DNA of 56,340 nt, from positions 1 through 56,340 of the forward strand of contig JAKQDP010000063.1 in assembly GCA_029558735.1 (NCBI GenBank), in the 5' to 3' direction. Below are positions 1 through 56,340 of this stretch, one piece after another. The position numbers and the translations under genes were made by a program. The DNA comes from a bacterium. GTDB lineage: Bacteria > Patescibacteriota > Patescibacteriia > 2-01-FULL-39-33. Position 1 is the first letter of the stretch. Each line of letters begins with the position of its first letter. The notes under the pieces were generated by a model, which was not told the origin of the DNA, made no database searches, and was given only the letters and a program-made list of their open reading frames with translations.

Positions 1-2
1 TA

Positions 3-137
3 AGAGAATATGTCCATTGGTACAATCATGAGAGATACCATTTAGGCAAGAATATGAACGGATTAACCCCTATGCAGAAACTAAATCAATATATGTCATC
101 GGTCGAGCCAAAAGTGTCACCCTTGACTGTTAACTAA
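3..137 (+). mobile_element. C-terminal end of an integrase-core (IS3/IS481-like) transposase, truncated by the window edge
   Basis: Frame +3 reads REYVHWYNHERYHLGKNMNGLTPMQKLNQYMSSVEPKVSPLTVN*, a typical rve-transposase C-terminal WYNxxRxHxxLxxxTPxxK pattern. Confidence 0.7.
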
Positions 138-192
138 ACAGTCTTAAAAAATCAACTTAAGACGTTAACTAAATTAATTGAGACGCTTATTT

Positions 193-543
193 CTAACCTA
201 AAGCCAGCTGAGCCAAATTTTCATCATCAGCCAAAAGTTGATAAATGCTTAAAACATCATCTTCATTGACCGCTGACAAGTCGGCAAACTTCATAACTTC
301 ATAGCTATCTAAGTCGGTAATCAAACCAATGGAAGTAATACCCAGATGATTGGTCATCACCAGGGCCAACACGGCCGACTGACAGCGTTTGCACTTGACA
401 TAAATCAAGTGGGCGCCATCATTCTCGTCCAAAACTTTGGCTTCAACCGGATTATACTGATAATGGCAAACCGGGCAACGGGAAATTATTTTTAAGCCCT
501 CACCGGGAAATTGACCGGCGCCGGACGGAAATATATCATTCAT
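193..543 (-). CDS. Hypothetical zinc-ribbon-like protein (CPVC...CKRC)
   Basis: ORF of 116 aa with paired CxxC motifs. Confidence 0.6.
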   Translation of the reverse strand: MNDIFPSGAGQFPGEGLKIISRCPVCHYQYNPVEAKVLDENDGAHLIYVKCKRCQSAVLALVMTNHLGITSIGLITDLDSYEVMKFADLSAVNEDDVLSIYQLLADDENLAQLALG

Positions 544-628
544 TGATTAAAAATTTAATAATGTAATAGATAATTTAATTATATCGGCTAAAAAACTTAT
601 GTCAATATCGGCCATTGCCACCAACTAC

Positions 629-1747
629 TCAACTACGCTGGGCAATCAAACCAAACTTATTAATATTCAAGATGACCCCCAATAAAATCATGGTTGTCAC
701 CAAAAAACTGCCGCCGTAAGACACTAGGGGCAAAGAAATGCCCGTGACCGGCAATAAACCAACCCCCATGCCGATATTGATAAAAACATGGACAAATAAA
801 ACAATCATCACCAACAAAGAAAAAAACATACCAAAATCATCAGGAGCATTAACAGCGATTTTGTACAGCCGCCAAAAAAGCAGACCAAAAAAAACCAACA
901 CAAATAATACTCCAATAAAACCAAGCTCCTCGGCAATCACGGCAAAGATAAAATCCGTCTGACTCTCGGGAATGAATTTGAGCTGGCTTTGACTGCCAAA
1001 CCCCAAGCCCCGCCCTAACATCCGGCCGGCGCCCACGGCGATGATTGATTGACGGACATTATAACCGCGGCCAAGCGGATCAAGCGACGGATTGATAAAA
1101 GTTTTAATCCGATCTTTTTGGTAATCCTGAAAAACAAACAACCAAGCCACAGTAAACATAACCGCAATTGAAAAAATAATCAGTAATACGTGGCGCTTCT
1201 TCTTGGCCACCAACAAAAAAGAAATAAACCAAGTAAAAAATAAAACCATGGCGGAACCGAAATCAGGCTGAAGCATTACTAGAGCCAAGGGCACGAGCAT
1301 CACTAAGGCAACAAAACTCAACTGCCAAAAATTGCCGACTGAACGCGAATATCGGCTGTAAACTCCGGCCAAAACAGTAATTAAAAATATCTTCATGAGT
1401 TCCACCGGCTGAAAACTGAACCAGCCCAAGTCAAACCAACCGCGAGAGCCGCGAATAGTGGAACCTAATGGCGTCAACACCAAAATCAATAAAACCAAAC
1501 CCAGAATATAGCCCGGCCAAGAAATTTTCTGCCAATAGTGATAATTTAGATTGGCGAATATAAACATTCCTGCCAAGCCAACCATCAACCAGACTAATTG
1601 TTTTTTAAAATTAAGAAACTCCCCCAGGCCTTGGCCCAGGGCAACACTGTAAATGGCGGCTAGACCAAAACAAACAAGAAAAAAGACAGCAGCAATCAGC
1701 GTCCAATCCATTCGCTTGAAGATATTGAAATAATGATCAAATTTCAT
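629..1747 (-). CDS. rodA: Rod shape-determining protein RodA (SEDS family)
   Basis: 372 aa polytopic protein with PDFGSAMV, GRGLGFGSQSQLKFIPESQTDFIFAVIAEELGF and LPVTGISLPLVSYGGS motifs. Confidence 0.93.
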   Translation of the reverse strand: MKFDHYFNIFKRMDWTLIAAVFFLVCFGLAAIYSVALGQGLGEFLNFKKQLVWLMVGLAGMFIFANLNYHYWQKISWPGYILGLVLLILVLTPLGSTIRGSRGWFDLGWFSFQPVELMKIFLITVLAGVYSRYSRSVGNFWQLSFVALVMLVPLALVMLQPDFGSAMVLFFTWFISFLLVAKKKRHVLLIIFSIAVMFTVAWLFVFQDYQKDRIKTFINPSLDPLGRGYNVRQSIIAVGAGRMLGRGLGFGSQSQLKFIPESQTDFIFAVIAEELGFIGVLFVLVFFGLLFWRLYKIAVNAPDDFGMFFSLLVMIVLFVHVFINIGMGVGLLPVTGISLPLVSYGGSFLVTTMILLGVILNINKFGLIAQRS

Positions 1748-1753
1748 AATAAT

Positions 1754-3022
1754 TTATTGTTCGTATCTTAAAGCATTAATCGGATCCATCGTGGCGGCGC
1801 GCCGAGCGGGCCAGTAGCCAAAAATCAGGCCAACACTGGCACAAAAGAAAAAGGCGATAATTACCGATTCCGGCGGCAGAATAAAACGCCATGTCGCAAA
1901 GCCAAGCTGACCGGCCACTAAACTGATTAAGAAAGAAAGGCTGACACCAATAACAATACCAATCAAACCACCAAACACCGTTACCACAATCGCCTCCCAG
2001 AGAAACTGCCACAGAATTTGGCCTTTTCTGGCGCCAATAGCCTGCCGCAAGCCGATTTCAAAGGTACGCTCAGTCACCGAAACATACATAATATTCATAA
2101 TGCCGACCCCGCCCACCAACAAAGAAATACCGACAATTGCCACCAACAACAAAGTAATACCGTTAAAAACCGTATCAATCATCTCCATGGCTTCTTTGGC
2201 GGTTGTCACTGCAAAATCATCTTCCAATTCATTGGCCGTATCGTGCCGTTCCCGAAGCAAAGACACAATCTCCGCCGCCGTTTCCTCCTGGTTGGCAGTA
2301 TTGTGCACTCGGGCATTAATGAACATTAAATGATCTATGCCCAATATTAATTTTTGGGCCGTCTGCAACGGCAAATAAATCATGCTGTCAAAGTCAAAAC
2401 CAAAAGTGGCTCCTCGCTCTTTAGCAATGCCGACTACCTTGAGTCTAAGCCGGCCCAATCTGACACTTTGGCCGATTGGGTCTTGATTGCCAAACAAATC
2501 ACTGGCCACCTGGCTGCCCAAAATAACTACCTTGGCTAAATTATCATCTTCTTCATCGGTATAAAGCCGTCCCCGGCTAATTTCCACTCCCATCATCACT
2601 GGCGCCAACTGTGTTCCAGCTAAATAATTAACCACCTGATTTCGATCAAGATAAGAAATAACTCCCTGACCCATTATGCCGGCGCCATATTCTTTGACAG
2701 TTGACAGCTGATTTATTTTCTCGGCATCAGCCAAAGTGAGGCTGGTAATTTCTATACCACTAGCCAAGGTAGTGACGCTGGAAACTGAATTTCTGCCGGT
2801 CGACGGTACTTTTATTTCAATTTGAACAAAATCAGTGCCAAAAGCTTCAAACTCTCCCAGTATTAATCCCTTGATGCTCTCGCCGGCCGACATCACCACA
2901 ATCACAGCGGCAATACCAATAACAATGCCCAATACCGTCAGACTGGCCCTGACTCTATAGACTTGGAGCGATTGCCAGGCCAAGCGAAATGGCAAAATAA
3001 GTTGTTCTAAGGCAGGGCGCAT
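1754..3022 (-). CDS. ABC transporter permease, MacB/FtsX type
   Basis: 422 aa; RASLTVLGIVIGIAAVIVVMSAGES N-terminus and GGVGIMNIMYVSVTERTFEIGLRQAIGA C-terminal FtsX region. Confidence 0.92.
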   Translation of the reverse strand: MRPALEQLILPFRLAWQSLQVYRVRASLTVLGIVIGIAAVIVVMSAGESIKGLILGEFEAFGTDFVQIEIKVPSTGRNSVSSVTTLASGIEITSLTLADAEKINQLSTVKEYGAGIMGQGVISYLDRNQVVNYLAGTQLAPVMMGVEISRGRLYTDEEDDNLAKVVILGSQVASDLFGNQDPIGQSVRLGRLRLKVVGIAKERGATFGFDFDSMIYLPLQTAQKLILGIDHLMFINARVHNTANQEETAAEIVSLLRERHDTANELEDDFAVTTAKEAMEMIDTVFNGITLLLVAIVGISLLVGGVGIMNIMYVSVTERTFEIGLRQAIGARKGQILWQFLWEAIVVTVFGGLIGIVIGVSLSFLISLVAGQLGFATWRFILPPESVIIAFFFCASVGLIFGYWPARRAATMDPINALRYEQ

Positions 3023-3124
3023 AGTAAAAAATTTCTAAGCTATATTATTAATAAAACTCATTCCCGCGGTGGGGATTTAAAATCATAAATTTAAAATCTC
3101 AACCACTAAACTTTTAAAACTTTT

Positions 3125-4360
3125 CTATTCGTATCTTAGAGCCGATATCGGATCAAGTCTGGCCGCCTTTCTGGCTGGATATAAGCCAAAAATTAAGCCG
3201 ACAATTACCGCCACACCCAGTCCCAATAAAATCGAGCTGGGGGTTATCACCAAATCCCACCTAAAACCCAGATAGCGGGCAATCAAAGCAACAACCGCCG
3301 ATATTAACCAGCCCAAAACTATACCGATAATCCCGCCCATAATGGTAATGGCCACTGTTTCAGAAATGAATTGCCACATAATATGACTATAGCAAGCGCC
3401 AACCGCTTTTCGCAGGCCCACCTCTCTGATTCTTTCGTTGACCGCCGCCAACATAATGTTCATCACGCCAATCCCGCCGACCAGCAAAGAAATACTGGCA
3501 ATGGCCACCAAAAAAAATTTAAGAGCATCAGTGACTGATAACAAAATATCCAACGCTTCCTTGGTGTTGCGAACAGAAAAATCATCCTCACTGGGATTGT
3601 CAATATTGTGGCGATCGCGCAATAACATAGTTATTTCCTCGACCGCCTGGTCTAAATTATCAGCCTGATTGACTTTCACTCGGATAGAATTGACATGATT
3701 GATGCCTAAAATAATGTTCTGAGCGGCCGAGACCGGAACAAGTACCTGATTATCCTGATTCTGGAAGCCCGTAGCGCCTCGTTGTTTCATTACTCCCACC
3801 ACCTCAAAAATTTCTTTCTTGATTTTTATTCTCCGGCCAATCGGGTCTTGGCCATTGAATAAATCTTGCCAAATCTGATAACCCAAGACTACCACTCGAG
3901 CATTGGCCATCTCTTCTTCTTCGGTAAAAAATCGACCCAAGACAACTTCAGTATCTTCAACATTGATATAGTCAGCCATCACGCCGTAAAAATTAACACT
4001 TAAACTGTTGCTTAAATAGCTGACAGTACCCACGCCCGAATTATAACTGGACACTGCTGTCACGTTATTAACCTGGCGTTTAATTGCTAAAGCATCTTCG
4101 TATTTAAGGCTGGTTAAGGCGATCCCAAAAATCGAGGCGGGCGGACCCTCTTCGTCTGAAGTACCCGGCAACACTCCAATTAAATTCGTACCCATGGCGT
4201 TGAGCTGATTGACAATCAAGCTTTGAGCGCCAGCGCCGACCGACATAATTACAATCACCGAGGCAATGCCAATAATAATCCCAAGACTGGTTAAAAAACT
4301 ACGAGCTTTATTGGCTCGCAATACTAAAAGGGAAAGTTTGATATTATCAAAAATTTTCAT
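3125..4360 (-). CDS. ABC transporter permease, MacB/FtsX type (second copy)
   Basis: Conserved RSFLTSLGIIIGIASVIVIMSVGAGAQ; start corrected to MKIFDNIK (track ORF begins at 4399). Confidence 0.92.
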   Translation of the reverse strand: MKIFDNIKLSLLVLRANKARSFLTSLGIIIGIASVIVIMSVGAGAQSLIVNQLNAMGTNLIGVLPGTSDEEGPPASIFGIALTSLKYEDALAIKRQVNNVTAVSSYNSGVGTVSYLSNSLSVNFYGVMADYINVEDTEVVLGRFFTEEEEMANARVVVLGYQIWQDLFNGQDPIGRRIKIKKEIFEVVGVMKQRGATGFQNQDNQVLVPVSAAQNIILGINHVNSIRVKVNQADNLDQAVEEITMLLRDRHNIDNPSEDDFSVRNTKEALDILLSVTDALKFFLVAIASISLLVGGIGVMNIMLAAVNERIREVGLRKAVGACYSHIMWQFISETVAITIMGGIIGIVLGWLISAVVALIARYLGFRWDLVITPSSILLGLGVAVIVGLIFGLYPARKAARLDPISALRYE

Positions 4361-4420
4361 AATAGCGATTGGCCACTGACTTAAAATGAAAATATCCAAT
4401 AGCCTTGCGGACCAATATCC

Positions 4421-5143
4421 CTACTTCATCAATTCGCCGTCTTTGGCTCGACGGCGATGATCAACTCTAACATCCTCAATTACCAAACCGTCCCGCAATT
4501 TAATAATCCGTTCCGCGTGGCGAGCGGTGTCACTTTCATGGGTAACCAAAATAATCGTGTGTCCCTGATCATTCAAATCTTCCAAAATATTCATCACCGC
4601 ATTGCCGGATCGGCTATCCAAATTACCCGTTGGCTCATCAGCAAAAATAATGCTCGGCTCAGTAACCAGAGCCCGGGCAATTGCCACCCGCTGTTTCTCA
4701 CCGCCGGATAACTGATTGGAAAAATTATTAATCCGATGAAGCAAGCCGACGGCCTTAATCGCCGCCTTAACCAACTGATCGTGATTTTTTTGCTTGCTAT
4801 AAAGCAAGGGCAATTTGACATTATTATAAACAGAAGTGCGCGGCAATAAGTTAAAAGCCTGAAATACAAAGCCGACTTCTTCATTTCTAATCTTGGCTAA
4901 TTCATCATCAGCCAAATTGCTGACATCGCGGCCCTTAAAAAAATATTTGCCCTCGGTCAAAGTATCTAAAAAACCAAGAATATGCATCAAAGTTGATTTA
5001 CCCGAACCAGACGGACCCATAATCGCCACAAATTCACCTTGATTGATTTTAAAATCAAGACCGTATAACACTTTGGTCACCATCTCATCATTGACATATT
5101 CTTTTTTAAGCCCCTGGACTTCTATTAAAGTTTTACTTGCCAT
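4421..5143 (-). CDS. ABC transporter ATP-binding protein, MacB/LolD type
   Basis: Walker [10 protein letters not shown], signature [15 protein letters not shown], Walker [13 protein letters not shown]. Confidence 0.95.
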
Positions 5144-5180
5144 AAAATTAACAATTTATAAATTAACCACTACCCAAACA

Positions 5181-6839
5181 TTAATTGGCCGCTCCGTTTT
5201 TCTTAAAAGTCACCACCTTGTCACCAACCGTCAAACCAGAAATAATCTCCACCAAGCCATCATCGCCGCGCAAACCGATTTCCACGGTTTTTTCCACCAC
5301 TTGATTACCAGCAACTAAGACTTCGACATATTTTTCCGGCACTTCACCCAGAATGGCCTCACGCAATTTAACCGCCCGCTGAGGAATGTATAAAACATCG
5401 TTTTTATTAGCCGTGGTAACCGTCACATCGGCAGTCATCCCCGGTTTGATTTGTTCATTGCGACTATCAGAATCAAAACTAACCGTGGTCCGATAATAAA
5501 TCACGTCTTGGATAATCGTCTGGGCCGGATCGACAAAAGAAACCGTGCCGGTAAAAATTTGGTCATTACCAAAAGCATCCAATTCAATAATCGTTTTATC
5601 GCCAATTTTTATTTTAGTAATGTCTGATTCGGCAATATCCACCTTAATTTGATATTGCTCGGTGCTCAACATTTTGACCACCGCGGCCGACAAGTTCGTT
5701 TGTTCGCCAATACTATAATTGACCTGAGTAACCGTCCCGTCAATTGGCGCAATAATTGAATAATCGGCCAAATTGGCCAAGGCCTGATTAAGCTGGGCCT
5801 GGGCTTGGGCGACCCGAGCTTGAGCGGCGCTAAGTTCAAAATCGCGCGGCCCCGCCTGTTTTAAATCCAATTGCGCCCGATAAATATTCAAGTTTTTTTC
5901 CGCGGCTTCAATCTGTGAATCATAACTATTACTACTGTTGGTCAAATTAGCTCGAGCGGTTTGGAGGGCGGTTAATGACGCATTATTAGTTGACTGCTGG
6001 CCACTAATATCAAGTTTGATACTATCTTTAGCGGTTTGAGAATAATTAGCATTGATAACAATAGTTTCTGCCAACCGAAAACAATTATTCAATAAGCCGG
6101 TTAAATCAGACAATAAGGTCCTTAATTTATCGGCGGCGACAATAATATCTTCACTATCCTTAGCGCTATTGGCCTGATCGATCAAATTTTTAACCGCCTG
6201 CCAATCATTGGCTAATTTATAATAATTACTTTCCACCTGACTCAATAAATTATTATCCTGAACTATTAAATTGGCTGTCTTATCATCATTGATAAAATAA
6301 TTAAAAATGTTGTCCAAAGCCACTTGAGAAGTAAAGGCGCCATTGTTAACCGCATCCAAAATTTTTTCTTTCAGTATTTTAATTTGAATTTCGCGTTCGG
6401 CTTTTAAACTGGCCAAATCATTCTCTCCTTTGGCTACTTGTTCTTGACTGACTCGGATGTCTTCGACACTAGACCCTGCTTTAACTCTGGCCAAATCGGC
6501 TTGGGCAGCGTATAAATTAGCCCGATATTGCTCCGTCTGAGCAGCTAGGCCGGCCGAATCAATTCGCGCCAATACTTTTCCGGCAGTCACTTTTTCACCT
6601 TCTTTTGCCCCTAAAAAAACCAACTTGCCGGCAGTTTTAAAATTTAAACTAATATCCTGAGCCGATTCGACCGAACCGGTAGCGGTAACTGTTTGCGTCA
6701 ATTGGCCGACCCTCGCCTCTTCAGTGGTATAAGTAATCTCCTGACCACCGTTAAAAGCCACTTTAATTACAATAATAACAATAACCATTAGAACAATTAA
6801 AACCAGCCAAAGCCATTTTCGTTTTAAAATTTTTTTCAT
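5181..6839 (-). CDS. HlyD/MacA-like periplasmic adaptor (membrane fusion) protein
   Basis: N-terminal TM segment, biotinyl-lipoyl-like half motifs, IIAPIDGTVTQVNYSIGEQ; long coiled-coil insertion. Confidence 0.9.
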   Translation of the reverse strand: MKKILKRKWLWLVLIVLMVIVIIVIKVAFNGGQEITYTTEEARVGQLTQTVTATGSVESAQDISLNFKTAGKLVFLGAKEGEKVTAGKVLARIDSAGLAAQTEQYRANLYAAQADLARVKAGSSVEDIRVSQEQVAKGENDLASLKAEREIQIKILKEKILDAVNNGAFTSQVALDNIFNYFINDDKTANLIVQDNNLLSQVESNYYKLANDWQAVKNLIDQANSAKDSEDIIVAADKLRTLLSDLTGLLNNCFRLAETIVINANYSQTAKDSIKLDISGQQSTNNASLTALQTARANLTNSSNSYDSQIEAAEKNLNIYRAQLDLKQAGPRDFELSAAQARVAQAQAQLNQALANLADYSIIAPIDGTVTQVNYSIGEQTNLSAAVVKMLSTEQYQIKVDIAESDITKIKIGDKTIIELDAFGNDQIFTGTVSFVDPAQTIIQDVIYYRTTVSFDSDSRNEQIKPGMTADVTVTTANKNDVLYIPQRAVKLREAILGEVPEKYVEVLVAGNQVVEKTVEIGLRGDDGLVEIISGLTVGDKVVTFKKNGAAN

Positions 6840-6997
6840 AAAAAATAAATTATTTTACCAATCAATTATAACATAATCCGTCTTGATTTACCAGTCTTGC
6901 GAAATAATGCCAAATCTCTTTTTTTGTGTTAAAATACAACCATTAACCAACCCAGTCAATCGGGTTAACTTGGCGCCTGATTTGACCAAATCCGATT

Positions 6998-8179
6998 ATG
7001 TCGGCTAATAAAAAAAGGGTCTTAAACCAACTGCTGATTGCCGCCGGATTGGCGGTGATAATCATGTTGCTATTGCCGCTTAACTGGCTGGATTTTAAGC
7101 GTGGTCTTAACCAGAATCAATCATTAAGACCGGAGCTAACAAGGCCAGGGCCGACGCCCTGGCCGGAGCCGTTAGCCACCCCGGAAAAAGTCAAGGGCAT
7201 TTATTTGACTGGCAATACCTTTGCCAGTGCCAGCCGACGAGACTACCTGATTAAATTGGTAGAAAGAACCGAATTAAATGCGGTCGTCATTGACGTTAAA
7301 GACCATCGCGGCCGCTTGGCCTATGACCCTAATTCGCCCTTTTTGGCGACCATACCGACTTCCAGTATTGCCATGGCCAATAATGATTATAAAGAAATTC
7401 TGGAAACCCTCCAAGCCAAAAACATCTACACCATCGCCCGGATCACCAATTTTCAGGATCCGGCGGCCGTGGCGAGCTTTCCGGAATTGGCGCTAAAAAA
7501 TCAAACTGGCTCGGTCTGGCAAGATTTTAAGGGAATGGTCTGGTTGGATATGACCAATCCAGCCAGCTGGCAAATACCGATTGAGCAAGCCAAAGATGCG
7601 GCGCTGATCGGTTTTGACGAGGTGCAATTTGATTATATCCGCTTCCCTACCGACGGCAACATCAAACAAATCGCCTATGCCAACCCGCCAGTGGGAAAAA
7701 AATATCATACTTTGGCCGAGTTTTACCGTTATTTAGACGAACAACTGGCCGACTTACCAATTCCTCTTTCCGTCGATTTATTCGGCTTGACTTACCATCA
7801 TCGCGCTGACAGTGAATATGATCTTAATATTGGCCAACGGCTGATTGATGCTGCTTTATATTTTGATTATATCTCGCCAATGGTTTATCCGTCGCATTAT
7901 CCGACTGGTTATCTCGGCTTTGCCAATCCGGCCGCTCATCCTTATGAAATAGTCAATAAAGCAATGGGCGACGGCAATCTGATTATGGCTCAGGCGACTT
8001 CTTCTCGAGCGCTCTCCCGCCCCTGGCTGCAAGATTTTGATTTGGGCGCCAATTATGACGCCAATATGGTCCGCGCTCAAATTAAAGCCGCTGACGCCAA
8101 CAACACTGCCGGCTGGCTCATTTGGAATGCGTCCAATCGCTATACCGAAGACGCATTTCTAATTGAAACTGAACAATAA
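6998..8179 (+). CDS. Putative glycoside hydrolase (DUF4015-like)
   Basis: 393 aa; KGIYLTGNTFAS, AVVIDVKDHRGRLAYDP, GFDEVQFDYIRFPTDG, YFDYISPMVYPSHYP. Confidence 0.85.
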   Translation: MSANKKRVLNQLLIAAGLAVIIMLLLPLNWLDFKRGLNQNQSLRPELTRPGPTPWPEPLATPEKVKGIYLTGNTFASASRRDYLIKLVERTELNAVVIDVKDHRGRLAYDPNSPFLATIPTSSIAMANNDYKEILETLQAKNIYTIARITNFQDPAAVASFPELALKNQTGSVWQDFKGMVWLDMTNPASWQIPIEQAKDAALIGFDEVQFDYIRFPTDGNIKQIAYANPPVGKKYHTLAEFYRYLDEQLADLPIPLSVDLFGLTYHHRADSEYDLNIGQRLIDAALYFDYISPMVYPSHYPTGYLGFANPAAHPYEIVNKAMGDGNLIMAQATSSRALSRPWLQDFDLGANYDANMVRAQIKAADANNTAGWLIWNASNRYTEDAFLIETEQ

Positions 8180-8185
8180 ACATCA

Positions 8186-8214
8186 TTGACAAAAAATAAA
8201 CTATGTTCTATACT
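8186..8214 (+). promoter_or_regulatory. Sigma70-type promoter TTGACA-17-TATACT
   Basis: TTGACA 8186-8191, TATACT 8209-8214; followed by AAAGGAGG Shine-Dalgarno before ATG 8259. Confidence 0.8.
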
Positions 8215-8258
8215 TGATAAAGTATTTTTAAATAAAGCCCTTTACAAAGGAGGACAAA

Positions 8259-9113
8259 ATGCTGGTCAAGGTAGTGGTCCACTGTCAAGCAAATACTCGA
8301 CATATCACCGGCGAAAAAGGGGTAAAATGGAATCTGGAACGCCAATTGGGAGGCTGTCTCGCCTATTCTCCTTTCACCGGCTATCTCGCCGGCGATAAAC
8401 TCCAAGCTTTCTTGAAAGAATGCCAAGAAGCCGATGTGGTAATCACCGACGCCTGGACCCACCCCGAAAAAAAACCCATCAATGCAACCAAAGCGGAAAA
8501 AGAAATGCTTCAAATCGTCGAGAAAATAAAGACCATCAATCCGGCGGCGGTGATTTTCACCCAACTAATGGCCGGCAAACAAAAAGTTGTAGCCCATCAA
8601 ATCGCCAAGCCGCATGAAAATTATCAGGATGAAAGCATTATCTTTGCCCTGACTAACGCTCAGGCGCTAAAACGGAATTTCGATCACTCGCTAGTTATGG
8701 TGGTGGATAATCAAGCCAAAAATCTCCGGGCGGCGCAAAACCAATTTTCTGACCGCGGACCGATAGTGTTTTCTTCCTATTTGGAAGCGATCGCGATGCT
8801 TGACCGCGGCCCTCAATTGGCAGCGGTGATGACCGACTTAATGATGCCCTATGAGTCAACCAACCGCCGCCATGATGGTCATAAAATTTTCAAACAGGAA
8901 GCGCCCATGGGAGTGTTTGTCGCTATTAAAGCCCTGGCTATGGGCGTGAGAAAAATTTTTATTGTCAGTGACATTGACTATTGCGACCATCCGGCTGAAA
9001 ACGCCGCCGAACTGCTTGCCTCCAGCACCGAACCAATCCGCTGGTTCTGTGGAAAAAATTGCCAACTAATTGACGGCCGGGTCAAGAATTGGCAGACAAT
9101 CCTTAATGCCTAA
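8259..9113 (+). CDS. Hypothetical protein with receiver-like segment
   Basis: 284 aa with strong SD (AAAGGAGGACAAAATG); VMVVDNQAKNLRAAQNQF...AAVMTDLMMP resembles a response-regulator receiver. Confidence 0.7.
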   Translation: MLVKVVVHCQANTRHITGEKGVKWNLERQLGGCLAYSPFTGYLAGDKLQAFLKECQEADVVITDAWTHPEKKPINATKAEKEMLQIVEKIKTINPAAVIFTQLMAGKQKVVAHQIAKPHENYQDESIIFALTNAQALKRNFDHSLVMVVDNQAKNLRAAQNQFSDRGPIVFSSYLEAIAMLDRGPQLAAVMTDLMMPYESTNRRHDGHKIFKQEAPMGVFVAIKALAMGVRKIFIVSDIDYCDHPAENAAELLASSTEPIRWFCGKNCQLIDGRVKNWQTILNA

Positions 9114-9119
9114 ACCTTT

Positions 9120-9159
9120 CCCCCGCAAGCGCAATCTGCTTCGCGGGGATTTTTTTACC
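9120..9159 (+). terminator. Intrinsic terminator
   Basis: CCCCGCAAGC / GCTTCGCGGGG stem followed by T7 tract. Confidence 0.8.
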
Positions 9160-9174
9160 CCCCCCCACATAAGT

Positions 9175-9246
9175 ACCGCCACGGAGAATTGAACTCCGGT
9201 TTTCGCCGTGAGAGGGCGACGTCCTGGGCCACTAGACGATGGCGGC
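9175..9246 (-). tRNA. tRNA-Glu (anticodon CTC)
   Basis: Minus strand GCCGCCATCGTCTAGTGGCCCAGGACGTCGCCCTCTCACGGCGAAAACCGGAGTTCAATTCTCCGTGGCGGTA; cloverleaf arms pair; loop CTCTCAC; CCA not encoded. Confidence 0.95.
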
Positions 9247-9414
9247 AAATAAATTTCTACCTCATTTTATTAAGCACAAATTATTATAGCGTTAAAACAA
9301 GAGAAAATCAAGATTAACTTATTAATTACGCCAACCAGCTGGCGTGCCTACGGCCGATAAACCAGTAAGCTAAAATAATAAAAATTCGGAAATTATAATT
9401 TTGAATTTATTTTT

Positions 9415-9960
9415 TTAATACTGATAGAAATAAATTCGGCCGAGTTCGGTATTATCATCATTAGTAATAATTTTCTTGTCCGGCTGGCGCTTGGGCAATT
9501 TAAAACTATAACTCACTAAACGACTACCGGGCTTCAACTCATTTTGAAATTTAGCCTCCAGTTTAACCATGGTTTCAGGAAAAAGATAGCAAAACACCAC
9601 ATCCGCCTCGCTTAAGTCCGCTTTGAAAAAATCCCGCCGCAAAATTTTCACTGGCGCCCCGCTTTTCCAAACATTAAACCGCGCCCACCAATAAGGCCAA
9701 AACACCAATTCATAGCCTATTCCTTTAGCTTGTTTTTCTTTGGCAGCCTTAATCAAAAAATGAGCCTTGCCGCAACCCAAATCAACTACCGTCTCCCCCG
9801 GTTTAATGTCCATGGCACGAATAATCGCGTCGTAATCTTTTTTGTTGGAAGAAATAAAGGGTATGCCGCCGACTCTGATTAAGCCGATAAAAACAGACAA
9901 CATCACTAAAGCAACAATCAAGGTAACCAACGAAATAAACATTAAAATAAAAATGATCAC
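9415..9960 (-). CDS. Class I SAM-dependent methyltransferase, membrane-anchored
   Basis: N-terminal TM; GETVVDLGCGKAHFLIKAAKE motif I. Confidence 0.75.
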   Translation of the reverse strand: MIIFILMFISLVTLIVALVMLSVFIGLIRVGGIPFISSNKKDYDAIIRAMDIKPGETVVDLGCGKAHFLIKAAKEKQAKGIGYELVFWPYWWARFNVWKSGAPVKILRRDFFKADLSEADVVFCYLFPETMVKLEAKFQNELKPGSRLVSYSFKLPKRQPDKKIITNDDNTELGRIYFYQY

Positions 9961-10116
9961 AATAAATAATTTTAATCGCCCAATAATAAATTAAGAATCT
10001 AAAACTCCAAAGCCGCCCCGCCGGACAAATTCTAGATTTAAAAATTGTTTTGAATTTGCAATTTGATATTTATTTGTTATTCTGGCCGGCCGGTCTGATT
10101 GAATATTTAAAAAATT

Positions 10117-11223
10117 TTATAGTTCTTCCAATAATTTTCTAGTTTTTCTATCCAGATTGCGAGGAATATCCACCACCACTTTAACCAGATGGTCTCCTCT
10201 GCCCCGACTGCCCAAATAAGGCACCCCCTTGTTTTTGAGCCTGAATTCACTGTGACTTTGCGTCCCCGCCGGAATTTTTAACGATACTGGACCATCGACC
10301 GTGTCCACTTGTATTTTATCACCCAAAATTGCCTGTTTTAAAGACAAATGCTCGGTAGTCAAAATATTGTTGCCTTGGCGATGAAATTTTTCCGCCGGTT
10401 TAATCCTGATCTGAATATATAAATCACCGGAAATACCTTTGGGCGCCGGTTCGCCTTGGCTCGATAATTTTATCCTTTGCCCATTCTCAATACCAGCGGG
10501 AATTTTTACTTTTATCCTTTCATTGCCGTGGGCCGTACCACTGCCGCCGCACCGGGAACATTTTTTTTCATAACTCCGACCTTCCCCGCGACAATCCGGA
10601 CAAACTGACTGACTCTGAAAGGCACCAAAAATAGTCTGCTGTTGACGCACTACCCGACCAGTGCCGCCGCAAGTTTTACAATCGCTGATTTTAGAACCCG
10701 GTTCGGCGCCCCCGCCGCCACAATGACCACATAAAATAATTTTTGATAGATCAATAATTTTTTCAGCGCCAAAGACCGCTTCCTCAAAATCAACCTCCAA
10801 CTCAATCTCAATGTCGTTGCCCCGCTGCCGCCGACTATTTGTTCTGGCACCGCCGAAAAAACTGCCAAAAATATCGCCCAAATCGCCCAAGTCGTCAAAA
10901 TCAAAATGGACATTGCTTTGATTAAAGCCACCCCCAAAAGGGTTACCGCCCGAGGCCCGGGCAAAATCTTGGTAATTAAAACCGCCGCCGGGTTGGCCGG
11001 CACCAGCAAACCCGCCGGCGGCGGATCCAAATTGGTCATAGTATCTTCTTTTCTCAGGGTTACCAAGCGTCTGGTAAGCTTCATTAATTTCCTTAAACTT
11101 ATCCCCATTGCCATTGCCCTTGTCCGGATGATGCTCATGAGCCAGCTTGCGAAAAGCCTTTTTTATTTCTTCCTGACTGGCGTCTTTTTTCACTCCCAGA
11201 AGATCGTAGTAATTTTTAGACAT
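10117..11223 (-). CDS. dnaJ: Chaperone DnaJ
   Basis: J domain with HPD, four CxxCxGxG-type repeats, C-terminal DnaJ domain; start set at MSKNYYDLLG. Confidence 0.97.
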   Translation of the reverse strand: MSKNYYDLLGVKKDASQEEIKKAFRKLAHEHHPDKGNGNGDKFKEINEAYQTLGNPEKRRYYDQFGSAAGGFAGAGQPGGGFNYQDFARASGGNPFGGGFNQSNVHFDFDDLGDLGDIFGSFFGGARTNSRRQRGNDIEIELEVDFEEAVFGAEKIIDLSKIILCGHCGGGGAEPGSKISDCKTCGGTGRVVRQQQTIFGAFQSQSVCPDCRGEGRSYEKKCSRCGGSGTAHGNERIKVKIPAGIENGQRIKLSSQGEPAPKGISGDLYIQIRIKPAEKFHRQGNNILTTEHLSLKQAILGDKIQVDTVDGPVSLKIPAGTQSHSEFRLKNKGVPYLGSRGRGDHLVKVVVDIPRNLDRKTRKLLEEL

Positions 11224-11335
11224 AAATAATGAAAAAATTTCCAATTATCAATTATTAATTTCCAATAACTTCTCAAATTCCAATCTAATTGAAAATTAAG
11301 ACATTGAAAATTTAATCTAAATTTAAAAAATTATT

Positions 11336-11623
11336 TTAAAAGCCGATCTGCCCCTTGGGGCTTTCTGATGGCTCCACCGGGCCGAATTTTTCTTCGTATT
11401 TTTTCAAATTATCTTCCAATGCTGCTATCATTCTCTTGATGTGTCCGGGACTGGTAATAATTTTGGCGCACACCCGGCCGCTAGGAGCGACAATATTTAG
11501 AAAAGTCAATAAAAACTCTTCCTTAATGTGCCCCACCTGCATAGCGTTGGCATACTCCCCGCCGGCAAAACCGTCTTTAATTTGAATTTGGTTTGATTGT
11601 GATTTTTGGTTTTGATTTTCCAT
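11336..11623 (-). CDS. DUF3467-like protein
   Basis: YANAMQVGHIKEEFLLTFLNIVAPSGRVCAKIITSPGHIKRMIAALEDNLKKYEEKFG. Confidence 0.75.
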   Translation of the reverse strand: MENQNQKSQSNQIQIKDGFAGGEYANAMQVGHIKEEFLLTFLNIVAPSGRVCAKIITSPGHIKRMIAALEDNLKKYEEKFGPVEPSESPKGQIGF

Positions 11624-11651
11624 AAAATTTACTTAAAAAAATGATGTATTT

Positions 11652-11687
11652 ATGTATATAGATATGTATATACATATCTATATACAT
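11652..11687. repeat. Perfect 36-bp palindrome, no loop
   Basis: ATGTATATAGATATGTAT|ATACATATCTATATACAT, two 18-nt arms exactly complementary. Confidence 0.95.
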
Positions 11688-11755
11688 GTCTCCACCAATA
11701 ATGTTATTTTGCCGCATTTGGAGATTTAGGAACAAAATCAAGCTGATTAGGTTTT

Positions 11756-11783
11756 GTAGAGACGGGGCCTGCCCCGTCTCTAC
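11756..11783. repeat. REP-like palindrome GTAGAGACGGGGC-CT-GCCCCGTCTCTAC
   Basis: 13-bp perfect inverted repeat with 2-nt loop. Confidence 0.9.
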
Positions 11784-11791
11784 CCGTTCAA

Positions 11792-11817
11792 TACAGACGC
11801 GATAAATCGCGTCTGTA
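11792..11817. repeat. REP-like palindrome TACAGACGCGAT-AA-ATCGCGTCTGTA
   Basis: 12-bp perfect inverted repeat with 2-nt loop, 8 bp from the preceding palindrome. Confidence 0.9.
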
Positions 11818-11863
11818 CAAAACAATTTAATAATCCTAATCCCTAAAAGATAATCGCTAAACG

Positions 11864-13816
11864 CTACTTCTTTACTTCTTCATACTCTCCTTCAACCGGC
11901 TCCGCTTTATCGCCTTCTGGGGCTCCCGCTGACTCACTATTAGCTTGCTTAGTTTCGGCACTAGCTTGATTTGGCGCTTCCTGGCTAGAACCGCCGGCTG
12001 ACGAATCAGTTTGACCCGAACTATACATAGCCGAACCGACTTTCTGGATTTCCTGAGACAAAGCATCATAATTTTTTTGAAGCAAATCCTTGTCTTCGCC
12101 ATCTTTGGCCTTTTTCAAATCTTCCACCCTGTCCATCACCGTTTTTCTGGTCTCGGCCTCAACTTTGTCACCGGCGTCCCGCAAAGTTTTCTCGCTAGTA
12201 AAGATGAGATTCTCGGCTTGATTTTTCAAATCAATTAATTCCCGCTTCTTCTTGTCTTCCTCGGCATGGGCGGCCGCATCAGTTTTCATTTTCTCAATCT
12301 CCTCTTTTGACAAACCACTGGAAGCCGTAATGGTGATGTGCTGCTCTTTGCCGGTGGCCTTGTCTTTGGCTTTGACATTCAAAATGCCATTGGCATCAAT
12401 ATCAAAGGTCACTTCAATTTGCGGTATGCCGCGCGGCGCCGGCGGAATACCGTCAAGAATAAATTTGCCCAGCGTCTTATTATCACCGGCCATTGGCCGC
12501 TCGCCCTGAAGAACATGAATCTCCACGGCCGGCTGATTGTCGGCGGCAGTGGAAAAAGTCTGTGACTTGGAAGTGGGAATAGTGGTGTTCCGCTCAATTA
12601 GCGGGGTCATTACGCTGCCCAAAGTCTCAATGCCGAGAGTCAATGGGGTGACATCAAGTAATAAAACATCCTTGACATCGCCTTGCAAAACGCCCGCCTG
12701 AACAGCCGCGCCCAACGCCACCACTTCGTCCGGATTGACGCTGATGTTGGGTTTTTTACCAAAAAATTCTTCCACTTTCTTCTGGACTAAAGGCATTCTA
12801 GTCATCCCGCCGACCAGGATCACTTCTTCAATGTCTTTGGTTTCCATGTTGGCATCCTTAAGTGCTTGGCGGACTGACGTAAAAGTTCTCTCTACCAAAT
12901 CGCCGACCAAACCCTCCAATTGCGCTCTGGTAATTCGCAAATTCAAATGTTTGGGATTGCCGTCCGAACCTTGGGTAATAAACGGTTGATTGATCTCCGT
13001 CTCCATTTGAGTGGACAATTCAATCTTGGCCTTTTCCGCTGATTCCTTGACCCGTTGGAGCGCGGTTTGATCTTTGGACAAATCAATTCCTTCCTGTTTT
13101 TTGAACTCAGCCAAAATCCAATTCATAATCACCTGATCAAAATCATCACCACCCAAGTGAGTATCGCCGTTGGTCGATTTGACTTCCACCATATCTTCGG
13201 ATACGTCTAAAATGGAAATATCAAAAGTGCCACCGCCCAAATCATAAACCGCAATTTGTTCACCCTTTCGCTTTTCAAAGCCGTAAGCCAAGGCCGCCGC
13301 GGTCGGCTCATTAATAATCCGTTTAACGGTTAGTCCGGCAATTTCGCCGGCGTCTTTGGTTGCCTGACGCTGAGCATCATCAAAATAAGCCGGCACAGTG
13401 ATCACCGCTTCAGTAATAGTCTCGCCCAATTTGGCCTCAGCATCGGTTTTTAATTTTTGCAAAACCATGGCCGAGATCTCCTGCGGGCTATACTCTTTAT
13501 CCCCCATTACCACTTTAACACCCAGACCCGATTTTTTAATTTCAAATGGAAATGATTTCAAATCGTTCTGAACTTCCTCATCTTCCCATTTTTGGCCAAT
13601 CAAGCGCTTGATTGAAAATGAAGTATTGACCGGATTAGTGACGGCTTGCCGTTTAGCGCTAACACCAACTAACCTTTCTCCTTTTTTAGTAATCGCCACA
13701 ACTGACGGCGTAGTGCGATTGCCTTCGCTGTTTTCCAAAATTTTTGGCTGGCCGCCTTCCATCACCGCCATGGCACTATTGGTTGTGCCCAAATCAATTC
13801 CTAAAATTTTTCCCAT
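11864..13816 (-). CDS. dnaK: Chaperone DnaK (Hsp70)
   Basis: [22 protein letters not shown]..., full-length Hsp70. Confidence 0.98.
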
Positions 13817-13861
13817 ATTTCTTTTAATTAATTATTTTAATTGATTTTTTATTTGTTTATT

Positions 13862-13890
13862 TTGACAAAAAGTCTAAAATATGATATAAT
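13862..13890 (+). promoter_or_regulatory. Sigma70-type promoter TTGACA-17-TATAAT
   Basis: TTGACA 13862-13867, TATAAT 13885-13890. Confidence 0.85.
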
Positions 13891-13930
13891 TATAGATAGG
13901 ACTTAACTTTAACCAGGTGGGGGGCAAATA

Positions 13931-14197
13931 ATGGAGCTTGAAAAATCAATCATCCGCAAACTAGCTCTAAAAACTGGCTATTTGCCAAGTTGTCAGAAAC
14001 TCGAACGGAGGCAATCTTTAGTCGGACTGAATATCAATCTATTCGACTTGGTGGCCATGGCCATCAAAATTGCCGAGGAACTCGAGTTGGACCCAGGGCT
14101 AGTCAATAACGCCGATTGGGATCGCGCGCCATTAGAAACGATCGGCGACTTCATCAAACTGATGGAGGGCTGTCTGACCGCCCCAGCCAGAAATTAA
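13931..14197 (+). CDS. Small acyl-carrier-protein-like hypothetical protein
   Basis: 88 aa; LVGLNINLFDLVAMAIKIAEELELD...LETIGDFIKLMEG resembles ACP helix II and C-terminal TVxDxxxxI, without an evident phosphopantetheine Ser. Confidence 0.5.
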   Translation: MELEKSIIRKLALKTGYLPSCQKLERRQSLVGLNINLFDLVAMAIKIAEELELDPGLVNNADWDRAPLETIGDFIKLMEGCLTAPARN

Positions 14198-14219
14198 TTA
14201 TTAAGTTAAGGTGCTGTCA

Positions 14220-14260
14220 GCCTGAAAACGGAATTAAATCTCAGTTTTCAGGCTTTTTTA
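14220..14260 (+). terminator. Intrinsic terminator
   Basis: GCCTGAAAAC / GTTTTCAGGC 10-bp stem and T-run. Confidence 0.85.
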
Positions 14261-14326
14261 TTTCAATTATTGCTGGCGGAGATATTCGCTACCGCAGAAT
14301 ATTTCCGCCAGCAATTAAACTAGAAA

Positions 14327-14719
14327 TTACTTGCTTTTGATTTCAATCTTTTTCGGCTTAGACTCCGGCGCCCGAGGAATGGTAATTTTTAAAATTCCCT
14401 TTTCATAAGTCGCGTCAGCCTGATCACCCAAAACATGGGTTGGCAACTGAACAGCGCGGTAAAAACTGCCGGATCGCACTTCCCGCCGATAATAATCTTT
14501 TTCCTCTACCTCGGATTGCCTCTCCACTTCGCCTTTAATGGTCATCACATCATTTTCCACGGCAATCTCCACTTTATCCGGATTAATACCGGCTAGCGGA
14601 GCTTCCACCACCAGACTATCCTTATCCTGATAAATGTCCAGGGCGGGAGCAAAATCTTGAGTGAAGGGCCAATTGTCCCACTCATCGGCCCAAAAAGGAC
14701 TCCACTTAATTAATGACAT
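14327..14719 (-). CDS. Hsp20/alpha-crystallin small heat shock protein
   Basis: ACD motif: DSLVVEAPLAGINPDKVEIAVENDVMTIKGE...ATYEKGILKITIPRA. Confidence 0.93.
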   Translation of the reverse strand: MSLIKWSPFWADEWDNWPFTQDFAPALDIYQDKDSLVVEAPLAGINPDKVEIAVENDVMTIKGEVERQSEVEEKDYYRREVRSGSFYRAVQLPTHVLGDQADATYEKGILKITIPRAPESKPKKIEIKSK

Positions 14720-14781
14720 ATTTTTTTTCTCCTTAGCCGCTTGATTGCTTAACCAATCAAGCGGACTTAATTATTATTTAA

Positions 14782-15267
14782 TTATTTTGCCACTTTTACT
14801 TTAGCCGGATTTAACAATTTGCCATCGACCAAATAACCGGGCTGGACCTCCTCAAAAATCACATCTGATTCAAAGCCATCCTTAGTTTCGTGAACTACTG
14901 CTTCATGAATTGCCGGGTCAAATTTTTTCCCGACTGTCGCCACTTCTTCCACTTGGTATTTTTTCAAAAATTCCTGAAATTGTTTGGCGATTTGCTTGAT
15001 GCCAATAACCCAATCCTGGTCAGCCTGTTCCTTGGGTAGGTGCTTTAAGGCCAATTTAAAATGATTATAAACCGGCAAAATTTCCGCCATGAAGGCAGCA
15101 TTGGCCAAAGCAAACAATTCGGCTCCTCTTTTCTCGCTGTCTCTTTTCAAGTTGGCGTAATCGGCTTGGGCTCGCTGCCAGCCGGCCAAATTTTTCTCGG
15201 CCTCGGCTCGAACCTGCTCCAATTGTTCCTTAAGCCGATCCGAACGGTCAGAATGATTTTTGGTCAT
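14782..15267 (-). CDS. grpE: Nucleotide exchange factor GrpE
   Basis: RAQADYANLKRDSEKR; FDPAIHEAVVHE; VQPGYLVDGKLLNPAKVKVAK. Confidence 0.93.
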   Translation of the reverse strand: MTKNHSDRSDRLKEQLEQVRAEAEKNLAGWQRAQADYANLKRDSEKRGAELFALANAAFMAEILPVYNHFKLALKHLPKEQADQDWVIGIKQIAKQFQEFLKKYQVEEVATVGKKFDPAIHEAVVHETKDGFESDVIFEEVQPGYLVDGKLLNPAKVKVAK

Positions 15268-15275
15268 GATAATAT

Positions 15276-15965
15276 TTATAGATTACTAAGCAATTTTTGA
15301 CTGTATTTCAACAAAGCGATATTGGTTTTATAATCCATGCGATTAGGCCCTAAAATACCAATAATTCCTCGCTCCTTAGCTGATTGATAGCGGACGATAA
15401 TAGCCGAGGAATCATTGCCAAAGGGATTGTTATCACCGATTAAGACTAACGGTTCATCCTTAACTTGGCCGAATATTTGGGCCATCACCTCATCCAAATG
15501 ATCAATCACTTCTGACAGAGAATGGACCAGGGATAATTTGGCAAACTCAGGCTGGCGGAATAAATTGGCGATGCCGGTGTAATAAACATCATTAGCGGAA
15601 AAACCGACTAATACGGCCTCAACGCAAATATCAGCCAACGCCTTGGCCAAAGTTTTAATTCCCTGCCGATCAGCACTAAGCGATACTGCGTCCAAAACTT
15701 TATGTCCGGTTAGGCTAATATCGGACAACGAACAAAACTGATCCAAATAATACTGGTAACCGGCAGCCGTAGGCACCCGCCCAGCAGAAGTATAGGGCTG
15801 ATAAATCAAGCCGTCTGCTTCCAATTGAACCATTTCGTTTCTAATCGTCGCCGAACTTAAATCCGGAAAATATTTTTCAGCAATCAGCCCGGAGCCGACC
15901 GGACCGGCAGAGTCAATGTGCTCCTCCACAATTGCCCTGAGCAAATTGTCTTTTCTATCAGCCAT
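15276..15965 (-). CDS. hrcA: Heat-inducible transcription repressor HrcA
   Basis: LLRAIVEEHIDSAGPVGSGLIAEKYFPDLSSATIRNEMVQLEADGLIYQPYTSAGRVPT; start set at MADRKDN because CIRCE and promoter lie immediately upstream. Confidence 0.92.
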   Translation of the reverse strand: MADRKDNLLRAIVEEHIDSAGPVGSGLIAEKYFPDLSSATIRNEMVQLEADGLIYQPYTSAGRVPTAAGYQYYLDQFCSLSDISLTGHKVLDAVSLSADRQGIKTLAKALADICVEAVLVGFSANDVYYTGIANLFRQPEFAKLSLVHSLSEVIDHLDEVMAQIFGQVKDEPLVLIGDNNPFGNDSSAIIVRYQSAKERGIIGILGPNRMDYKTNIALLKYSQKLLSNL

Positions 15966-15985
15966 AATTCGCTGTTTTACTCTTA

Positions 15986-16012
15986 TTAGCACTCGCACTA
16001 TAAGAGTGCTAA
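15986..16012. promoter_or_regulatory. CIRCE operator (HrcA binding site)
   Basis: TTAGCACTC-N9-GAGTGCTAA perfect inverted repeat. Confidence 0.97.
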
Positions 16013-16016
16013 TTTC

Positions 16017-16045
16017 ATTATAAACAAGAGAAAAAAAATTGTCAA
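16017..16045 (-). promoter_or_regulatory. hrcA promoter TTGACA-17-TATAAT
   Basis: Minus strand TTGACA (16045-16040), TATAAT (16022-16017), immediately upstream of CIRCE. Confidence 0.85.
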
Positions 16046-16124
16046 GAGTATTAGACAATATTTTTTAAACCAGCCCATTTAATCAAATAAAAGGCAAAGC
16101 CGTGGCCCTTAACAATCCCCCCTG

Positions 16125-16196
16125 GGTATTGACTGCCAGGGCAGTATTTTAATACCAGTCGGCCGCATTACTCGAAGAGGCGGCCTTATTTTTATT
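16125..16196 (+). ncRNA. Candidate structured RNA or leader with terminal hairpin
   Basis: GGTATT/AATACC enclosing ACTGCC-AG-GGCAGT, then GGCCGC...GCGGCC followed by TTATTTTTATTT; no protein ORF called. Confidence 0.3.
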
Positions 16197-16249
16197 TAAA
16201 AAATTTGCCAAGATATTATTAGTTGGCAAGTTTAATAAACAAAACAAAA

Positions 16250-16267
16250 ATCCCGATAAATTCGGGA
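16250..16267 (-). terminator. Intrinsic terminator downstream of the 16295-17170 gene
   Basis: TCCCGA-taaat-TCGGGA stem with T-rich tail on minus strand. Confidence 0.7.
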
Positions 16268-16294
16268 CTTAAAACAAAAACTACAAAACAAATC

Positions 16295-17170
16295 CTACCG
16301 ATACCCCCCCACATCACCCTCGGGCGGAATAATATTTTGGTCAGCCAAAAAATTAACCGTTGGCACAATTTCCACGCCAGTAATTTGAGGCAATCGGTTA
16401 TACCAATATAAATCCACTTTTCTTGTTTCGCCGGCTTTTAACTTTTCTAACACCACCGAATTAATTGAAACCAAATTACCGCCGCTATTTAAAAATGTCT
16501 GAATTTCCACCTGCCAATAACTGAAGGCGGATTGATTGGTAATTTCAAAACTCAAAATGCTGGGATCGGCGTCAGAATTAGAACGAGTAAATTGTTCCTG
16601 ATTAATCGCCAACATAAACCGTTCTTCCTTTAGTCGGTCAAAATCCATAATTTTTTCCCAGCGCAAATCAGTGATCTCCAGATCGGCCGCATTATTGACA
16701 CTATCGGAATCAAATAAATATTTTTCTTCGCCGGGCAAAACAAAACCTTGACGTTGGTATCCTTCGTCTGACAAACCGGAAAATCGATAATTAAAAACAG
16801 CCAGCCAATAATGGTTGGGATTCCTCACCGCTGCCGCCACATCAACGCGGCCGGTTGAACCGGCCAAAACCTTGACCGCCGACACTTGAAGCGGCTGGGG
16901 CGCTAAGCTAGTTAAATACTGGCTATAATCAATACCCTGATTAAACACGATTCGCCTCAAGCCGACGGTCGTAGGGTTATAATTAATAATAATCAACACT
17001 ACCTGCCAAACCACAAACGCCCAAACCGCCAATGCCAAGACCGCCAATATTATTTTCAACCATTTCTCCAACGCCAAACGATGGGTCACAAACCAATAGC
17101 CGGTTTTCAGCTGGCGGTCAGTCAGGTCTTCCCCCAGATTAAAATTATTGCCTAAATTGATTCCCGGCAT
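16295..17170 (-). CDS. Hypothetical single-TM membrane protein
   Basis: 291 aa with N-terminal TM segment. Confidence 0.7.
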   Translation of the reverse strand: MPGINLGNNFNLGEDLTDRQLKTGYWFVTHRLALEKWLKIILAVLALAVWAFVVWQVVLIIINYNPTTVGLRRIVFNQGIDYSQYLTSLAPQPLQVSAVKVLAGSTGRVDVAAAVRNPNHYWLAVFNYRFSGLSDEGYQRQGFVLPGEEKYLFDSDSVNNAADLEITDLRWEKIMDFDRLKEERFMLAINQEQFTRSNSDADPSILSFEITNQSAFSYWQVEIQTFLNSGGNLVSINSVVLEKLKAGETRKVDLYWYNRLPQITGVEIVPTVNFLADQNIIPPEGDVGGYR

Positions 17171-17372
17171 AAAAAATTGATTTTATAGAATGTTTATATT
17201 ATACCACAAAACCAAAAAACTTAAAACCAAAAAAATCAAACGCCAAATAATATTTTCAATTTTTAATCTACCACAACGAACAATTTTTAATAAATTTTCC
17301 ATTTTAAAATTTATCTTCCCGACCCCTGATTGATTAGGCATTATTGGTTGTCTTTTTCGGATTATTCCATCT

Positions 17373-17401
17373 TGTTAAACCCCCCAAAATATGCTAAAAT
17401 A
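17373..17401 (+). promoter_or_regulatory. Candidate gyrB promoter TTGTTA-17-TAAAAT
   Basis: -35/-10-like hexamers with 17-bp spacing, about 120 bp before gyrB. Confidence 0.55.
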
Positions 17402-17521
17402 AACAAGTAGCAAACAATGATCCAAAACCAAAGTATTTACGCAATTTTAGACAGAATTGGGATGTAAAAAGCGGCTATTTTTTGAAAAAATCGCCGGTTT
17501 CTAATTTCTAATTGACTTTAA

Positions 17522-19606
<2,085 letters not shown>

Positions 19607-19614
19607 CACCAAGA

Positions 19615-21356
19615 TGAAAAAATAATATTTTTGTCCGTCATTATCTGTTTGTTGTCCTCTTTTTTGGCTATAAGTGCGCCCGCCGCAGAAAGAGAATTAA
19701 TTACCGACTGGTATTTAAAAGAATTTCATAGTGACATAACGGTCAATCCCGATTCCACTTTGGATATAGTGGAAAAAATAATCGCCGACTGCGGCAATTT
19801 ACCCGATCAACATGGCATTTTTCGAACATTGCCAACGGCAATGTTTTTATCCAATGGCAAAAAAATAAAAACCCCTGTTGATATAATCAGCGTCACTGAT
19901 TTTTCCGGCAATCCCCTGTCCTACTAAAAAGTTGCTGATCCGGTCAATAACGCGCTTACTCTAAAAATCAGCGACCCCAATAAAACCGTCAGCGGAGAAA
20001 ATGACTACCTGATCAAATACCGCTACAAAAATATCATCCATTTTGAAAACGACTCTTTTGCTGAATTATATTGGAACTTAAACGGAAATTTCTGGAACAT
20101 TGAAACAGATAAATACACCGCTAACATCTTACTGCCAACGCCAATCAACCACCAAAACACGGAGGTTAATCTATACAGCGGACAATTCGGCGCCCCGGAT
20201 AGCGGCTTAGCCAACTACCGCTGGACTACCGGCGACAATTCAATTTTTGTCGAAGCGCGCCAGACCCTAAAATCCGGCGAAGGAATTACCATCTCAATTG
20301 TCTTCCCTAAAGGAATAATTGAACCATGTCAATTTACTGGCTGGGAAAAATACGGTTCATTCTTTAATTGGTTTACTTTTGTATTGCCGATCATTACTTT
20401 TATAATTGCTTACCGCTATTGGCAAAAAAAATGGCCGCAATCATCGATTAAACAAAACCATTATTGCCGAATATCAACCTCCTGACAATTTACCGCCGCT
20501 ACAAATAGATCTGTTGTTAAAATCCGGCCGATTAATAAACCCCCCAGCGATTACTGCCACTATAATTAACTTGGCAATAAAAGGCTACCTGCGGATAGAA
20601 GAATTAAATAAAAAAGAATACTCAATAAATCTAATCAAAGACAACTTAACCGAACTGACGACTGATGAGCGGGTGGTCATTGAAGCGATTTTTGATAAAC
20701 CGTATGCTGGAGAACGTAAAACAACTAAGGGTTTAAAAAAGAACTTTTATAAAAAAATACCAACCATTCTTGAAAAAACCGTCACTCAGCTGACGACCGA
20801 ACAATTTTTTGACCCGCTTGGTTTTAAATATCAAAAAATTTTTATTTTCCTATCATTTTTTGCCGGCTTTGCTGGAATCGGCACTCTGCTAATCACTTTT
20901 AAAGCGGATGGCCTATTTTATTTTGTGCTTGCCCTGTATCTGGCGATTAGTCTCTCTGCGATCATCCTGATGATTTTTGGTCTCATTATGCCCAAAACCA
21001 CGGCCAAGGGCGCTGAAACAATATGGCGAATAAAGGGTTTTCACCTGTACATGAAAACTGCGGAAAAAGACCGACAAATTTTTTATGAAAAAAAATATTT
21101 TTGAAAAATACCTGCCCTACGCGATTATTTTCAATATGGTGAATCTATGGGCAAAAAAATGGAACAAATTTATGGCAAAGAGTATGCGACGAATTATCAT
21201 CCTGTCTGGTTTGTTGGTTCCGCTAGCGCCATTAATTTTTCTGAGATTGATAAATCAATTTCTCAGCTCGCCTCCTCAATGAATGAAGCCATCTCACCCG
21301 GCTCCTCTTCTGGCGCCGGTGGCGGCGGATTTTCCGGCGGTGGCGGCGGTTGGTAA
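19615..21356 (+). pseudogene. Decayed DUF2207-like membrane protein gene
   Basis: Homologous reading moves through frames 2 (in-frame TAA at 19925), 0, 1, 0; ITDWYLKEFHSDITVNPDSTLDIVEKI N-terminus, EYQPPDNLPP middle, FEKYLPYAI and Gly-rich C-terminus. Confidence 0.75.
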
Positions 21357-21369
21357 ACCAATCAAAAAT

Positions 21370-21405
21370 AAAAAAGGCGGTTCCGAATATTGGGAACCGC
21401 CTGTT
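21370..21405. terminator. Bidirectional hairpin terminator
   Basis: GGCGGTTCC / GGAACCGCC 9-bp stem with flanking A and T runs. Confidence 0.75.
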
Positions 21406-21407
21406 TA

Positions 21408-21899
21408 TTAACAGGGATACGGAAAGGGCACTACTGCCCAGTCACCTGTTTCCGGCTTCAGTCCGCCCTTGAGCAACCAGGCGCACCAATCAGCACCGTC
21501 AAAATCAACTGGCTTAAAATCAATTTGCCAAAAAGGACTCTTCAGCGCCCGCAAATTGCGAACAATCAGCGCCATCCAGCAACGAGCTTCTTGACTAGCT
21601 AGAATATCTGACTGGTGTCTTTCACCTATTATACCGGCAGACAGAGGGCAGAAAAGATGCTCTAGCGCCAAAAGGTTGCTAAACAGTTGAACTTTCAGTC
21701 TCTGCTCGATGGGCCAGCTATCAAGCATGTCCTGAGTTAGGCCCGCCCAAACAGTATTGATTTTCAGCTGGGCGGCAGTCAAAATTGTCGGCAGAGAAGC
21801 GACGTCAAGAATATCCTTTAATTCCTGGCTAGCCGCCACAAAAGCAGCTATCAATACATCAATTGGATCTTGGGTTGGCAACAAAAACCTGCTCATCAC
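21408..21899 (-). CDS. Hypothetical protein
   Basis: 163 aa with AAAGGAGG SD, upstream TTGACT-17-TAAACT promoter, downstream terminator. Confidence 0.6.
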   Translation of the reverse strand: MMSRFLLPTQDPIDVLIAAFVAASQELKDILDVASLPTILTAAQLKINTVWAGLTQDMLDSWPIEQRLKVQLFSNLLALEHLFCPLSAGIIGERHQSDILASQEARCWMALIVRNLRALKSPFWQIDFKPVDFDGADWCAWLLKGGLKPETGDWAVVPFPYPC

Positions 21900-21948
21900 T
21901 GCTTATCCTCCTTTCACTCTAAGGTACAACTGTTGATTTTGTAAGGTC

Positions 21949-21977
21949 AGTTTAGGCTAAAGTGAACTGAAAGTCAA
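21949..21977 (-). promoter_or_regulatory. Promoter TTGACT-17-TAAACT
   Basis: Minus-strand hexamers with 17-bp spacer upstream of 21899. Confidence 0.6.
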
Positions 21978-21982
21978 TCTAA

Positions 21983-22009
21983 AAGCCGCCCCCTTGAGGG
22001 GGGCGGCTT
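21983..22009 (-). terminator. GC-rich hairpin downstream of greA
   Basis: AAGCCGCCCCC / GGGGGCGGCTT 11-bp stem. Confidence 0.7.
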
Positions 22010-22020
22010 CTTGAAACCAA

Positions 22021-22482
22021 TTATTCTATTTTATCTATTTTACATTTAATTTTTCCGGCCGGAACAGTCAATTCAAACTCATAACCAACCGCCTTACCGA
22101 TAAAAGCTTGGCCCATCGGTGATTGGTGGGATATTTTGCCATCGGCCGGATTGGCTTCGGCCGGCCCAACAATCATATATTTCATTTTCAAACCATTGTC
22201 ACAAGTGGCCTGAACCGTTGAGCCGATGCCAACAATATCTGAATTCTTATTGTTTTTTATAATAATCGCATTCTTGATTAATTGTTCTAGTTCCTGAATT
22301 TTGCCTTCAATAAAACTTTGTTTTTCTCGCGCCTCATGATATTCAGCGTTTTCCGACAAATCTCCCAACTCGCGGGCTCGAGCAATCCGGTCAATTACTT
22401 CCGGACGCTCTTCTTTAATCAAATGTTCCAATTCGCTTTTGAGCTTCTCCAACCCTTCGGGAGAAATGTAATTTTCCTTCAT
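22021..22482 (-). CDS. greA: Transcription elongation factor GreA
   Basis: ISPEGLEKLKSELEHL...ARELGDLSENAEYHEAREKQSFIEGKIQELE. Confidence 0.96.
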   Translation of the reverse strand: MKENYISPEGLEKLKSELEHLIKEERPEVIDRIARARELGDLSENAEYHEAREKQSFIEGKIQELEQLIKNAIIIKNNKNSDIVGIGSTVQATCDNGLKMKYMIVGPAEANPADGKISHQSPMGQAFIGKAVGYEFELTVPAGKIKCKIDKIE

Positions 22483-22525
22483 AATTTGACGATAATTTAT
22501 TGTATTTTTTAAAAGTATAATTAAC

Positions 22526-22554
22526 AGGATATTACATTAACAAATAATTGTCAA
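22526..22554 (-). promoter_or_regulatory. greA promoter TTGACA-17-TATCCT
   Basis: Minus-strand hexamers with 17-bp spacing. Confidence 0.6.
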
Positions 22555-22641
22555 GAGTCAATAAAAACCGACTGAAGAAAAACTAAAAAAGAACATTTAA
22601 AAAAACAATCCCCCCTTAATTATTATCATTTATTAATCCAC

Positions 22642-24558
22642 TTAATTCTTAGTAAACCAATAACGAATAATCTCGCTGGCAATCGGCACGGCGATAGAAC
22701 TCCCCTCTCCTCCTTCCTCGACTAAAATAGTAATAACAAAGGTGGGTTGTTCATAAGGAGCAAAGCCGGTAAACCAGGCGTGATTTTCTTTATTGTTATT
22801 CCACTGGGCTGTCCCGGTTTTGCCGGCCACCTCAACCGGCAGGGCCATTAGACTGCGGGCCGAACCGGCGGTTACAGTTTGCCGCATACCCTCGCGAACA
22901 ATCTGCAAATTTTCGGGTTGGACAAAATTATCCAGAATCACTTCCGGCATAACCGCTTGCCTGACACCATCGGCCTGAATAATTTCTCTCGCTAAATGAG
23001 GACGGTACAATTTTCCACCATTGGCAATTGCGACCGTATAATTATTAACTTGCAAAGGTGTAACCAATAAATCGCCTTGACCGATAGCCAAGTGATAGGT
23101 ATCACCGATATACCAAATTTCATCTTTTAGCGCTTGTTTCCATTCCGGCGTCGGCACCAGACCGGGTTTCTCATTGGGCAAATCAATGCCGGTAGTATTG
23201 CCCAGCCCAAACATATCCAAATATTTTACGATTCGTTCAACGCCCAAACCCTGAAAATCGCCATAACCGCCACCCAGATAGTAAAAAAAAGTATTTACTG
23301 AATCAGCGATTGCCTTGACTACATTGGTTGAGCCGTGGCCGCCGGCGCGCCAATCAGGAAAAAACCATTTGCCGATCCATAATCCGCCGACGCTGTTAAA
23401 ACTGGTTTGTCGATCAATTACCCCTTCTTCCAGGCCGGCCGTCGCCAAAACTAATTTTATTGTCGAACCAGATGGATATTCACCGGCAATTGATCGAGAA
23501 AACAATGGCTTTCTCTCGTCGTCCAATAATTTTTGATAATCAACCTGACTGATACCCAGAGAAAATAAATTGTTATCATAACTGGGATAATCAACTAAAG
23601 CCAAGATTTCTCCGTTAGTGGGGTCGGAAACAATCACTGAAGCGGCCTTGGTTTGACCCAATCGTTCTTCTAAGATTTCATAAATTCTATTCTGCAAATC
23701 AGCGTCCACCGCCAATACAATATCACTGCCGGCCAGCGGCGAAAAATAAGACAAAATCTTTTTTTCCTGTCCCAAGGCGTCAACCTCCACTTTTTTTTCA
23801 CCGTGATGGCCGCGCAAATAATCTTCATAATATTTTTCCAGGCCGATTTTGCCAATATTATCACTCAAAAGATAAGCCGCTGATTTTTCCTCATATTCCT
23901 CAGGGCTGATTTTTCCGACATAACCCAAAAGATGAGAAAAACTCTGACCATCAATATAACTTCTCCAAGCATCAACTTCCAAGGTGACCCCCGGTAAATC
24001 AGCGCTCAAAACCTTCAATAACATCGCCTGTTCATAATCAATCCCGGTCTTAATGATAATCGGCTGAAAAAAATAACGCTTGTCAGAAATTTTTTCCTCT
24101 ATTTCCTTTTGGTCAATGCCGGCCACCCCGGCCACTCTGGCCAATACTGCCTGTTGAGCCTGACTGTCTTCTGGCAAACCAACTGGCGTTATCAATAAAG
24201 AAAAACCGGAAATATTTTTTACCAGCGGTTTTCCATTCCGATCATAAATTATGCCCCGTTGCGCCCGGCTATAGTTAATCCTAATCCGGTTATTCTCAGC
24301 CAGAGAAAAATAATATTCTCCCTTGATACTCTGCAAATAAAAGCTGCGGCCGGCGATCAACGCTAAAGCCAAAAAAATAAAAGCCAAAAACAACCTTAAT
24401 TTGCCGTTGGCTAACGGCAAACCCAAAAAACCCTGGCCAACACCGGCCAAAGAAAAATCCGATAAACCGGGGCTGTAACTGTCTTCTACCCAACCCAGAG
24501 AGCTTCTTTTGCCGCTATCAATAATTTCCGTAATAAAAAAGGGGTTTGTTCGTCTCAT
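22642..24558 (-). CDS. mrdA: Penicillin-binding protein 2 (MrdA)
   Basis: Transpeptidase SxxK (GEYPSGSTIKLVLA), SVN, KTGTAQ motifs; N-terminal TM. Confidence 0.94.
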   Translation of the reverse strand: MRRTNPFFITEIIDSGKRSSLGWVEDSYSPGLSDFSLAGVGQGFLGLPLANGKLRLFLAFIFLALALIAGRSFYLQSIKGEYYFSLAENNRIRINYSRAQRGIIYDRNGKPLVKNISGFSLLITPVGLPEDSQAQQAVLARVAGVAGIDQKEIEEKISDKRYFFQPIIIKTGIDYEQAMLLKVLSADLPGVTLEVDAWRSYIDGQSFSHLLGYVGKISPEEYEEKSAAYLLSDNIGKIGLEKYYEDYLRGHHGEKKVEVDALGQEKKILSYFSPLAGSDIVLAVDADLQNRIYEILEERLGQTKAASVIVSDPTNGEILALVDYPSYDNNLFSLGISQVDYQKLLDDERKPLFSRSIAGEYPSGSTIKLVLATAGLEEGVIDRQTSFNSVGGLWIGKWFFPDWRAGGHGSTNVVKAIADSVNTFFYYLGGGYGDFQGLGVERIVKYLDMFGLGNTTGIDLPNEKPGLVPTPEWKQALKDEIWYIGDTYHLAIGQGDLLVTPLQVNNYTVAIANGGKLYRPHLAREIIQADGVRQAVMPEVILDNFVQPENLQIVREGMRQTVTAGSARSLMALPVEVAGKTGTAQWNNNKENHAWFTGFAPYEQPTFVITILVEEGGEGSSIAVPIASEIIRYWFTKN

Positions 24559-25076
24559 TGGCTGATAAAATTTGTCTTAAATCTGGTGGATAAATTATCA
24601 ATAATTATAAAAAATAAGGCCAAGATCAAAGCCGTACTTAAAAATTCAAACCCGATTATTTTGCCAAAATCCTTGGTTAATAAAAAATCAGTCAAACCGA
24701 TCAAATAAGACAAGCCAACCAGAGCTCCAAAGGTCAAATAATAAATAGCCGTTGCCGAAAAACCCAAAAAAATAAAGGAATACAAGGAACGGTTGGTAAA
24801 AAAATTAAGCATTAATGCCTCCAGTGCTACACCGGTGACCAAAAGCGTTAATGAAAATAAACCAAACGGCAGATTAGAATAAATATCCATTATTAGTCCC
24901 CCCGCCAAAATCAGCGCCAAACTCCAAGAAAAATCAACCACACTAACTAAAATCACCAGTGCCACCAGCAGCAAATTCAGCCTGGTGATTAAAGTCTGAA
25001 AATTAGCCAAGAAAGAAAACTGAACTAACAGCAAAAATAGAACAACAAGAATAAAAAAAATAATTTTTTTCCACAT
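24555..25076 (-). CDS. mreD: MreD-like rod shape-determining membrane protein
   Basis: 173 aa hydrophobic protein between mrdA and mreC. Confidence 0.7.
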   Translation of the reverse strand: MWKKIIFFILVVLFLLLVQFSFLANFQTLITRLNLLLVALVILVSVVDFSWSLALILAGGLIMDIYSNLPFGLFSLTLLVTGVALEALMLNFFTNRSLYSFIFLGFSATAIYYLTFGALVGLSYLIGLTDFLLTKDFGKIIGFEFLSTALILALFFIIIDNLSTRFKTNFISQ

Positions 25077-25079
25077 ACT

Positions 25080-25874
25080 TTAAGGCGTAAGCACTAAAAC
25101 ATAACTTAAATTATCAAAGGAAATAACCGGGCTCAAAACAGCCGTCTTGAAAATTTCATTTTCCACTTGATTGACCGATTCAATTCTGGCAATTAATAAA
25201 TTTTTTGGAATATTACCCTCCAAACCGGAGGTAACAACCAAGTCTCCATTTTTAATCTGCTGATCCTGGGGAATGTTAGTCATAGAAAAACTGAGGCCAA
25301 ATTGTCCCTCAACCAAGCCGGCCGTCTGATCGGTGTTTTGAATGGTAGCCGCCACTTTACTGTTGTTATCGGTTAAGAGCAAAACCTTACTGAAATAATC
25401 ATTAACCTCATGAATTTTACCGACTAAAATACCCCGATCAGATACCACCGCCAATCCCTTCACTAAGCCGTCAACCGAGCCGCGATTTATTACTACCGAG
25501 CGAGACAATGGATCGGAAACACCAGTAATAATTTTAGCTGAAACCGCTTTCAACTGCTGCTCTTCAATAAAATTCAATTCCTGTTTGAGTAATTGATTTT
25601 CCTGTTCCAGGCTAATAATTTTTGAGTAGTCGGTTTGATATTGTTCCAGCCAATCTCTCAACTGATTATTTTCCGCCAATAAATCGCGACGTCTCACCCA
25701 GGAGTCATAAAATGACCCCGCCCCCTGAGAAGCGGAATAAAGCATCGCTTGAGCCGGGCTAAACACCCGAACCAATAAACTTTCAATCGGATTCAGCCAA
25801 CCCAAATAATGAAGGGCAGACAAAAATAAAATTAACACTAAGGCGATAGTCGCCAATTTAATAATCCGTTTCAT
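25080..25874 (-). CDS. mreC: Rod shape-determining protein MreC
   Basis: Coiled coil then SAKIITGVSDPLSRSVVINRGSVDGLVKGLAVVSDRGILVGKI. Confidence 0.93.
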   Translation of the reverse strand: MKRIIKLATIALVLILFLSALHYLGWLNPIESLLVRVFSPAQAMLYSASQGAGSFYDSWVRRRDLLAENNQLRDWLEQYQTDYSKIISLEQENQLLKQELNFIEEQQLKAVSAKIITGVSDPLSRSVVINRGSVDGLVKGLAVVSDRGILVGKIHEVNDYFSKVLLLTDNNSKVAATIQNTDQTAGLVEGQFGLSFSMTNIPQDQQIKNGDLVVTSGLEGNIPKNLLIARIESVNQVENEIFKTAVLSPVISFDNLSYVLVLTP

Positions 25875-25888
25875 GGTTTACCTCTAAG

Positions 25889-26926
25889 TTACTGAGAAGA
25901 AGGAATGGCAATATCGTTAAGCAGGGTTTCATCGTCCAAAACAATGCCCATGCCTCGAACAGCACAAGTCTGGGGATCGTCAGCAATGTGAACCGGAATA
26001 CCGATATTCTTGGAAATAAATCGATCAATCCCTTTTAATAAGGCTGTGCCGCCGGTTAAGATAACGCCTTTTTGATAAATATCCGCCACCAATTCCGGCG
26101 GCGTTGTTTCTAAAGTTGATTTTATCACTTCTAAAATATGTCTGACTGATTTGGCCAAGGCGCTCCGAATTTGTGAATCATCCACCAAAACCTCGCGAGG
26201 CAGACCAGAAACAATTTCCCGACCGCGCATTTCCATTTGCAAATTTTCATCCAAATTTACAGCTGAACCAATTTTTCTTTTTATTTCCTCCGCCACCATT
26301 TCTCCCAAAACTAAATTGAATTCATCGCGAGCAAACTTAATAATATCGCGATCTAAAGCCAAACCAGCAACCTTCGACACTTTCCAATTAACAATTCCAT
26401 CCAAGGAAATTACCGCTACCTCAGTCAAACCGCCGCCAAGGTTAACAATCATATTACCTGACGGGTCCTGGATTGGAATCCGAGCGCCAATGGCGGCGGC
26501 GACAATATTCTCCACCAAAAACACCTGGGAGGCGCCGGCCGATAAGATGACATCCTCCACCGCTTTTTTTTCCACTTCTGTAACATCCAAGGGAATACCG
26601 ACCACTACCCGTGGGCGGGCGGAAAAAGCTAATTTACCGGCATAGAGACGACCAATAAAATAGCGAATCATTTTTTCGGTAATTTCAAAATCAGAAATAA
26701 TGCCATATTCCAAGGGTTTGTTGGCGATAATGTGAGGCGGCGTTTTGCCCAACATTTTTCTAGCCTCTCCGCCAACGGCTAAAATCTGGTCGGTGCGCAT
26801 ATTAACCGCCACCACCGATGACTCATTAACCACAATACCGCGGTCCTGCTGATAAATCATGGTTTTGGTGCTGCCCAGATCAATCCCCAAACCTTTATTT
26901 ATTTTGCTAAAAAATTTTTTAAACAT
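25889..26926 (-). CDS. mreB: Rod shape-determining protein MreB (paralog 1)
   Basis: GLGIDLGSTKTMIYQQDRGIVVNESSVVAV; actin fold phosphate motifs. Confidence 0.95.
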   Translation of the reverse strand: MFKKFFSKINKGLGIDLGSTKTMIYQQDRGIVVNESSVVAVNMRTDQILAVGGEARKMLGKTPPHIIANKPLEYGIISDFEITEKMIRYFIGRLYAGKLAFSARPRVVVGIPLDVTEVEKKAVEDVILSAGASQVFLVENIVAAAIGARIPIQDPSGNMIVNLGGGLTEVAVISLDGIVNWKVSKVAGLALDRDIIKFARDEFNLVLGEMVAEEIKRKIGSAVNLDENLQMEMRGREIVSGLPREVLVDDSQIRSALAKSVRHILEVIKSTLETTPPELVADIYQKGVILTGGTALLKGIDRFISKNIGIPVHIADDPQTCAVRGMGIVLDDETLLNDIAIPSSQ

Positions 26927-26952
26927 TTACCGAAAAAATTAGAAATTAATGA

Positions 26953-28182
26953 TTACTTATTAAATATTTTCTTCACTAACTCGGAGAGAGCTAGCAATTC
27001 CACCGACTGGGCTGACCGTTCTTTGAGCTCTATTTTAACGCCAGTTTTTTTGCTGACTACCAGACGCCAAGGAATGCCGATTAAATCAGCATCCGCTAAT
27101 TTCGCGCCGACCGAAATATCCCGATCATCATACAAAACCGCCACGCCCCTTTTCTTCAATTGATCATAAATTTTTTCCGCTTGTCCGTTCTCGCCCAAAG
27201 ATAATAAATGGGCTTGATAGGGAGCGACATTCTCCGGCCAAATGATGCCCTTTTGATCATGGTGCGCCTCAACAATAGTGGCGACCAAACGAGAAATACC
27301 AATACCGTAACTGGCCATTAAAATCGGCTTCTTTTGGCCCTGTTCGTCAGTGGCATAACCATTCATTTCTTTGGCGTATTTGTCGCCAAACTGAAAAATA
27401 TTGCCGACTTCAATGCTTTTACCTTCTTCAAGCCGTCCGCCACATTTGGGACAAATATCGCCGACTTTAAACTTGGTAATTTCCGTATTCTGTCCGTAAG
27501 CACAATCAGAACAAAAAATAATTTTGTCCTCACCGGCTTCGGAAATCACCTGAAACTCATGGGAATAATTTTGGGTAAAGACACCGCCAGAAGCTTCAAC
27601 CACCTTCGACTCCAAACCGCAACGCCGATAAACATTCTGATAAGCCTCAATTAGCTGCTGATAGTACCGGTCCAAATCAGCCTGCTCCAAATGAAAACTG
27701 TATAAATCCTTCATCATAAATTCCCGGCCCCGTATAATTCCCCCTTTGGCTCGCAACTCATTACGAAATTTATTTTGAATCTGGTAAATAGCAAAAGGCA
27801 ATTCCCGATAAGAATTAATATTGCGGCGAACCAGGTCATAAATCACTTCTTCGTGAGTAGCAGCCAAACCCGCCTCTTTGCCACTCCGATCTTTAAATTG
27901 GTACATTATTTCCGCCAAACTGGCCCACCGACCCGTTTCCTCCCAAATACCTTTGGGCTGGAGGGCCGGCATCAACATTTCCTGGGCGCCAGTGGCGTTC
28001 ATTTCCTCTCTAATAATATTGGTAATTTTGGTAATCACCTGCCAGCCCAAAGGCAAATAAGTGTAAACTCCGGCCATCAACATATCAATAAATCCACCCT
28101 GGACTAAAAATCGATGGGAAGCGCTAACCGCCTCTTTGGGCGACTGTTTTTGAGTTTTGGTAAAAAGCGTTGATTGCTTCAT
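26953..28182 (-). CDS. proS: Prolyl-tRNA synthetase
   Basis: Class II aaRS: GFIDMLMAGVYTYLPLGWQV, EMLMPALQP, ELRAKGGIIRGREFMMKDLYSFH; start set at MKQSTLF. Confidence 0.95.
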   Translation of the reverse strand: MKQSTLFTKTQKQSPKEAVSASHRFLVQGGFIDMLMAGVYTYLPLGWQVITKITNIIREEMNATGAQEMLMPALQPKGIWEETGRWASLAEIMYQFKDRSGKEAGLAATHEEVIYDLVRRNINSYRELPFAIYQIQNKFRNELRAKGGIIRGREFMMKDLYSFHLEQADLDRYYQQLIEAYQNVYRRCGLESKVVEASGGVFTQNYSHEFQVISEAGEDKIIFCSDCAYGQNTEITKFKVGDICPKCGGRLEEGKSIEVGNIFQFGDKYAKEMNGYATDEQGQKKPILMASYGIGISRLVATIVEAHHDQKGIIWPENVAPYQAHLLSLGENGQAEKIYDQLKKRGVAVLYDDRDISVGAKLADADLIGIPWRLVVSKKTGVKIELKERSAQSVELLALSELVKKIFNK

Positions 28183-28239
28183 AAAATTAAGATGATTATT
28201 AGGGTATCTTTTCATTTTTGAGTTCTTTTGTCAAAAAAC

Positions 28240-28602
28240 CTATTTCTTCCAAAACTGCCAAATCTTTTTTCCGGGATTATCAGTTAAGCCGCTGGTCGGT
28301 TGAGAGCCGACCTGATCCGTCAACATAATTTGCATCAGTTGTTTTAATCGTTCAATTTCAGCAATCACTGTTTCACCATCATATTCGCCACTGTGTTTTT
28401 TTTGACCTTGGTAGCTGGTTTGTTTTTGATCCAAATGCAAACCAATTTCTGACCCGTTAATATAAATGTGAAAACGAGGATAAAACCCGCCGCCAAGACG
28501 GCGAGCATAACTTGTTTGAGGCGAACCATCGCGAACCAGTCCATAGCCGGCTCGCTTGACCACTGCCACCGGATTTAATTGGGCCGGCACAGTTATATTC
28601 AT
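28240..28602 (-). CDS. Conserved hypothetical protein
   Basis: ATG overlaps rseP stop (ATGA); MNITVPAQLNPVAVVKRAGYGLVRDG... Confidence 0.65.
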   Translation of the reverse strand: MNITVPAQLNPVAVVKRAGYGLVRDGSPQTSYARRLGGGFYPRFHIYINGSEIGLHLDQKQTSYQGQKKHSGEYDGETVIAEIERLKQLMQIMLTDQVGSQPTSGLTDNPGKKIWQFWKK

Positions 28603-29756
28603 AAACCAAATAAATTTTTTACTCCGGCAATCATATTGCCGCCATATTTCAAAACATCGCTTAAGGTTAACCACAACACCAAAACCATCAATAAGATAAA
28701 ACCAATATTATGGATTAAGTTTTCCCACTCTCTTTTGACTGCCCGACCACGAATCTTCTCCAATAATAAAAAGACAACCCGACCGCCATCCAAGGCGGGA
28801 AAAGGCAAAATATTGACAATAGCCAAATTAAGAGAAAGTAAAGCCATAAATTGCAATAAATAAACAAAGCCCAACTCAGCAAATTGACCGGTCAAAACAG
28901 CGATACCCACCGGTCCGGCAACGTCGGCACCGGTCGGCAAACCAAAAATTAAATTTTTAATCAAATTATAAAAAGCAATAACAATCGCCGCCAACCAAAT
29001 AAAAGTTGATTTGACTCCTTGAATAATTGCCCAAGGCCAAGAATAACTGACAATGGCCGTCTCGGCCAAAGCCACGCCAATGCCGGTATTACCGTCAAAC
29101 TCCGTTATTTTGATATCATAAGACAGCTCTTCTTCACCACGTCTGATTAAAAAATTAACTGTTTGATCGGCCTTATCGGACAAATATTGCTGAGACGAAC
29201 CAATATCTGCCAGGGGCTGGCCGTCAGCGGCAATAATTATGTCACCGACCCTAATGCCTGCCTGTTGCGCCGGCAGATCGGGCAATACTTGAACCACCTG
29301 AATATTCCGACCGGTAATCTTGGCGCCTTGAGGCTCTCCTTCGAGTACTGCCGGCAAACCCAATTTAAATCCCCAAGTCAACAAAACCATACACAAAAAA
29401 ACATTCATTATCACCCCGGCCACTAAAATAATGACCCGCTGCCATATTTTTTTATGGCCAAAACTATCAGTCATTTCAGCCTGTTCGCCGTCTTGGCCCT
29501 TGATTTTAACAAAACCGCCAACCGGTATCCAGTTCACAGAATAGATGGTTGGTTCCTTATCAACCGTCAACCGATTACCCCAAATCACCCGCCAGCGTTT
29601 ATTAATCCGCTGAAAACCGATGATTCTTGGTGGCAGACCGAAACCGAATTCTTCCACTTTAACGCCAAATCGTCGGGCAGTCCAAAAATGCCCAAATTCA
29701 TGGGCAAATACCATCACTGATAAAACAACCGCAAAAATAAAAATAGTCGTTATCAT
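28599..29756 (-). CDS. rseP: RIP metalloprotease RseP (site-2 protease, M50) with PDZ domain
   Basis: FAHEFGHFWTARRFGV HExxH and NILPFPALDGGR motifs. Confidence 0.95.
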   Translation of the reverse strand: MITTIFIFAVVLSVMVFAHEFGHFWTARRFGVKVEEFGFGLPPRIIGFQRINKRWRVIWGNRLTVDKEPTIYSVNWIPVGGFVKIKGQDGEQAEMTDSFGHKKIWQRVIILVAGVIMNVFLCMVLLTWGFKLGLPAVLEGEPQGAKITGRNIQVVQVLPDLPAQQAGIRVGDIIIAADGQPLADIGSSQQYLSDKADQTVNFLIRRGEEELSYDIKITEFDGNTGIGVALAETAIVSYSWPWAIIQGVKSTFIWLAAIVIAFYNLIKNLIFGLPTGADVAGPVGIAVLTGQFAELGFVYLLQFMALLSLNLAIVNILPFPALDGGRVVFLLLEKIRGRAVKREWENLIHNIGFILLMVLVLWLTLSDVLKYGGNMIAGVKNLFGL

Positions 29757-29787
29757 AATTAATTTAAATTTACCTTTATTTAAACTT

Positions 29788-30339
29788 CTAAACTGTCATT
29801 ATCTCTTGTTCTTTGGCCTGAGAAATTTCTTTGATCTTATTGTTATAGTCGCTAACTGTTTTATCAAGCTCTTCCACTAAAAAAAATTTCTCGTCCTCAC
29901 CGAATTCTTTATTTTTTTCCGCCGCCAAAATTTTTTCTTTGATATCCTCCCGAATATTACGAACGGCGATTCTGGCCTGTTCTTCTTTTTGACCAAGCAG
30001 TTTGACTATTTCCCGACGAGATTCTTCAGTCATTTGAGGAACGGTTATTCTAATCCGATCACCCTCATTGGCAATGCCCAAATCCAACCCGGCTTCCCTA
30101 ACCGCCTTTTCCATTGCCTTAATGACGTTTTTGTCCCAGGGCTGAATAATAATCGACCTAGCTTCTGGCACGGAAATTGACGATAGCTGATTCAATGGTG
30201 TTAAAACACCGTAAGCGTCGACCCTGATATTATCCAAAATTGCCGGATTGGCCCGGCCAGTTTTTAACACGGCAATATCCTCCTGAAAATGCTCAATCGC
30301 CTTGTCCAGGTCAGACAAGTTGTCCGAGATAATACTCAT
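29788..30339 (-). CDS. frr: Ribosome recycling factor
   Basis: LKTGRANPAILDNIRVDAYGVLTPLNQLSSISVPEARSIIIQPWD. Confidence 0.97.
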   Translation of the reverse strand: MSIISDNLSDLDKAIEHFQEDIAVLKTGRANPAILDNIRVDAYGVLTPLNQLSSISVPEARSIIIQPWDKNVIKAMEKAVREAGLDLGIANEGDRIRITVPQMTEESRREIVKLLGQKEEQARIAVRNIREDIKEKILAAEKNKEFGEDEKFFLVEELDKTVSDYNNKIKEISQAKEQEIMTV

Positions 30340-30353
30340 ATGATTTTATTTTA

Positions 30354-31436
30354 TTAATTACGCGCTTTAAACGCCGCCAAATAAACAATGTTAGTCTCCT
30401 GAAAATCAATCGCAATCGCTTTGCATAACCGCTTAAAAGGCAACTCCTGAGATGACCAACTTTGACCGCCATCTTTAGTTTTGACCAAACTACTGCCGGT
30501 GGAATAATAAATTTCATTACTGTCTTTAGGGTTGACCGCCAATGCATAAATACTGGTATTTTTGGGCGCCGGCAACAGCTCAATCGCCTGCCAGCTATCG
30601 CCGCGATCAGTGCTTCTTAACATTCCATAACGAGAAACGTGGATTAAACCGCCGTCAGTGGCTTTATCGGCCACCAGACCAATGTATTTATTACTACTGG
30701 AAAATGGTTTAAAACTTTTAGCCAAAGATTCCCATGTCGCCCCACTGTCACTGGAACGGTAAATGCCTTTATCATCGGTAGCGGCATAAACGAAATTATG
30801 ATTATTTGGATCAATAATAATATCCATAATCACCACTCCCTTGATATAATTAACCGTTGTCCATGTTTTACCGCCGTCTAGACTTTTCAGAATTTCTCCG
30901 TCACTGGTGCCAAGATAAAGCACCTCCCGATTGACATAATCAATCACCGCCGTTGTTAACACCACCTCATTGTTTTGATGAAAATATGGCGTTTCCCAAA
31001 ATCGGCCGCAATCGTTTGATTTGTATAATTTATTACCAGTGGTGGCATAAAGCGTGCACTTAAAAACCGGGTCCACTGCGACTGTCCTGATTTTTCCCCG
31101 ATTAAGCGAGCGAAACTTCTGCCAGCTATTGCCGCCATCATAACTGTAAATAATGCCCTCTGTTTCGGTGGCCAAATAAATAGTGTTGTGATCCTGAGGA
31201 TCAAGCGCTATCTTAGCCACATCAATATTAGCAATACTGGCTACTTTGCCGCCGGTTAAGGGCACATCAACTTTTTGGGTCCAGGTTTCGGCGCTGTCAA
31301 TTGACTTCCAAATGCCCCCGTCCACCTTTTCGGCAGTCGCTGAGCCGCCGCCCAATTTAATGGTGCAGCCGCTGACGATGAAAACCAAAGTCAAGCCCAA
31401 ACCAGCCAACCCAATAAACTTATTTTTTAACTTCAT
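30354..31436 (-). CDS. BNR/Ycf48-like beta-propeller lipoprotein
   Basis: Lipobox VSGC; repeated SxDGGxTW / DPxxxxxxYxxT units. Confidence 0.85.
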   Translation of the reverse strand: MKLKNKFIGLAGLGLTLVFIVSGCTIKLGGGSATAEKVDGGIWKSIDSAETWTQKVDVPLTGGKVASIANIDVAKIALDPQDHNTIYLATETEGIIYSYDGGNSWQKFRSLNRGKIRTVAVDPVFKCTLYATTGNKLYKSNDCGRFWETPYFHQNNEVVLTTAVIDYVNREVLYLGTSDGEILKSLDGGKTWTTVNYIKGVVIMDIIIDPNNHNFVYAATDDKGIYRSSDSGATWESLAKSFKPFSSSNKYIGLVADKATDGGLIHVSRYGMLRSTDRGDSWQAIELLPAPKNTSIYALAVNPKDSNEIYYSTGSSLVKTKDGGQSWSSQELPFKRLCKAIAIDFQETNIVYLAAFKARN

Positions 31437-32458
31437 AAATTTATGATTATATTTTCTAATATTAAACGGGAACTAATATTATAATCAAAATAAATGCCAG
31501 CCTGATTAATTAGTTTGACCAACTTATTAATTTTAAAAAAATCAAAGTTTTTTGATTGCTGTTTTAAATTATCAAGCTGTTCAATGTCGGCCACCAAATA
31601 TTCATTGCCGCTTGCCACTAATAATAAGTCTCGTAAAACCAACTGCCAATCATTGATAATTTTCCCAATCAACTGACTGTTAAAAACTTCATTACCGGAA
31701 AAATTAATTAATTTATCAACCAATCTGAAACGCTGACTGAGATCGGCCTTTGCAAAAAGGAAAAAATTACTAATATTGGTATTATGGTCGTCCAACTGCT
31801 CCTGATTGGCAACTAATGACCAGGCTATTCCCGGTCGGCCATAGGCCAAGCGAGCCACCCGCCTAACCTCCGTCACCCCCCGATCAGTCAAAAAAGCTTC
31901 AATAAGACGGGTGGCGACAGGAAAAAAATTAATCTGCTGACAACGGGACAAGATGGTCGCCGGCAGACGAGAAGCATCATCGGCGATTAAAATTATTACC
32001 GTGCGGGGCGTTGGTTCCTCTAAAAGTTTCAATAAAGCATTGGCAGCGCTGGTGTTCAACTCATCAGCCTTATCAATAATGCCCACTTTATAGTCATTCA
32101 GCATACTGGCTTGGCTAAGTCGATTTTTTAAATCACGGACCTGGTCAATAATAATTTTTTTTCTCAGTTTGCCTGTCTTTTCATCCACTAATCTAGTAAG
32201 ACGATAAACATCAGGATGAACGCCATGCGCCAACTGCTGACAATGAAAACACTGCCCACAGGGTTTGACATCAGTCTTAGCTTGACACAAAAGAGTGGCG
32301 ATAAATCTCTCAGCAACAGTATATTTACCCAAATTGGCCGGACCGGCAAAAACATAGGCCTGACTGATTCGACCGGTTTTAATGGTGGATTGCAAAAAAT
32401 TTACCGCCCGATCGTGGCCGCAAATTTGCCAATCAAACTGTCCGCTGTCGACTTTCAT
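31433..32458 (-). CDS. holB: DNA polymerase III subunit delta'
   Basis: HDRAVNFLQSTIKTGRISQAYVFAGPANLGKYTVAERF, zinc CxxCxxC, NALLKLLEEPTPRTVIIL. Confidence 0.92.
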   Translation of the reverse strand: MKVDSGQFDWQICGHDRAVNFLQSTIKTGRISQAYVFAGPANLGKYTVAERFIATLLCQAKTDVKPCGQCFHCQQLAHGVHPDVYRLTRLVDEKTGKLRKKIIIDQVRDLKNRLSQASMLNDYKVGIIDKADELNTSAANALLKLLEEPTPRTVIILIADDASRLPATILSRCQQINFFPVATRLIEAFLTDRGVTEVRRVARLAYGRPGIAWSLVANQEQLDDHNTNISNFFLFAKADLSQRFRLVDKLINFSGNEVFNSQLIGKIINDWQLVLRDLLLVASGNEYLVADIEQLDNLKQQSKNFDFFKINKLVKLINQAGIYFDYNISSRLILENIIINL

Positions 32459-32510
32459 ATACCTTAGATTTTAACATAAAATAGACTAATCTGCCAAACA
32501 ACCAAATTAA

Positions 32511-33626
32511 CTAGAGTGACGCCAAGAGCCGCCAAATAGCCTGGGCCGCGCCAGTCCAGGAAAAATTTTTAACTACTGACTGCCCGCGGGCGATTAACTG
32601 GGCTCGCAACTGACTGTCCGCCAAAACAGTTTTAACTGCTTGAGCAATCTGTGCCGGCTGATAAGGATCGCAATAATAAGCGCCGTCTTGGGCTATTTCC
32701 CGATGAGGATTGAGGTCTGAGGTTACTGTCGGCGTACCGCAGGCTAAAGCTTGAACAAGCGGCAAACCAAAACCTTCATAAAGGGTCAAAAACAAAAAAA
32801 CTTCCGCTTGGCGGATTATCTCCGGCAAATCCGTTTCCGGAATATAACCGGGCAAAATAATTTCCTGTTCCAATCGATTAGTGATGACAATTTCCTTGAT
32901 AGCTTCAAAATCATTGCCAGCATTACCAGCTAAAACCAATTTGAGCTCGGGAAAATCACTTTTCAATAAAGCAAAGGCGGCAACCAAGCGACCAATATTT
33001 TTTTTCTTTTCCAGCCGTCCAATATAAAGCAAATATGGTCGGTTAATACCGTATCGATTTAAAATCTCCTCTTTTTTAATCGCTTGGGGCAAATATTTTT
33101 GTCGGTCATAACCCAAATAAACAACCACCACTTTTTTTGCATCGAGTGAATAAAATCTTTCTATTTCCCGACGGGAAAATTCTGAATCGGTAATAACAAG
33201 ATTAACGCGCTGTCTGATTTTTTTCATTGTCCAATCGTGATACCAAACCTGAATTTTCTTGTACAACTCAGGCTGAGCCTTGAATCCAACATCATGAACC
33301 GTCACTGCTACTCGCACCTTTTTTCTTAACGGTAAAAATGGAATTGTGTGGGCCGGCACAAATAAAACATCCGGCGGTCGAACCAGCAGCGCCCACCATA
33401 ATCGCCATTGGGTCCATAAATATTTCGGCGGCCAATTTAAAATTTCCTCTCGCCAGTGGCCGGGCATTTTTTTCAAACCGCCAGTTAATCGCTTGTTGGT
33501 ATACAAAACTACTTGGCAATTATCAGGGATAATTTTTTTCAATTCCTGGATAATATGGTAAGAATACCACTCGGTTCCGGTTTTGAAGGGCTTATTGGCG
33601 CGGGAAGCATCAATGGCAATATTCAT
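32511..33626 (-). CDS. Glycosyltransferase family 4 (GT-B)
   Basis: YIGRLEKKKNIGRLVAAF, FLFLTLYEGFGLPLVQALACGTPTVTSD. Confidence 0.93.
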   Translation of the reverse strand: MNIAIDASRANKPFKTGTEWYSYHIIQELKKIIPDNCQVVLYTNKRLTGGLKKMPGHWREEILNWPPKYLWTQWRLWWALLVRPPDVLFVPAHTIPFLPLRKKVRVAVTVHDVGFKAQPELYKKIQVWYHDWTMKKIRQRVNLVITDSEFSRREIERFYSLDAKKVVVVYLGYDRQKYLPQAIKKEEILNRYGINRPYLLYIGRLEKKKNIGRLVAAFALLKSDFPELKLVLAGNAGNDFEAIKEIVITNRLEQEIILPGYIPETDLPEIIRQAEVFLFLTLYEGFGLPLVQALACGTPTVTSDLNPHREIAQDGAYYCDPYQPAQIAQAVKTVLADSQLRAQLIARGQSVVKNFSWTGAAQAIWRLLASL

Positions 33627-33643
33627 TATTATTTTATTTATTA

Positions 33644-33672
33644 TTGATAAAAAATGATAATCATGTTATTCT
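33644..33672 (+). promoter_or_regulatory. Promoter TTGATA-17-TATTCT
   Basis: Hexamers with 17-bp spacer upstream of ORF 33720. Confidence 0.6.
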
Positions 33673-33719
33673 GACTATAGAGGACTTAACACTCAACCCC
33701 AAAAAGAAAGGGTCGCTGA

Positions 33720-34043
33720 ATGAACGAAAATCATCGACAGATACTCAGCCTTGCAGCCGCTTTTGCGGCGATAATTTTTTTGTTCATTTTAGAACCAATC
33801 CTGAAAAAACCTCAGGAGCAGCCCGGAGAAGAAACTCTCAATCAATTATTTTCCGGAGAAACGGTAAAAATGATTGATGCCGTCTCCTGTTTGGGAACAG
33901 AGCCGAATGATAAAATCGAATCTTGGGTGAAAAAAAATACAACCATTCAACCCGAGCAAAAAGAAGCGGCGCTGCAACAGTTGATCCAATGTTACGAACA
34001 AGCAGTAGTAAAACTGGACATTCCCAAAAACATTGGCCTATGA
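33720..34043 (+). CDS. Hypothetical small single-TM protein
   Basis: 107 aa, N-terminal TM, own promoter and terminator. Confidence 0.6.
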   Translation: MNENHRQILSLAAAFAAIIFLFILEPILKKPQEQPGEETLNQLFSGETVKMIDAVSCLGTEPNDKIESWVKKNTTIQPEQKEAALQQLIQCYEQAVVKLDIPKNIGL

Positions 34044-34070
34044 TATTTTTATCCAGCCCTGACTTATGCT

Positions 34071-34112
34071 ATCCCGCCGGCCTAATCACTTAACCGCGCG
34101 GGATTTTTTATT
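34071..34112 (+). terminator. Intrinsic terminator
   Basis: ATCCCGC...GCGGGAT followed by T6. Confidence 0.7.
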
Positions 34113-34125
34113 TCTTCAATAATCC

Positions 34126-35133
34126 TTATTTGGTCGCTAGAATACTCCGCTTATAACTTTCCAAATTATCCAAAGCAATACCGGTGCCCTTCACAACACA
34201 GAATAAAGCGTCATCGGCCACATAAGCGGAAACACCAGTCGCCTGAGTAATTAACTTATCAATATTCCGAAGCAGGCTAGAACCGCCCGACATCACAATG
34301 CCTTTATCAATCACATCGGCTGATAATTCGGGTGGCGTCTGATGAAAGACATTTTTCACCGCCGCCACAATGCCCTCCAGGTCGCCCTGAATAGCCTCCG
34401 TAACATCATCAGAGGAAACAGTAATGGTTTTAGGCAAGCCGGTAACCATATCGCGACCCCGGATATCCAAATATAATTTTTCTTCCAAATAAAGCGCTGA
34501 ACCAATGTTAATTTTTATTTCTTCCGCCGTTCGCTCGCCGATGGCCAAAGAATATTTCTTTCTGATATATTCGGCGATATTTATATCAAGACGATTGCCA
34601 CCAATTCGAACCGAAGTCGAGGAAACAATGCCCCCCAAAGATATTACCGCCACCTCGGAGGTGCCGCCACCAATATCAATGATCATATGGCCAGAGGCGG
34701 AGCCAATCGGAATATTGGCGCCAATCGCTGCCACAATCGGCTCTTTGATAATGTAAGCGGCTTTGGCGCCGGCGGCAATAGTGGCGTCCACTACCGCCCG
34801 TCGTTCTGTGGAAGTAATGCCGGCCGGCACTGCGACCATTACCTCCGGTCGGAACAATCTCACCCCGCCCAAGGCTTTATTAATAAAATATCTAATCATT
34901 GCTTCGGTGGTTTTGTAATCAGCAATCACTCCATCCTTTAGCGGCTTTCTGGCGATAATCGTATCCGGTGTTCGGCCAAGCATCTCTTTAGCTTCGGCGC
35001 CGACGGCAATGATTTTTTTATCAATATTAGAAACCGCCACCACCGATGGTTCGTTGATTAGAATACCCTTCTTGGGCACATGCACCAAAACATTGGTTGT
35101 TCCCAAATCAATACCGATTCTCCTTAAAAACAT
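34126..35133 (-). CDS. mreB: MreB-like actin homolog (paralog 2)
   Basis: [32 protein letters not shown]...IIDIGGGTSEVAVISLGG. Confidence 0.94.
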   Translation of the reverse strand: MFLRRIGIDLGTTNVLVHVPKKGILINEPSVVAVSNIDKKIIAVGAEAKEMLGRTPDTIIARKPLKDGVIADYKTTEAMIRYFINKALGGVRLFRPEVMVAVPAGITSTERRAVVDATIAAGAKAAYIIKEPIVAAIGANIPIGSASGHMIIDIGGGTSEVAVISLGGIVSSTSVRIGGNRLDINIAEYIRKKYSLAIGERTAEEIKINIGSALYLEEKLYLDIRGRDMVTGLPKTITVSSDDVTEAIQGDLEGIVAAVKNVFHQTPPELSADVIDKGIVMSGGSSLLRNIDKLITQATGVSAYVADDALFCVVKGTGIALDNLESYKRSILATK

Positions 35134-35145
35134 TGAACAGATTAA

Positions 35146-37098
35146 TTAATTATTAAATTCAATTAAAAACTCCCGATCCACCGACAAATCGGTACGCCAA
35201 CTAATTGCCTGACCCCAGAGATTCATCGGCAACACTGCGGCATAATAAGCCTTAATCGGACGAGTAAAGTTTAAATCAATTTCCAAATTATGTCCAACCG
35301 TCCCCGGCTGTTTTTGAACAATAATTTTATACGCTCCGTTAAGATAACTGCTTTTAACCCCGGGCGGCAAACGGTATTCAAAAACAATTTTCTTGCTGGT
35401 CAAAGGTTCAACCGTGAAAAACCACGCCAAATATTTTTTTCCCAGTTCTGAACCGATTTCCGTTTCTTGATCAAGGTTTATCGGCTGCTCCTTGGTTCCA
35501 TCACTATAATAAGCCCGAATAAACCAGGTTTCCGGAGAAACATAAATGCGAAGATAATCACGATAACGAGAAATTAAATCCGGCTGATATTTTTGTTGGT
35601 GATCATAAATCAATTCTAGCCGACCAATCAAATCCCCCCGCTCGTCCAAACGAACGGAATATTTTATTGATTTGGCCATCGCCTGATCGGTTTTTAAAGC
35701 GGCTAGATTACTATCAACCACCATTAAATAATCCCCTTCAGTTTGTCGTACCGCCCCCGACCAATTATTGGCGGTAAATTGTTCTTGCAATTTGGCGTCA
35801 AACAAATAAACCAAAATATGCTTTTGATTGATCCGCTGCTGTAATACTGCCAGGGCCTTAAGCTTGTCGGTTGCCGACAAATCATAAAATTTTTCTAACA
35901 CCAAACCGGCCAAATCGCCAATTACATCCTTACGTTCATATTTATCAATACCCTGTTGATAATAATCAAATTCCACAAATTGCTCCAATTGTTGAGCAAA
36001 GCCATCAGCTGAAAATTCAGTCTCGCGAACAGTAAGCGGTCCAATTAGCGCCAACAAATCAGAAATCACTTCCGGTGTTAAGGCGATCACTCCGTCAAAA
36101 TCCGTCTTCAATTGATTACTGAAAGGCGCCTCTTGCTGATAAAACCAAACAATCTGTCGAGCGGCAGTCGGCCAATCGGGCGACCAATTAGCATCGCGTA
36201 AATACCAATGTTTTTGGTTGTTATATTTCAACATTGGCGCCGGCGCTAAAACATTTAATTTGCCCTGAGCAAAACGGTCCAAATTATAAACATCGTCAAT
36301 AAACATATCAATAATTTTTCCCTTAGCAACCGTCAGAATACCATAAGAACCGATAAATCCGCCCGTCGGTCTCATTTCCATGTTATTCTGAAAAACCAAT
36401 AGATATCTCTTGGTTTCCTGGTAACCCAACAATTCCGGCAGATCGGCCAATAACGGCACCAACGAACCACTGTCTTTGGCGGTTTGTTCCAAAGACAGTT
36501 GCGTGTCAAACAAATCCAAATTAAATAAGCTAGCTAAATATTTTAAGTTGACTTGACCCAAAATATTCTGCGCTTCAATAATATTGGCCTGAATAGCCAA
36601 CAGGTCGGATCGTCGCTTGCTGATTTTCTCAAAAAAATCAGCAGCGCCCAATGTCACCTCTTCTTCGGCTAAGAGAGAAAACAACTGATTATAACCGGTT
36701 AATAATCCGGCCCCACCAGCCAATAGCTTATCCAACTCTCTAATCTTATTATTAAAAGGCGGAAAATAATTCACCAAGCCAAGCCGGTTAAACCGGCCGC
36801 GAAATTGTTCAATCTCCTCAAGCGCTCGGCCAGTTGCTTGACTGGCTTGCTGCCAATCGCCGCCAATCGCCGCTGACACAACCTCATCTTTAATTTTTAT
36901 AACCGTCAAAATATTATCAGCCGCCTTAATTGCTTGATAAGTAATGGGCGCCAAAACTACCAAAATCATAATCACTAAAATTATCCCGACCGCCGCCAAC
37001 CAGTAACCCCCGCTGAATTTAATCCGAACCGACTGGTGACGATAGCTAGTCACCCAATCTTCAAGCTTATCTAATTTGTTTTTTCGCCGATAAAACAT
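35146..37098 (-). CDS. DUF4012-like membrane-anchored protein
   Basis: 650 aa; ELLGYQETKRYLLVFQNNMEMRPTGGFIGSYGIL...DANWSPDWPTAARQI. Confidence 0.85.
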   Translation of the reverse strand: MFYRRKNKLDKLEDWVTSYRHQSVRIKFSGGYWLAAVGIILVIMILVVLAPITYQAIKAADNILTVIKIKDEVVSAAIGGDWQQASQATGRALEEIEQFRGRFNRLGLVNYFPPFNNKIRELDKLLAGGAGLLTGYNQLFSLLAEEEVTLGAADFFEKISKRRSDLLAIQANIIEAQNILGQVNLKYLASLFNLDLFDTQLSLEQTAKDSGSLVPLLADLPELLGYQETKRYLLVFQNNMEMRPTGGFIGSYGILTVAKGKIIDMFIDDVYNLDRFAQGKLNVLAPAPMLKYNNQKHWYLRDANWSPDWPTAARQIVWFYQQEAPFSNQLKTDFDGVIALTPEVISDLLALIGPLTVRETEFSADGFAQQLEQFVEFDYYQQGIDKYERKDVIGDLAGLVLEKFYDLSATDKLKALAVLQQRINQKHILVYLFDAKLQEQFTANNWSGAVRQTEGDYLMVVDSNLAALKTDQAMAKSIKYSVRLDERGDLIGRLELIYDHQQKYQPDLISRYRDYLRIYVSPETWFIRAYYSDGTKEQPINLDQETEIGSELGKKYLAWFFTVEPLTSKKIVFEYRLPPGVKSSYLNGAYKIIVQKQPGTVGHNLEIDLNFTRPIKAYYAAVLPMNLWGQAISWRTDLSVDREFLIEFNN

Positions 37099-37101
37099 TA
37101 T

Positions 37102-37872
37102 TTAAGAATATTTTTTAAAATATTTAAACCAATCAAATATATGAAGCCAAAATATTTTTGACCAAACACCGCTTTGCGCCGACTCCCGTTTGTGATAATG
37201 GATGATATTAGCGTCAACAAAATAATAAACCTTGTAACCAGCCTGCCAAGATTTCTTGCACCAAGCAATATCGCCAAAATATAAAAATAAATCCTCGTCC
37301 ATCAGCCCGATTTTATCGAGCACGGTGCGACGGACCATAATGCAAGCGCCTAAAATCCAATCAACTGTTCTGGTCTGGCCATGGTCAAAATCAGTCATCA
37401 AATAATCAGCGATTTTTTTTTCGGCAAAAGGCAACTGACCTAAAAATGTCCGCCGATAAATCGGCACCAATTTGTCCGGAAAACGCATACACGACGCCTG
37501 AACTGAACCATCGGGATTTTTTAGCTTCGGCCCAACTAGCGCCGCCTCCGGGTGGCTCTCCATAAACCGATAAATTTTATCAATCGAATTATCCAAAAAA
37601 GCGATGTCGGTATTTAAAATAAAAATATACTTGCCGCGAGAATGCTTAATGCCCAAATTATTACCCTTGTGATGGCCTAAATTATCTTTAGCCTCAATCA
37701 ATTTCACTTGAGGGAACAATTCTTGCACCAAGGCCACCGAACCGTCTTGAGAATTATTATCCACCACTATCACCTCAAATTCCACGCTGGGCGGATAAAG
37801 ATATATCCCCTTCAAACACTGCTTGAGCAAACCACGAGTTTTGTAATTATTGATAATAATAGAGATTTCCAT
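37102..37872 (-). CDS. Glycosyltransferase family 2
   Basis: EISIIINNYKTRGLLKQCLKGI...VIVVDNNSQDGSV. Confidence 0.93.
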   Translation of the reverse strand: MEISIIINNYKTRGLLKQCLKGIYLYPPSVEFEVIVVDNNSQDGSVALVQELFPQVKLIEAKDNLGHHKGNNLGIKHSRGKYIFILNTDIAFLDNSIDKIYRFMESHPEAALVGPKLKNPDGSVQASCMRFPDKLVPIYRRTFLGQLPFAEKKIADYLMTDFDHGQTRTVDWILGACIMVRRTVLDKIGLMDEDLFLYFGDIAWCKKSWQAGYKVYYFVDANIIHYHKRESAQSGVWSKIFWLHIFDWFKYFKKYS

Positions 37873-37901
37873 ATTTCAATTTAACTGCTTAAACATTTAT
37901 C

Positions 37902-38936
37902 TTAATTAATCCATTGCCTGACCACTTCCGAAGTAGCCTTAGCTTTTTTGAAATTATCACGCCTTTTTTTCAACATCTTGGGCAAAACCGCCAGCACCTG
38001 GCCAAAGGCCGGCCAAGTCGACCATTCAAAAATTAAAATATAAACAAATTTTTTAAATTCATACCAAAAAATAAAAGGGAAATATTTGAATAAATTTTTA
38101 ATTGATTCATTCTTTATAAGCACTAGCCAATGGTTACAATAAGAATGCTGACGGGCAATGGCTGATTGGTGCTTTCGGTTTTTAATAACACTAAAGGCGC
38201 TTTCGGCATCTTGTTGAGCCAACGATCGAACATGATAAGCAACCGCCTCTGAAACAAACAATGATTTCCACCCTCTCAATTGCAGCCGCCAAGCCAAATC
38301 CACATCCTCTTTATAAAAGAAAAAATCCTCATCAAAATATTCGCCGCTGGGGTTAGTTGACGACTGGTATAAACATTGGGTCAGGGCCTCCCGTCGATAC
38401 AATACCAGCGCCGCCGAGTGACCGAACACCTCGGCCGACTCCAACTGCCAATCAGTTTGACCGGCGCCAATCTCGCCAACCCGATGATTTTTATAAATCT
38501 TCAAGCCACAAGAATCAATGATGTCAGTTTTCTTAAATTCGCCATAGTCGGCATTAATAATTTTAAATTTTAATAATTTGCCGCCAAAACTGCCAAAATC
38601 CTTGTAAGCCGAGCTGTCTACTTTGGCGATAATCCGCTCCAACCAGGTCGGCTCCATAATAATATCCGGATTACTTAAAACAATGTATGGCGCAGTAAGC
38701 AATTTGATGCCCTGATTATTAGCCTTGGCAAAACCAAGATTTTTCTTATTTTGAAAAACAGTAACATCTGGATAATTTTTGCGTAAAAAATCCACTGTCC
38801 CATCCTGAGAATTATTATCAATAACCAAAACCTGAAAATCCCGATACGTTTGACTAAAAATCGACTTTAAGCAAAACGGCAAATATTTCAAGCTGTTCCA
38901 GGTGACTATCTGAATTGTAACTTTTGGCAACATCAT
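37902..38936 (-). CDS. Glycosyltransferase family 2
   Basis: VTIQIVTWNSLKYLPFCLKSIF...VLVIDNNSQDGTVDFL. Confidence 0.93.
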   Translation of the reverse strand: MMLPKVTIQIVTWNSLKYLPFCLKSIFSQTYRDFQVLVIDNNSQDGTVDFLRKNYPDVTVFQNKKNLGFAKANNQGIKLLTAPYIVLSNPDIIMEPTWLERIIAKVDSSAYKDFGSFGGKLLKFKIINADYGEFKKTDIIDSCGLKIYKNHRVGEIGAGQTDWQLESAEVFGHSAALVLYRREALTQCLYQSSTNPSGEYFDEDFFFYKEDVDLAWRLQLRGWKSLFVSEAVAYHVRSLAQQDAESAFSVIKNRKHQSAIARQHSYCNHWLVLIKNESIKNLFKYFPFIFWYEFKKFVYILIFEWSTWPAFGQVLAVLPKMLKKRRDNFKKAKATSEVVRQWIN

Positions 38937-38950
38937 AATAATCTTAATAT

Positions 38951-40480
38951 TTAGACCTTCTTATTGGTCACCCAGAAACCGAGCCGATATTTGCCGCCGA
39001 GCAACAAGCGGGTCTGGGCGTCAGCGGCCGGGATAGAACCGAAAATAACCATTGTCACCGGAAATATCACCCACTGGACAACCATGATAATATAATTATA
39101 AAAACGGTAACCCTTCGGTCGATTAGGCAACATAAAAGTATATAAAATAGAGTTTACCACCAATCCAACCATACCAATCATCATTAATGTCTCTAGGGTA
39201 TACGGCGCGTTTTGAAAAAAAGCGGTCGCCCGATCGGTTTCCGATGCTAACCACAATGGCAGTCGGCCGACGATTAAAATCAAGAGTGGCGCCGTCGCCC
39301 AAGAATACATGCCCTCAAATTGATTCCAAAAATAAAATAGCCGCTTTTTTAAAGGAATTTGCCGGTTAGCTTGCCGACCAAAAAATTTCTGCCACATCCA
39401 AGGAAAATGTTCTACTCCCCAAGCCCAACGTCTCATCTGCCGATACTGATCAGCTAAACTCTTCCGAAAGGAACCGATATAAACCGTGTCCATTGATAAG
39501 GTGATAAACATCGGCACTACCCGATAATCCCCGTCATACCGAACCAGGCCCTGCAGACAAATCCGCGAATCCTCCGTGACGATCGTTTTATCATGAAAAC
39601 CAACATCAACCAACATCTGAAAGCTCATACTGTGAGAAGAAAATGTCAACAATCGCTCCGGTCGCGACAAGTCAGTCAGGAGCCAAAAAGTGGTCGCCGA
39701 AGCCACCACCCGAATAATCGGGTTGGATTCCCAAATATTATTGTTATACAAAATCAGTGGCTGATAGCTGGCTCGCTCCGGTCGCGGTTGGGTTAAATAT
39801 TTGTAAGTCAAATAAGAAAAATATTGAGGGTGCGGCAAAGTTTCAATATCAAAACAAGACACAATCACTTTCTTATAATCCAGGCCCAGTCGGTCAATTT
39901 CAATTTTCAACTGCTGCTCCATATAATGAACATTGGAGCCTTTGCCGGGCAATTCATCTGTGGCCGGCGGATGGACTGTAATCAATAATTTAAAAAAACA
40001 ATCACCAAACTCTTGTTTAATTTTTTCGGCAGTAGCCAAAAAATTATCCTTATCTCGACCTTCGCCGCCCAACACCACCATCATTCTATCCTTGGAAAAA
40101 TCGGTTTCTGTTAGTTTTTGGAACGACCGCCTCACCACCTCGTAAGGCTCTTTATAAGTCGGGTAAGTGACCACATGATAATACTGCCGGTAATCTTTAT
40201 TAAGCCTCGTTATTTTCTCGGTCCAGTTGACTTTATTATCCCAATAATACCTCAGCCAAGAAATAACCAACCAAACCATCATATAAAACAATCGGGTAAT
40301 CCAATAAACGCTAAAAACAATAATAAAATAAATCGCCCACAGCGGACGAATAAATGATAAAATTATCGCTCCGCCGAGAGTCAACCAGACAGTCACAGCG
40401 GGAATAAATTCAAAAAATCTATTATTTAAAATTTTACTCATAACATAATTAAAAATAACATTTTTCATAAAAAAAATCAA
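38951..40480 (-). CDS. Membrane glycosyltransferase family 2-like
   Basis: 509 aa; TM segments, TEDSRICLQG, QMRRWAWGVEH (Q/RxxRW-type motif). Confidence 0.82.
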   Translation of the reverse strand: MIFFMKNVIFNYVMSKILNNRFFEFIPAVTVWLTLGGAIILSFIRPLWAIYFIIVFSVYWITRLFYMMVWLVISWLRYYWDNKVNWTEKITRLNKDYRQYYHVVTYPTYKEPYEVVRRSFQKLTETDFSKDRMMVVLGGEGRDKDNFLATAEKIKQEFGDCFFKLLITVHPPATDELPGKGSNVHYMEQQLKIEIDRLGLDYKKVIVSCFDIETLPHPQYFSYLTYKYLTQPRPERASYQPLILYNNNIWESNPIIRVVASATTFWLLTDLSRPERLLTFSSHSMSFQMLVDVGFHDKTIVTEDSRICLQGLVRYDGDYRVVPMFITLSMDTVYIGSFRKSLADQYRQMRRWAWGVEHFPWMWQKFFGRQANRQIPLKKRLFYFWNQFEGMYSWATAPLLILIVGRLPLWLASETDRATAFFQNAPYTLETLMMIGMVGLVVNSILYTFMLPNRPKGYRFYNYIIMVVQWVIFPVTMVIFGSIPAADAQTRLLLGGKYRLGFWVTNKKV

Positions 40481-40529
40481 CCCGGCTGAAACCGGTTTGA
40501 ATCTCTCTGTCTAACCCTCAAATCATCAG

Positions 40530-42116
40530 CTATAACAAACTCCGACCGGTCATATCGTCCGGCTTGGGCAAATCCATAATTTTCAGAATAGTCGGCGCCA
40601 CATCAGACAATAGTCCCGCCGGTTTGACTAAACTCAAATCAGAATTGGGACTGTCCGCCCCACCGCCGGTCTTACCTTCCCAGTGCCGGCCGACAATGAT
40701 TAACGGCACCGGATAGGTGCTGTGTTCTTTATCCATATTGCCTGATTGCAGATTGATTAGTTCCTCAGCATTGCCATGATCGGCCGTAATAACCACCACC
40801 CCGTTATGGGCCAGGGTCGCCTCAACAATCTTTTTTACGCCATTATCAACTGCTTCGCAGGCTTTAATCGTCGCTTTTAAGTCACCAGTATGACTCACCA
40901 TGTCGCCATTGGCAAAGTTCATAACAATAAAATCATAATGCTTAGCCATAATTTCCTTAATGGCACGCTGCGTGATCTCCTTAGCTGACATTTCCGGTTT
41001 ATCAGCATAAGAATCAACTCGCGGCGATGGTATTAATATTCGCTCTTCGCCGACAAACGCCTTTTCTTGGCCGCCATTAAAAAAGAAAGTGACATGAGCG
41101 TATTTTTCCGTCTCAGCAATATGCAATTGCTTCAGGCCGGCCTCGGCAATCACCTTAGCTAAGGGAGTGTCGATGGTTTCCGGCGGAAAGGCGACCTCGA
41201 CTGGCAAATCCTTCTCATATTCGGTCATAGTGACGAAATATAACCCGGACAGATATTCCCGGGGAAATTTGGCAAAACCGGGCAACACAAACGCTTTGGT
41301 CAATTCCCTGGCCCGATCCGCGCGAAAATTAAAAAATATTACCGCGTCTTGATGGCTGATGCGGCCCACCGGTTGGCCGTGTTCAGTAATCACTGTCGGA
41401 ATAAATTCCTCGTCGTAAATTTTTTTATCATAAGACGCTTTAACCGCTTCTACCGGATCACCAAAAAAATTTTCCGCCTCGCCGTTAACCATGGCATTAT
41501 AAGCCAAAACCAACCGCTCCCAATGATTATCACGATCCAGGGCATAAAATCGACCGGAAATAGAAGCGATTTTACCGATTTTTGAATCAACTAGCCGACT
41601 GTTGGCCTCGGCGACAAAATCAAGACCAGAGTTGTAAGGCATATCGCGACCATCCAAAATCGCATGAACCAAAACCTGATTTTTTAATTTTTCTTTCTGA
41701 CACAGTTCAACTAAAGCGTAAAAATGATCCATTGAAGAATGGACGCCGCCGGAAGAAACTAAGCCGACTAGATGAAGTTTGGAATTATTCCGACGAACAT
41801 GATTAATGGCGGCTAAAAATTTTTTATTGACAAAAAAATCACCGTCAGTGATTGCTTTGTTAATCCGCGGTAAATTTTGATAGACTAATTTACCCGAACC
41901 AAGGTTAAGGTGGCCGACTTCACTATTACCCATCTCCCCCCAAGACAACCCAACTGCTTCGCCGGCCGCCTGCAGAGACAGGGCCGGATAAGTTTTGATC
42001 AAATTATCAATAGTGGGCGTTTTGGCCAAAGCAATGGCATTGCTCCGTGATGGCGGGGCAATCCCCCAGCCATCCAAAACAATCAGTACCACCGGTTTAG
42101 GACGTTCTTGTTCCAT
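40530..42116 (-). CDS. gpmI: 2,3-bisphosphoglycerate-independent phosphoglycerate mutase (copy 1)
   Basis: LDGWG, GNSEVGHLNLGSG, LDGRD, FFNFRADRARELT, TADHGNAEEL. Confidence 0.95.
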   Translation of the reverse strand: MEQERPKPVVLIVLDGWGIAPPSRSNAIALAKTPTIDNLIKTYPALSLQAAGEAVGLSWGEMGNSEVGHLNLGSGKLVYQNLPRINKAITDGDFFVNKKFLAAINHVRRNNSKLHLVGLVSSGGVHSSMDHFYALVELCQKEKLKNQVLVHAILDGRDMPYNSGLDFVAEANSRLVDSKIGKIASISGRFYALDRDNHWERLVLAYNAMVNGEAENFFGDPVEAVKASYDKKIYDEEFIPTVITEHGQPVGRISHQDAVIFFNFRADRARELTKAFVLPGFAKFPREYLSGLYFVTMTEYEKDLPVEVAFPPETIDTPLAKVIAEAGLKQLHIAETEKYAHVTFFFNGGQEKAFVGEERILIPSPRVDSYADKPEMSAKEITQRAIKEIMAKHYDFIVMNFANGDMVSHTGDLKATIKACEAVDNGVKKIVEATLAHNGVVVITADHGNAEELINLQSGNMDKEHSTYPVPLIIVGRHWEGKTGGGADSPNSDLSLVKPAGLLSDVAPTILKIMDLPKPDDMTGRSLL

Positions 42117-42119
42117 AAG

Positions 42120-43673
42120 TTAAATAAGACTTTTTCTGGTCATTTCGGCTGGCGGCTGAAGATCAAAAAAATTTAGAATCGTCGGGGCAACATCACCTAA
42201 ATACCCCCGTTTGATTTTCTGTTTTTTTTCTTTTTTGCTGACGATAATCAACGGCACCGGATTGGTGGTGTGCTCAGTGATTATCTCTTTGGTTTCAAGA
42301 TTCAACATGGATTCTAGATTACCATGATCAGCGGTAATAAGCAAGACAACATTATTCTTCAAGCAAGCTTGGGCCACTTTTTTGACATACTTATCAACCG
42401 CTTCAGCAGTTCTAATACCAGCCCTGATATTACCAGTATGGCCAATCATATCCGGAGCAGCAAAATTGGCGCAAATAAAATCATGCATTTTTAAGCTGGC
42501 GATTAATTTCTGGGCCACCTTGGCCATCGACATTGCCGGCGTTTGATCATAGGCCGTCACTCTTGGCGAAGGGATTCTGACCCGTTTTTCCCCGGCCACT
42601 GGATCAGCATAGCCGCCGTTAAAAAAAAAGGTGACATGAGCGTATTTTTCACTTTCAGCAATATAAAGCTGACGAAAATCATGTAACATCATCGGCAGGG
42701 TGTTACGCAAATCCGCCGACGGATAAGCCGTTAAGATACTGTCCAAATCCGGACCAAAATCAGTCATCGCCACGAAAGCGATGTTTCGTAAAACACTCTT
42801 TCTTTTCGGGGCACCGGGATTTTTTCGCTCAAATTCTTGCTGAACAAACGGCTTGGCCAATTGACGCGCCCGATCACTGCGCAAATTGAAAAAAATTATC
42901 GCATCACCATTCTCAATTCTTCGAACCATTTTCTTGCGCCGCTGAATTACTATCGGTTCAATAAACTCATCGGTAATATCGGCATTGTAAGCGCGAGTAA
43001 TCCCGGCTTGGGGGCTGACGCTAATATGACCGCGACCGACAGTCATCGCCTCATACGCCCAAACAGTGCGGTCCCAGGCTTTTTTTCTATCCATAGCATA
43101 AAATCGACCGATAACAGTAGCAATAACTTCATGAGGCTTTAAAAAGCGTTCCAACGCCATCATTGATTTTAAGGAAGACCGGGGCGGCGAATCCCGACCA
43201 TCGGTAAATAAATGCAAATAAACATTCTTCACTTTCTGGGCCCGCAATAAAGTCAGTAAAGCCAATAAATGATCCGGGTCGCTATGGGGGCTCTGGCCAT
43301 TGGACAACAATCCCATTAAATGAACGGCGGATTTATTTTTTCGAGTATGACTAATCGCCGCGACAAAAGCCGGGTTTTTAAAAAATTGGCCGGTGTTAAT
43401 TTGTTTAGAAATCTTAACCACTTCCTGATCAGCGATGCGACCGGCGCCCAGATTGATATGACCGGCTTCGGAATTCCCTACTTGATTGGTTGGCAAGCCA
43501 GCGCACTTGCCGGAGGCGCAAAGTGTTGTCCAGGAATAATCGCGATAAAGCGAATCTAAAAATGGTGTTTTGGCAAGATGAATCGGATTGCCCGCGTCTG
43601 GCCGACCCAAACCCCAACCGTCCAAAATTAACAAAACTACTCTTCGGCGATTAATTGCATTCCTTTTAACCAT
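42120..43673 (-). CDS. gpmI: 2,3-bisphosphoglycerate-independent phosphoglycerate mutase (copy 2)
   Basis: LDGWG, GNSEAGHINLGAG, TDGRD, FFNLRSDRARQLA, TADHGNLESM. Confidence 0.94.
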   Translation of the reverse strand: MVKRNAINRRRVVLLILDGWGLGRPDAGNPIHLAKTPFLDSLYRDYSWTTLCASGKCAGLPTNQVGNSEAGHINLGAGRIADQEVVKISKQINTGQFFKNPAFVAAISHTRKNKSAVHLMGLLSNGQSPHSDPDHLLALLTLLRAQKVKNVYLHLFTDGRDSPPRSSLKSMMALERFLKPHEVIATVIGRFYAMDRKKAWDRTVWAYEAMTVGRGHISVSPQAGITRAYNADITDEFIEPIVIQRRKKMVRRIENGDAIIFFNLRSDRARQLAKPFVQQEFERKNPGAPKRKSVLRNIAFVAMTDFGPDLDSILTAYPSADLRNTLPMMLHDFRQLYIAESEKYAHVTFFFNGGYADPVAGEKRVRIPSPRVTAYDQTPAMSMAKVAQKLIASLKMHDFICANFAAPDMIGHTGNIRAGIRTAEAVDKYVKKVAQACLKNNVVLLITADHGNLESMLNLETKEIITEHTTNPVPLIIVSKKEKKQKIKRGYLGDVAPTILNFFDLQPPAEMTRKSLI

Positions 43674-43734
43674 TTAATTTATTATTTATAAAATTAAACG
43701 CTTGATAAAAATACCACTATTGCTTCTAATTGGG

Positions 43735-44991
43735 CTATTTCATTTCGTCCCAAATTTCCATCAACCGATTATATTTGGCGACGCGTTCGCTTCGGCAGAG
43801 CGAGCCAGTTTTAATATACTCAGCGCCGCAGGCGACCGCCAAATCAGAAATAAAATCATCCACTGTCTCGCCGCTCCGATGCGAGACGGCGATTTTGTAG
43901 CTATGCGTCTGGGCCAATTTAATCGCTTCCACGGTCTCGGTTAAACTGCCGATTTGATTTAATTTTATCAAAATGGCATTACTGACGCCCTGCTCTATTC
44001 CTTGTTGCAGCCTCTTGACGTTGGTCACAAACAGATCATCGCCCACCAAAGCGATTTTTTTACCAAGTTTATTAGTCAAGGTCTTCCAGCCGTCCCAATC
44101 ATCCTCAGCCAAGCCATCTTCCAATGATTCAATGGGATAACGAGTTAGCCAATCACTATACATTGCCACCATCTCCGCGGCCGATCTTTTTTTCTTATCT
44201 GCCACCATATTATAAATACCGTCTTTGTAAAATTCCGACGAAGCGGCATCAATGGCAATTTTGACATCTTTGCCGATTCTATAATTAGCGGCAGCAACCG
44301 CCTCCAAAATCACTTTAAGCGCCTGTTCATTACCCGGCAATTTCGGCGCATAGCCACCCTCGTCGCCAACCGTAGTCTGATAGCCTCGATCTTTTAAAAT
44401 CTTTTTCAAAGCATGAAAAATTTCCGCGCCGCAACGCACCGCCTCTTTGATATTTTTCTGTTGCGGTGTAATCATAAACTCCTGAATGTCAATCGACCAA
44501 CCGGCGTGGGCGCCGCCATTCATAATATTCATCATTGGCACCGGAAAAGACATCTTTTTTTGGGGCCAAAATTTTTTATGAAGATAAGCGTAAAGGGGCT
44601 TTTGGGCGTCAATCGCGCCAGCCCGGGCGACAGCTAATGATACGCCCAAAATTGCGTTAGCACCCAGTTTGGATTTGTTTTCCGTACCGTCAAGCTCGAG
44701 CATTAGCTTATCTATCTCTTTTTGTTGGCCGGCGGCCCAGCCCTTCAATTTAGGAGCAATTTTTTCGTTGACATTTTTAACCGCTTTCAATACTCCGTTG
44801 CCATCATATCTTTTTTTATCCCCGTCACGAAGCTCTAAAGCTTCATAACTGCCAGTCGAAGCGCCACTGGGCACTGCCGCCCAAGCCTTGACGCCGCTGG
44901 TTAATACCACTTCCGTTTCCACGGTCGGATTGCCACGCGAATCCAGAATTTCCCTTGCTTTGACTGACTTAATTTTTGACATACCGTTCAA
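43735..44991 (-). CDS. eno: Enolase
   Basis: [43 protein letters not shown]. Confidence 0.98.
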
Positions 44992-45041
44992 ATTGATTAT
45001 TTATTTCTAATAATTTTTAATTATAGCACAAACCGCGACCA

Positions 45042-45079
45042 AGTTAAAACAATCCGCCAAGAGGCGGATTGTTTTAACT
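45042..45079. terminator. Bidirectional terminator hairpin
   Basis: AGTTAAAACAATCCGCC-aaga-GGCGGATTGTTTTAACT, perfect 17-bp stem. Confidence 0.85.
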
Positions 45080-45092
45080 GTATTATTCTCAA

Positions 45093-45905
45093 TTATTTGG
45101 CAATTTCGTAAGTAATGTAAACATTAATACTGACCTCCTGACTGCCGGATTGGATATCAGCTTCGGGCACTGCCGCCGACAAAGCTTTTTGCTCCAAGCC
45201 ACCCATGCCGCCGATGCCATAAGCATAATTAACCGGATAAGGCTGATAAGAATCTTCAGAAAAACTGACAATCCGACCCAAATTAATGCCGACTTCATCA
45301 GCCAAAACTTTAGCCTTGTCTTTAGCTTGGGCGATCGCTTCTTTTCTCGCTTCAGCCCGATAGGTTTCCGGATCATCAATGGTAAAGTTGGGCCCGGAAA
45401 CGCTATTGGCGCCTTTCTCGCCAGCCATGGAAACAATTTTGCCGATATTATCAAAATTCCTCACCTTGATCTGGACCGACTGATTAACTTCGTAACCGGC
45501 CAAAGTCTGACGACCGTCGCTCCAATTATAGCGAGGATTAATTTGATAATAACTAGTCTTAATGTCCTCCTCGACAATCCGGTATTGATTCTTCAATTCG
45601 GCAATAATGGCATTCATCTTGTCAGTATTTTCTTTTTGAGCCGCTTCAACCGTCCCCTTTTCAGTAATGATGCCGACATTGATTATCGCCACGTCCGGCT
45701 TGGCGGTCACCTTGCCAGTGCCAGAGATACTAACTTGATACTGGTATTCCGGGCTCTTGCCAATGTAATTAAAATTTTCCCAAGAATTTCTCGTCAAACT
45801 AACGAGATAAGCGGACAACAAAATCATCACCACCACCACAAACGGCAACAAAATTAATTTGGCATGATATTTTGTCGATCGATTGCTTAAATTTTGTTCT
45901 GTCAT
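45093..45905 (-). CDS. SIMPL domain (DUF541) protein
   Basis: ISGTGKVTAKPDVAIINVGI...YEVNQSVQIKVRNFDNIGKIV. Confidence 0.9.
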   Translation of the reverse strand: MTEQNLSNRSTKYHAKLILLPFVVVVMILLSAYLVSLTRNSWENFNYIGKSPEYQYQVSISGTGKVTAKPDVAIINVGIITEKGTVEAAQKENTDKMNAIIAELKNQYRIVEEDIKTSYYQINPRYNWSDGRQTLAGYEVNQSVQIKVRNFDNIGKIVSMAGEKGANSVSGPNFTIDDPETYRAEARKEAIAQAKDKAKVLADEVGINLGRIVSFSEDSYQPYPVNYAYGIGGMGGLEQKALSAAVPEADIQSGSQEVSINVYITYEIAK

Positions 45906-45933
45906 AACTTTATATTAATTATTTTTTATTATT

Positions 45934-47109
45934 TTAATAAACTATTTTCTTCAATCCCGGCAATTTTCGACCTTCCAAGTATTCCAGCATGGCTCCACCG
46001 CCGGTCGAAATAAAGGTAAATTTTTTCTCCAAACCCAGCGCCCGAATGAGTTGAACTGTTTCACCGCCGCCGACAATTGTCTTGGCTTTAGACTGAGCTA
46101 AAATTTTAATCAGCTCCTTGGTGCCCCGAGCAAAAAATGGCGTCTCGATTAGCCCCAGCGGCCCGTTCCAAACAATGGTTTTCGCCTGATTGATAATGTG
46201 TCGATAAAGCTCAATCGTCTCCGGTCCAACATCAAGAATTAATTCATTCTTTCTGATATCGCCCAAGGCGTCGATTCGTCCCTTAATTGCCTTAAAGCTG
46301 CCGGCAAAGATGCCATCAACCGGCACCCGCAATTGATCGTCGGTCAATTTGATTTTTCTGATTTCGCCAATCATTTTTGGTTCGACCAATGACTTGCCAA
46401 CCGCCACTCCCATCGCCTTCAAAACCGTATTAGCTAAGGCCCCACCCAATAAAACATAATCAGCATGTTTCAAAAAACGGGAGATCACCTTGATTTTGGT
46501 GGAAATTTTGGCGCCACCGATAATTGCCACTAGCGGCTTGGGCTGCTGCTCAAAAATGCCACTTAAATTTTTCAATTCCCGTTCCAATAACAAGCCGGCA
46601 TAACTGGGCAAATAATGCTGAATGGTCGCCACTGACACATGCTCCCGATGGGACACGGCAAAACCGTCATTGACAAAAATATCACCCAATTTGGCCAGCT
46701 GCTTAGCAAAAACTTTATTGCCTCTTTCTTCTCGCCGGTCAAATCTGACATTTTCCAAAAGCAGAATCTCACCCGGTTTCATTTGCTCGATTTTCTGCTC
46801 CACTTCTTTGCCGATAATAATATTGCTCTTATAAATACTCTTGCATAACAACTGGCTTAAGCGGACCGCTACCGGATCCAGACGCAATTTTTCCACCTTT
46901 TTGCCCTCCGGCCGGCCCAAGTGAGCCATAATAACTATCTTGGCTTTTTTCTTGATTAAATATTTAATAGTTGGCAAACTTTGCGTCAGACGATAATCCT
47001 CATTTTTTCCTACTTGACCGTCTTTGTTAATAGGTACGTTAAAATCAACCCGAAGTAACACTCGTCGGCCTTTTAATTTTTTCGCTTGTCTAATGGATTT
47101 TATTTTCAT
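45934..47109 (-). CDS. pgk: Phosphoglycerate kinase
   Basis: RVLLRVDFNVPI, MAHLGRPEG, VNDGFAVSHREHVS, VGGGETV. Confidence 0.97.
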   Translation of the reverse strand: MKIKSIRQAKKLKGRRVLLRVDFNVPINKDGQVGKNEDYRLTQSLPTIKYLIKKKAKIVIMAHLGRPEGKKVEKLRLDPVAVRLSQLLCKSIYKSNIIIGKEVEQKIEQMKPGEILLLENVRFDRREERGNKVFAKQLAKLGDIFVNDGFAVSHREHVSVATIQHYLPSYAGLLLERELKNLSGIFEQQPKPLVAIIGGAKISTKIKVISRFLKHADYVLLGGALANTVLKAMGVAVGKSLVEPKMIGEIRKIKLTDDQLRVPVDGIFAGSFKAIKGRIDALGDIRKNELILDVGPETIELYRHIINQAKTIVWNGPLGLIETPFFARGTKELIKILAQSKAKTIVGGGETVQLIRALGLEKKFTFISTGGGAMLEYLEGRKLPGLKKIVY

Positions 47110-47250
47110 CGCTATTTATTATAACACAAATCTTGAAACATCCGTAGAGATGTATTCCGAGTATTTGAAAGCGCGTCTCAAAATAACCAAAAATGTTTTA
47201 AAACAAAGCACTAAAAATTTATTTTAAATTGAAAATTGTAAATTTCACCT

Positions 47251-47505
47251 TTACTCCCCTTCTATGTCCTCCAGCACCCACTTGTCTCCGCTGACTTTAT
47301 TGACCGCTATTTCCAAACCATCAGCCGAACCGCCCTGGGCCAGCAGCTTGATATTGAAAATAAGATTTTCCGGCAACACTTCTTCGCCGTGCTCAACAAT
47401 CGAGCCCAAGCTGATAGTGGCTTTGGTTATTTTTTTTAGATTATTTTTTGCCGCATAATCCATAATTGTCTTATAGATTATGTCAGCCAGATGAAAATCG
47501 TGCAT
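47251..47505 (-). CDS. hypA: HypA-like hydrogenase nickel-insertion protein lacking the zinc-finger domain
   Basis: MHDFHLADIIYKTIMDYAAKNNLKKITKATISLGSI...LPENLIFNIKLLAQGGSADGLEIAVNKVSGDKWVLEDIEGE; N-terminal MHD; no Cys residues. Confidence 0.7.
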   Translation of the reverse strand: MHDFHLADIIYKTIMDYAAKNNLKKITKATISLGSIVEHGEEVLPENLIFNIKLLAQGGSADGLEIAVNKVSGDKWVLEDIEGE

Positions 47506-47517
47506 AAAATTTTATAA

Positions 47518-48150
47518 TTAATTTTCCAAATCAATAAATTTAGCCGTATTAAAAACTTCCGTTTCAGCTGATACCAACCTATAATTATCTATAATAATAA
47601 TTGCCCGTCCACGATCATCTGTTAATAAGTTTAGCTTCTCTTTGGCCAGACTAAGACCTGAATCATAACTATTCGTGAAACAAAGATATAAATCTCTTTG
47701 GTCAGTATGCAGGGTTGGAATCAATTTAACAGAGTTATCATCAAAATTCATAAAACATAATCTTTCGATGCCACCAAAACCGCTATTTGTCTCGTATTTA
47801 TAATCGCCAGTAATAACAGCTCGGCCAGAAAATTGTATCTTGACATTATAATCGCCCAGAGAAAAGCTATCAAGTGCGGGCTCAATAGAATTAATGGTCA
47901 TATTTCCCATCTTATCACCAACTTTTACCCCACTAAGATTAAATGAATTATTACCAGTTTCCGAATCTTCATCCATGGGTCCGTAAGAATTATCATCACT
48001 AATATCTGGATTATTCTCCGAGCTACCGCTGCCACTATTTATATTATTATCTTCAATCGTCACTAAATCTTCATCTGGATTTAAATAATTTTGTTGCTCT
48101 TTCTGAAATTTTAAGGAACAGCCGGAAAAAAGCAACAAGCAACAAACCAT
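47518..48150 (-). CDS. Putative lipoprotein, unknown function
   Basis: Lipobox LFSGC, Ser/Asn/Asp-rich linker, C-terminal globular domain. Confidence 0.6.
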   Translation of the reverse strand: MVCCLLLFSGCSLKFQKEQQNYLNPDEDLVTIEDNNINSGSGSSENNPDISDDNSYGPMDEDSETGNNSFNLSGVKVGDKMGNMTINSIEPALDSFSLGDYNVKIQFSGRAVITGDYKYETNSGFGGIERLCFMNFDDNSVKLIPTLHTDQRDLYLCFTNSYDSGLSLAKEKLNLLTDDRGRAIIIIDNYRLVSAETEVFNTAKFIDLEN

Positions 48151-48167
48151 TTTTAATTAATATTTAT

Positions 48168-49499
48168 TTAATGCGTGGCGCAGGCAATACACGGGTCATA
48201 AGCGCGAATCAGAGCGCGGATTTTTATCGCCCGCTTTTTCGGATTCAACTTCATCACATTAGGGATATAAGCCAAAACATCCTGTTCCAAATTCTTAAGA
48301 TAGGACACGGTCGGCGTGATAATATTGCAATTAGTCAGATAACCGTTTTTATCTATTTTGTAATGGTGGTACAAAGTGCCCCGCGGCGCTTCGATCGCGT
48401 CAACGCCAACCGTCTCACAACTAAGCGGATTGGCACCGGCAATCAAATTTAATGAAAGCCGAGCATCCTCTTTACTCTTACCCCCTCCTAACCTCCCCAT
48501 TCGCAAAGAGGAGGAATCAGATAATAAATCTCGCAAAATTTTTTTGGCTTCTTCCAGGCAGTGGATGATTTCAATCGCTTGGGCAGTAATGTTTTCAAAA
48601 GTATTATATTGCGGCAATTGCCAATTCATCCCCTTGAGCAATCCCTTGGCCAATGGGTTGAGCTGTTGCCAATTGTTGTTAATTCGCGCCAAAGCCCCGA
48701 CCATAAACGGCTCGCCGTCCAAAGTGGCTGATTTGGCCGCCCGATAGGGCTCTTCTATTTCTTTGATATTTTGAGTATATTTTTCCGCCTTAATAATTCT
48801 GGACTGGCTGGCTGACGGAAAAATTTTAATATCGCCGTCATATAGAGCATACTCTTTGGAATTGGTCAGACTGACAAAAGTGGTCGGCCGGCTGAACTTT
48901 GGATACTTAATGGAAATAACAAAGTTGGCCAAGCCCAAAGCATTTTTCAAAACAACTTCATACTGGTCGGCCAAATTTTTTAATTCATTTTTTTCCGGCA
49001 ACACTTTAAAACCACCAACCTCACAGGCAATCGGATGAACCGCTCGACCGCCAACCACTTCGATAATTTTGAGCGCCCACTGTCTGGTATTGATGGCGCA
49101 TTGTGTTTCTTTGGGATATTTTTTGACAAAATTCAAATCGTTTTCAATATTGAAAAAATCCGGCAATGACAAAAAGAAAAGATGCAGGGCATGGCTATGG
49201 ATGATTTGAGCCAGATTGATCAACTTACGCAGCTTGACTGTTTGTTGGCTGGGACGAATTTCAAAAGCATTTTCAATCGCTTTAATTGATGACAATTTAT
49301 GGACTACCGGACAAATACCGCAAATGCGGGAAGTGATAATCGGCGCTTCTTTAAAATGACGGCCGATCAAAATCCCCTCAATCAGCCGCGCCCCCTCGGT
49401 GGTAATCAATTTTGCCGATTGGACATCTCCCTTTAAGATTTCAGCCACAAAATCAGCGTGGCCTTCCATTTTGCCGATATGGTTTATTTGAATTTTCAT
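48168..49499 (-). CDS. hydA: [NiFe]-hydrogenase large (alpha) subunit, group 3b/sulfhydrogenase-like
   Basis: L1 RICGICPVVHKLSS and C-terminal DPCIACATH* Ni ligands; EAPRGTLYHHY. Confidence 0.93.
   Translation of the reverse strand: MKIQINHIGKMEGHADFVAEILKGDVQSAKLITTEGARLIEGILIGRHFKEAPIITSRICGICPVVHKLSSIKAIENAFEIRPSQQTVKLRKLINLAQIIHSHALHLFFLSLPDFFNIENDLNFVKKYPKETQCAINTRQWALKIIEVVGGRAVHPIACEVGGFKVLPEKNELKNLADQYEVVLKNALGLANFVISIKYPKFSRPTTFVSLTNSKEYALYDGDIKIFPSASQSRIIKAEKYTQNIKEIEEPYRAAKSATLDGEPFMVGALARINNNWQQLNPLAKGLLKGMNWQLPQYNTFENITAQAIEIIHCLEEAKKILRDLLSDSSSLRMGRLGGGKSKEDARLSLNLIAGANPLSCETVGVDAIEAPRGTLYHHYKIDKNGYLTNCNIITPTVSYLKNLEQDVLAYIPNVMKLNPKKRAIKIRALIRAYDPCIACATH
48478..48517. repeat. 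Palindromic repeat-like segment embedded in the hydrogenase large-subunit ORF
   Basis: TTACCCCCTCCTAACCTCCCCATTCGCAAAGAGGAGGAAT; in frame, encodes Ser/Gly-rich SSSLRMGRLGGGKS. Confidence 0.5.
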
Positions 49500-49567
49500 A
49501 GGGATAGCGATTAGCTGTTAGCGATTAGGGGTTAAGAAAATTTTTTAATAAAATTAAAACCAAAAAA

Positions 49568-49849
49568 TCAGTCCAATAACTCAATCAATTTTATGGCCGC
49601 TTCCTCATAATTGCCGGCCAAAGCCAACTCCCTGATATCATTATTGGCTTGACAATCAATTAATTCGCTTATTTTTTCCCCATACTTCAATACCCAATCA
49701 AGTTGAATCTGATAATCGGGCTTTTCCCCAAGCATCTGCCGCATCACTTCGCGCTGAAGCAAATCCCGATGCTTTAAATCAAGGCGATCAATATCCGGCT
49801 GTTCCGGGGTTTCTAAAGACATATTTTTGCCGATTATTTTTTCTGCCAA
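49568..49849 (-). CDS. Hypothetical 93-aa protein, overlapping the upstream AbrB-like gene
   Basis: MAEKIIGKNMSLETPEQPDIDRLDLKHRD...NNDIRELALAGNYEEAAIKLIELLD; start lies within the last codons of 49834-50001. Confidence 0.6.
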   Translation of the reverse strand: MAEKIIGKNMSLETPEQPDIDRLDLKHRDLLQREVMRQMLGEKPDYQIQLDWVLKYGEKISELIDCQANNDIRELALAGNYEEAAIKLIELLD

Positions 49850-50001
49850 TCCTTAATAGTCAATCTGGCTGACTTGCCGTCATAAATTATTTCCAATTTC
49901 TGCCTTTCTTTCCAACGAAATCTTTGCACCAACTCCTTGGGAATAGTGATGACATAGCTGTGGGTGCTCGCTTTTTGTAGTTTTCTGATATATTTTATCA
50001 T
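49834..50001 (-). CDS. AbrB/SpoVT-domain DNA-binding protein (not in the supplied ORF track)
   Basis: Translated by hand: MIKYIRKLQKASTHSYVITIPKELVQRFRWKERQKLEIIYDGKSARLTIKDWQKK* (55 aa). Confidence 0.8.
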   Translation of the reverse strand: MIKYIRKLQKASTHSYVITIPKELVQRFRWKERQKLEIIYDGKSARLTIKDWQKK

Positions 50002-50007
50002 ATATTT

Positions 50008-50048
50008 GACGTCAGTACGGACGTCAGTACGGACGTCCGTATGTCCGT
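50008..50048. repeat. 12-bp tandem repeat with embedded 14-bp palindrome, operator-like
   Basis: GACGTCAGTACG GACGTCAGTACG GACGTCCGTATG TCCGT; TACGGACGTCCGTA (50028-50041) is a perfect palindrome. Confidence 0.9.
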
Positions 50049-50059
50049 TATTATGTGAA

Positions 50060-50899
50060 TCATTTCAATTTTTTAATTTTATTATCAATTTTATTAACCT
50101 TAGACTTTCCGAACTTTCGATTTTTCTTCCCCTGCATTTCTTCCAGCCTTTTTAAAATGGTATCTCTGGCGCCAAACACTTCCATTATCCGATAAACTTG
50201 CTCCCGAGAAAAATGCTTTAATAAATAATTCATAAAATTTTCCACCTGCGCGCCGTCAAATAAGCCCCGGCAACCCCAACAGGCCTGCTTGGATTTTAGG
50301 CAGACGGCCTTGCAACCACCCAAGGTAATCGGCCCCAAGCAGATCTCCTCTTGCTGTAACAAGCATTGATATCCCCGACTCTGACATTCATAACAAACGG
50401 GATTTTGCGGAATGCGGAAACTGCCTTTTTTCAATAATTGATTAGCCAACTCAATAAATTCATCACCATCAATCGGACAACCGGGAATGACATAATCAAC
50501 TTTGACAAAATTGTCCACTTCTTTAATATCGGGGTTAGCTACTTTTAATTTTTTATATACTGCTTTAATCGCTCTGGTCTTGGACGCGTAATTTTTGAGT
50601 TCCCACACTCCGCCCAAGGCGGCGCAATTGCCCACCACCACCAACTTGTCCGAACGACAGCGCATCTCCTTGAGTAATTTGATATTTGCCTTGGTAACCG
50701 GATTACCCTCGACAAAACAAATATCATAATGCTCCGCCAGTATCGGCTCATCTTCCACTAGCCGGAATTCTTCCAACTGCACCTTGGCCAGCCAATCCAA
50801 AAATCTCCTACCCTGGTCAAGCATCACAAATTGACAACCCTCGCAGGAAGTCAATCCGATAATGGCTATTTTGGGTTTGATGTTTTTTCTTTTGGTCAT
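50060..50899 (-). CDS. hydD: [NiFe]-hydrogenase small (delta) subunit
   Basis: GLTSCEGCQFVML, VVVGNCAALGG, VIPGCPIDGDEF, CYECQSRGYQC...GGCKAVC...CWGCRG. Confidence 0.93.
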   Translation of the reverse strand: MTKRKNIKPKIAIIGLTSCEGCQFVMLDQGRRFLDWLAKVQLEEFRLVEDEPILAEHYDICFVEGNPVTKANIKLLKEMRCRSDKLVVVGNCAALGGVWELKNYASKTRAIKAVYKKLKVANPDIKEVDNFVKVDYVIPGCPIDGDEFIELANQLLKKGSFRIPQNPVCYECQSRGYQCLLQQEEICLGPITLGGCKAVCLKSKQACWGCRGLFDGAQVENFMNYLLKHFSREQVYRIMEVFGARDTILKRLEEMQGKKNRKFGKSKVNKIDNKIKKLK

Positions 50900-50945
50900 A
50901 AATAATCTACCTTTACACTATTTATTTTAACAGATATCAATAAAT

Positions 50946-50976
50946 AAAAAAACGGGAGAACGCGAAGGTTCTCCCG
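50946..50976 (-). terminator. Intrinsic terminator between DUF6390-like gene and hydrogenase small subunit
   Basis: CGGGAGAAC-N6-GTTCTCCCG with T7 on minus strand. Confidence 0.85.
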
Positions 50977-50981
50977 ACAAG

Positions 50982-51725
50982 TCACGGATTGACCGCGGCT
51001 AAAGTCATTTTAGTATACTTATCCAAGTTCTGAGCCTGTTCGATACTTAAACATTCAATCGCCCAATAGTGATGGAAAGCGACGACGCTGCCGGTATCAA
51101 CCGCCGAATCATTGGGATTGAGTATTCCCCAATCAACCATTTTTTTCTCCGGCTTGCCGATTCTGACGATCCGCTTATAATCAAACAACAGCGGCTGATA
51201 CATAACTGTCAATTGTTCGCCACGCTCAATGACAATACCGGAACAAACGCGACAGCTATCCAGGCTGTTCTGGATTGATTTTGTCACCAACGAATCCAGC
51301 TCTATACCCGGTCGAGTAAAAAAATATAATACTGACAAGCTGTGGTGGGCTCGAGCTTTTTCCAGACTAATAGCCCGAAACATTAAGGCAATATGCTCGG
51401 GATTCCAGCCTTCGCGCTTAACGTCCTGTTCAATCACCCAACCCACCGCCTCTGGCGTCACTTTATCCAATAAGCCATTCCCCAACCAATATGCCTCAAC
51501 CACCCGATCATCAAAAGGATCGCTGATGCTATTGGCTCGAGCAATCAGAGTGTAATAGGGGGTGGCTACTTCGAACTGCTTCAAAATTTCCCTAATGGTT
51601 AATTCGGCAAAATCCGCTCGTCCGGTAACATAATCGAAAAGAACTTTATGGGCGTCTTTGGGTCCGCAACGCTCCAACATATTCGGCTTAATGGAATAAG
51701 CCGCCGCTCGCTTAAGTCCGTTCAT
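50982..51725 (-). CDS. Hydrogenase-locus protein of unknown function (DUF6390-like)
   Basis: PNMLERCGPKD...DDRVVEAYWLGNGLLD...AFHHYWAIECLS; start set at MNGLKRAAAYS with SD GGGGAGGAGA inside hypC; family assigned from memory. Confidence 0.6.
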   Translation of the reverse strand: MNGLKRAAAYSIKPNMLERCGPKDAHKVLFDYVTGRADFAELTIREILKQFEVATPYYTLIARANSISDPFDDRVVEAYWLGNGLLDKVTPEAVGWVIEQDVKREGWNPEHIALMFRAISLEKARAHHSLSVLYFFTRPGIELDSLVTKSIQNSLDSCRVCSGIVIERGEQLTVMYQPLLFDYKRIVRIGKPEKKMVDWGILNPNDSAVDTGSVVAFHHYWAIECLSIEQAQNLDKYTKMTLAAVNP

Positions 51726-51927
51726 TTTTTCTCTCCTCCCCAATTAAATCCAATACCGCCTGCGCCTCATTAGCCCCTATTTTATTAACAATAATTCCAT
51801 TGACTGTCAAGACCCAATCACCTTGTTTTAGATCGGGAATCAAAACGGCATTAACCTTGCGACCGTCAAACAATTCGGCCCGGTCGCCTGAAATATTTTT
51901 AATTTGGAGAGGGATGGCGAGACACAT
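51712..51927 (-). CDS. hypC: HypC/HupF-like hydrogenase maturation chaperone
   Basis: MCLAIPLQIKNISGDRAELFDGRKVNAVLIPDLKQGDWVLTVNGIIVNKI; N-terminal MCLAIP. Confidence 0.88.
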   Translation of the reverse strand: MCLAIPLQIKNISGDRAELFDGRKVNAVLIPDLKQGDWVLTVNGIIVNKIGANEAQAVLDLIGEERKNERT

Positions 51928-52025
51928 GGAGATAATTTATAACAAATTTTTAATTTTCAATTTTAAATTTAAAAATAATTTCCAATTTTAAATATATGCT
52001 TTAAGGACTTTCTAAATTTTTGACT

Positions 52026-52853
52026 TTATAGACTGTAGTAATCCTTAATATCCAGCCAGCGAAATACCGGACCATCCTTGCAAACATAAAATGGGCCGAT
52101 AGCGCAGTGCTGACAGACACCAATGCCGCAATGCATCCGTTTTTCCAAAGAGAGGATAATATTTTCGTCGCTTAATTTCTTATGCTTCAGTTCTTTGATG
52201 ACAAATCTATACATCACTGGCGGACCGACCAAAACCGCTACCGTCTGGGCGCTGATTTTTATCCGGCCAAGCAAATCCGTCACCAAGCCTCTGTCTCCCT
52301 TCCAATTAGTTGACGGTTTTTCCAAAATGACTTTTAATTCCGCCCGGCGATTCCAAGCGGCATGATTCTTTTTAAACAGCATCGTCTCTTCACTGGCACA
52401 GCCGTAAAGTATCTGTAAAGTTTTGCTTTCCAATCGTCCGGCCAGATAATCAATAATAAGCGGACGCAACGGCACAAAGCCGCAACCGCCGCCAACAAGT
52501 AAAAGCGGCTTGCCCTTAAATAAGTCAACATCAAATCCGTTACCGAATGGGCCGCGGATGTCGACGCAATCACCAGCAGATAGACTATTTAATTTATTAG
52601 TCAAAACACCAATATCCCTAATAGCCAGCTCAAAAAAAGTTTCACTATCGTTGGGCGACGAACAGATACTGATTGGGCACTCGCCCCAGCCAGGCAATCC
52701 TATTTGCACAAATTGTCCGGGCAAGAAATGAAAATTTTTCTTGATTTCCGAGTCAATAAATTCCAGCCGCAACAACTTGGTGTCAACCGACTCCTGACTA
52801 GCTGATATAATCCTGACTTTATTGGTTTGATAGATGTTGAGCATAAAAAACAC
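52026..52853 (-). CDS. hydG: Sulfhydrogenase gamma subunit / NAD(P)H diaphorase (FAD, NAD(P), [2Fe-2S])
   Basis: LLLVGGGCGFVPLRPLI; LEKRMHCGIGVCQHCAIGPFYVCKDGPVF. Confidence 0.93.
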   Translation of the reverse strand: MFFMLNIYQTNKVRIISASQESVDTKLLRLEFIDSEIKKNFHFLPGQFVQIGLPGWGECPISICSSPNDSETFFELAIRDIGVLTNKLNSLSAGDCVDIRGPFGNGFDVDLFKGKPLLLVGGGCGFVPLRPLIIDYLAGRLESKTLQILYGCASEETMLFKKNHAAWNRRAELKVILEKPSTNWKGDRGLVTDLLGRIKISAQTVAVLVGPPVMYRFVIKELKHKKLSDENIILSLEKRMHCGIGVCQHCAIGPFYVCKDGPVFRWLDIKDYYSL

Positions 52854-52933
52854 AAAATAAAAAATTGAAAAAATGAAAATGAAAAATTAAGATCTAAATT
52901 TCATACTATTGTTTTGCATTTTGAATCTGCACT

Positions 52934-53917
52934 TTAAACTTTCTTCAACACCTCCTCTATCTTTATTCCGACCGGACAAACTTTACTGCAGCGGCCACAG
53001 CCGACACAGCCGGGCATCATATATTCAAAGGGAATGCGCACGAATTTATGATAATACCAAAAAAATATTTTTTTACTGACAGTATCCAGTTCCTTGCCAC
53101 CGCCGGCAACCAAAGAAAAATCATTATAAAAACAACTACCCCATTTGCGCACCCGTTCGGGATTATCCGGGTCCACACTATCTTCCAAATCAAAACAAAA
53201 ACAAGTCGGACAATTGATGGAGCATTTACCGCAGGCAATACAAATTTTATTCAATTCATGCCAAATCCTTTTACCTTGTGAAGATTCCATTTTTTTCTTC
53301 AGAAGCAACATTTTTTTATCCGGACCTTTTTCAGAAATCGGACCGGCAAATTCAATGTGTTCGTAATCTTTGATGCCACCTTCTTCCAAAATATGCTGAC
53401 CCTTTTCTGAACCGGAATAAATTTTCATCCGACCGACGGCAAATTGGGCGATAAAAATATCAAAAATCAAATGTTCCAAAATATCTTCTTCAAAATTATG
53501 GCTGAATATTTTATATTTTTTGTAATCATTGGGCCAGCTGGAGCTGTAACCAATAATCAGGGTATTGCATCGCCTTTCTTGATAATAGACATCGCGACTA
53601 AAAACTAACTCCAATAAAGTCAACGCCTTGAGATCAACAACATTGACGCCAATAGCGGCTATTTTCGGCTGACTGGTTTTCGATTTGACTAATCGGCCGT
53701 CGCTAATGTCAAACATTTTTTCCCGTGCCGGTAAAAATAATGCCTTCCAGGTATTTGTGGGCATACGACCCGACCAATCAACATCGCCGATATCCCGGAC
53801 TTCTTTAATATTAATAACCGCACCGTCTTGTTGCGGCGCAAACAAAAAAAATTCTTCAGACAACTTATTCAAAAAAACCTGTATTTCATTGTTCATAATA
53901 AATACATTATAACACAA
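52934..53917 (-). CDS. hydB: Sulfhydrogenase beta subunit (two 4Fe-4S clusters)
   Basis: CIACGKCSINCPTCFCFDLED and CVGCGRCSKVCPVGIKIEEV. Confidence 0.9.
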   Translation of the reverse strand: MCYNVFIMNNEIQVFLNKLSEEFFLFAPQQDGAVINIKEVRDIGDVDWSGRMPTNTWKALFLPAREKMFDISDGRLVKSKTSQPKIAAIGVNVVDLKALTLLELVFSRDVYYQERRCNTLIIGYSSSWPNDYKKYKIFSHNFEEDILEHLIFDIFIAQFAVGRMKIYSGSEKGQHILEEGGIKDYEHIEFAGPISEKGPDKKMLLLKKKMESSQGKRIWHELNKICIACGKCSINCPTCFCFDLEDSVDPDNPERVRKWGSCFYNDFSLVAGGGKELDTVSKKIFFWYYHKFVRIPFEYMMPGCVGCGRCSKVCPVGIKIEEVLKKV

Positions 53918-53937
53918 AAAGATAATTGATTTAAAAA

Positions 53938-55290
53938 TTAATTATCGCGCACACGATAATCAATCGCTCCAATTACCTCTATTAAACCAAACTCCCCCGC
54001 TCGAGGGATATTGCCCCAGCGATAATTTTGGATTAAAAGCAGATTCCAAAAAATCAAAATAATAATGACTGCAGCCAACAGCCAAAAATATTTTTTAAGC
54101 CAATCCAATAAGGCGGCTAGTGGCAGAGCCAAAAATGGCAAAGTTTCAATGAAGCGTCGGCCGCCAAAGGCATCGCCGCCACCCAAATCATTGAGTGAGC
54201 TGTTTATAACCCATTGAAAAATAAAGGCAACCAAAACTACGGCCGTCCAAAATTTTGACTTGCGCCACAGCCAAACAAAACCGACCATTGTTAAAACTAT
54301 CACTGGCGACCACAATAGCAATCCCCGATCGCTGGAAAACAAAGTATACAAACCATGAAATTCCGGCCGAACAAAAGTATAGCCTTGAGGCACCAATAAA
54401 TACTGACCGTAAATAATTTTCCAAGCCGACATTTGCAGCCAAGCTATGGCACCAAGCGGCAAAGCTAATATCATTAAATCCTTAACTGCCGCTTTCCAGC
54501 GGCCGGAATTTAAAGACGGCCAAACAAAATCCTGAAAAGACACCGGCACTTGGGGTGCGCTCAATCTTCCGATTAAAGGCAAAAATAGAATAACAAACAA
54601 AGAATTTTGCCAACGAACAGCTATCAGTAAAAAAATTACCGCCATAAACACCAATTTATTGACTCTCCGCCCCTGCCAAATTTGCACCAATAAATACAGC
54701 CAAAAAGACGCCAAGAACAGTGAAGCCATGTGCGACATTGTCGGCTCAAATAACTGATAATACAGCCAGGGCGTAGCCAGCCATAGCGCCAAAACTGACA
54801 ATAGCGCCGCTCGCTCGCTGAAGAATTTTTTCAATATTCGCCAGACGACAATCAAGCCGGCAGCGCCATAAAACCAACCGGCAAAACTAACCGCCAAAAC
54901 ATAAAAATAAGAATAACCGTCAGTAATAAAAAAGTTATGCCGGATAAAATAAAAAATATTGGTCAGAATATGAGCCAAAAAAATAAATGGCAGCCACATC
55001 AGGGCCAGGCCAAATGGATAAGCATTAGGGGTCAGACCGGTGCCGGTCCGAATATTTTCTGAAGTAAACTTACGGCTAAAATAATCATCATCGGCAAAAT
55101 GCGCCAATTGGTTGGAAAAATCCAAATCATGGTCCCAAAAAACAGAATGCAGCCAGGCATAATAAAATACACCATCACCCTGAATTTTTAAAGGCGAGGG
55201 AAAATTGAGCCAAACAAAAACAGCCAAGCTGGCCAATAAGAGCAGCCACAGAAATAAAATTGATTTTCTATTATTAATCACCACTTCCAC
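53938..55290 (-). CDS. Polytopic membrane protein, GT-C/mannosyltransferase-like
   Basis: 450 aa, about 10 hydrophobic segments, early GDGVFYYAWLHSVFWDHDLDF loop. Confidence 0.65.
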   Translation of the reverse strand: MEVVINNRKSILFLWLLLLASLAVFVWLNFPSPLKIQGDGVFYYAWLHSVFWDHDLDFSNQLAHFADDDYFSRKFTSENIRTGTGLTPNAYPFGLALMWLPFIFLAHILTNIFYFIRHNFFITDGYSYFYVLAVSFAGWFYGAAGLIVVWRILKKFFSERAALLSVLALWLATPWLYYQLFEPTMSHMASLFLASFWLYLLVQIWQGRRVNKLVFMAVIFLLIAVRWQNSLFVILFLPLIGRLSAPQVPVSFQDFVWPSLNSGRWKAAVKDLMILALPLGAIAWLQMSAWKIIYGQYLLVPQGYTFVRPEFHGLYTLFSSDRGLLLWSPVIVLTMVGFVWLWRKSKFWTAVVLVAFIFQWVINSSLNDLGGGDAFGGRRFIETLPFLALPLAALLDWLKKYFWLLAAVIIILIFWNLLLIQNYRWGNIPRAGEFGLIEVIGAIDYRVRDN

Positions 55291-55305
55291 CTCCTTCCTT
55301 AAATG

Positions 55306-55356
55306 CTATTCGCTTATTCCCACCAAAGGCGGGCAAGCGCGCGAATAAGCGAATAG
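55306..55356. repeat. 14-bp perfect inverted repeat with 23-nt loop
   Basis: CTATTCGCTTATTC (55306-55319) / GAATAAGCGAATAG (55343-55356). Confidence 0.9.
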
Positions 55357-55386
55357 TAAATTATCTTAATTGGAATATTGAAAAAA

Positions 55387-55764
55387 TCATTCGCTGGCCA
55401 CGCCGGTGCAACGCCAATCAATGGCGGCTTCTTTGGTCTCCACATTGATGACACAAGCCGGAGCGCAGCCCTGATGTTCTCCCTCAATATCCAGCCAGCA
55501 AGTACCCGTACCCTCATTGCAATTACAGTCGCTTTTGATGGCGCCGACTTGAGCGCAGGCCGCCGTCTGATTGGCGATACTAACCGCCTCGCCAACACTG
55601 ATTTGCGAACCGCCCGCCGACTGGCAGATATCGGTAGCGCCGCCAAATAATTAGCTGTTTGGCTCATTAGCCGATTGGGTCTGACCGGCTTGACTGATGC
55701 AACCGGCGCAGATTGAAATCGCCGCCACTAAGCCAAACAAAGATATAAATATCTCATAAAACTT
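55387..55764 (-). pseudogene. Decayed Cys-rich lipoprotein gene
   Basis: Frame reads KKFYEIFISLFGLVAAISICAGCISQAGQTQSANEPNS*LFGGATDICQSAGGSQISVGEAVSIANQTAACAQVGAIKSDCNCNEGTGTCWLDIEGEHQGCAPACVINVETKEAAIDWRCTGVASE*; in-frame TAA at 55651-55653 and the only nearby ATG is out of frame. Confidence 0.6.
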
Positions 55765-55770
55765 TTTTTA

Positions 55771-56340
55771 TTAATTCTGCGGCCGGTCTAATTGAAGCGG
55801 CTCCACTTCACTCTCACCGCCCACCAGCCGGACCACATCCTTGTCAATTTTTTTAAATTCCTTGTAAGCGCTGTTATACATATTAACCGTCGTGCCCAAA
55901 TGTCCGCCCAGCTTCTGCATATATTCCTCATAAGAATTGAGATGCTTGTCCAACATACTGACATTTTTCAGAATCTCCTTGGTCTGCTCCTGAATCTGGA
56001 AAGCGCGCATACCATGCCACAGGGATTGTAAAGTCACATAAAAAGTGGTTGGCGAGACAATATGGACTTTTTTCTCATTGATCGCATAATCAATCAAATC
56101 GCGAGTGTTGACCTTAATCGCGCCGACCTTATTGACCAACAAATCATAAAAAATTCCTTCGGCCGGAATAAACATAAAAGCAAAATCCAAAGTACCCTTA
56201 TCCGGCCTAATATATTTGGCGGTTTCATCAATCCTTTTTCGCAAATCTTGTTTGAAAGACAATTCCAATTGTTCCTTCTGGGTCGAGTCGTTCTCTTCCA
56301 TTATGCGATTATAATTTTCCAAAGAAAATTTGGAATCAAT
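55771..56340 (-). CDS. rmuC: DNA recombination protein RmuC, C-terminal part (continues beyond window)
   Basis: KYIRPDKGTLDFAFMFIPAEGIFYDLL...VHIVSPTTFYVTLQSLWHGMRAFQIQEQTKEI; open frame through window end. Confidence 0.92.
   Translation of the reverse strand: MDSKFSLENYNRIMEENDSTQKEQLELSFKQDLRKRIDETAKYIRPDKGTLDFAFMFIPAEGIFYDLLVNKVGAIKVNTRDLIDYAINEKKVHIVSPTTFYVTLQSLWHGMRAFQIQEQTKEILKNVSMLDKHLNSYEEYMQKLGGHLGTTVNMYNSAYKEFKKIDKDVVRLVGGESEVEPLQLDRPQN

Follow-up and report, generated by a model that had tools for sequence, protein, structure and literature searches.

HypA84, a Conserved Zinc-Free HypA Variant Linked to [NiFe]-Hydrogenase in Patescibacteria and Predicted to Deliver Nickel without HypB

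The last gene of a [NiFe]-hydrogenase run in an ultra-small bacterium (Patescibacteria) encodes an 84-aa protein, termed here HypA84, which is a conserved zinc-free variant of HypA. Judging from its sequence and a structural model, HypA84 is probably a minimal HypA, composed of the nickel domain alone, that is predicted to deliver nickel without HypB. According to a review of nickel chaperones, all HypA proteins hold both a nickel and a zinc site (PMC7055735), and HypA84 departs from this rule; a search of the open-access literature turned up no earlier description of a HypA without zinc. A conserved, natural zinc-domain-free HypA in genomes where no HypB was detected offers a direct way to ask what purpose the GTPase and the zinc domain serve.

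The HypA84 gene and its locus

The stretch of DNA analyzed (the window) spans 56,340 nt. HypA84 is encoded on its minus strand (CDS 47254-47505, stop codon 47251-47253), with an ATG at position 47505 that opens 84 codons ending at 47254; the plus strand of 47251-47505 carries an internal stop. The product, MHDFHLADIIYKTIMDYAAKNNLKKITKATISLGSIVEHGEEVLPENLIFNIKLLAQGGSADGLEIAVNKVSGDKWVLEDIEGE, has no Cys, starts with MHD and ends with KWVLEDIEGE, and the description of the ORF in the initial annotation, which gave no strand, was confirmed. The codons of Met1-His2, the invariant N-terminal nickel-site residues that precede Asp3, are located at 47500..47505 (minus), those of V37-E38-H39-G40, four residues that canonical HypA lacks and that include the invariant His39, at 47386..47397 (minus), and those of residues 73-84 (GDKWVLEDIEGE), which form the final strand that has been retained, at 47254..47289 (minus).

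The genes of the run are all in the minus strand, in the order beta subunit (4Fe-4S; 52934..53917), gamma subunit (FAD/NAD(P); 52026..52853), HypC (51712..51927), a hydrogenase-associated DUF6390 protein (50982..51743), small (delta) subunit (50060..50899), two small ORFs, the group 3b/sulfhydrogenase-like [NiFe]-hydrogenase large (alpha) subunit (48168..49499), a lipoprotein-like ORF and HypA84. As had been proposed, HypA84 is the distal gene, and phosphoglycerate kinase comes next; the three frames downstream of HypA84 were checked, and the earlier statement that they hold no CxxC remnant stood. The lipoprotein-like ORF (47518-48150, 210 aa), which lies between the large subunit and HypA84, has no Pfam match and was not found in the other fetched hydrogenase loci, and in the relatives unrelated genes occupy this slot. 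In addition, a tandem pair of ORFs that resemble 2,3-bisphosphoglycerate-independent phosphoglycerate mutase (40530-43673; 528 and 517 aa, identified by eye only) is part of a glycolytic cluster with enolase and phosphoglycerate kinase that adjoins the hydrogenase.

The large subunit of the window keeps all four ligand Cys and stops exactly at DPCIACATH, with no C-terminal extension, and nearly all the HypA84-linked large subunits end likewise at DPCxxCATH. Because these sequences leave no peptide to cleave, we infer that the nickel-checking step of the maturation protease is absent for the window enzyme.

Profile and fold comparison with HypA

The only Pfam match of the window HypA84 was HypA (PF01155; 24.8 bits, E 2.4e-5), and it covered positions 1-69 of the 112 of the profile, i.e., the nickel domain only. 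This score falls under the curated cut-off (28.9) because the zinc half is missing; among the 36 genomes that carry the family (see below), the copies exceeded the cut-off in 23 and matched at E<=0.01 in all. The NCBIfam HypA models recognized the window protein with E values down to 2.6e-7, BLAST with E. coli HypA retrieved members of the HypA84 family, and a profile of the 36 homologues searched against PDB sequences found Thermococcus kodakarensis HypA (3a43) at E 1.4e-9. When the family profile was compared with that of canonical HypA, the match (E 1.4e-16) was interrupted by a single insertion, the four residues V37 to G40.

The AlphaFold2 model of HypA84 (pLDDT 90.9) has the order alpha1-beta1-alpha2-beta2-beta3, and with Foldseek its top 14 matches in the PDB were all HypA, the next one being at E 0.056. 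The alignments, of 117 columns with 3a43_B (TMq 0.84) and of 118-119 columns with 6g81 and 2kdx, ran the full length of the HypA targets and left ~34 gap columns, which therefore correspond to the zinc domain, with the last strand matched. Furthermore, when a 12-column C-terminal profile of the family was run along 8 canonical HypAs, its top score fell precisely on their C-terminal strand in 7. An alignment to canonical HypA made with MAFFT by itself misplaced the last strand, and the identity of the strand was taken from the fold alignment and this position test. The zinc loop is therefore cleanly gone from its place between beta-2 and the closing strand, and the proposal that it was excised rather than truncated was borne out by the beta-3 strand, the strand test and the gap. 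The HypA-like core that had been recognized in the ORF also held, since profile, PDB sequence and modeled fold all pointed to HypA, and by these comparisons HypA84 is a HypA homologue with the HypA fold. Of the features that define HypA membership, the nickel-domain fold is present in the AlphaFold2 and Foldseek analyses and the N-terminal Met-His is invariant in the 36 copies, with Asp rather than Glu at position 3, a replacement noted earlier for the window protein that proved general in the family. The zinc site with two CxxC is absent from all 36, and HypA84 is accordingly a variant and not a standard HypA.

The best match in both sequence and fold, T. kodakarensis HypA (PDB 3a43, 5aun, 5yxy), shares with HypA84 the MH-start nickel domain alpha1-beta1-alpha2-beta2 and the closing strand, but it also contains a zinc domain, which bears two CxxC, lacks the VEHG insertion, and uses His98 as a nickel ligand when bound to the HypB ATPase. 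The E. coli and Helicobacter pylori HypA/HybF proteins (PDB 6g81, 2kdx) have a like fold around the nickel site; unlike HypA84, they start with MHE, have an essential or regulatory zinc domain, and work with a HypB GTPase partner.

Distribution in Patescibacteria

A survey of related Patescibacteria for Cys-less HypA found full-length homologues (83-87 aa) in 36 of 193 genomes; 30 of them are Cys-free and none has a CxxC. Two weak matches were left out of this count, one being the canonical HypA of genome G124 and the other lying within an 848-aa frame of G157. Public records retrieved with a closer subset of the homologues were all from Patescibacteria MAGs or bacterial MAGs, and they include Buchananbacteria, Falkowbacteria, Uhrbacteria, Komeilibacteria and Paceibacterota. 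HypA84 is obligately linked to a group-3b-like [NiFe]-hydrogenase: the large subunit was present in 36/36 carriers, HypA84 in 0/126 genomes without a large subunit (Fisher p 7.6e-21, relatedness ignored), and in nearly all the fetched loci HypA84 adjoins the hydrogenase genes. A second, chimeric-looking ORF in one locus (L068 of G128, 8967-9864, minus), in which the N-terminal ~60 residues of HypA84 run on into the C-terminal part of the large subunit, is either a recombination product or an assembly error.

The initial annotation had considered that a canonical HypA might be encoded elsewhere in the genome; none was found by profile search in the 36 carrier genomes, which, like the whole set, are draft MAGs whose absences are based on profiles. 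Such a protein is detectable if present, as shown by G124, a genome of the same class as that of the window, which encodes a related large subunit alongside HypC and DUF6390 but no HypA84, and whose HypA (L073:8968-9363) is a 131-aa protein with MHE, two CxxC pairs and a full-length Pfam match of 79.5 bits.

Nickel site and putative HypB-independent delivery

Only M1, H2, D3, A7, G34 and H39 are invariant in the 36 copies of HypA84. The nickel ligands of H. pylori HypA are M1, H2, E3 and D40 (PMC5557546), and His39 of HypA84 is found, within the insertion, in the same beta1-alpha2 loop as D40, near to it but not aligned with it, which suggests that the nickel site persists, perhaps in a rebuilt form. 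When T. kodakarensis HypA is in complex with HypB, His98 joins the MHE motif at the nickel (PMC7055735); from its numbering we place this residue in the zinc domain, and His39 of HypA84 may thus replace a ligand that was lost along with that domain.

The G3E GTPase HypB (TIGR00073) was found in 0/36 carrier genomes by profile, with 4 control genomes above the cut-off, and a motif scan of the fetched loci revealed no MinD-like or HypB motif; from both results we infer that the nickel loading of HypA84 is HypB-independent. In two genomes (G066 and G176), HypA84 occurs along with intact HypCDE, and HypB and Zn-HypA were still undetected. Mutation of the zinc Cys in H. pylori HypA strongly impairs maturation, so that a HypA free of zinc has to act in another way than the H. 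pylori protein. In the mechanism that we propose, HypA84 would use the amine of Met1, the imidazole of His2 and amides of the backbone to bind Ni(II), and His39 of the new loop insertion would be the outer ligand, a part played by Asp40 in H. pylori HypA and by His98 in the HypB-loaded T. kodakarensis protein; the loaded protein would then dock onto the immature large subunit and pass the nickel straight to it, with no HypB GTPase step, and maturation would proceed without cleavage of a C-terminal peptide.

Alternative explanations

A truncated or frameshifted normal HypA, i.e., a pseudogene or an assembly artefact, might be suspected from a small ORF in a draft genome. This explanation has a negligible probability, and was rejected, because the family is conserved at 83-87 aa in 36 genomes with the last strand intact and with neither a CxxC nor a frameshift remnant; in addition, the dN/dS of 0.23, obtained with 1 of the 6 relatives compared (dS was saturated in the other 5), indicates purifying selection. 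We also consider it very improbable that HypA is split and that a zinc domain encoded elsewhere serves the nickel domain of 84 aa in trans. Weak matches to positions ~59-110 of the HypA profile do occur elsewhere in the window genome (G000) and in some relatives, but they are below the cut-off, are not the same from one genome to the next and map outside the hydrogenase locus, and HypA84 already holds the closing strand. The best candidate in the window genome, from a contig of 1.8 kb (C49), was discarded, since the 140-aa protein concerned holds an unrelated zinc ribbon that is not HypA-like.

Less remote, but still unlikely, is that the HypA fold has been kept and the nickel role lost, so that the protein serves as an assembly or structural factor that holds the place of the large-subunit N-terminus, as in the HyhL-HypA complex. 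The loss of both HypB and the zinc domain would fit such a role, as would the contact of the T. kodakarensis HypA nickel site with the N-terminus of the large subunit (PMC7055735), and the lack of detected HypD, HypE and HypF in the window genome puts the hydrogenase cofactor itself in doubt. However, the nickel-site residues M1, H2 and D3 plus H39 are invariant, and the four Cys ligands of the large subunit are retained. In addition, HypA84 is constant across all three types of locus, those with HypDE, HypC-HydE or DUF6390, and this favors a role in nickel delivery over one in the supply of Fe(CN)2CO.

Other maturation genes of the carrier genomes

HypD and HypE scored above the cut-off in only 2 of the 36 carriers (G066 and G176), and a HypF-type protein with a substantial score was found in these two and in G033 only. 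The HypF-profile matches seen in most genomes are below the cut-off and were set aside as probable TsaD/Kae1, Sua5 and acylphosphatase paralogues, by the segments matched and the frame lengths. Profiles detected no HypB, HypD, HypE, full HypF, HydE or HydG in the genome of the window, which is 99.2% complete and assembled in 75 contigs. The case also presents hydrogenases largely without the genes for iron-cyanide-carbonyl assembly.

In nine Patescibacteria, HypC is fused to a radical-SAM maturase of the HydE type (249-285 bits, cut-off 254.6), a type that belongs to [FeFe]-hydrogenase maturation. The fusions sit inside or near [NiFe]-hydrogenase operons, e.g., at L038:11625-12887 (minus) and L051:3909-5180 (plus), and also in L040, L041, L045, L140-L142 and L147. 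HydG (563-600 bits) adjoins the fusion in 5 of the 9 genomes, and in G019 and G026 it is part of the [NiFe] operon. This arrangement suggests a putative radical-SAM supply of CO/CN to the [NiFe] enzyme. In 17 genomes, including that of the window, the operon carries DUF6390 in place of HypC-HydE, and the two never occur together (p 0.001, phylogeny ignored); an EamA transporter accompanies DUF6390 in many relatives. No report on the function of DUF6390 or on the HypC-HydE fusion was found in the open-access literature. Tentatively, and with somewhat less than an even chance of being right, a four-cysteine [NiFe]-hydrogenase might be matured here by a route other than HypABCDEF, in which zinc-free HypA without HypB would provide the nickel half, and HypDEF would be replaced by HypC-HydE (with HydG), or by DUF6390 (with EamA) supplying, scavenging or bypassing the Fe(CN)2CO ligands.

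The model of DUF6390 shows a helical N-terminal domain and an OB-type barrel, and C158, H128 and H218 are invariant. The fold search gave nothing significant; the weak OB-barrel matches include T. kodakarensis HypC (E 0.09, TMt 0.58). DUF6390 also adjoins a second type of hydrogenase, which has a C-terminal extension (L135-L150).

Follow-up and report, generated by a model that had tools for sequence, protein, structure and literature searches.

The window, a stretch of 56,340 nucleotides, comes from a genome that is 99.2% complete and spread over 75 contigs. Its hydrogenase locus lies on the minus strand and begins with hydB (52934..53896), which encodes the Fe-S electron-transfer (beta) subunit of a sulfhydrogenase (Fer4_22, 97.5 bits; best NCBIfam match ShyB/HydB, below the equivalog cut-off). 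It is followed by hydG (52026..52853) for the FAD/NAD(P)-binding gamma subunit with a C-terminal 2Fe-2S domain (FAD_binding_6, NAD_binding_1 and DHODB_Fe-S_bind; ShyC, 205 bits); this hydG is not the gene of the HydG maturase. Then come hypC (51712..51927; 71 aa), recognized by alignment and by PF01455 (HupF_HypC, 50.4 bits, cut-off 28.5), and the gene of a 247-aa DUF6390 protein (50982..51725). An intrinsic terminator with a 9-bp stem and a 7-T tail (50976-50953) marks the boundary between hydBG-hypC-DUF6390 and the genes from hydD onward. The hydrogenase small subunit HydD (50060..50899; PF01058, 74.9 bits; ShyD/HydD, 135/133 bits) carries Cys motifs for three Fe-S clusters. Directly upstream of the gene of a predicted AbrB/MazE-type DNA-binding protein (49834..50001; 55 aa; PF04014, 27.2 bits, cut-off 24.7) lie three operator-like direct repeats of 12 bp, GACGTCAGTACG (50008..50043, assigned to neither strand). 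The locus continues with orf93 (49568..49849 in the open reading frame list, with its true start likely at 49822), hydA for the [NiFe] large subunit (48168..49499; PF00374, 132 bits), a putative lipoprotein gene (47518..48150) and a hypA-like gene (47251..47505; 84 aa). The lipoprotein gene is local to this genome, with no Pfam or NCBIfam match and no homologue in the other loci examined.

This gene order, the DUF6390-like call and the terminator bear out an earlier note made from the sequence of the window. The note had also singled out the regulator-like pair that interrupts the catalytic subunits. The pair is present, but it is lineage-specific: among the loci examined, orf93 has one homologue (G003) and the AbrB-like gene has none. 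Because the insertion is not conserved in related loci, we rejected the idea that it belongs to the working enzyme.

All four genes of the tetramer (alpha, beta, gamma and delta), with their Fe-S and FAD/NAD(P) domains, are present in the locus. HydA aligns with the large subunit of Pyrococcus furiosus soluble hydrogenase I (SHI) through the DPCxxCxxH motif and keeps RxCGxC and all four metal-binding cysteines. Across the 85 HydA sequences examined, RxCGxC occurs in every one and DxCxxCxxH in 81, two of the other four being truncated or divided at contig ends and two carrying Asn in place of His; the APRG motif is conserved alongside the four cysteines. A copy of a dispersed palindromic repeat (48475..48513, minus strand), recognized in the alignment of relatives and found twice more in the genome, forms an in-frame insertion of about 10 additional residues in HydA. 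The protein ends in ...DPCIACATH, exactly at the L2 histidine, and has no C-terminal peptide, as the earlier note had claimed; this holds generally for the hyd1 loci that were examined, HypD-bearing ones among them. HydA scores 228/221 bits against the NCBIfam sulfhydrogenase alpha models, versus 700-880 for an equivalog match, and by these scores it is a distant relative rather than the characterized sulfhydrogenase itself. P. furiosus SHI (group 3b; PDB 9e15 and 9e1j; relative 5yxy) shares HydA/B/G/D, the [NiFe] ligand motifs and the Fe-S and FAD/NAD domains with the locus, which differs in lacking the C-terminal peptide and HypBDEF, in its gene order and in scores far below the NCBIfam equivalog cut-offs. 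Judged from its genes, the locus encodes an intact-looking [NiFe]-hydrogenase of the group 3b type, with four subunits, and falls in the known hyd1 clade of CPR, the type described by Jaffe et al. (2020, PMC7304191).

We further investigated how such an enzyme could be matured. The earlier note had reported that HypB, HypD, HypE and HypF are not encoded in the window. A genome-wide search, which the note had set beforehand as its refuting test, found none of the four and no complete hyp operon elsewhere, so that the genome does not encode the canonical HypABCDEF pathway. The only matches to the HypF model were weak and partial (an acylphosphatase-sized frame of 90 aa and a TsaD/Kae1-like stretch). 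HypD is likewise absent from all 10 genomes of the order and occurs in 8 of the 380 genomes of the class. HydA is found in 90 of these 380 genomes, 83 of them without HypD and 7 with it. A HypF-like protein occurs in 6 of the 8 HypD genomes versus 0 of 32 others.

The division of the genome over 75 contigs could suggest that the hyp genes exist but were lost in assembly or have diverged too far for detection. This is very improbable and largely refuted: the genome is nearly complete, the absence recurs in those 83 genomes, several of them assembled in 1-3 contigs (G137, G123, G033, G101, G042 and G127), and HypD, where present in the class, scores 410-427 bits. An assembly gap is also ruled out by HypC itself. 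The HypC of the locus keeps the N-terminal MC with Cys2, and its conserved HypD-facing histidine (His45 in T. kodakarensis) is replaced, as the earlier note had seen. This histidine is retained in 6 of 6 HypC proteins where HypD is present versus 1 of 48 where it is absent (1 of 35 without HypD or HydE, 34 being replaced, and 0 of 13 in HydE fusions). Cys2, which holds the Fe(CN)2CO unit (PMC11565642), is present in all readable sequences, whatever the gene set. The alteration of HypC thus tracks the loss of HypD.

The hypA-like protein was also correctly described as altered. It starts with MHD and consists of the N-terminal, Ni-binding domain only (PF01155, 24.8 bits over residues 1-73, below the cut-off of 28.9), without the zinc domain that accompanies the MH[E/D] nickel site in the HypA family. 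This short form is conserved in about 40 hyd1 loci, HypD-bearing ones included. Of the features that the earlier note had considered unusual, the short HypA and the missing peptide are therefore clade-wide in hyd1, and the HypC change is the one that follows HypD.

Across the class, HydA is accompanied by one of three gene sets: HypC with HypD, HypE and a short HypF (7 HydA genomes); a HypC-HydE fusion, in most cases with HydG, in the absence of [FeFe]-hydrogenase (12 HydA genomes); or HypC with DUF6390, usually beside an EamA transporter (57 HydA genomes, including the source genome). HypD, HydE and DUF6390 are mutually exclusive, no genome having two of them (p ~ 2e-11, kinship ignored), and 57 of the 58 genomes with DUF6390 carry HydA (Fisher p ~ 7e-43). 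None of the three sets is present in 14 of the 90 HydA genomes, among which five encode EamA with a protein family, c41, and one encodes EamA with a small DUF6390-like protein. On the HydA tree, the gene sets swap at least 12 times. The reduced maturation system hypothesized in the earlier note thus stands insofar as hypBDEF are absent genome-wide and generally in the class, but the note missed the replacement: hypDEF is not just lost. In the source genome DUF6390 (usually accompanied by EamA) takes its place, and in sister genera HypC-HydE with HydG does so.

The absence of HypD from most HydA genomes could instead mean that HydA works without Fe(CN)2CO, with another metal set or as an electron-transfer or structural protein, and does not need HypDEF. 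We consider this unlikely, as the four metal-binding cysteines and the APRG motif are kept, Cys2 of HypC is invariant, HydA proteins from HypD, HydE and DUF6390 genomes intermingle with short branches on one tree, and some HydA genes are linked to HydG and HydE, known makers of Fe-CO/CN units.

HydE is encoded in 13 genomes, 12 of them with HydA, and is fused to HypC in all 13; it scores above the cut-off in 12 and just below it in the 13th. The HydG maturase reaches 598 bits (cut-off 312), exceeds the cut-off in both sequences scored, has both cluster motifs intact in 9 of 9 and is absent from four HypC-HydE genomes. These are equivalog-level matches to the maturases of [FeFe]-hydrogenases. 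Unlike in [FeFe] systems, HydE of the sister genera is fused to HypC and lies in [NiFe] operons, and a search of the 13 HydE genomes found no [FeFe]-hydrogenase, which rules out HydE as a leftover of an [FeFe] system there. From the fusion, the linkage and this absence, we infer that HydE and HydG serve the [NiFe] site in these relatives. They are not the route of the source genome, which has neither HydE nor the HydG maturase. Some HydG-less genomes have a methyltransferase gene next to hydA, which is an improbable HydG substitute, being a weak match of a general type with related genes elsewhere. HydE-like radical SAM proteins on Bradyrhizobium plasmids were set aside for want of a hydrogenase context, and no HypC-HydE fusion was found on plasmids at 80% query coverage.

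The DUF6390 protein of the locus is a true family member (PF19927, 129 bits, far above the gathering score of 25). Its C-terminal domain is HypC-like (hhalign 96.4%, E 1e-9): the top three PDB matches are HypC chains, with Cys2 and His45 in register, and the family alignment shows invariant C158 and H218 at the positions of the HypC Cys and His. The N-terminal half has invariant Cys20 and His128 and the motifs EAYWxGN and HHxFHV. In view of these residues, and of DUF6390 standing in for whole ligand-making sets in CPR, this half could itself catalyze the synthesis of the CO and CN ligands. Such a role is improbable, given that the half has no detectable similarity to any enzyme and that DUF6390 coexists with HypE and HypF in Sulfobacillus acidophilus and Mycobacterium intracellulare. 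In these two organisms, DUF6390 lies within complete hypF-C-D-E operons, beside HypC and a [NiFe]-hydrogenase, so it is not inherently a HypD substitute and may be merely an accessory HypC-like chaperone. In the CPR genomes sampled, by contrast, it never occurs with HypD. HypC-DUF6390-EamA is also found in Chloroflexota genomes.

In 47 of 58 loci, the distance between EamA and DUF6390 is no more than 3 kb, and in some (L108 and L110) the two are fused; EamA also accompanies c41 in 5 of 5 cases and is absent from HydE loci. Family c41, considered as a candidate diverged DUF6390, compares with HypC at 22.8% and with DUF6390 at 3.7% (hhalign). The linkage of EamA to DUF6390 suggests uptake of a precursor. 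Taken further, neighboring or host cells might supply the Fe(CN)2CO unit, or a precursor of its ligands, with EamA importing it and DUF6390 and HypC receiving it. The lack of a recognizable ligand-making enzyme fits this idea. Since CPR bacteria acquire numerous building blocks, the cell would then make only part of the hydrogenase itself. We regard such import as possible though doubtful: EamA proteins are often exporters, no free, transportable Fe(CN)2CO compound is known, the window has no EamA gene linked to the locus, and none turned up in the 397 kb of genome sequence that was read.

The product of the locus is probably a cytosolic, NAD(P)-linked [NiFe]-hydrogenase of the group 3b type that looks functional and whose Fe(CN)2CO unit would not be built by the HypCDEF pathway, with HypC and DUF6390 as the scaffold and the short HypA for nickel. 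HypC and DUF6390 would jointly form the scaffold normally made by HypC and HypD, holding the Fe unit between their two Cys ligands before passing it to HydA, and the short HypA would deliver nickel without HypB. An endopeptidase would not be required, because HydA is made without a C-terminal peptide. For the assembly of the Fe unit, relatives would rely either on HypD and HypE of the classical pathway together with a short HypF, or on HypC-HydE with HydG, where HydG would convert tyrosine to CO and CN- and the fused HypC would receive the Fe unit from HydE. The chemistry of HydG and HydE yields Fe(CO)2(CN) rather than Fe(CN)2CO, which counts against this explanation.

HypCDEF have been taken as required for every [NiFe]-hydrogenase, and according to a 2025 review the whole set of six Hyp proteins is needed (PMC12134894). 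The locus shares HypC with Cys2 and the N-terminal domain of HypA with the HypCDEF pathway of E. coli and Thermococcus, from which it departs in the lack of HypB, HypD, HypE and HypF in its genome, the loss of the HypC histidine and the absence of a C-terminal peptide to cut. For CPR hyd1, hydB/hydG/hydD/hydA and a nearby HypC-like family have been reported (Jaffe et al., 2020); that paper uses neither the word maturation nor hypD and does not describe the missing HypDEF, the DUF6390/EamA set or the HypC-HydE/HydG set (PMC7304191). Altogether, we lean toward the view that CPR [NiFe]-hydrogenases have been uncoupled from HypDEF and draw on at least three interchangeable Fe-CO/CN routes (HypDE with short HypF, HydG with the HypC-HydE hybrid, and DUF6390 with EamA), the window representing the third. 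If so, this class, where HypD is missing from about nine in ten hydrogenase-bearing genomes and where some have HydE fused to HypC and most an uncharacterized HypC-like protein, would show that there are other ways to make or obtain Fe(CN)2CO, the [NiFe] and [FeFe] maturation worlds would be joined, DUF6390 would gain a function, and a smaller gene set might serve for hydrogenase production in other hosts. The finding also bears on what CPR cells obtain from their neighbors.

On its minus strand the window carries, in order, hydB, hydG, hypC and DUF6390, followed after a strong terminator by hydD, a small gene of the AbrB/MazE type, orf93, hydA, a gene for a lipoprotein and a short hypA. It is contig 44 of a 991-kb genome, 99.2% complete, with Candidatus Buchananbacteria E14_maxbin.167 (locus L228) as a close relative. 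The earlier note had reported that HypB, HypD, HypE and HypF are not encoded in the window, and whole-genome searches agreed: HypD, HypB and HypE were found nowhere in the window's genome, and HypF gave weak partial matches only, in a frame of acylphosphatase size and in a TsaD-like region. HypB and HypE were searched for genome-wide in this genome; HypE in relatives was scored from the loci read, where it was observed solely beside HypD. HypD was found in none of 10 genomes of the order, seven of which have HydA. Among 380 genomes of the class, HydA occurs in 90, HypD in eight and both in seven. Assembly gaps were excluded as the cause, because several genomes with HydA and no HypD consist of one to three contigs.

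HypC itself bears on the absence of HypD. In Thermococcus kodakarensis, HypC His45 faces the HypD pocket and Cys2 carries Fe(CN)2CO (PMC11565642). While Cys2 is present in every readable sequence, the His45 equivalent is not: all six HypC sequences from genomes with HypD have it, against 1 of 35 where both HypD and HydE are missing and none of 13 HypC-HydE fusions. Loss of this His where HypD is missing independently supports HypD being truly gone.

Three maturation sets accompany HydA: HypC-HypD-HypE with a short HypF (seven HydA genomes), HypC fused to HydE (13 genomes, 12 with HydA) and DUF6390 (58 genomes, 57 with HydA). No genome holds two of the three markers HypD, HydE and DUF6390. On a tree of 85 HydA sequences, at least 12 changes among the three states are needed, a count that takes in relatedness, which Fisher and exclusivity p-values ignore. 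One change lies within the window's own family, in which genomes G000 and G003 carry DUF6390 and five sister genomes carry HypC-HydE; the close pair G090 (HydE) and G061 (DUF6390) also differs. Such repeated exchange is the pattern expected of functional equivalents, and the sets appear interchangeable.

In the HypD set, six of the eight genomes with HypD encode a HypF-like protein that comprises the Kae1-like half only (about 370-470 aa); a search of 32 other genomes found none. In L209-L214, loci of HypD-bearing CPR genomes, HypF has lost the acylphosphatase, zinc and YrdC parts.

The HydE part of the HypC-HydE fusion scores 276-285 bits against an equivalog cut-off of 254.6 and matches Thermotoga maritima HydE at about 1e-73 to 1e-78. 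Where HydA was not found (G001), hydB, hydG and hydD adjoin the fusion and the contig stops there. The HydG maturase, distinct from the flavin/NAD subunit called HydG in the window, occurs in nine of the 13 genomes; it lies next to the fusion or almost so in eight of these and on a different contig in the ninth. All nine have both Fe-S motifs and the GPHT motif, and the two scored reach 599 and 595 bits (cut-off 312). Loci L042, L044, L045 and L046 have HypC-HydE with no HydG anywhere in the genome. [FeFe]-hydrogenase was found in none of the 13. In [FeFe] maturation, HydG builds an Fe(CO)2(CN) unit from tyrosine and HydE then processes it. Judging from gene content, HydG would here make the same unit and HydE would process it before its delivery by the fused HypC, with a ligand ratio unlike that of Fe(CN)2CO.

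In the DUF6390 set, 47 of 58 loci have a gene for an EamA transporter no more than 3 kb away; EamA is absent from all HydE loci. The window belongs to the minority in which hypC overlaps DUF6390 with no EamA between. In L108, L110 and L226, EamA and DUF6390 form a single protein of about 560 aa. DUF6390, 247 aa long in the window, ends in a HypC-like domain (hhalign 96.4%, E = 1e-9), and the top three PDB matches of its profile are all HypC (E 0.008, 0.01 and 0.13), with a DUF6390 Cys aligned on HypC Cys2 and a His on His45. These two residues, C158 and H218 in window numbering, are invariant in 53 sequences. The best-supported reading of these alignments is that HypC and DUF6390 would form a scaffold replacing HypC and HypD, in which two HypC-like domains would contribute one Cys each. 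The CO and CN ligands could possibly be imported via EamA or come from a partner protein.

Fourteen HydA genomes have none of the three markers. In five of them (loci L105, L074, L062, L191 and L192), EamA stands beside c41, a protein of about 260 aa with LNPDC and HHFGVV motifs and no database match, which takes DUF6390's place; another, G029, has EamA and a small DUF6390-like protein.

The earlier note had singled out the interrupted subunit genes, the altered HypA and the missing C-terminal peptide as unusual. By comparison with related loci, the interrupting pair (the AbrB-like gene and orf93) is local, and so is the lipoprotein gene. The other two are features of the clade rather than of this locus. 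About 40 hyd1 loci have a HypA without the zinc domain. Window HydA aligns with Pyrococcus furiosus hydrogenase I up to the final DPCxxCxxH and ends exactly at the His, as do all 47 hyd1-type HydA with a readable end at their L2 His, whether HypD is present or not. HydA of hyd2, the second CPR type, keeps 7-28 residues beyond this His, usually near a gene for a diverged HycI-like peptidase (about 125-135 aa; L089-L117). The peptidase matches the retained peptide, and hyd1 loci have neither.

A palindromic CCTCCCCCTTACGAAGGGGGAGGTTAGGAGGGGG-type repeat lies in frame inside window hydA (48475-48513), giving about 10 extra residues relative to relatives, and recurs at L303:16627 and L309:2222 in the parts of the genome read. 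Three 12-bp direct repeats GACGTCAGTACG (50008-50043), immediately upstream of the AbrB-like gene, are probably its own operator. Immediately downstream of hypA, 40530-47109 holds lower-glycolysis genes (pgk, eno and two phosphoglycerate mutases). The same genes directly follow hypA in many hyd1 loci (L042, L062, L080, L208 and others), sometimes with a SIMPL/DUF541-like gene, a conserved linkage of glycolysis with the hydrogenase.

The hyd1 and hyd2 types of CPR hydrogenase are the subject of a paper by Jaffe et al. (PMC7304191), which notes a HypC-like family and is silent on maturation. In the open-access literature, where reports may have escaped us, we found no paper joining Candidate Phyla Radiation, hydrogenase and hypD, no mention of DUF6390 and, by titles and abstracts, none in which HydE or HydG serves a [NiFe]-hydrogenase.

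DUF6390 is widespread, with 386 confirmed stretches across the genome collection; Chloroflexota, Thermomicrobiales, Acidimicrobiia, Rubrobacter and one Nanoarchaeota MAG are among the 80 matches listed. Several Chloroflexota loci combine HypC-DUF6390 with EamA and lack HypD within 8 kb. Complete hypF-C-D-E operons enclose DUF6390 in Sulfobacillus acidophilus and Mycobacterium intracellulare, whereas in the window it stands without HypDEF. DUF6390 is thus a hyp-operon gene, and CPR may be alone in using it without HypDEF.

Follow-up and report, generated by a model that had tools for sequence, protein, structure and literature searches.

The group 3b sulfhydrogenases of P. furiosus (SHI) and T. 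kodakarensis (HyhL) have precursors with a short C-terminal extension that is cut off by a protease of the M52 family, and their maturation uses HypA–F. The [NiFe]-hydrogenase encoded in the window (the whole 56,340-nucleotide stretch of DNA analysed here) is like these enzymes in its alpha, beta, gamma and delta subunits and in its nickel-binding motifs, but differs from them in that its genome is without the protease and without HypD, HypE and HypF. The C-terminal peptide is held to be a checkpoint for nickel insertion, and its removal in the soluble hydrogenase of R. eutropha results in a nickel-free enzyme (PMC7294309). Natural absence of the extension has been reported for groups 2b, 2d, 4c, 4e and 4g, with group 3b not listed (PMC7294309, PMC12134894). 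As in the window enzyme, the large subunits of these groups end at the last His, but their maturation is believed to rely on the canonical Hyp proteins, whereas the window enzyme is of group 3b type and its genome lacks HypDEF. The window large subunit does not group with the extension-less enzymes of groups 2b/2d or group 4, and its best matches are to group 3b. A clade of group 3b from CPR bacteria, hyd1, has been described with a full-length small subunit and with beta and gamma subunits encoded alongside (Jaffe et al. 2020, PMC7304191), and by this description it is the window's clade; together, the window's clade and its sister clade match hyd1 and hyd2 of that study, the main text of which is silent on the extension, the protease, maturation, HypDEF and HydE/HydG (PMC7304191).

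The hydrogenase cluster and the end of its large subunit

The features of the cluster are as follows, all on the minus strand.

47251..47505, minus strand: short HypA-like protein of 84 aa, with an MHD start and without the zinc domain
48168..49499, minus strand: [NiFe]-hydrogenase large subunit (alpha) of 443 aa, the last residue being the final His (ORF, PF00374)
48168..48200, minus strand: YDPCIACATH and stop codon, without an extension (read from the sequence; clade-wide in relatives)
49568..49849, minus strand: small protein between the small and large subunits, in the same position in one close relative (L045)
50060..50899, minus strand: hydrogenase small subunit (delta) of 279 aa (PF01058, NCBIfam ShyD/HydD)
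50982..51725, minus strand: DUF6390 protein (PF19927) with a helical N-terminal half and a HypC-like C-terminal domain; candidate HypDEF replacement
51712..51927, minus strand: HypC of 71 aa, with Cys2 kept and the conserved His changed to Val; overlaps the DUF6390 gene
52026..52853, minus strand: gamma subunit, FAD/NAD(P)-binding
52934..53917, minus strand: beta subunit, 4Fe-4S protein

The original prediction held that the large subunit stops at the His of DPCxxCxxH without a maturation peptide, and the letters of the minus strand agree, with positions 48200..48168 reading TAT GAC CCG TGT ATT GCC TGC GCC ACG CAT TAA. There is no remnant of an extension past the stop, because the downstream frame reads ATA AAT ATT AAT TAA. 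Both nickel-binding motifs (RICGIC and DPCIAC) are intact, as had been noted, and C60, C63, C437, C440 and H443 are invariant in an alignment of 26 relatives. Among family models, those for the group 3b sulfhydrogenase alpha subunit (NCBIfam ShyA/HydA) fit the protein best, at scores below their equivalog cut-offs, and the closest solved structures (PDB 5yxy and 9e1j) are of group 3b alpha subunits from T. kodakarensis and P. furiosus. In the alignment with 5yxy, H443 pairs with the final His, which in that protein precedes a four-residue tail. The diaphorase and FeS partners that had been noted alongside are present as the beta and gamma subunits of the same cluster. The nickel motifs, the nearest relatives, the position in the tree (see below) and the accompanying beta and gamma genes indicate that the predicted enzyme is of group 3b type; the C-terminal extension, which is usual in this group without defining it, is absent.

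Several other features of the cluster can be noted. A putative lipoprotein gene (47518-48150) is inserted between the large subunit and short hypA genes, with no similar ORF in related loci. Two tandem iPGM-type phosphoglycerate mutase genes, with an enolase and a phosphoglycerate kinase (window 40530-43673, with 43735-47109), adjoin the hydrogenase cluster, and their order is repeated in several relatives (L046, L048, L066 and L084). The short HypA is found beside 41 of the 51 loci of the window's clade and beside none of the 41 of the other set; among the HypA-like ORFs CxxC is missing in 63 of 64 and MH[DE] is kept in 63 of 64.

We searched the large-subunit protein against 381 genomes of the same class and read the loci, from which two clades emerge: the window's clade with 51 genomes (counting G241 and G146) and a sister clade with 39. 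All 49 readable C-termini of the window's clade end exactly at the His, and all 38 of those in the sister clade, which are ~30-37% identical to the window protein, have 7-28 extra residues, mostly starting with FLK. A second genome collection has 80 loci, some of its genomes being common to both. Here the 25 readable Patescibacteria loci all stop at the His, and the 53 group 3b-type loci outside the clade and from other phyla (Scalindua, other Planctomycetota, Nitrospira, Chloroflexota, Omnitrophota, archaea and more) all bear 7-28 additional residues. The stop at the His is natural and clade-wide. The original prediction had raised the question of whether related genomes share the stop, and they do at every one of these loci (49/49 and 25/25); it had also suggested a tree with group 3b large subunits, and in a tree of 79 of these the window's clade lies next to non-CPR 3b-type loci. 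The extension state changes a single time, on the branch leading to the window's clade (SH-aLRT 96; the tree is a quick one in which L095 has a long branch), and we infer that the extension was lost at the base of the clade.

There are additional variations in the large subunits of other loci. In two members of the sister clade (L130 and L132, in G107 and G041) the last His is replaced by Asn (DPCMSCATNFLK), and in L075, L080, L082 and L083 the second nickel motif is DLCISCAVH, with the DPC absent. At L078 (7457-7888) a HypA start runs in frame into a large-subunit end (DPCMTCATH), as if recombined, and full copies of both are nearby.

Maturation protease and Hyp proteins

The whole genome containing the window (99% complete, 75 contigs) yields no M52/HycI protease, either with Pfam HycI or with a profile tuned to the phylum. 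Pfam HycI is weak in the phylum, with only two genomes above its cut-off, and we therefore built the second profile from the proteases adjoining the sister clade's genes, in which the G-N, Asp and His positions that an M52 protease should have are invariant. The tuned profile identifies a protease in all 39 sister-clade genomes, usually next to the gene for the large subunit. It identifies none in the 51 window-clade genomes, apart from one partial match in G247 (E=8e-4, inside a 412-aa ORF) that we judge to be spurious rather than a protease of the clade. A divergent protease overlooked by Pfam is rejected on these same counts. The extension and the protease thus co-occur without exception across both clades, although the association rests on two clades and is therefore phylogenetically close to one contrast. 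The observation that no protease gene is visible in the window can now be extended to the genome, and the earlier suggestion that the subunit is made in mature form and would bypass the protease checkpoint gains support from the clade-wide stop and the lack of an M52 gene. The best reading is a catalytic, protease-independent enzyme, given a natural stop shared across the clade, beta and gamma genes in the cluster, and no M52/HycI match in the genome.

The original prediction tacitly took the rest of maturation to be ordinary, and this did not hold: profile searches of the window genome find no HypD, HypE or HypF, and HypC is altered. When the HypD, HypF and HypE profiles are run on 80 hydrogenase-bearing genomes, all three proteins are present in the same six (G292, G065 and G175 of the window's clade and G374, G234 and G279 of the sister clade), with E values of ~1e-100 or lower for HypD and HypE. 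In the other 74, including G000, there are only weak partial HypE-like and HypF-like matches, and HypDEF are also absent from genomes in one to three contigs, such as G137, G123, G033 and G101. Because three independent profiles find the same six genomes, missed detection is unlikely. The window HypC retains Cys2 and, as read by eye, has a Val at the position of the conserved His in GDWVLTVNGIIV. This His is kept in all 23 HypC proteins with HypD in the locus and in one of the 26 whose locus has DUF6390. None of the 12 fused to HydE has it, nor does any of the 16 other Patescibacteria HypC, a few genomes being counted in both collections. The set that marks canonical Hyp-dependent maturation (HypD/E/F, an M52 endopeptidase, and a HypC with Cys2 and His) is not what the window genome contains.

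DUF6390, HypC::HydE and family X

The DUF6390 gene is present in 58 of the 381 genomes, 57 of which also have the large subunit. Four residues (C20, H128, C158 and H218) are invariant in its alignment. When profiles are compared, the C-terminal part resembles HypC (96.5%, E 8e-10), and its C158 and H218 fall in register with the HypC Cys2 and His. DUF6390 thus shares these residues with the HypC/HybG chaperones; it differs from them in the added helical N-terminal half, which has two more invariant ligand-type residues and no solved relative. This half matches none of the HypD, HydE and HypC profiles, and resembles nothing solved in PDB sequence and Foldseek searches. The structural model is confident (pLDDT 93.8, pTM 0.92) and its best Foldseek match is HypC (probability 0.98, with a weak E-value of 0.06); HypC is also the best, weak match (E 0.004) when the DUF6390 profile is compared with PDB sequences. 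To our knowledge, no enzyme chemistry is known for DUF6390.

HydE is present in nine of the 80 genomes as a fusion to HypC, seven of which were read directly and two deduced from open-frame length. A second radical SAM gene adjoins HypC::HydE in five of the nine, and the three that were tested are HydG (564-599 bits, cut-off 312). The cluster motifs of HydE and HydG are intact, including the C-terminal CX2CX22C of HydG. These relatives of the window thus have both of the proteins familiar from [FeFe]-hydrogenase maturation, but with HydE fused to HypC and encoded within a [NiFe] operon, and the nine genomes are without an [FeFe]-hydrogenase; the window has DUF6390 instead. HypC::HydE and HydG are also present in one Scalindua contig and one Omnitrophota contig, where the adjoining genes of group 3b type retain the extension, and the module is therefore not tied to extension loss. 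Clusters of [NiFe]-hydrogenase genes in which HypC::HydE is followed by HydG occur in three phyla (L047 167-1432/3170-4537; L062 4388-5701/5667-7082; L090 3882-5180/5155-6564; L204 15571-16875/16839-18248; L217 8394-9710/9511-11103). We found no report in the open-access literature searched of HydE/HydG with a [NiFe]-hydrogenase, of the HypC fusion, or of DUF6390. The CO and CN of the H-cluster come from tyrosine with HydE, HydF and HydG (PMC3105041), and HybG, of the HypC family, delivers Fe(CN)2CO to the large subunit (PMC8692609). On this basis, HypC::HydE with HydG could plausibly serve the [NiFe] site by a hybrid route.

Family X, which has no Pfam match, was sought in the stretches read around the loci. 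It occurs in five more genomes, drawn from both clades, next to EamA and mostly next to HypC too, and these genomes are without HypDEF, HydE and DUF6390. The genes (L066 5244-6032, L078 11768-12610, L102 3954-4766, L112 6911-7684 and L121 5240-6028) have an invariant HHFGV. Similarity to HypC by profile is weak (20%), and in a model of moderate quality (pLDDT 74.7) the beta domain is HypC-like, with Foldseek probabilities of 0.94-1.00 and E values of ~0.1-0.3. An EamA permease gene lies within 1.5 kb of 43 of 52 DUF6390 genes and six of six family X genes (e.g. L054 12099-13022 and L066 4348-5271) and of none of 11 HypC::HydE genes, and its presence near DUF6390 genes hints at an imported precursor.

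The modules are mutually exclusive in the 80 genomes: 52 have DUF6390, nine have HydE, six have HypDEF, and none has two. Of the remaining 13, family X is present in five and a HypC-like relative in one (L116), and in seven (G331, G149, G232, G180, G322, G262 and G137) none of HypDEF, HydE, DUF6390 and family X was found, with contig ends or a masked stretch explaining some. Within the window's own family, DUF6390 is in G000 and G003 and HypC::HydE in five others. The module changes ~13 times on the large-subunit tree, and exclusivity is therefore seen repeatedly and not once. Only this count of changes is used; an independent-pairs test was dropped because its labels are complementary by construction, and the Fisher and hypergeometric p-values, which ignore kinship, are not relied on. 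By its position and its exclusivity, DUF6390 should meet the same need in the window organism as HypC::HydE and HydG would in its relatives.

Possible routes to the active site

The explanation we favor, and regard as probable, is that the locus encodes a catalytic, cytoplasmic, NAD(P)-linked 3b-type [NiFe]-hydrogenase of a Patescibacteria lineage that would mature without a protease and with an iron unit not built by HypD/E/F, using a path that involves DUF6390. The argument draws on gene presence and absence, homology, exclusive distribution and residue changes, from which we infer a maturation free of the protease and independent of HypDEF, and each biochemical step is a prediction. The large subunit would be made without a C-terminal peptide, with metal insertion not followed by endoproteolysis. 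DUF6390 may bind the Fe-CN-CO unit or a precursor of it, using its HypC-like C-terminal domain (C158 and H218) and its N-terminal half (C20 and H128), and would then hand the unit to the altered HypC for placement in the large subunit. The short HypA may aid the nickel step, after which the large subunit would close unaided. A broader proposal, which we consider evenly poised, is that Patescibacteria assemble the Fe-CN-CO unit without HypDEF by way of interchangeable modules (HypC::HydE, accompanied by HydG or not, DUF6390, and family X), all of which carry a HypC-like domain, and that the window's clade dispenses with the protease checkpoint; as part of this proposal, the route using HydE with or without HydG would be radical SAM chemistry borrowed from [FeFe]-hydrogenase assembly.

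We think it unlikely that the subunit is protease-free but receives its Fe-CN-CO unit or Hyp functions from a host or neighboring cell, with DUF6390 only receiving or carrying the unit. These bacteria are probably episymbionts, the genome containing the window is small (~1 Mb), and the distribution of EamA genes is as if DUF6390 and family X need import and HypC::HydE does not. However, there is no EamA gene among the ORFs neighboring DUF6390 in the window, we know of no import of such a labile Fe-CN-CO unit, and this account overlaps with the favored one. It seems somewhat less likely again that the protein has no Fe(CN)2CO site, and that a different metal center or other chemistry accounts for the loss of HypDEF and the protease. 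The missing HypD, HypE and HypF and the altered HypC would fit, but all four Ni/Fe cysteines are invariant, and in relatives the place of HypDEF is taken by HydE and HydG, whose known role is in CO/CN chemistry (PMC3105041), or HypDEF is kept.

Ordinary maturation, with HypDEF and the protease present and missed through assembly gaps or divergence, is improbable. The assembly is in 75 contigs, but the genome is nearly complete, the three profiles agree on the same six genomes, HypDEF are absent from genomes in one to three contigs too, and the HypC His is lost where HypD is absent. The H2 sensors HoxC and HupV are also without an extension and so share the C-terminal end, but a sensor is very improbable here given the group 3b-type phylogeny and the beta and gamma subunits in the cluster, and no kinase or PAS partner is seen among the neighboring ORFs; the original reading of a catalytic enzyme rather than a sensor appears sound on these grounds. 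A stop created by a sequencing error or frameshift can be dismissed, because all 49 readable clade members, and all 25 in the second collection, end at the same residue.

A group 3b-type subunit without the extension is a new exception, and the greater surprise is the replacement of HypDEF. A 3b-type clade without the peptide and without the protease is a natural test of the purpose of the checkpoint. Where the CO ligand comes from under anoxic conditions is listed in one review as an open question (PMC12134894), and genomes that lack HypDEF and keep the enzyme, with HydE, HydG or the HypC-like DUF6390 in the gap, make this question testable with few genes in a laboratory strain. Substitutes for HypDEF may offer simpler parts for hydrogenase production, and the filling of the HypDEF gap by other proteins in relatives suggests that there are alternative ways of building the active site.
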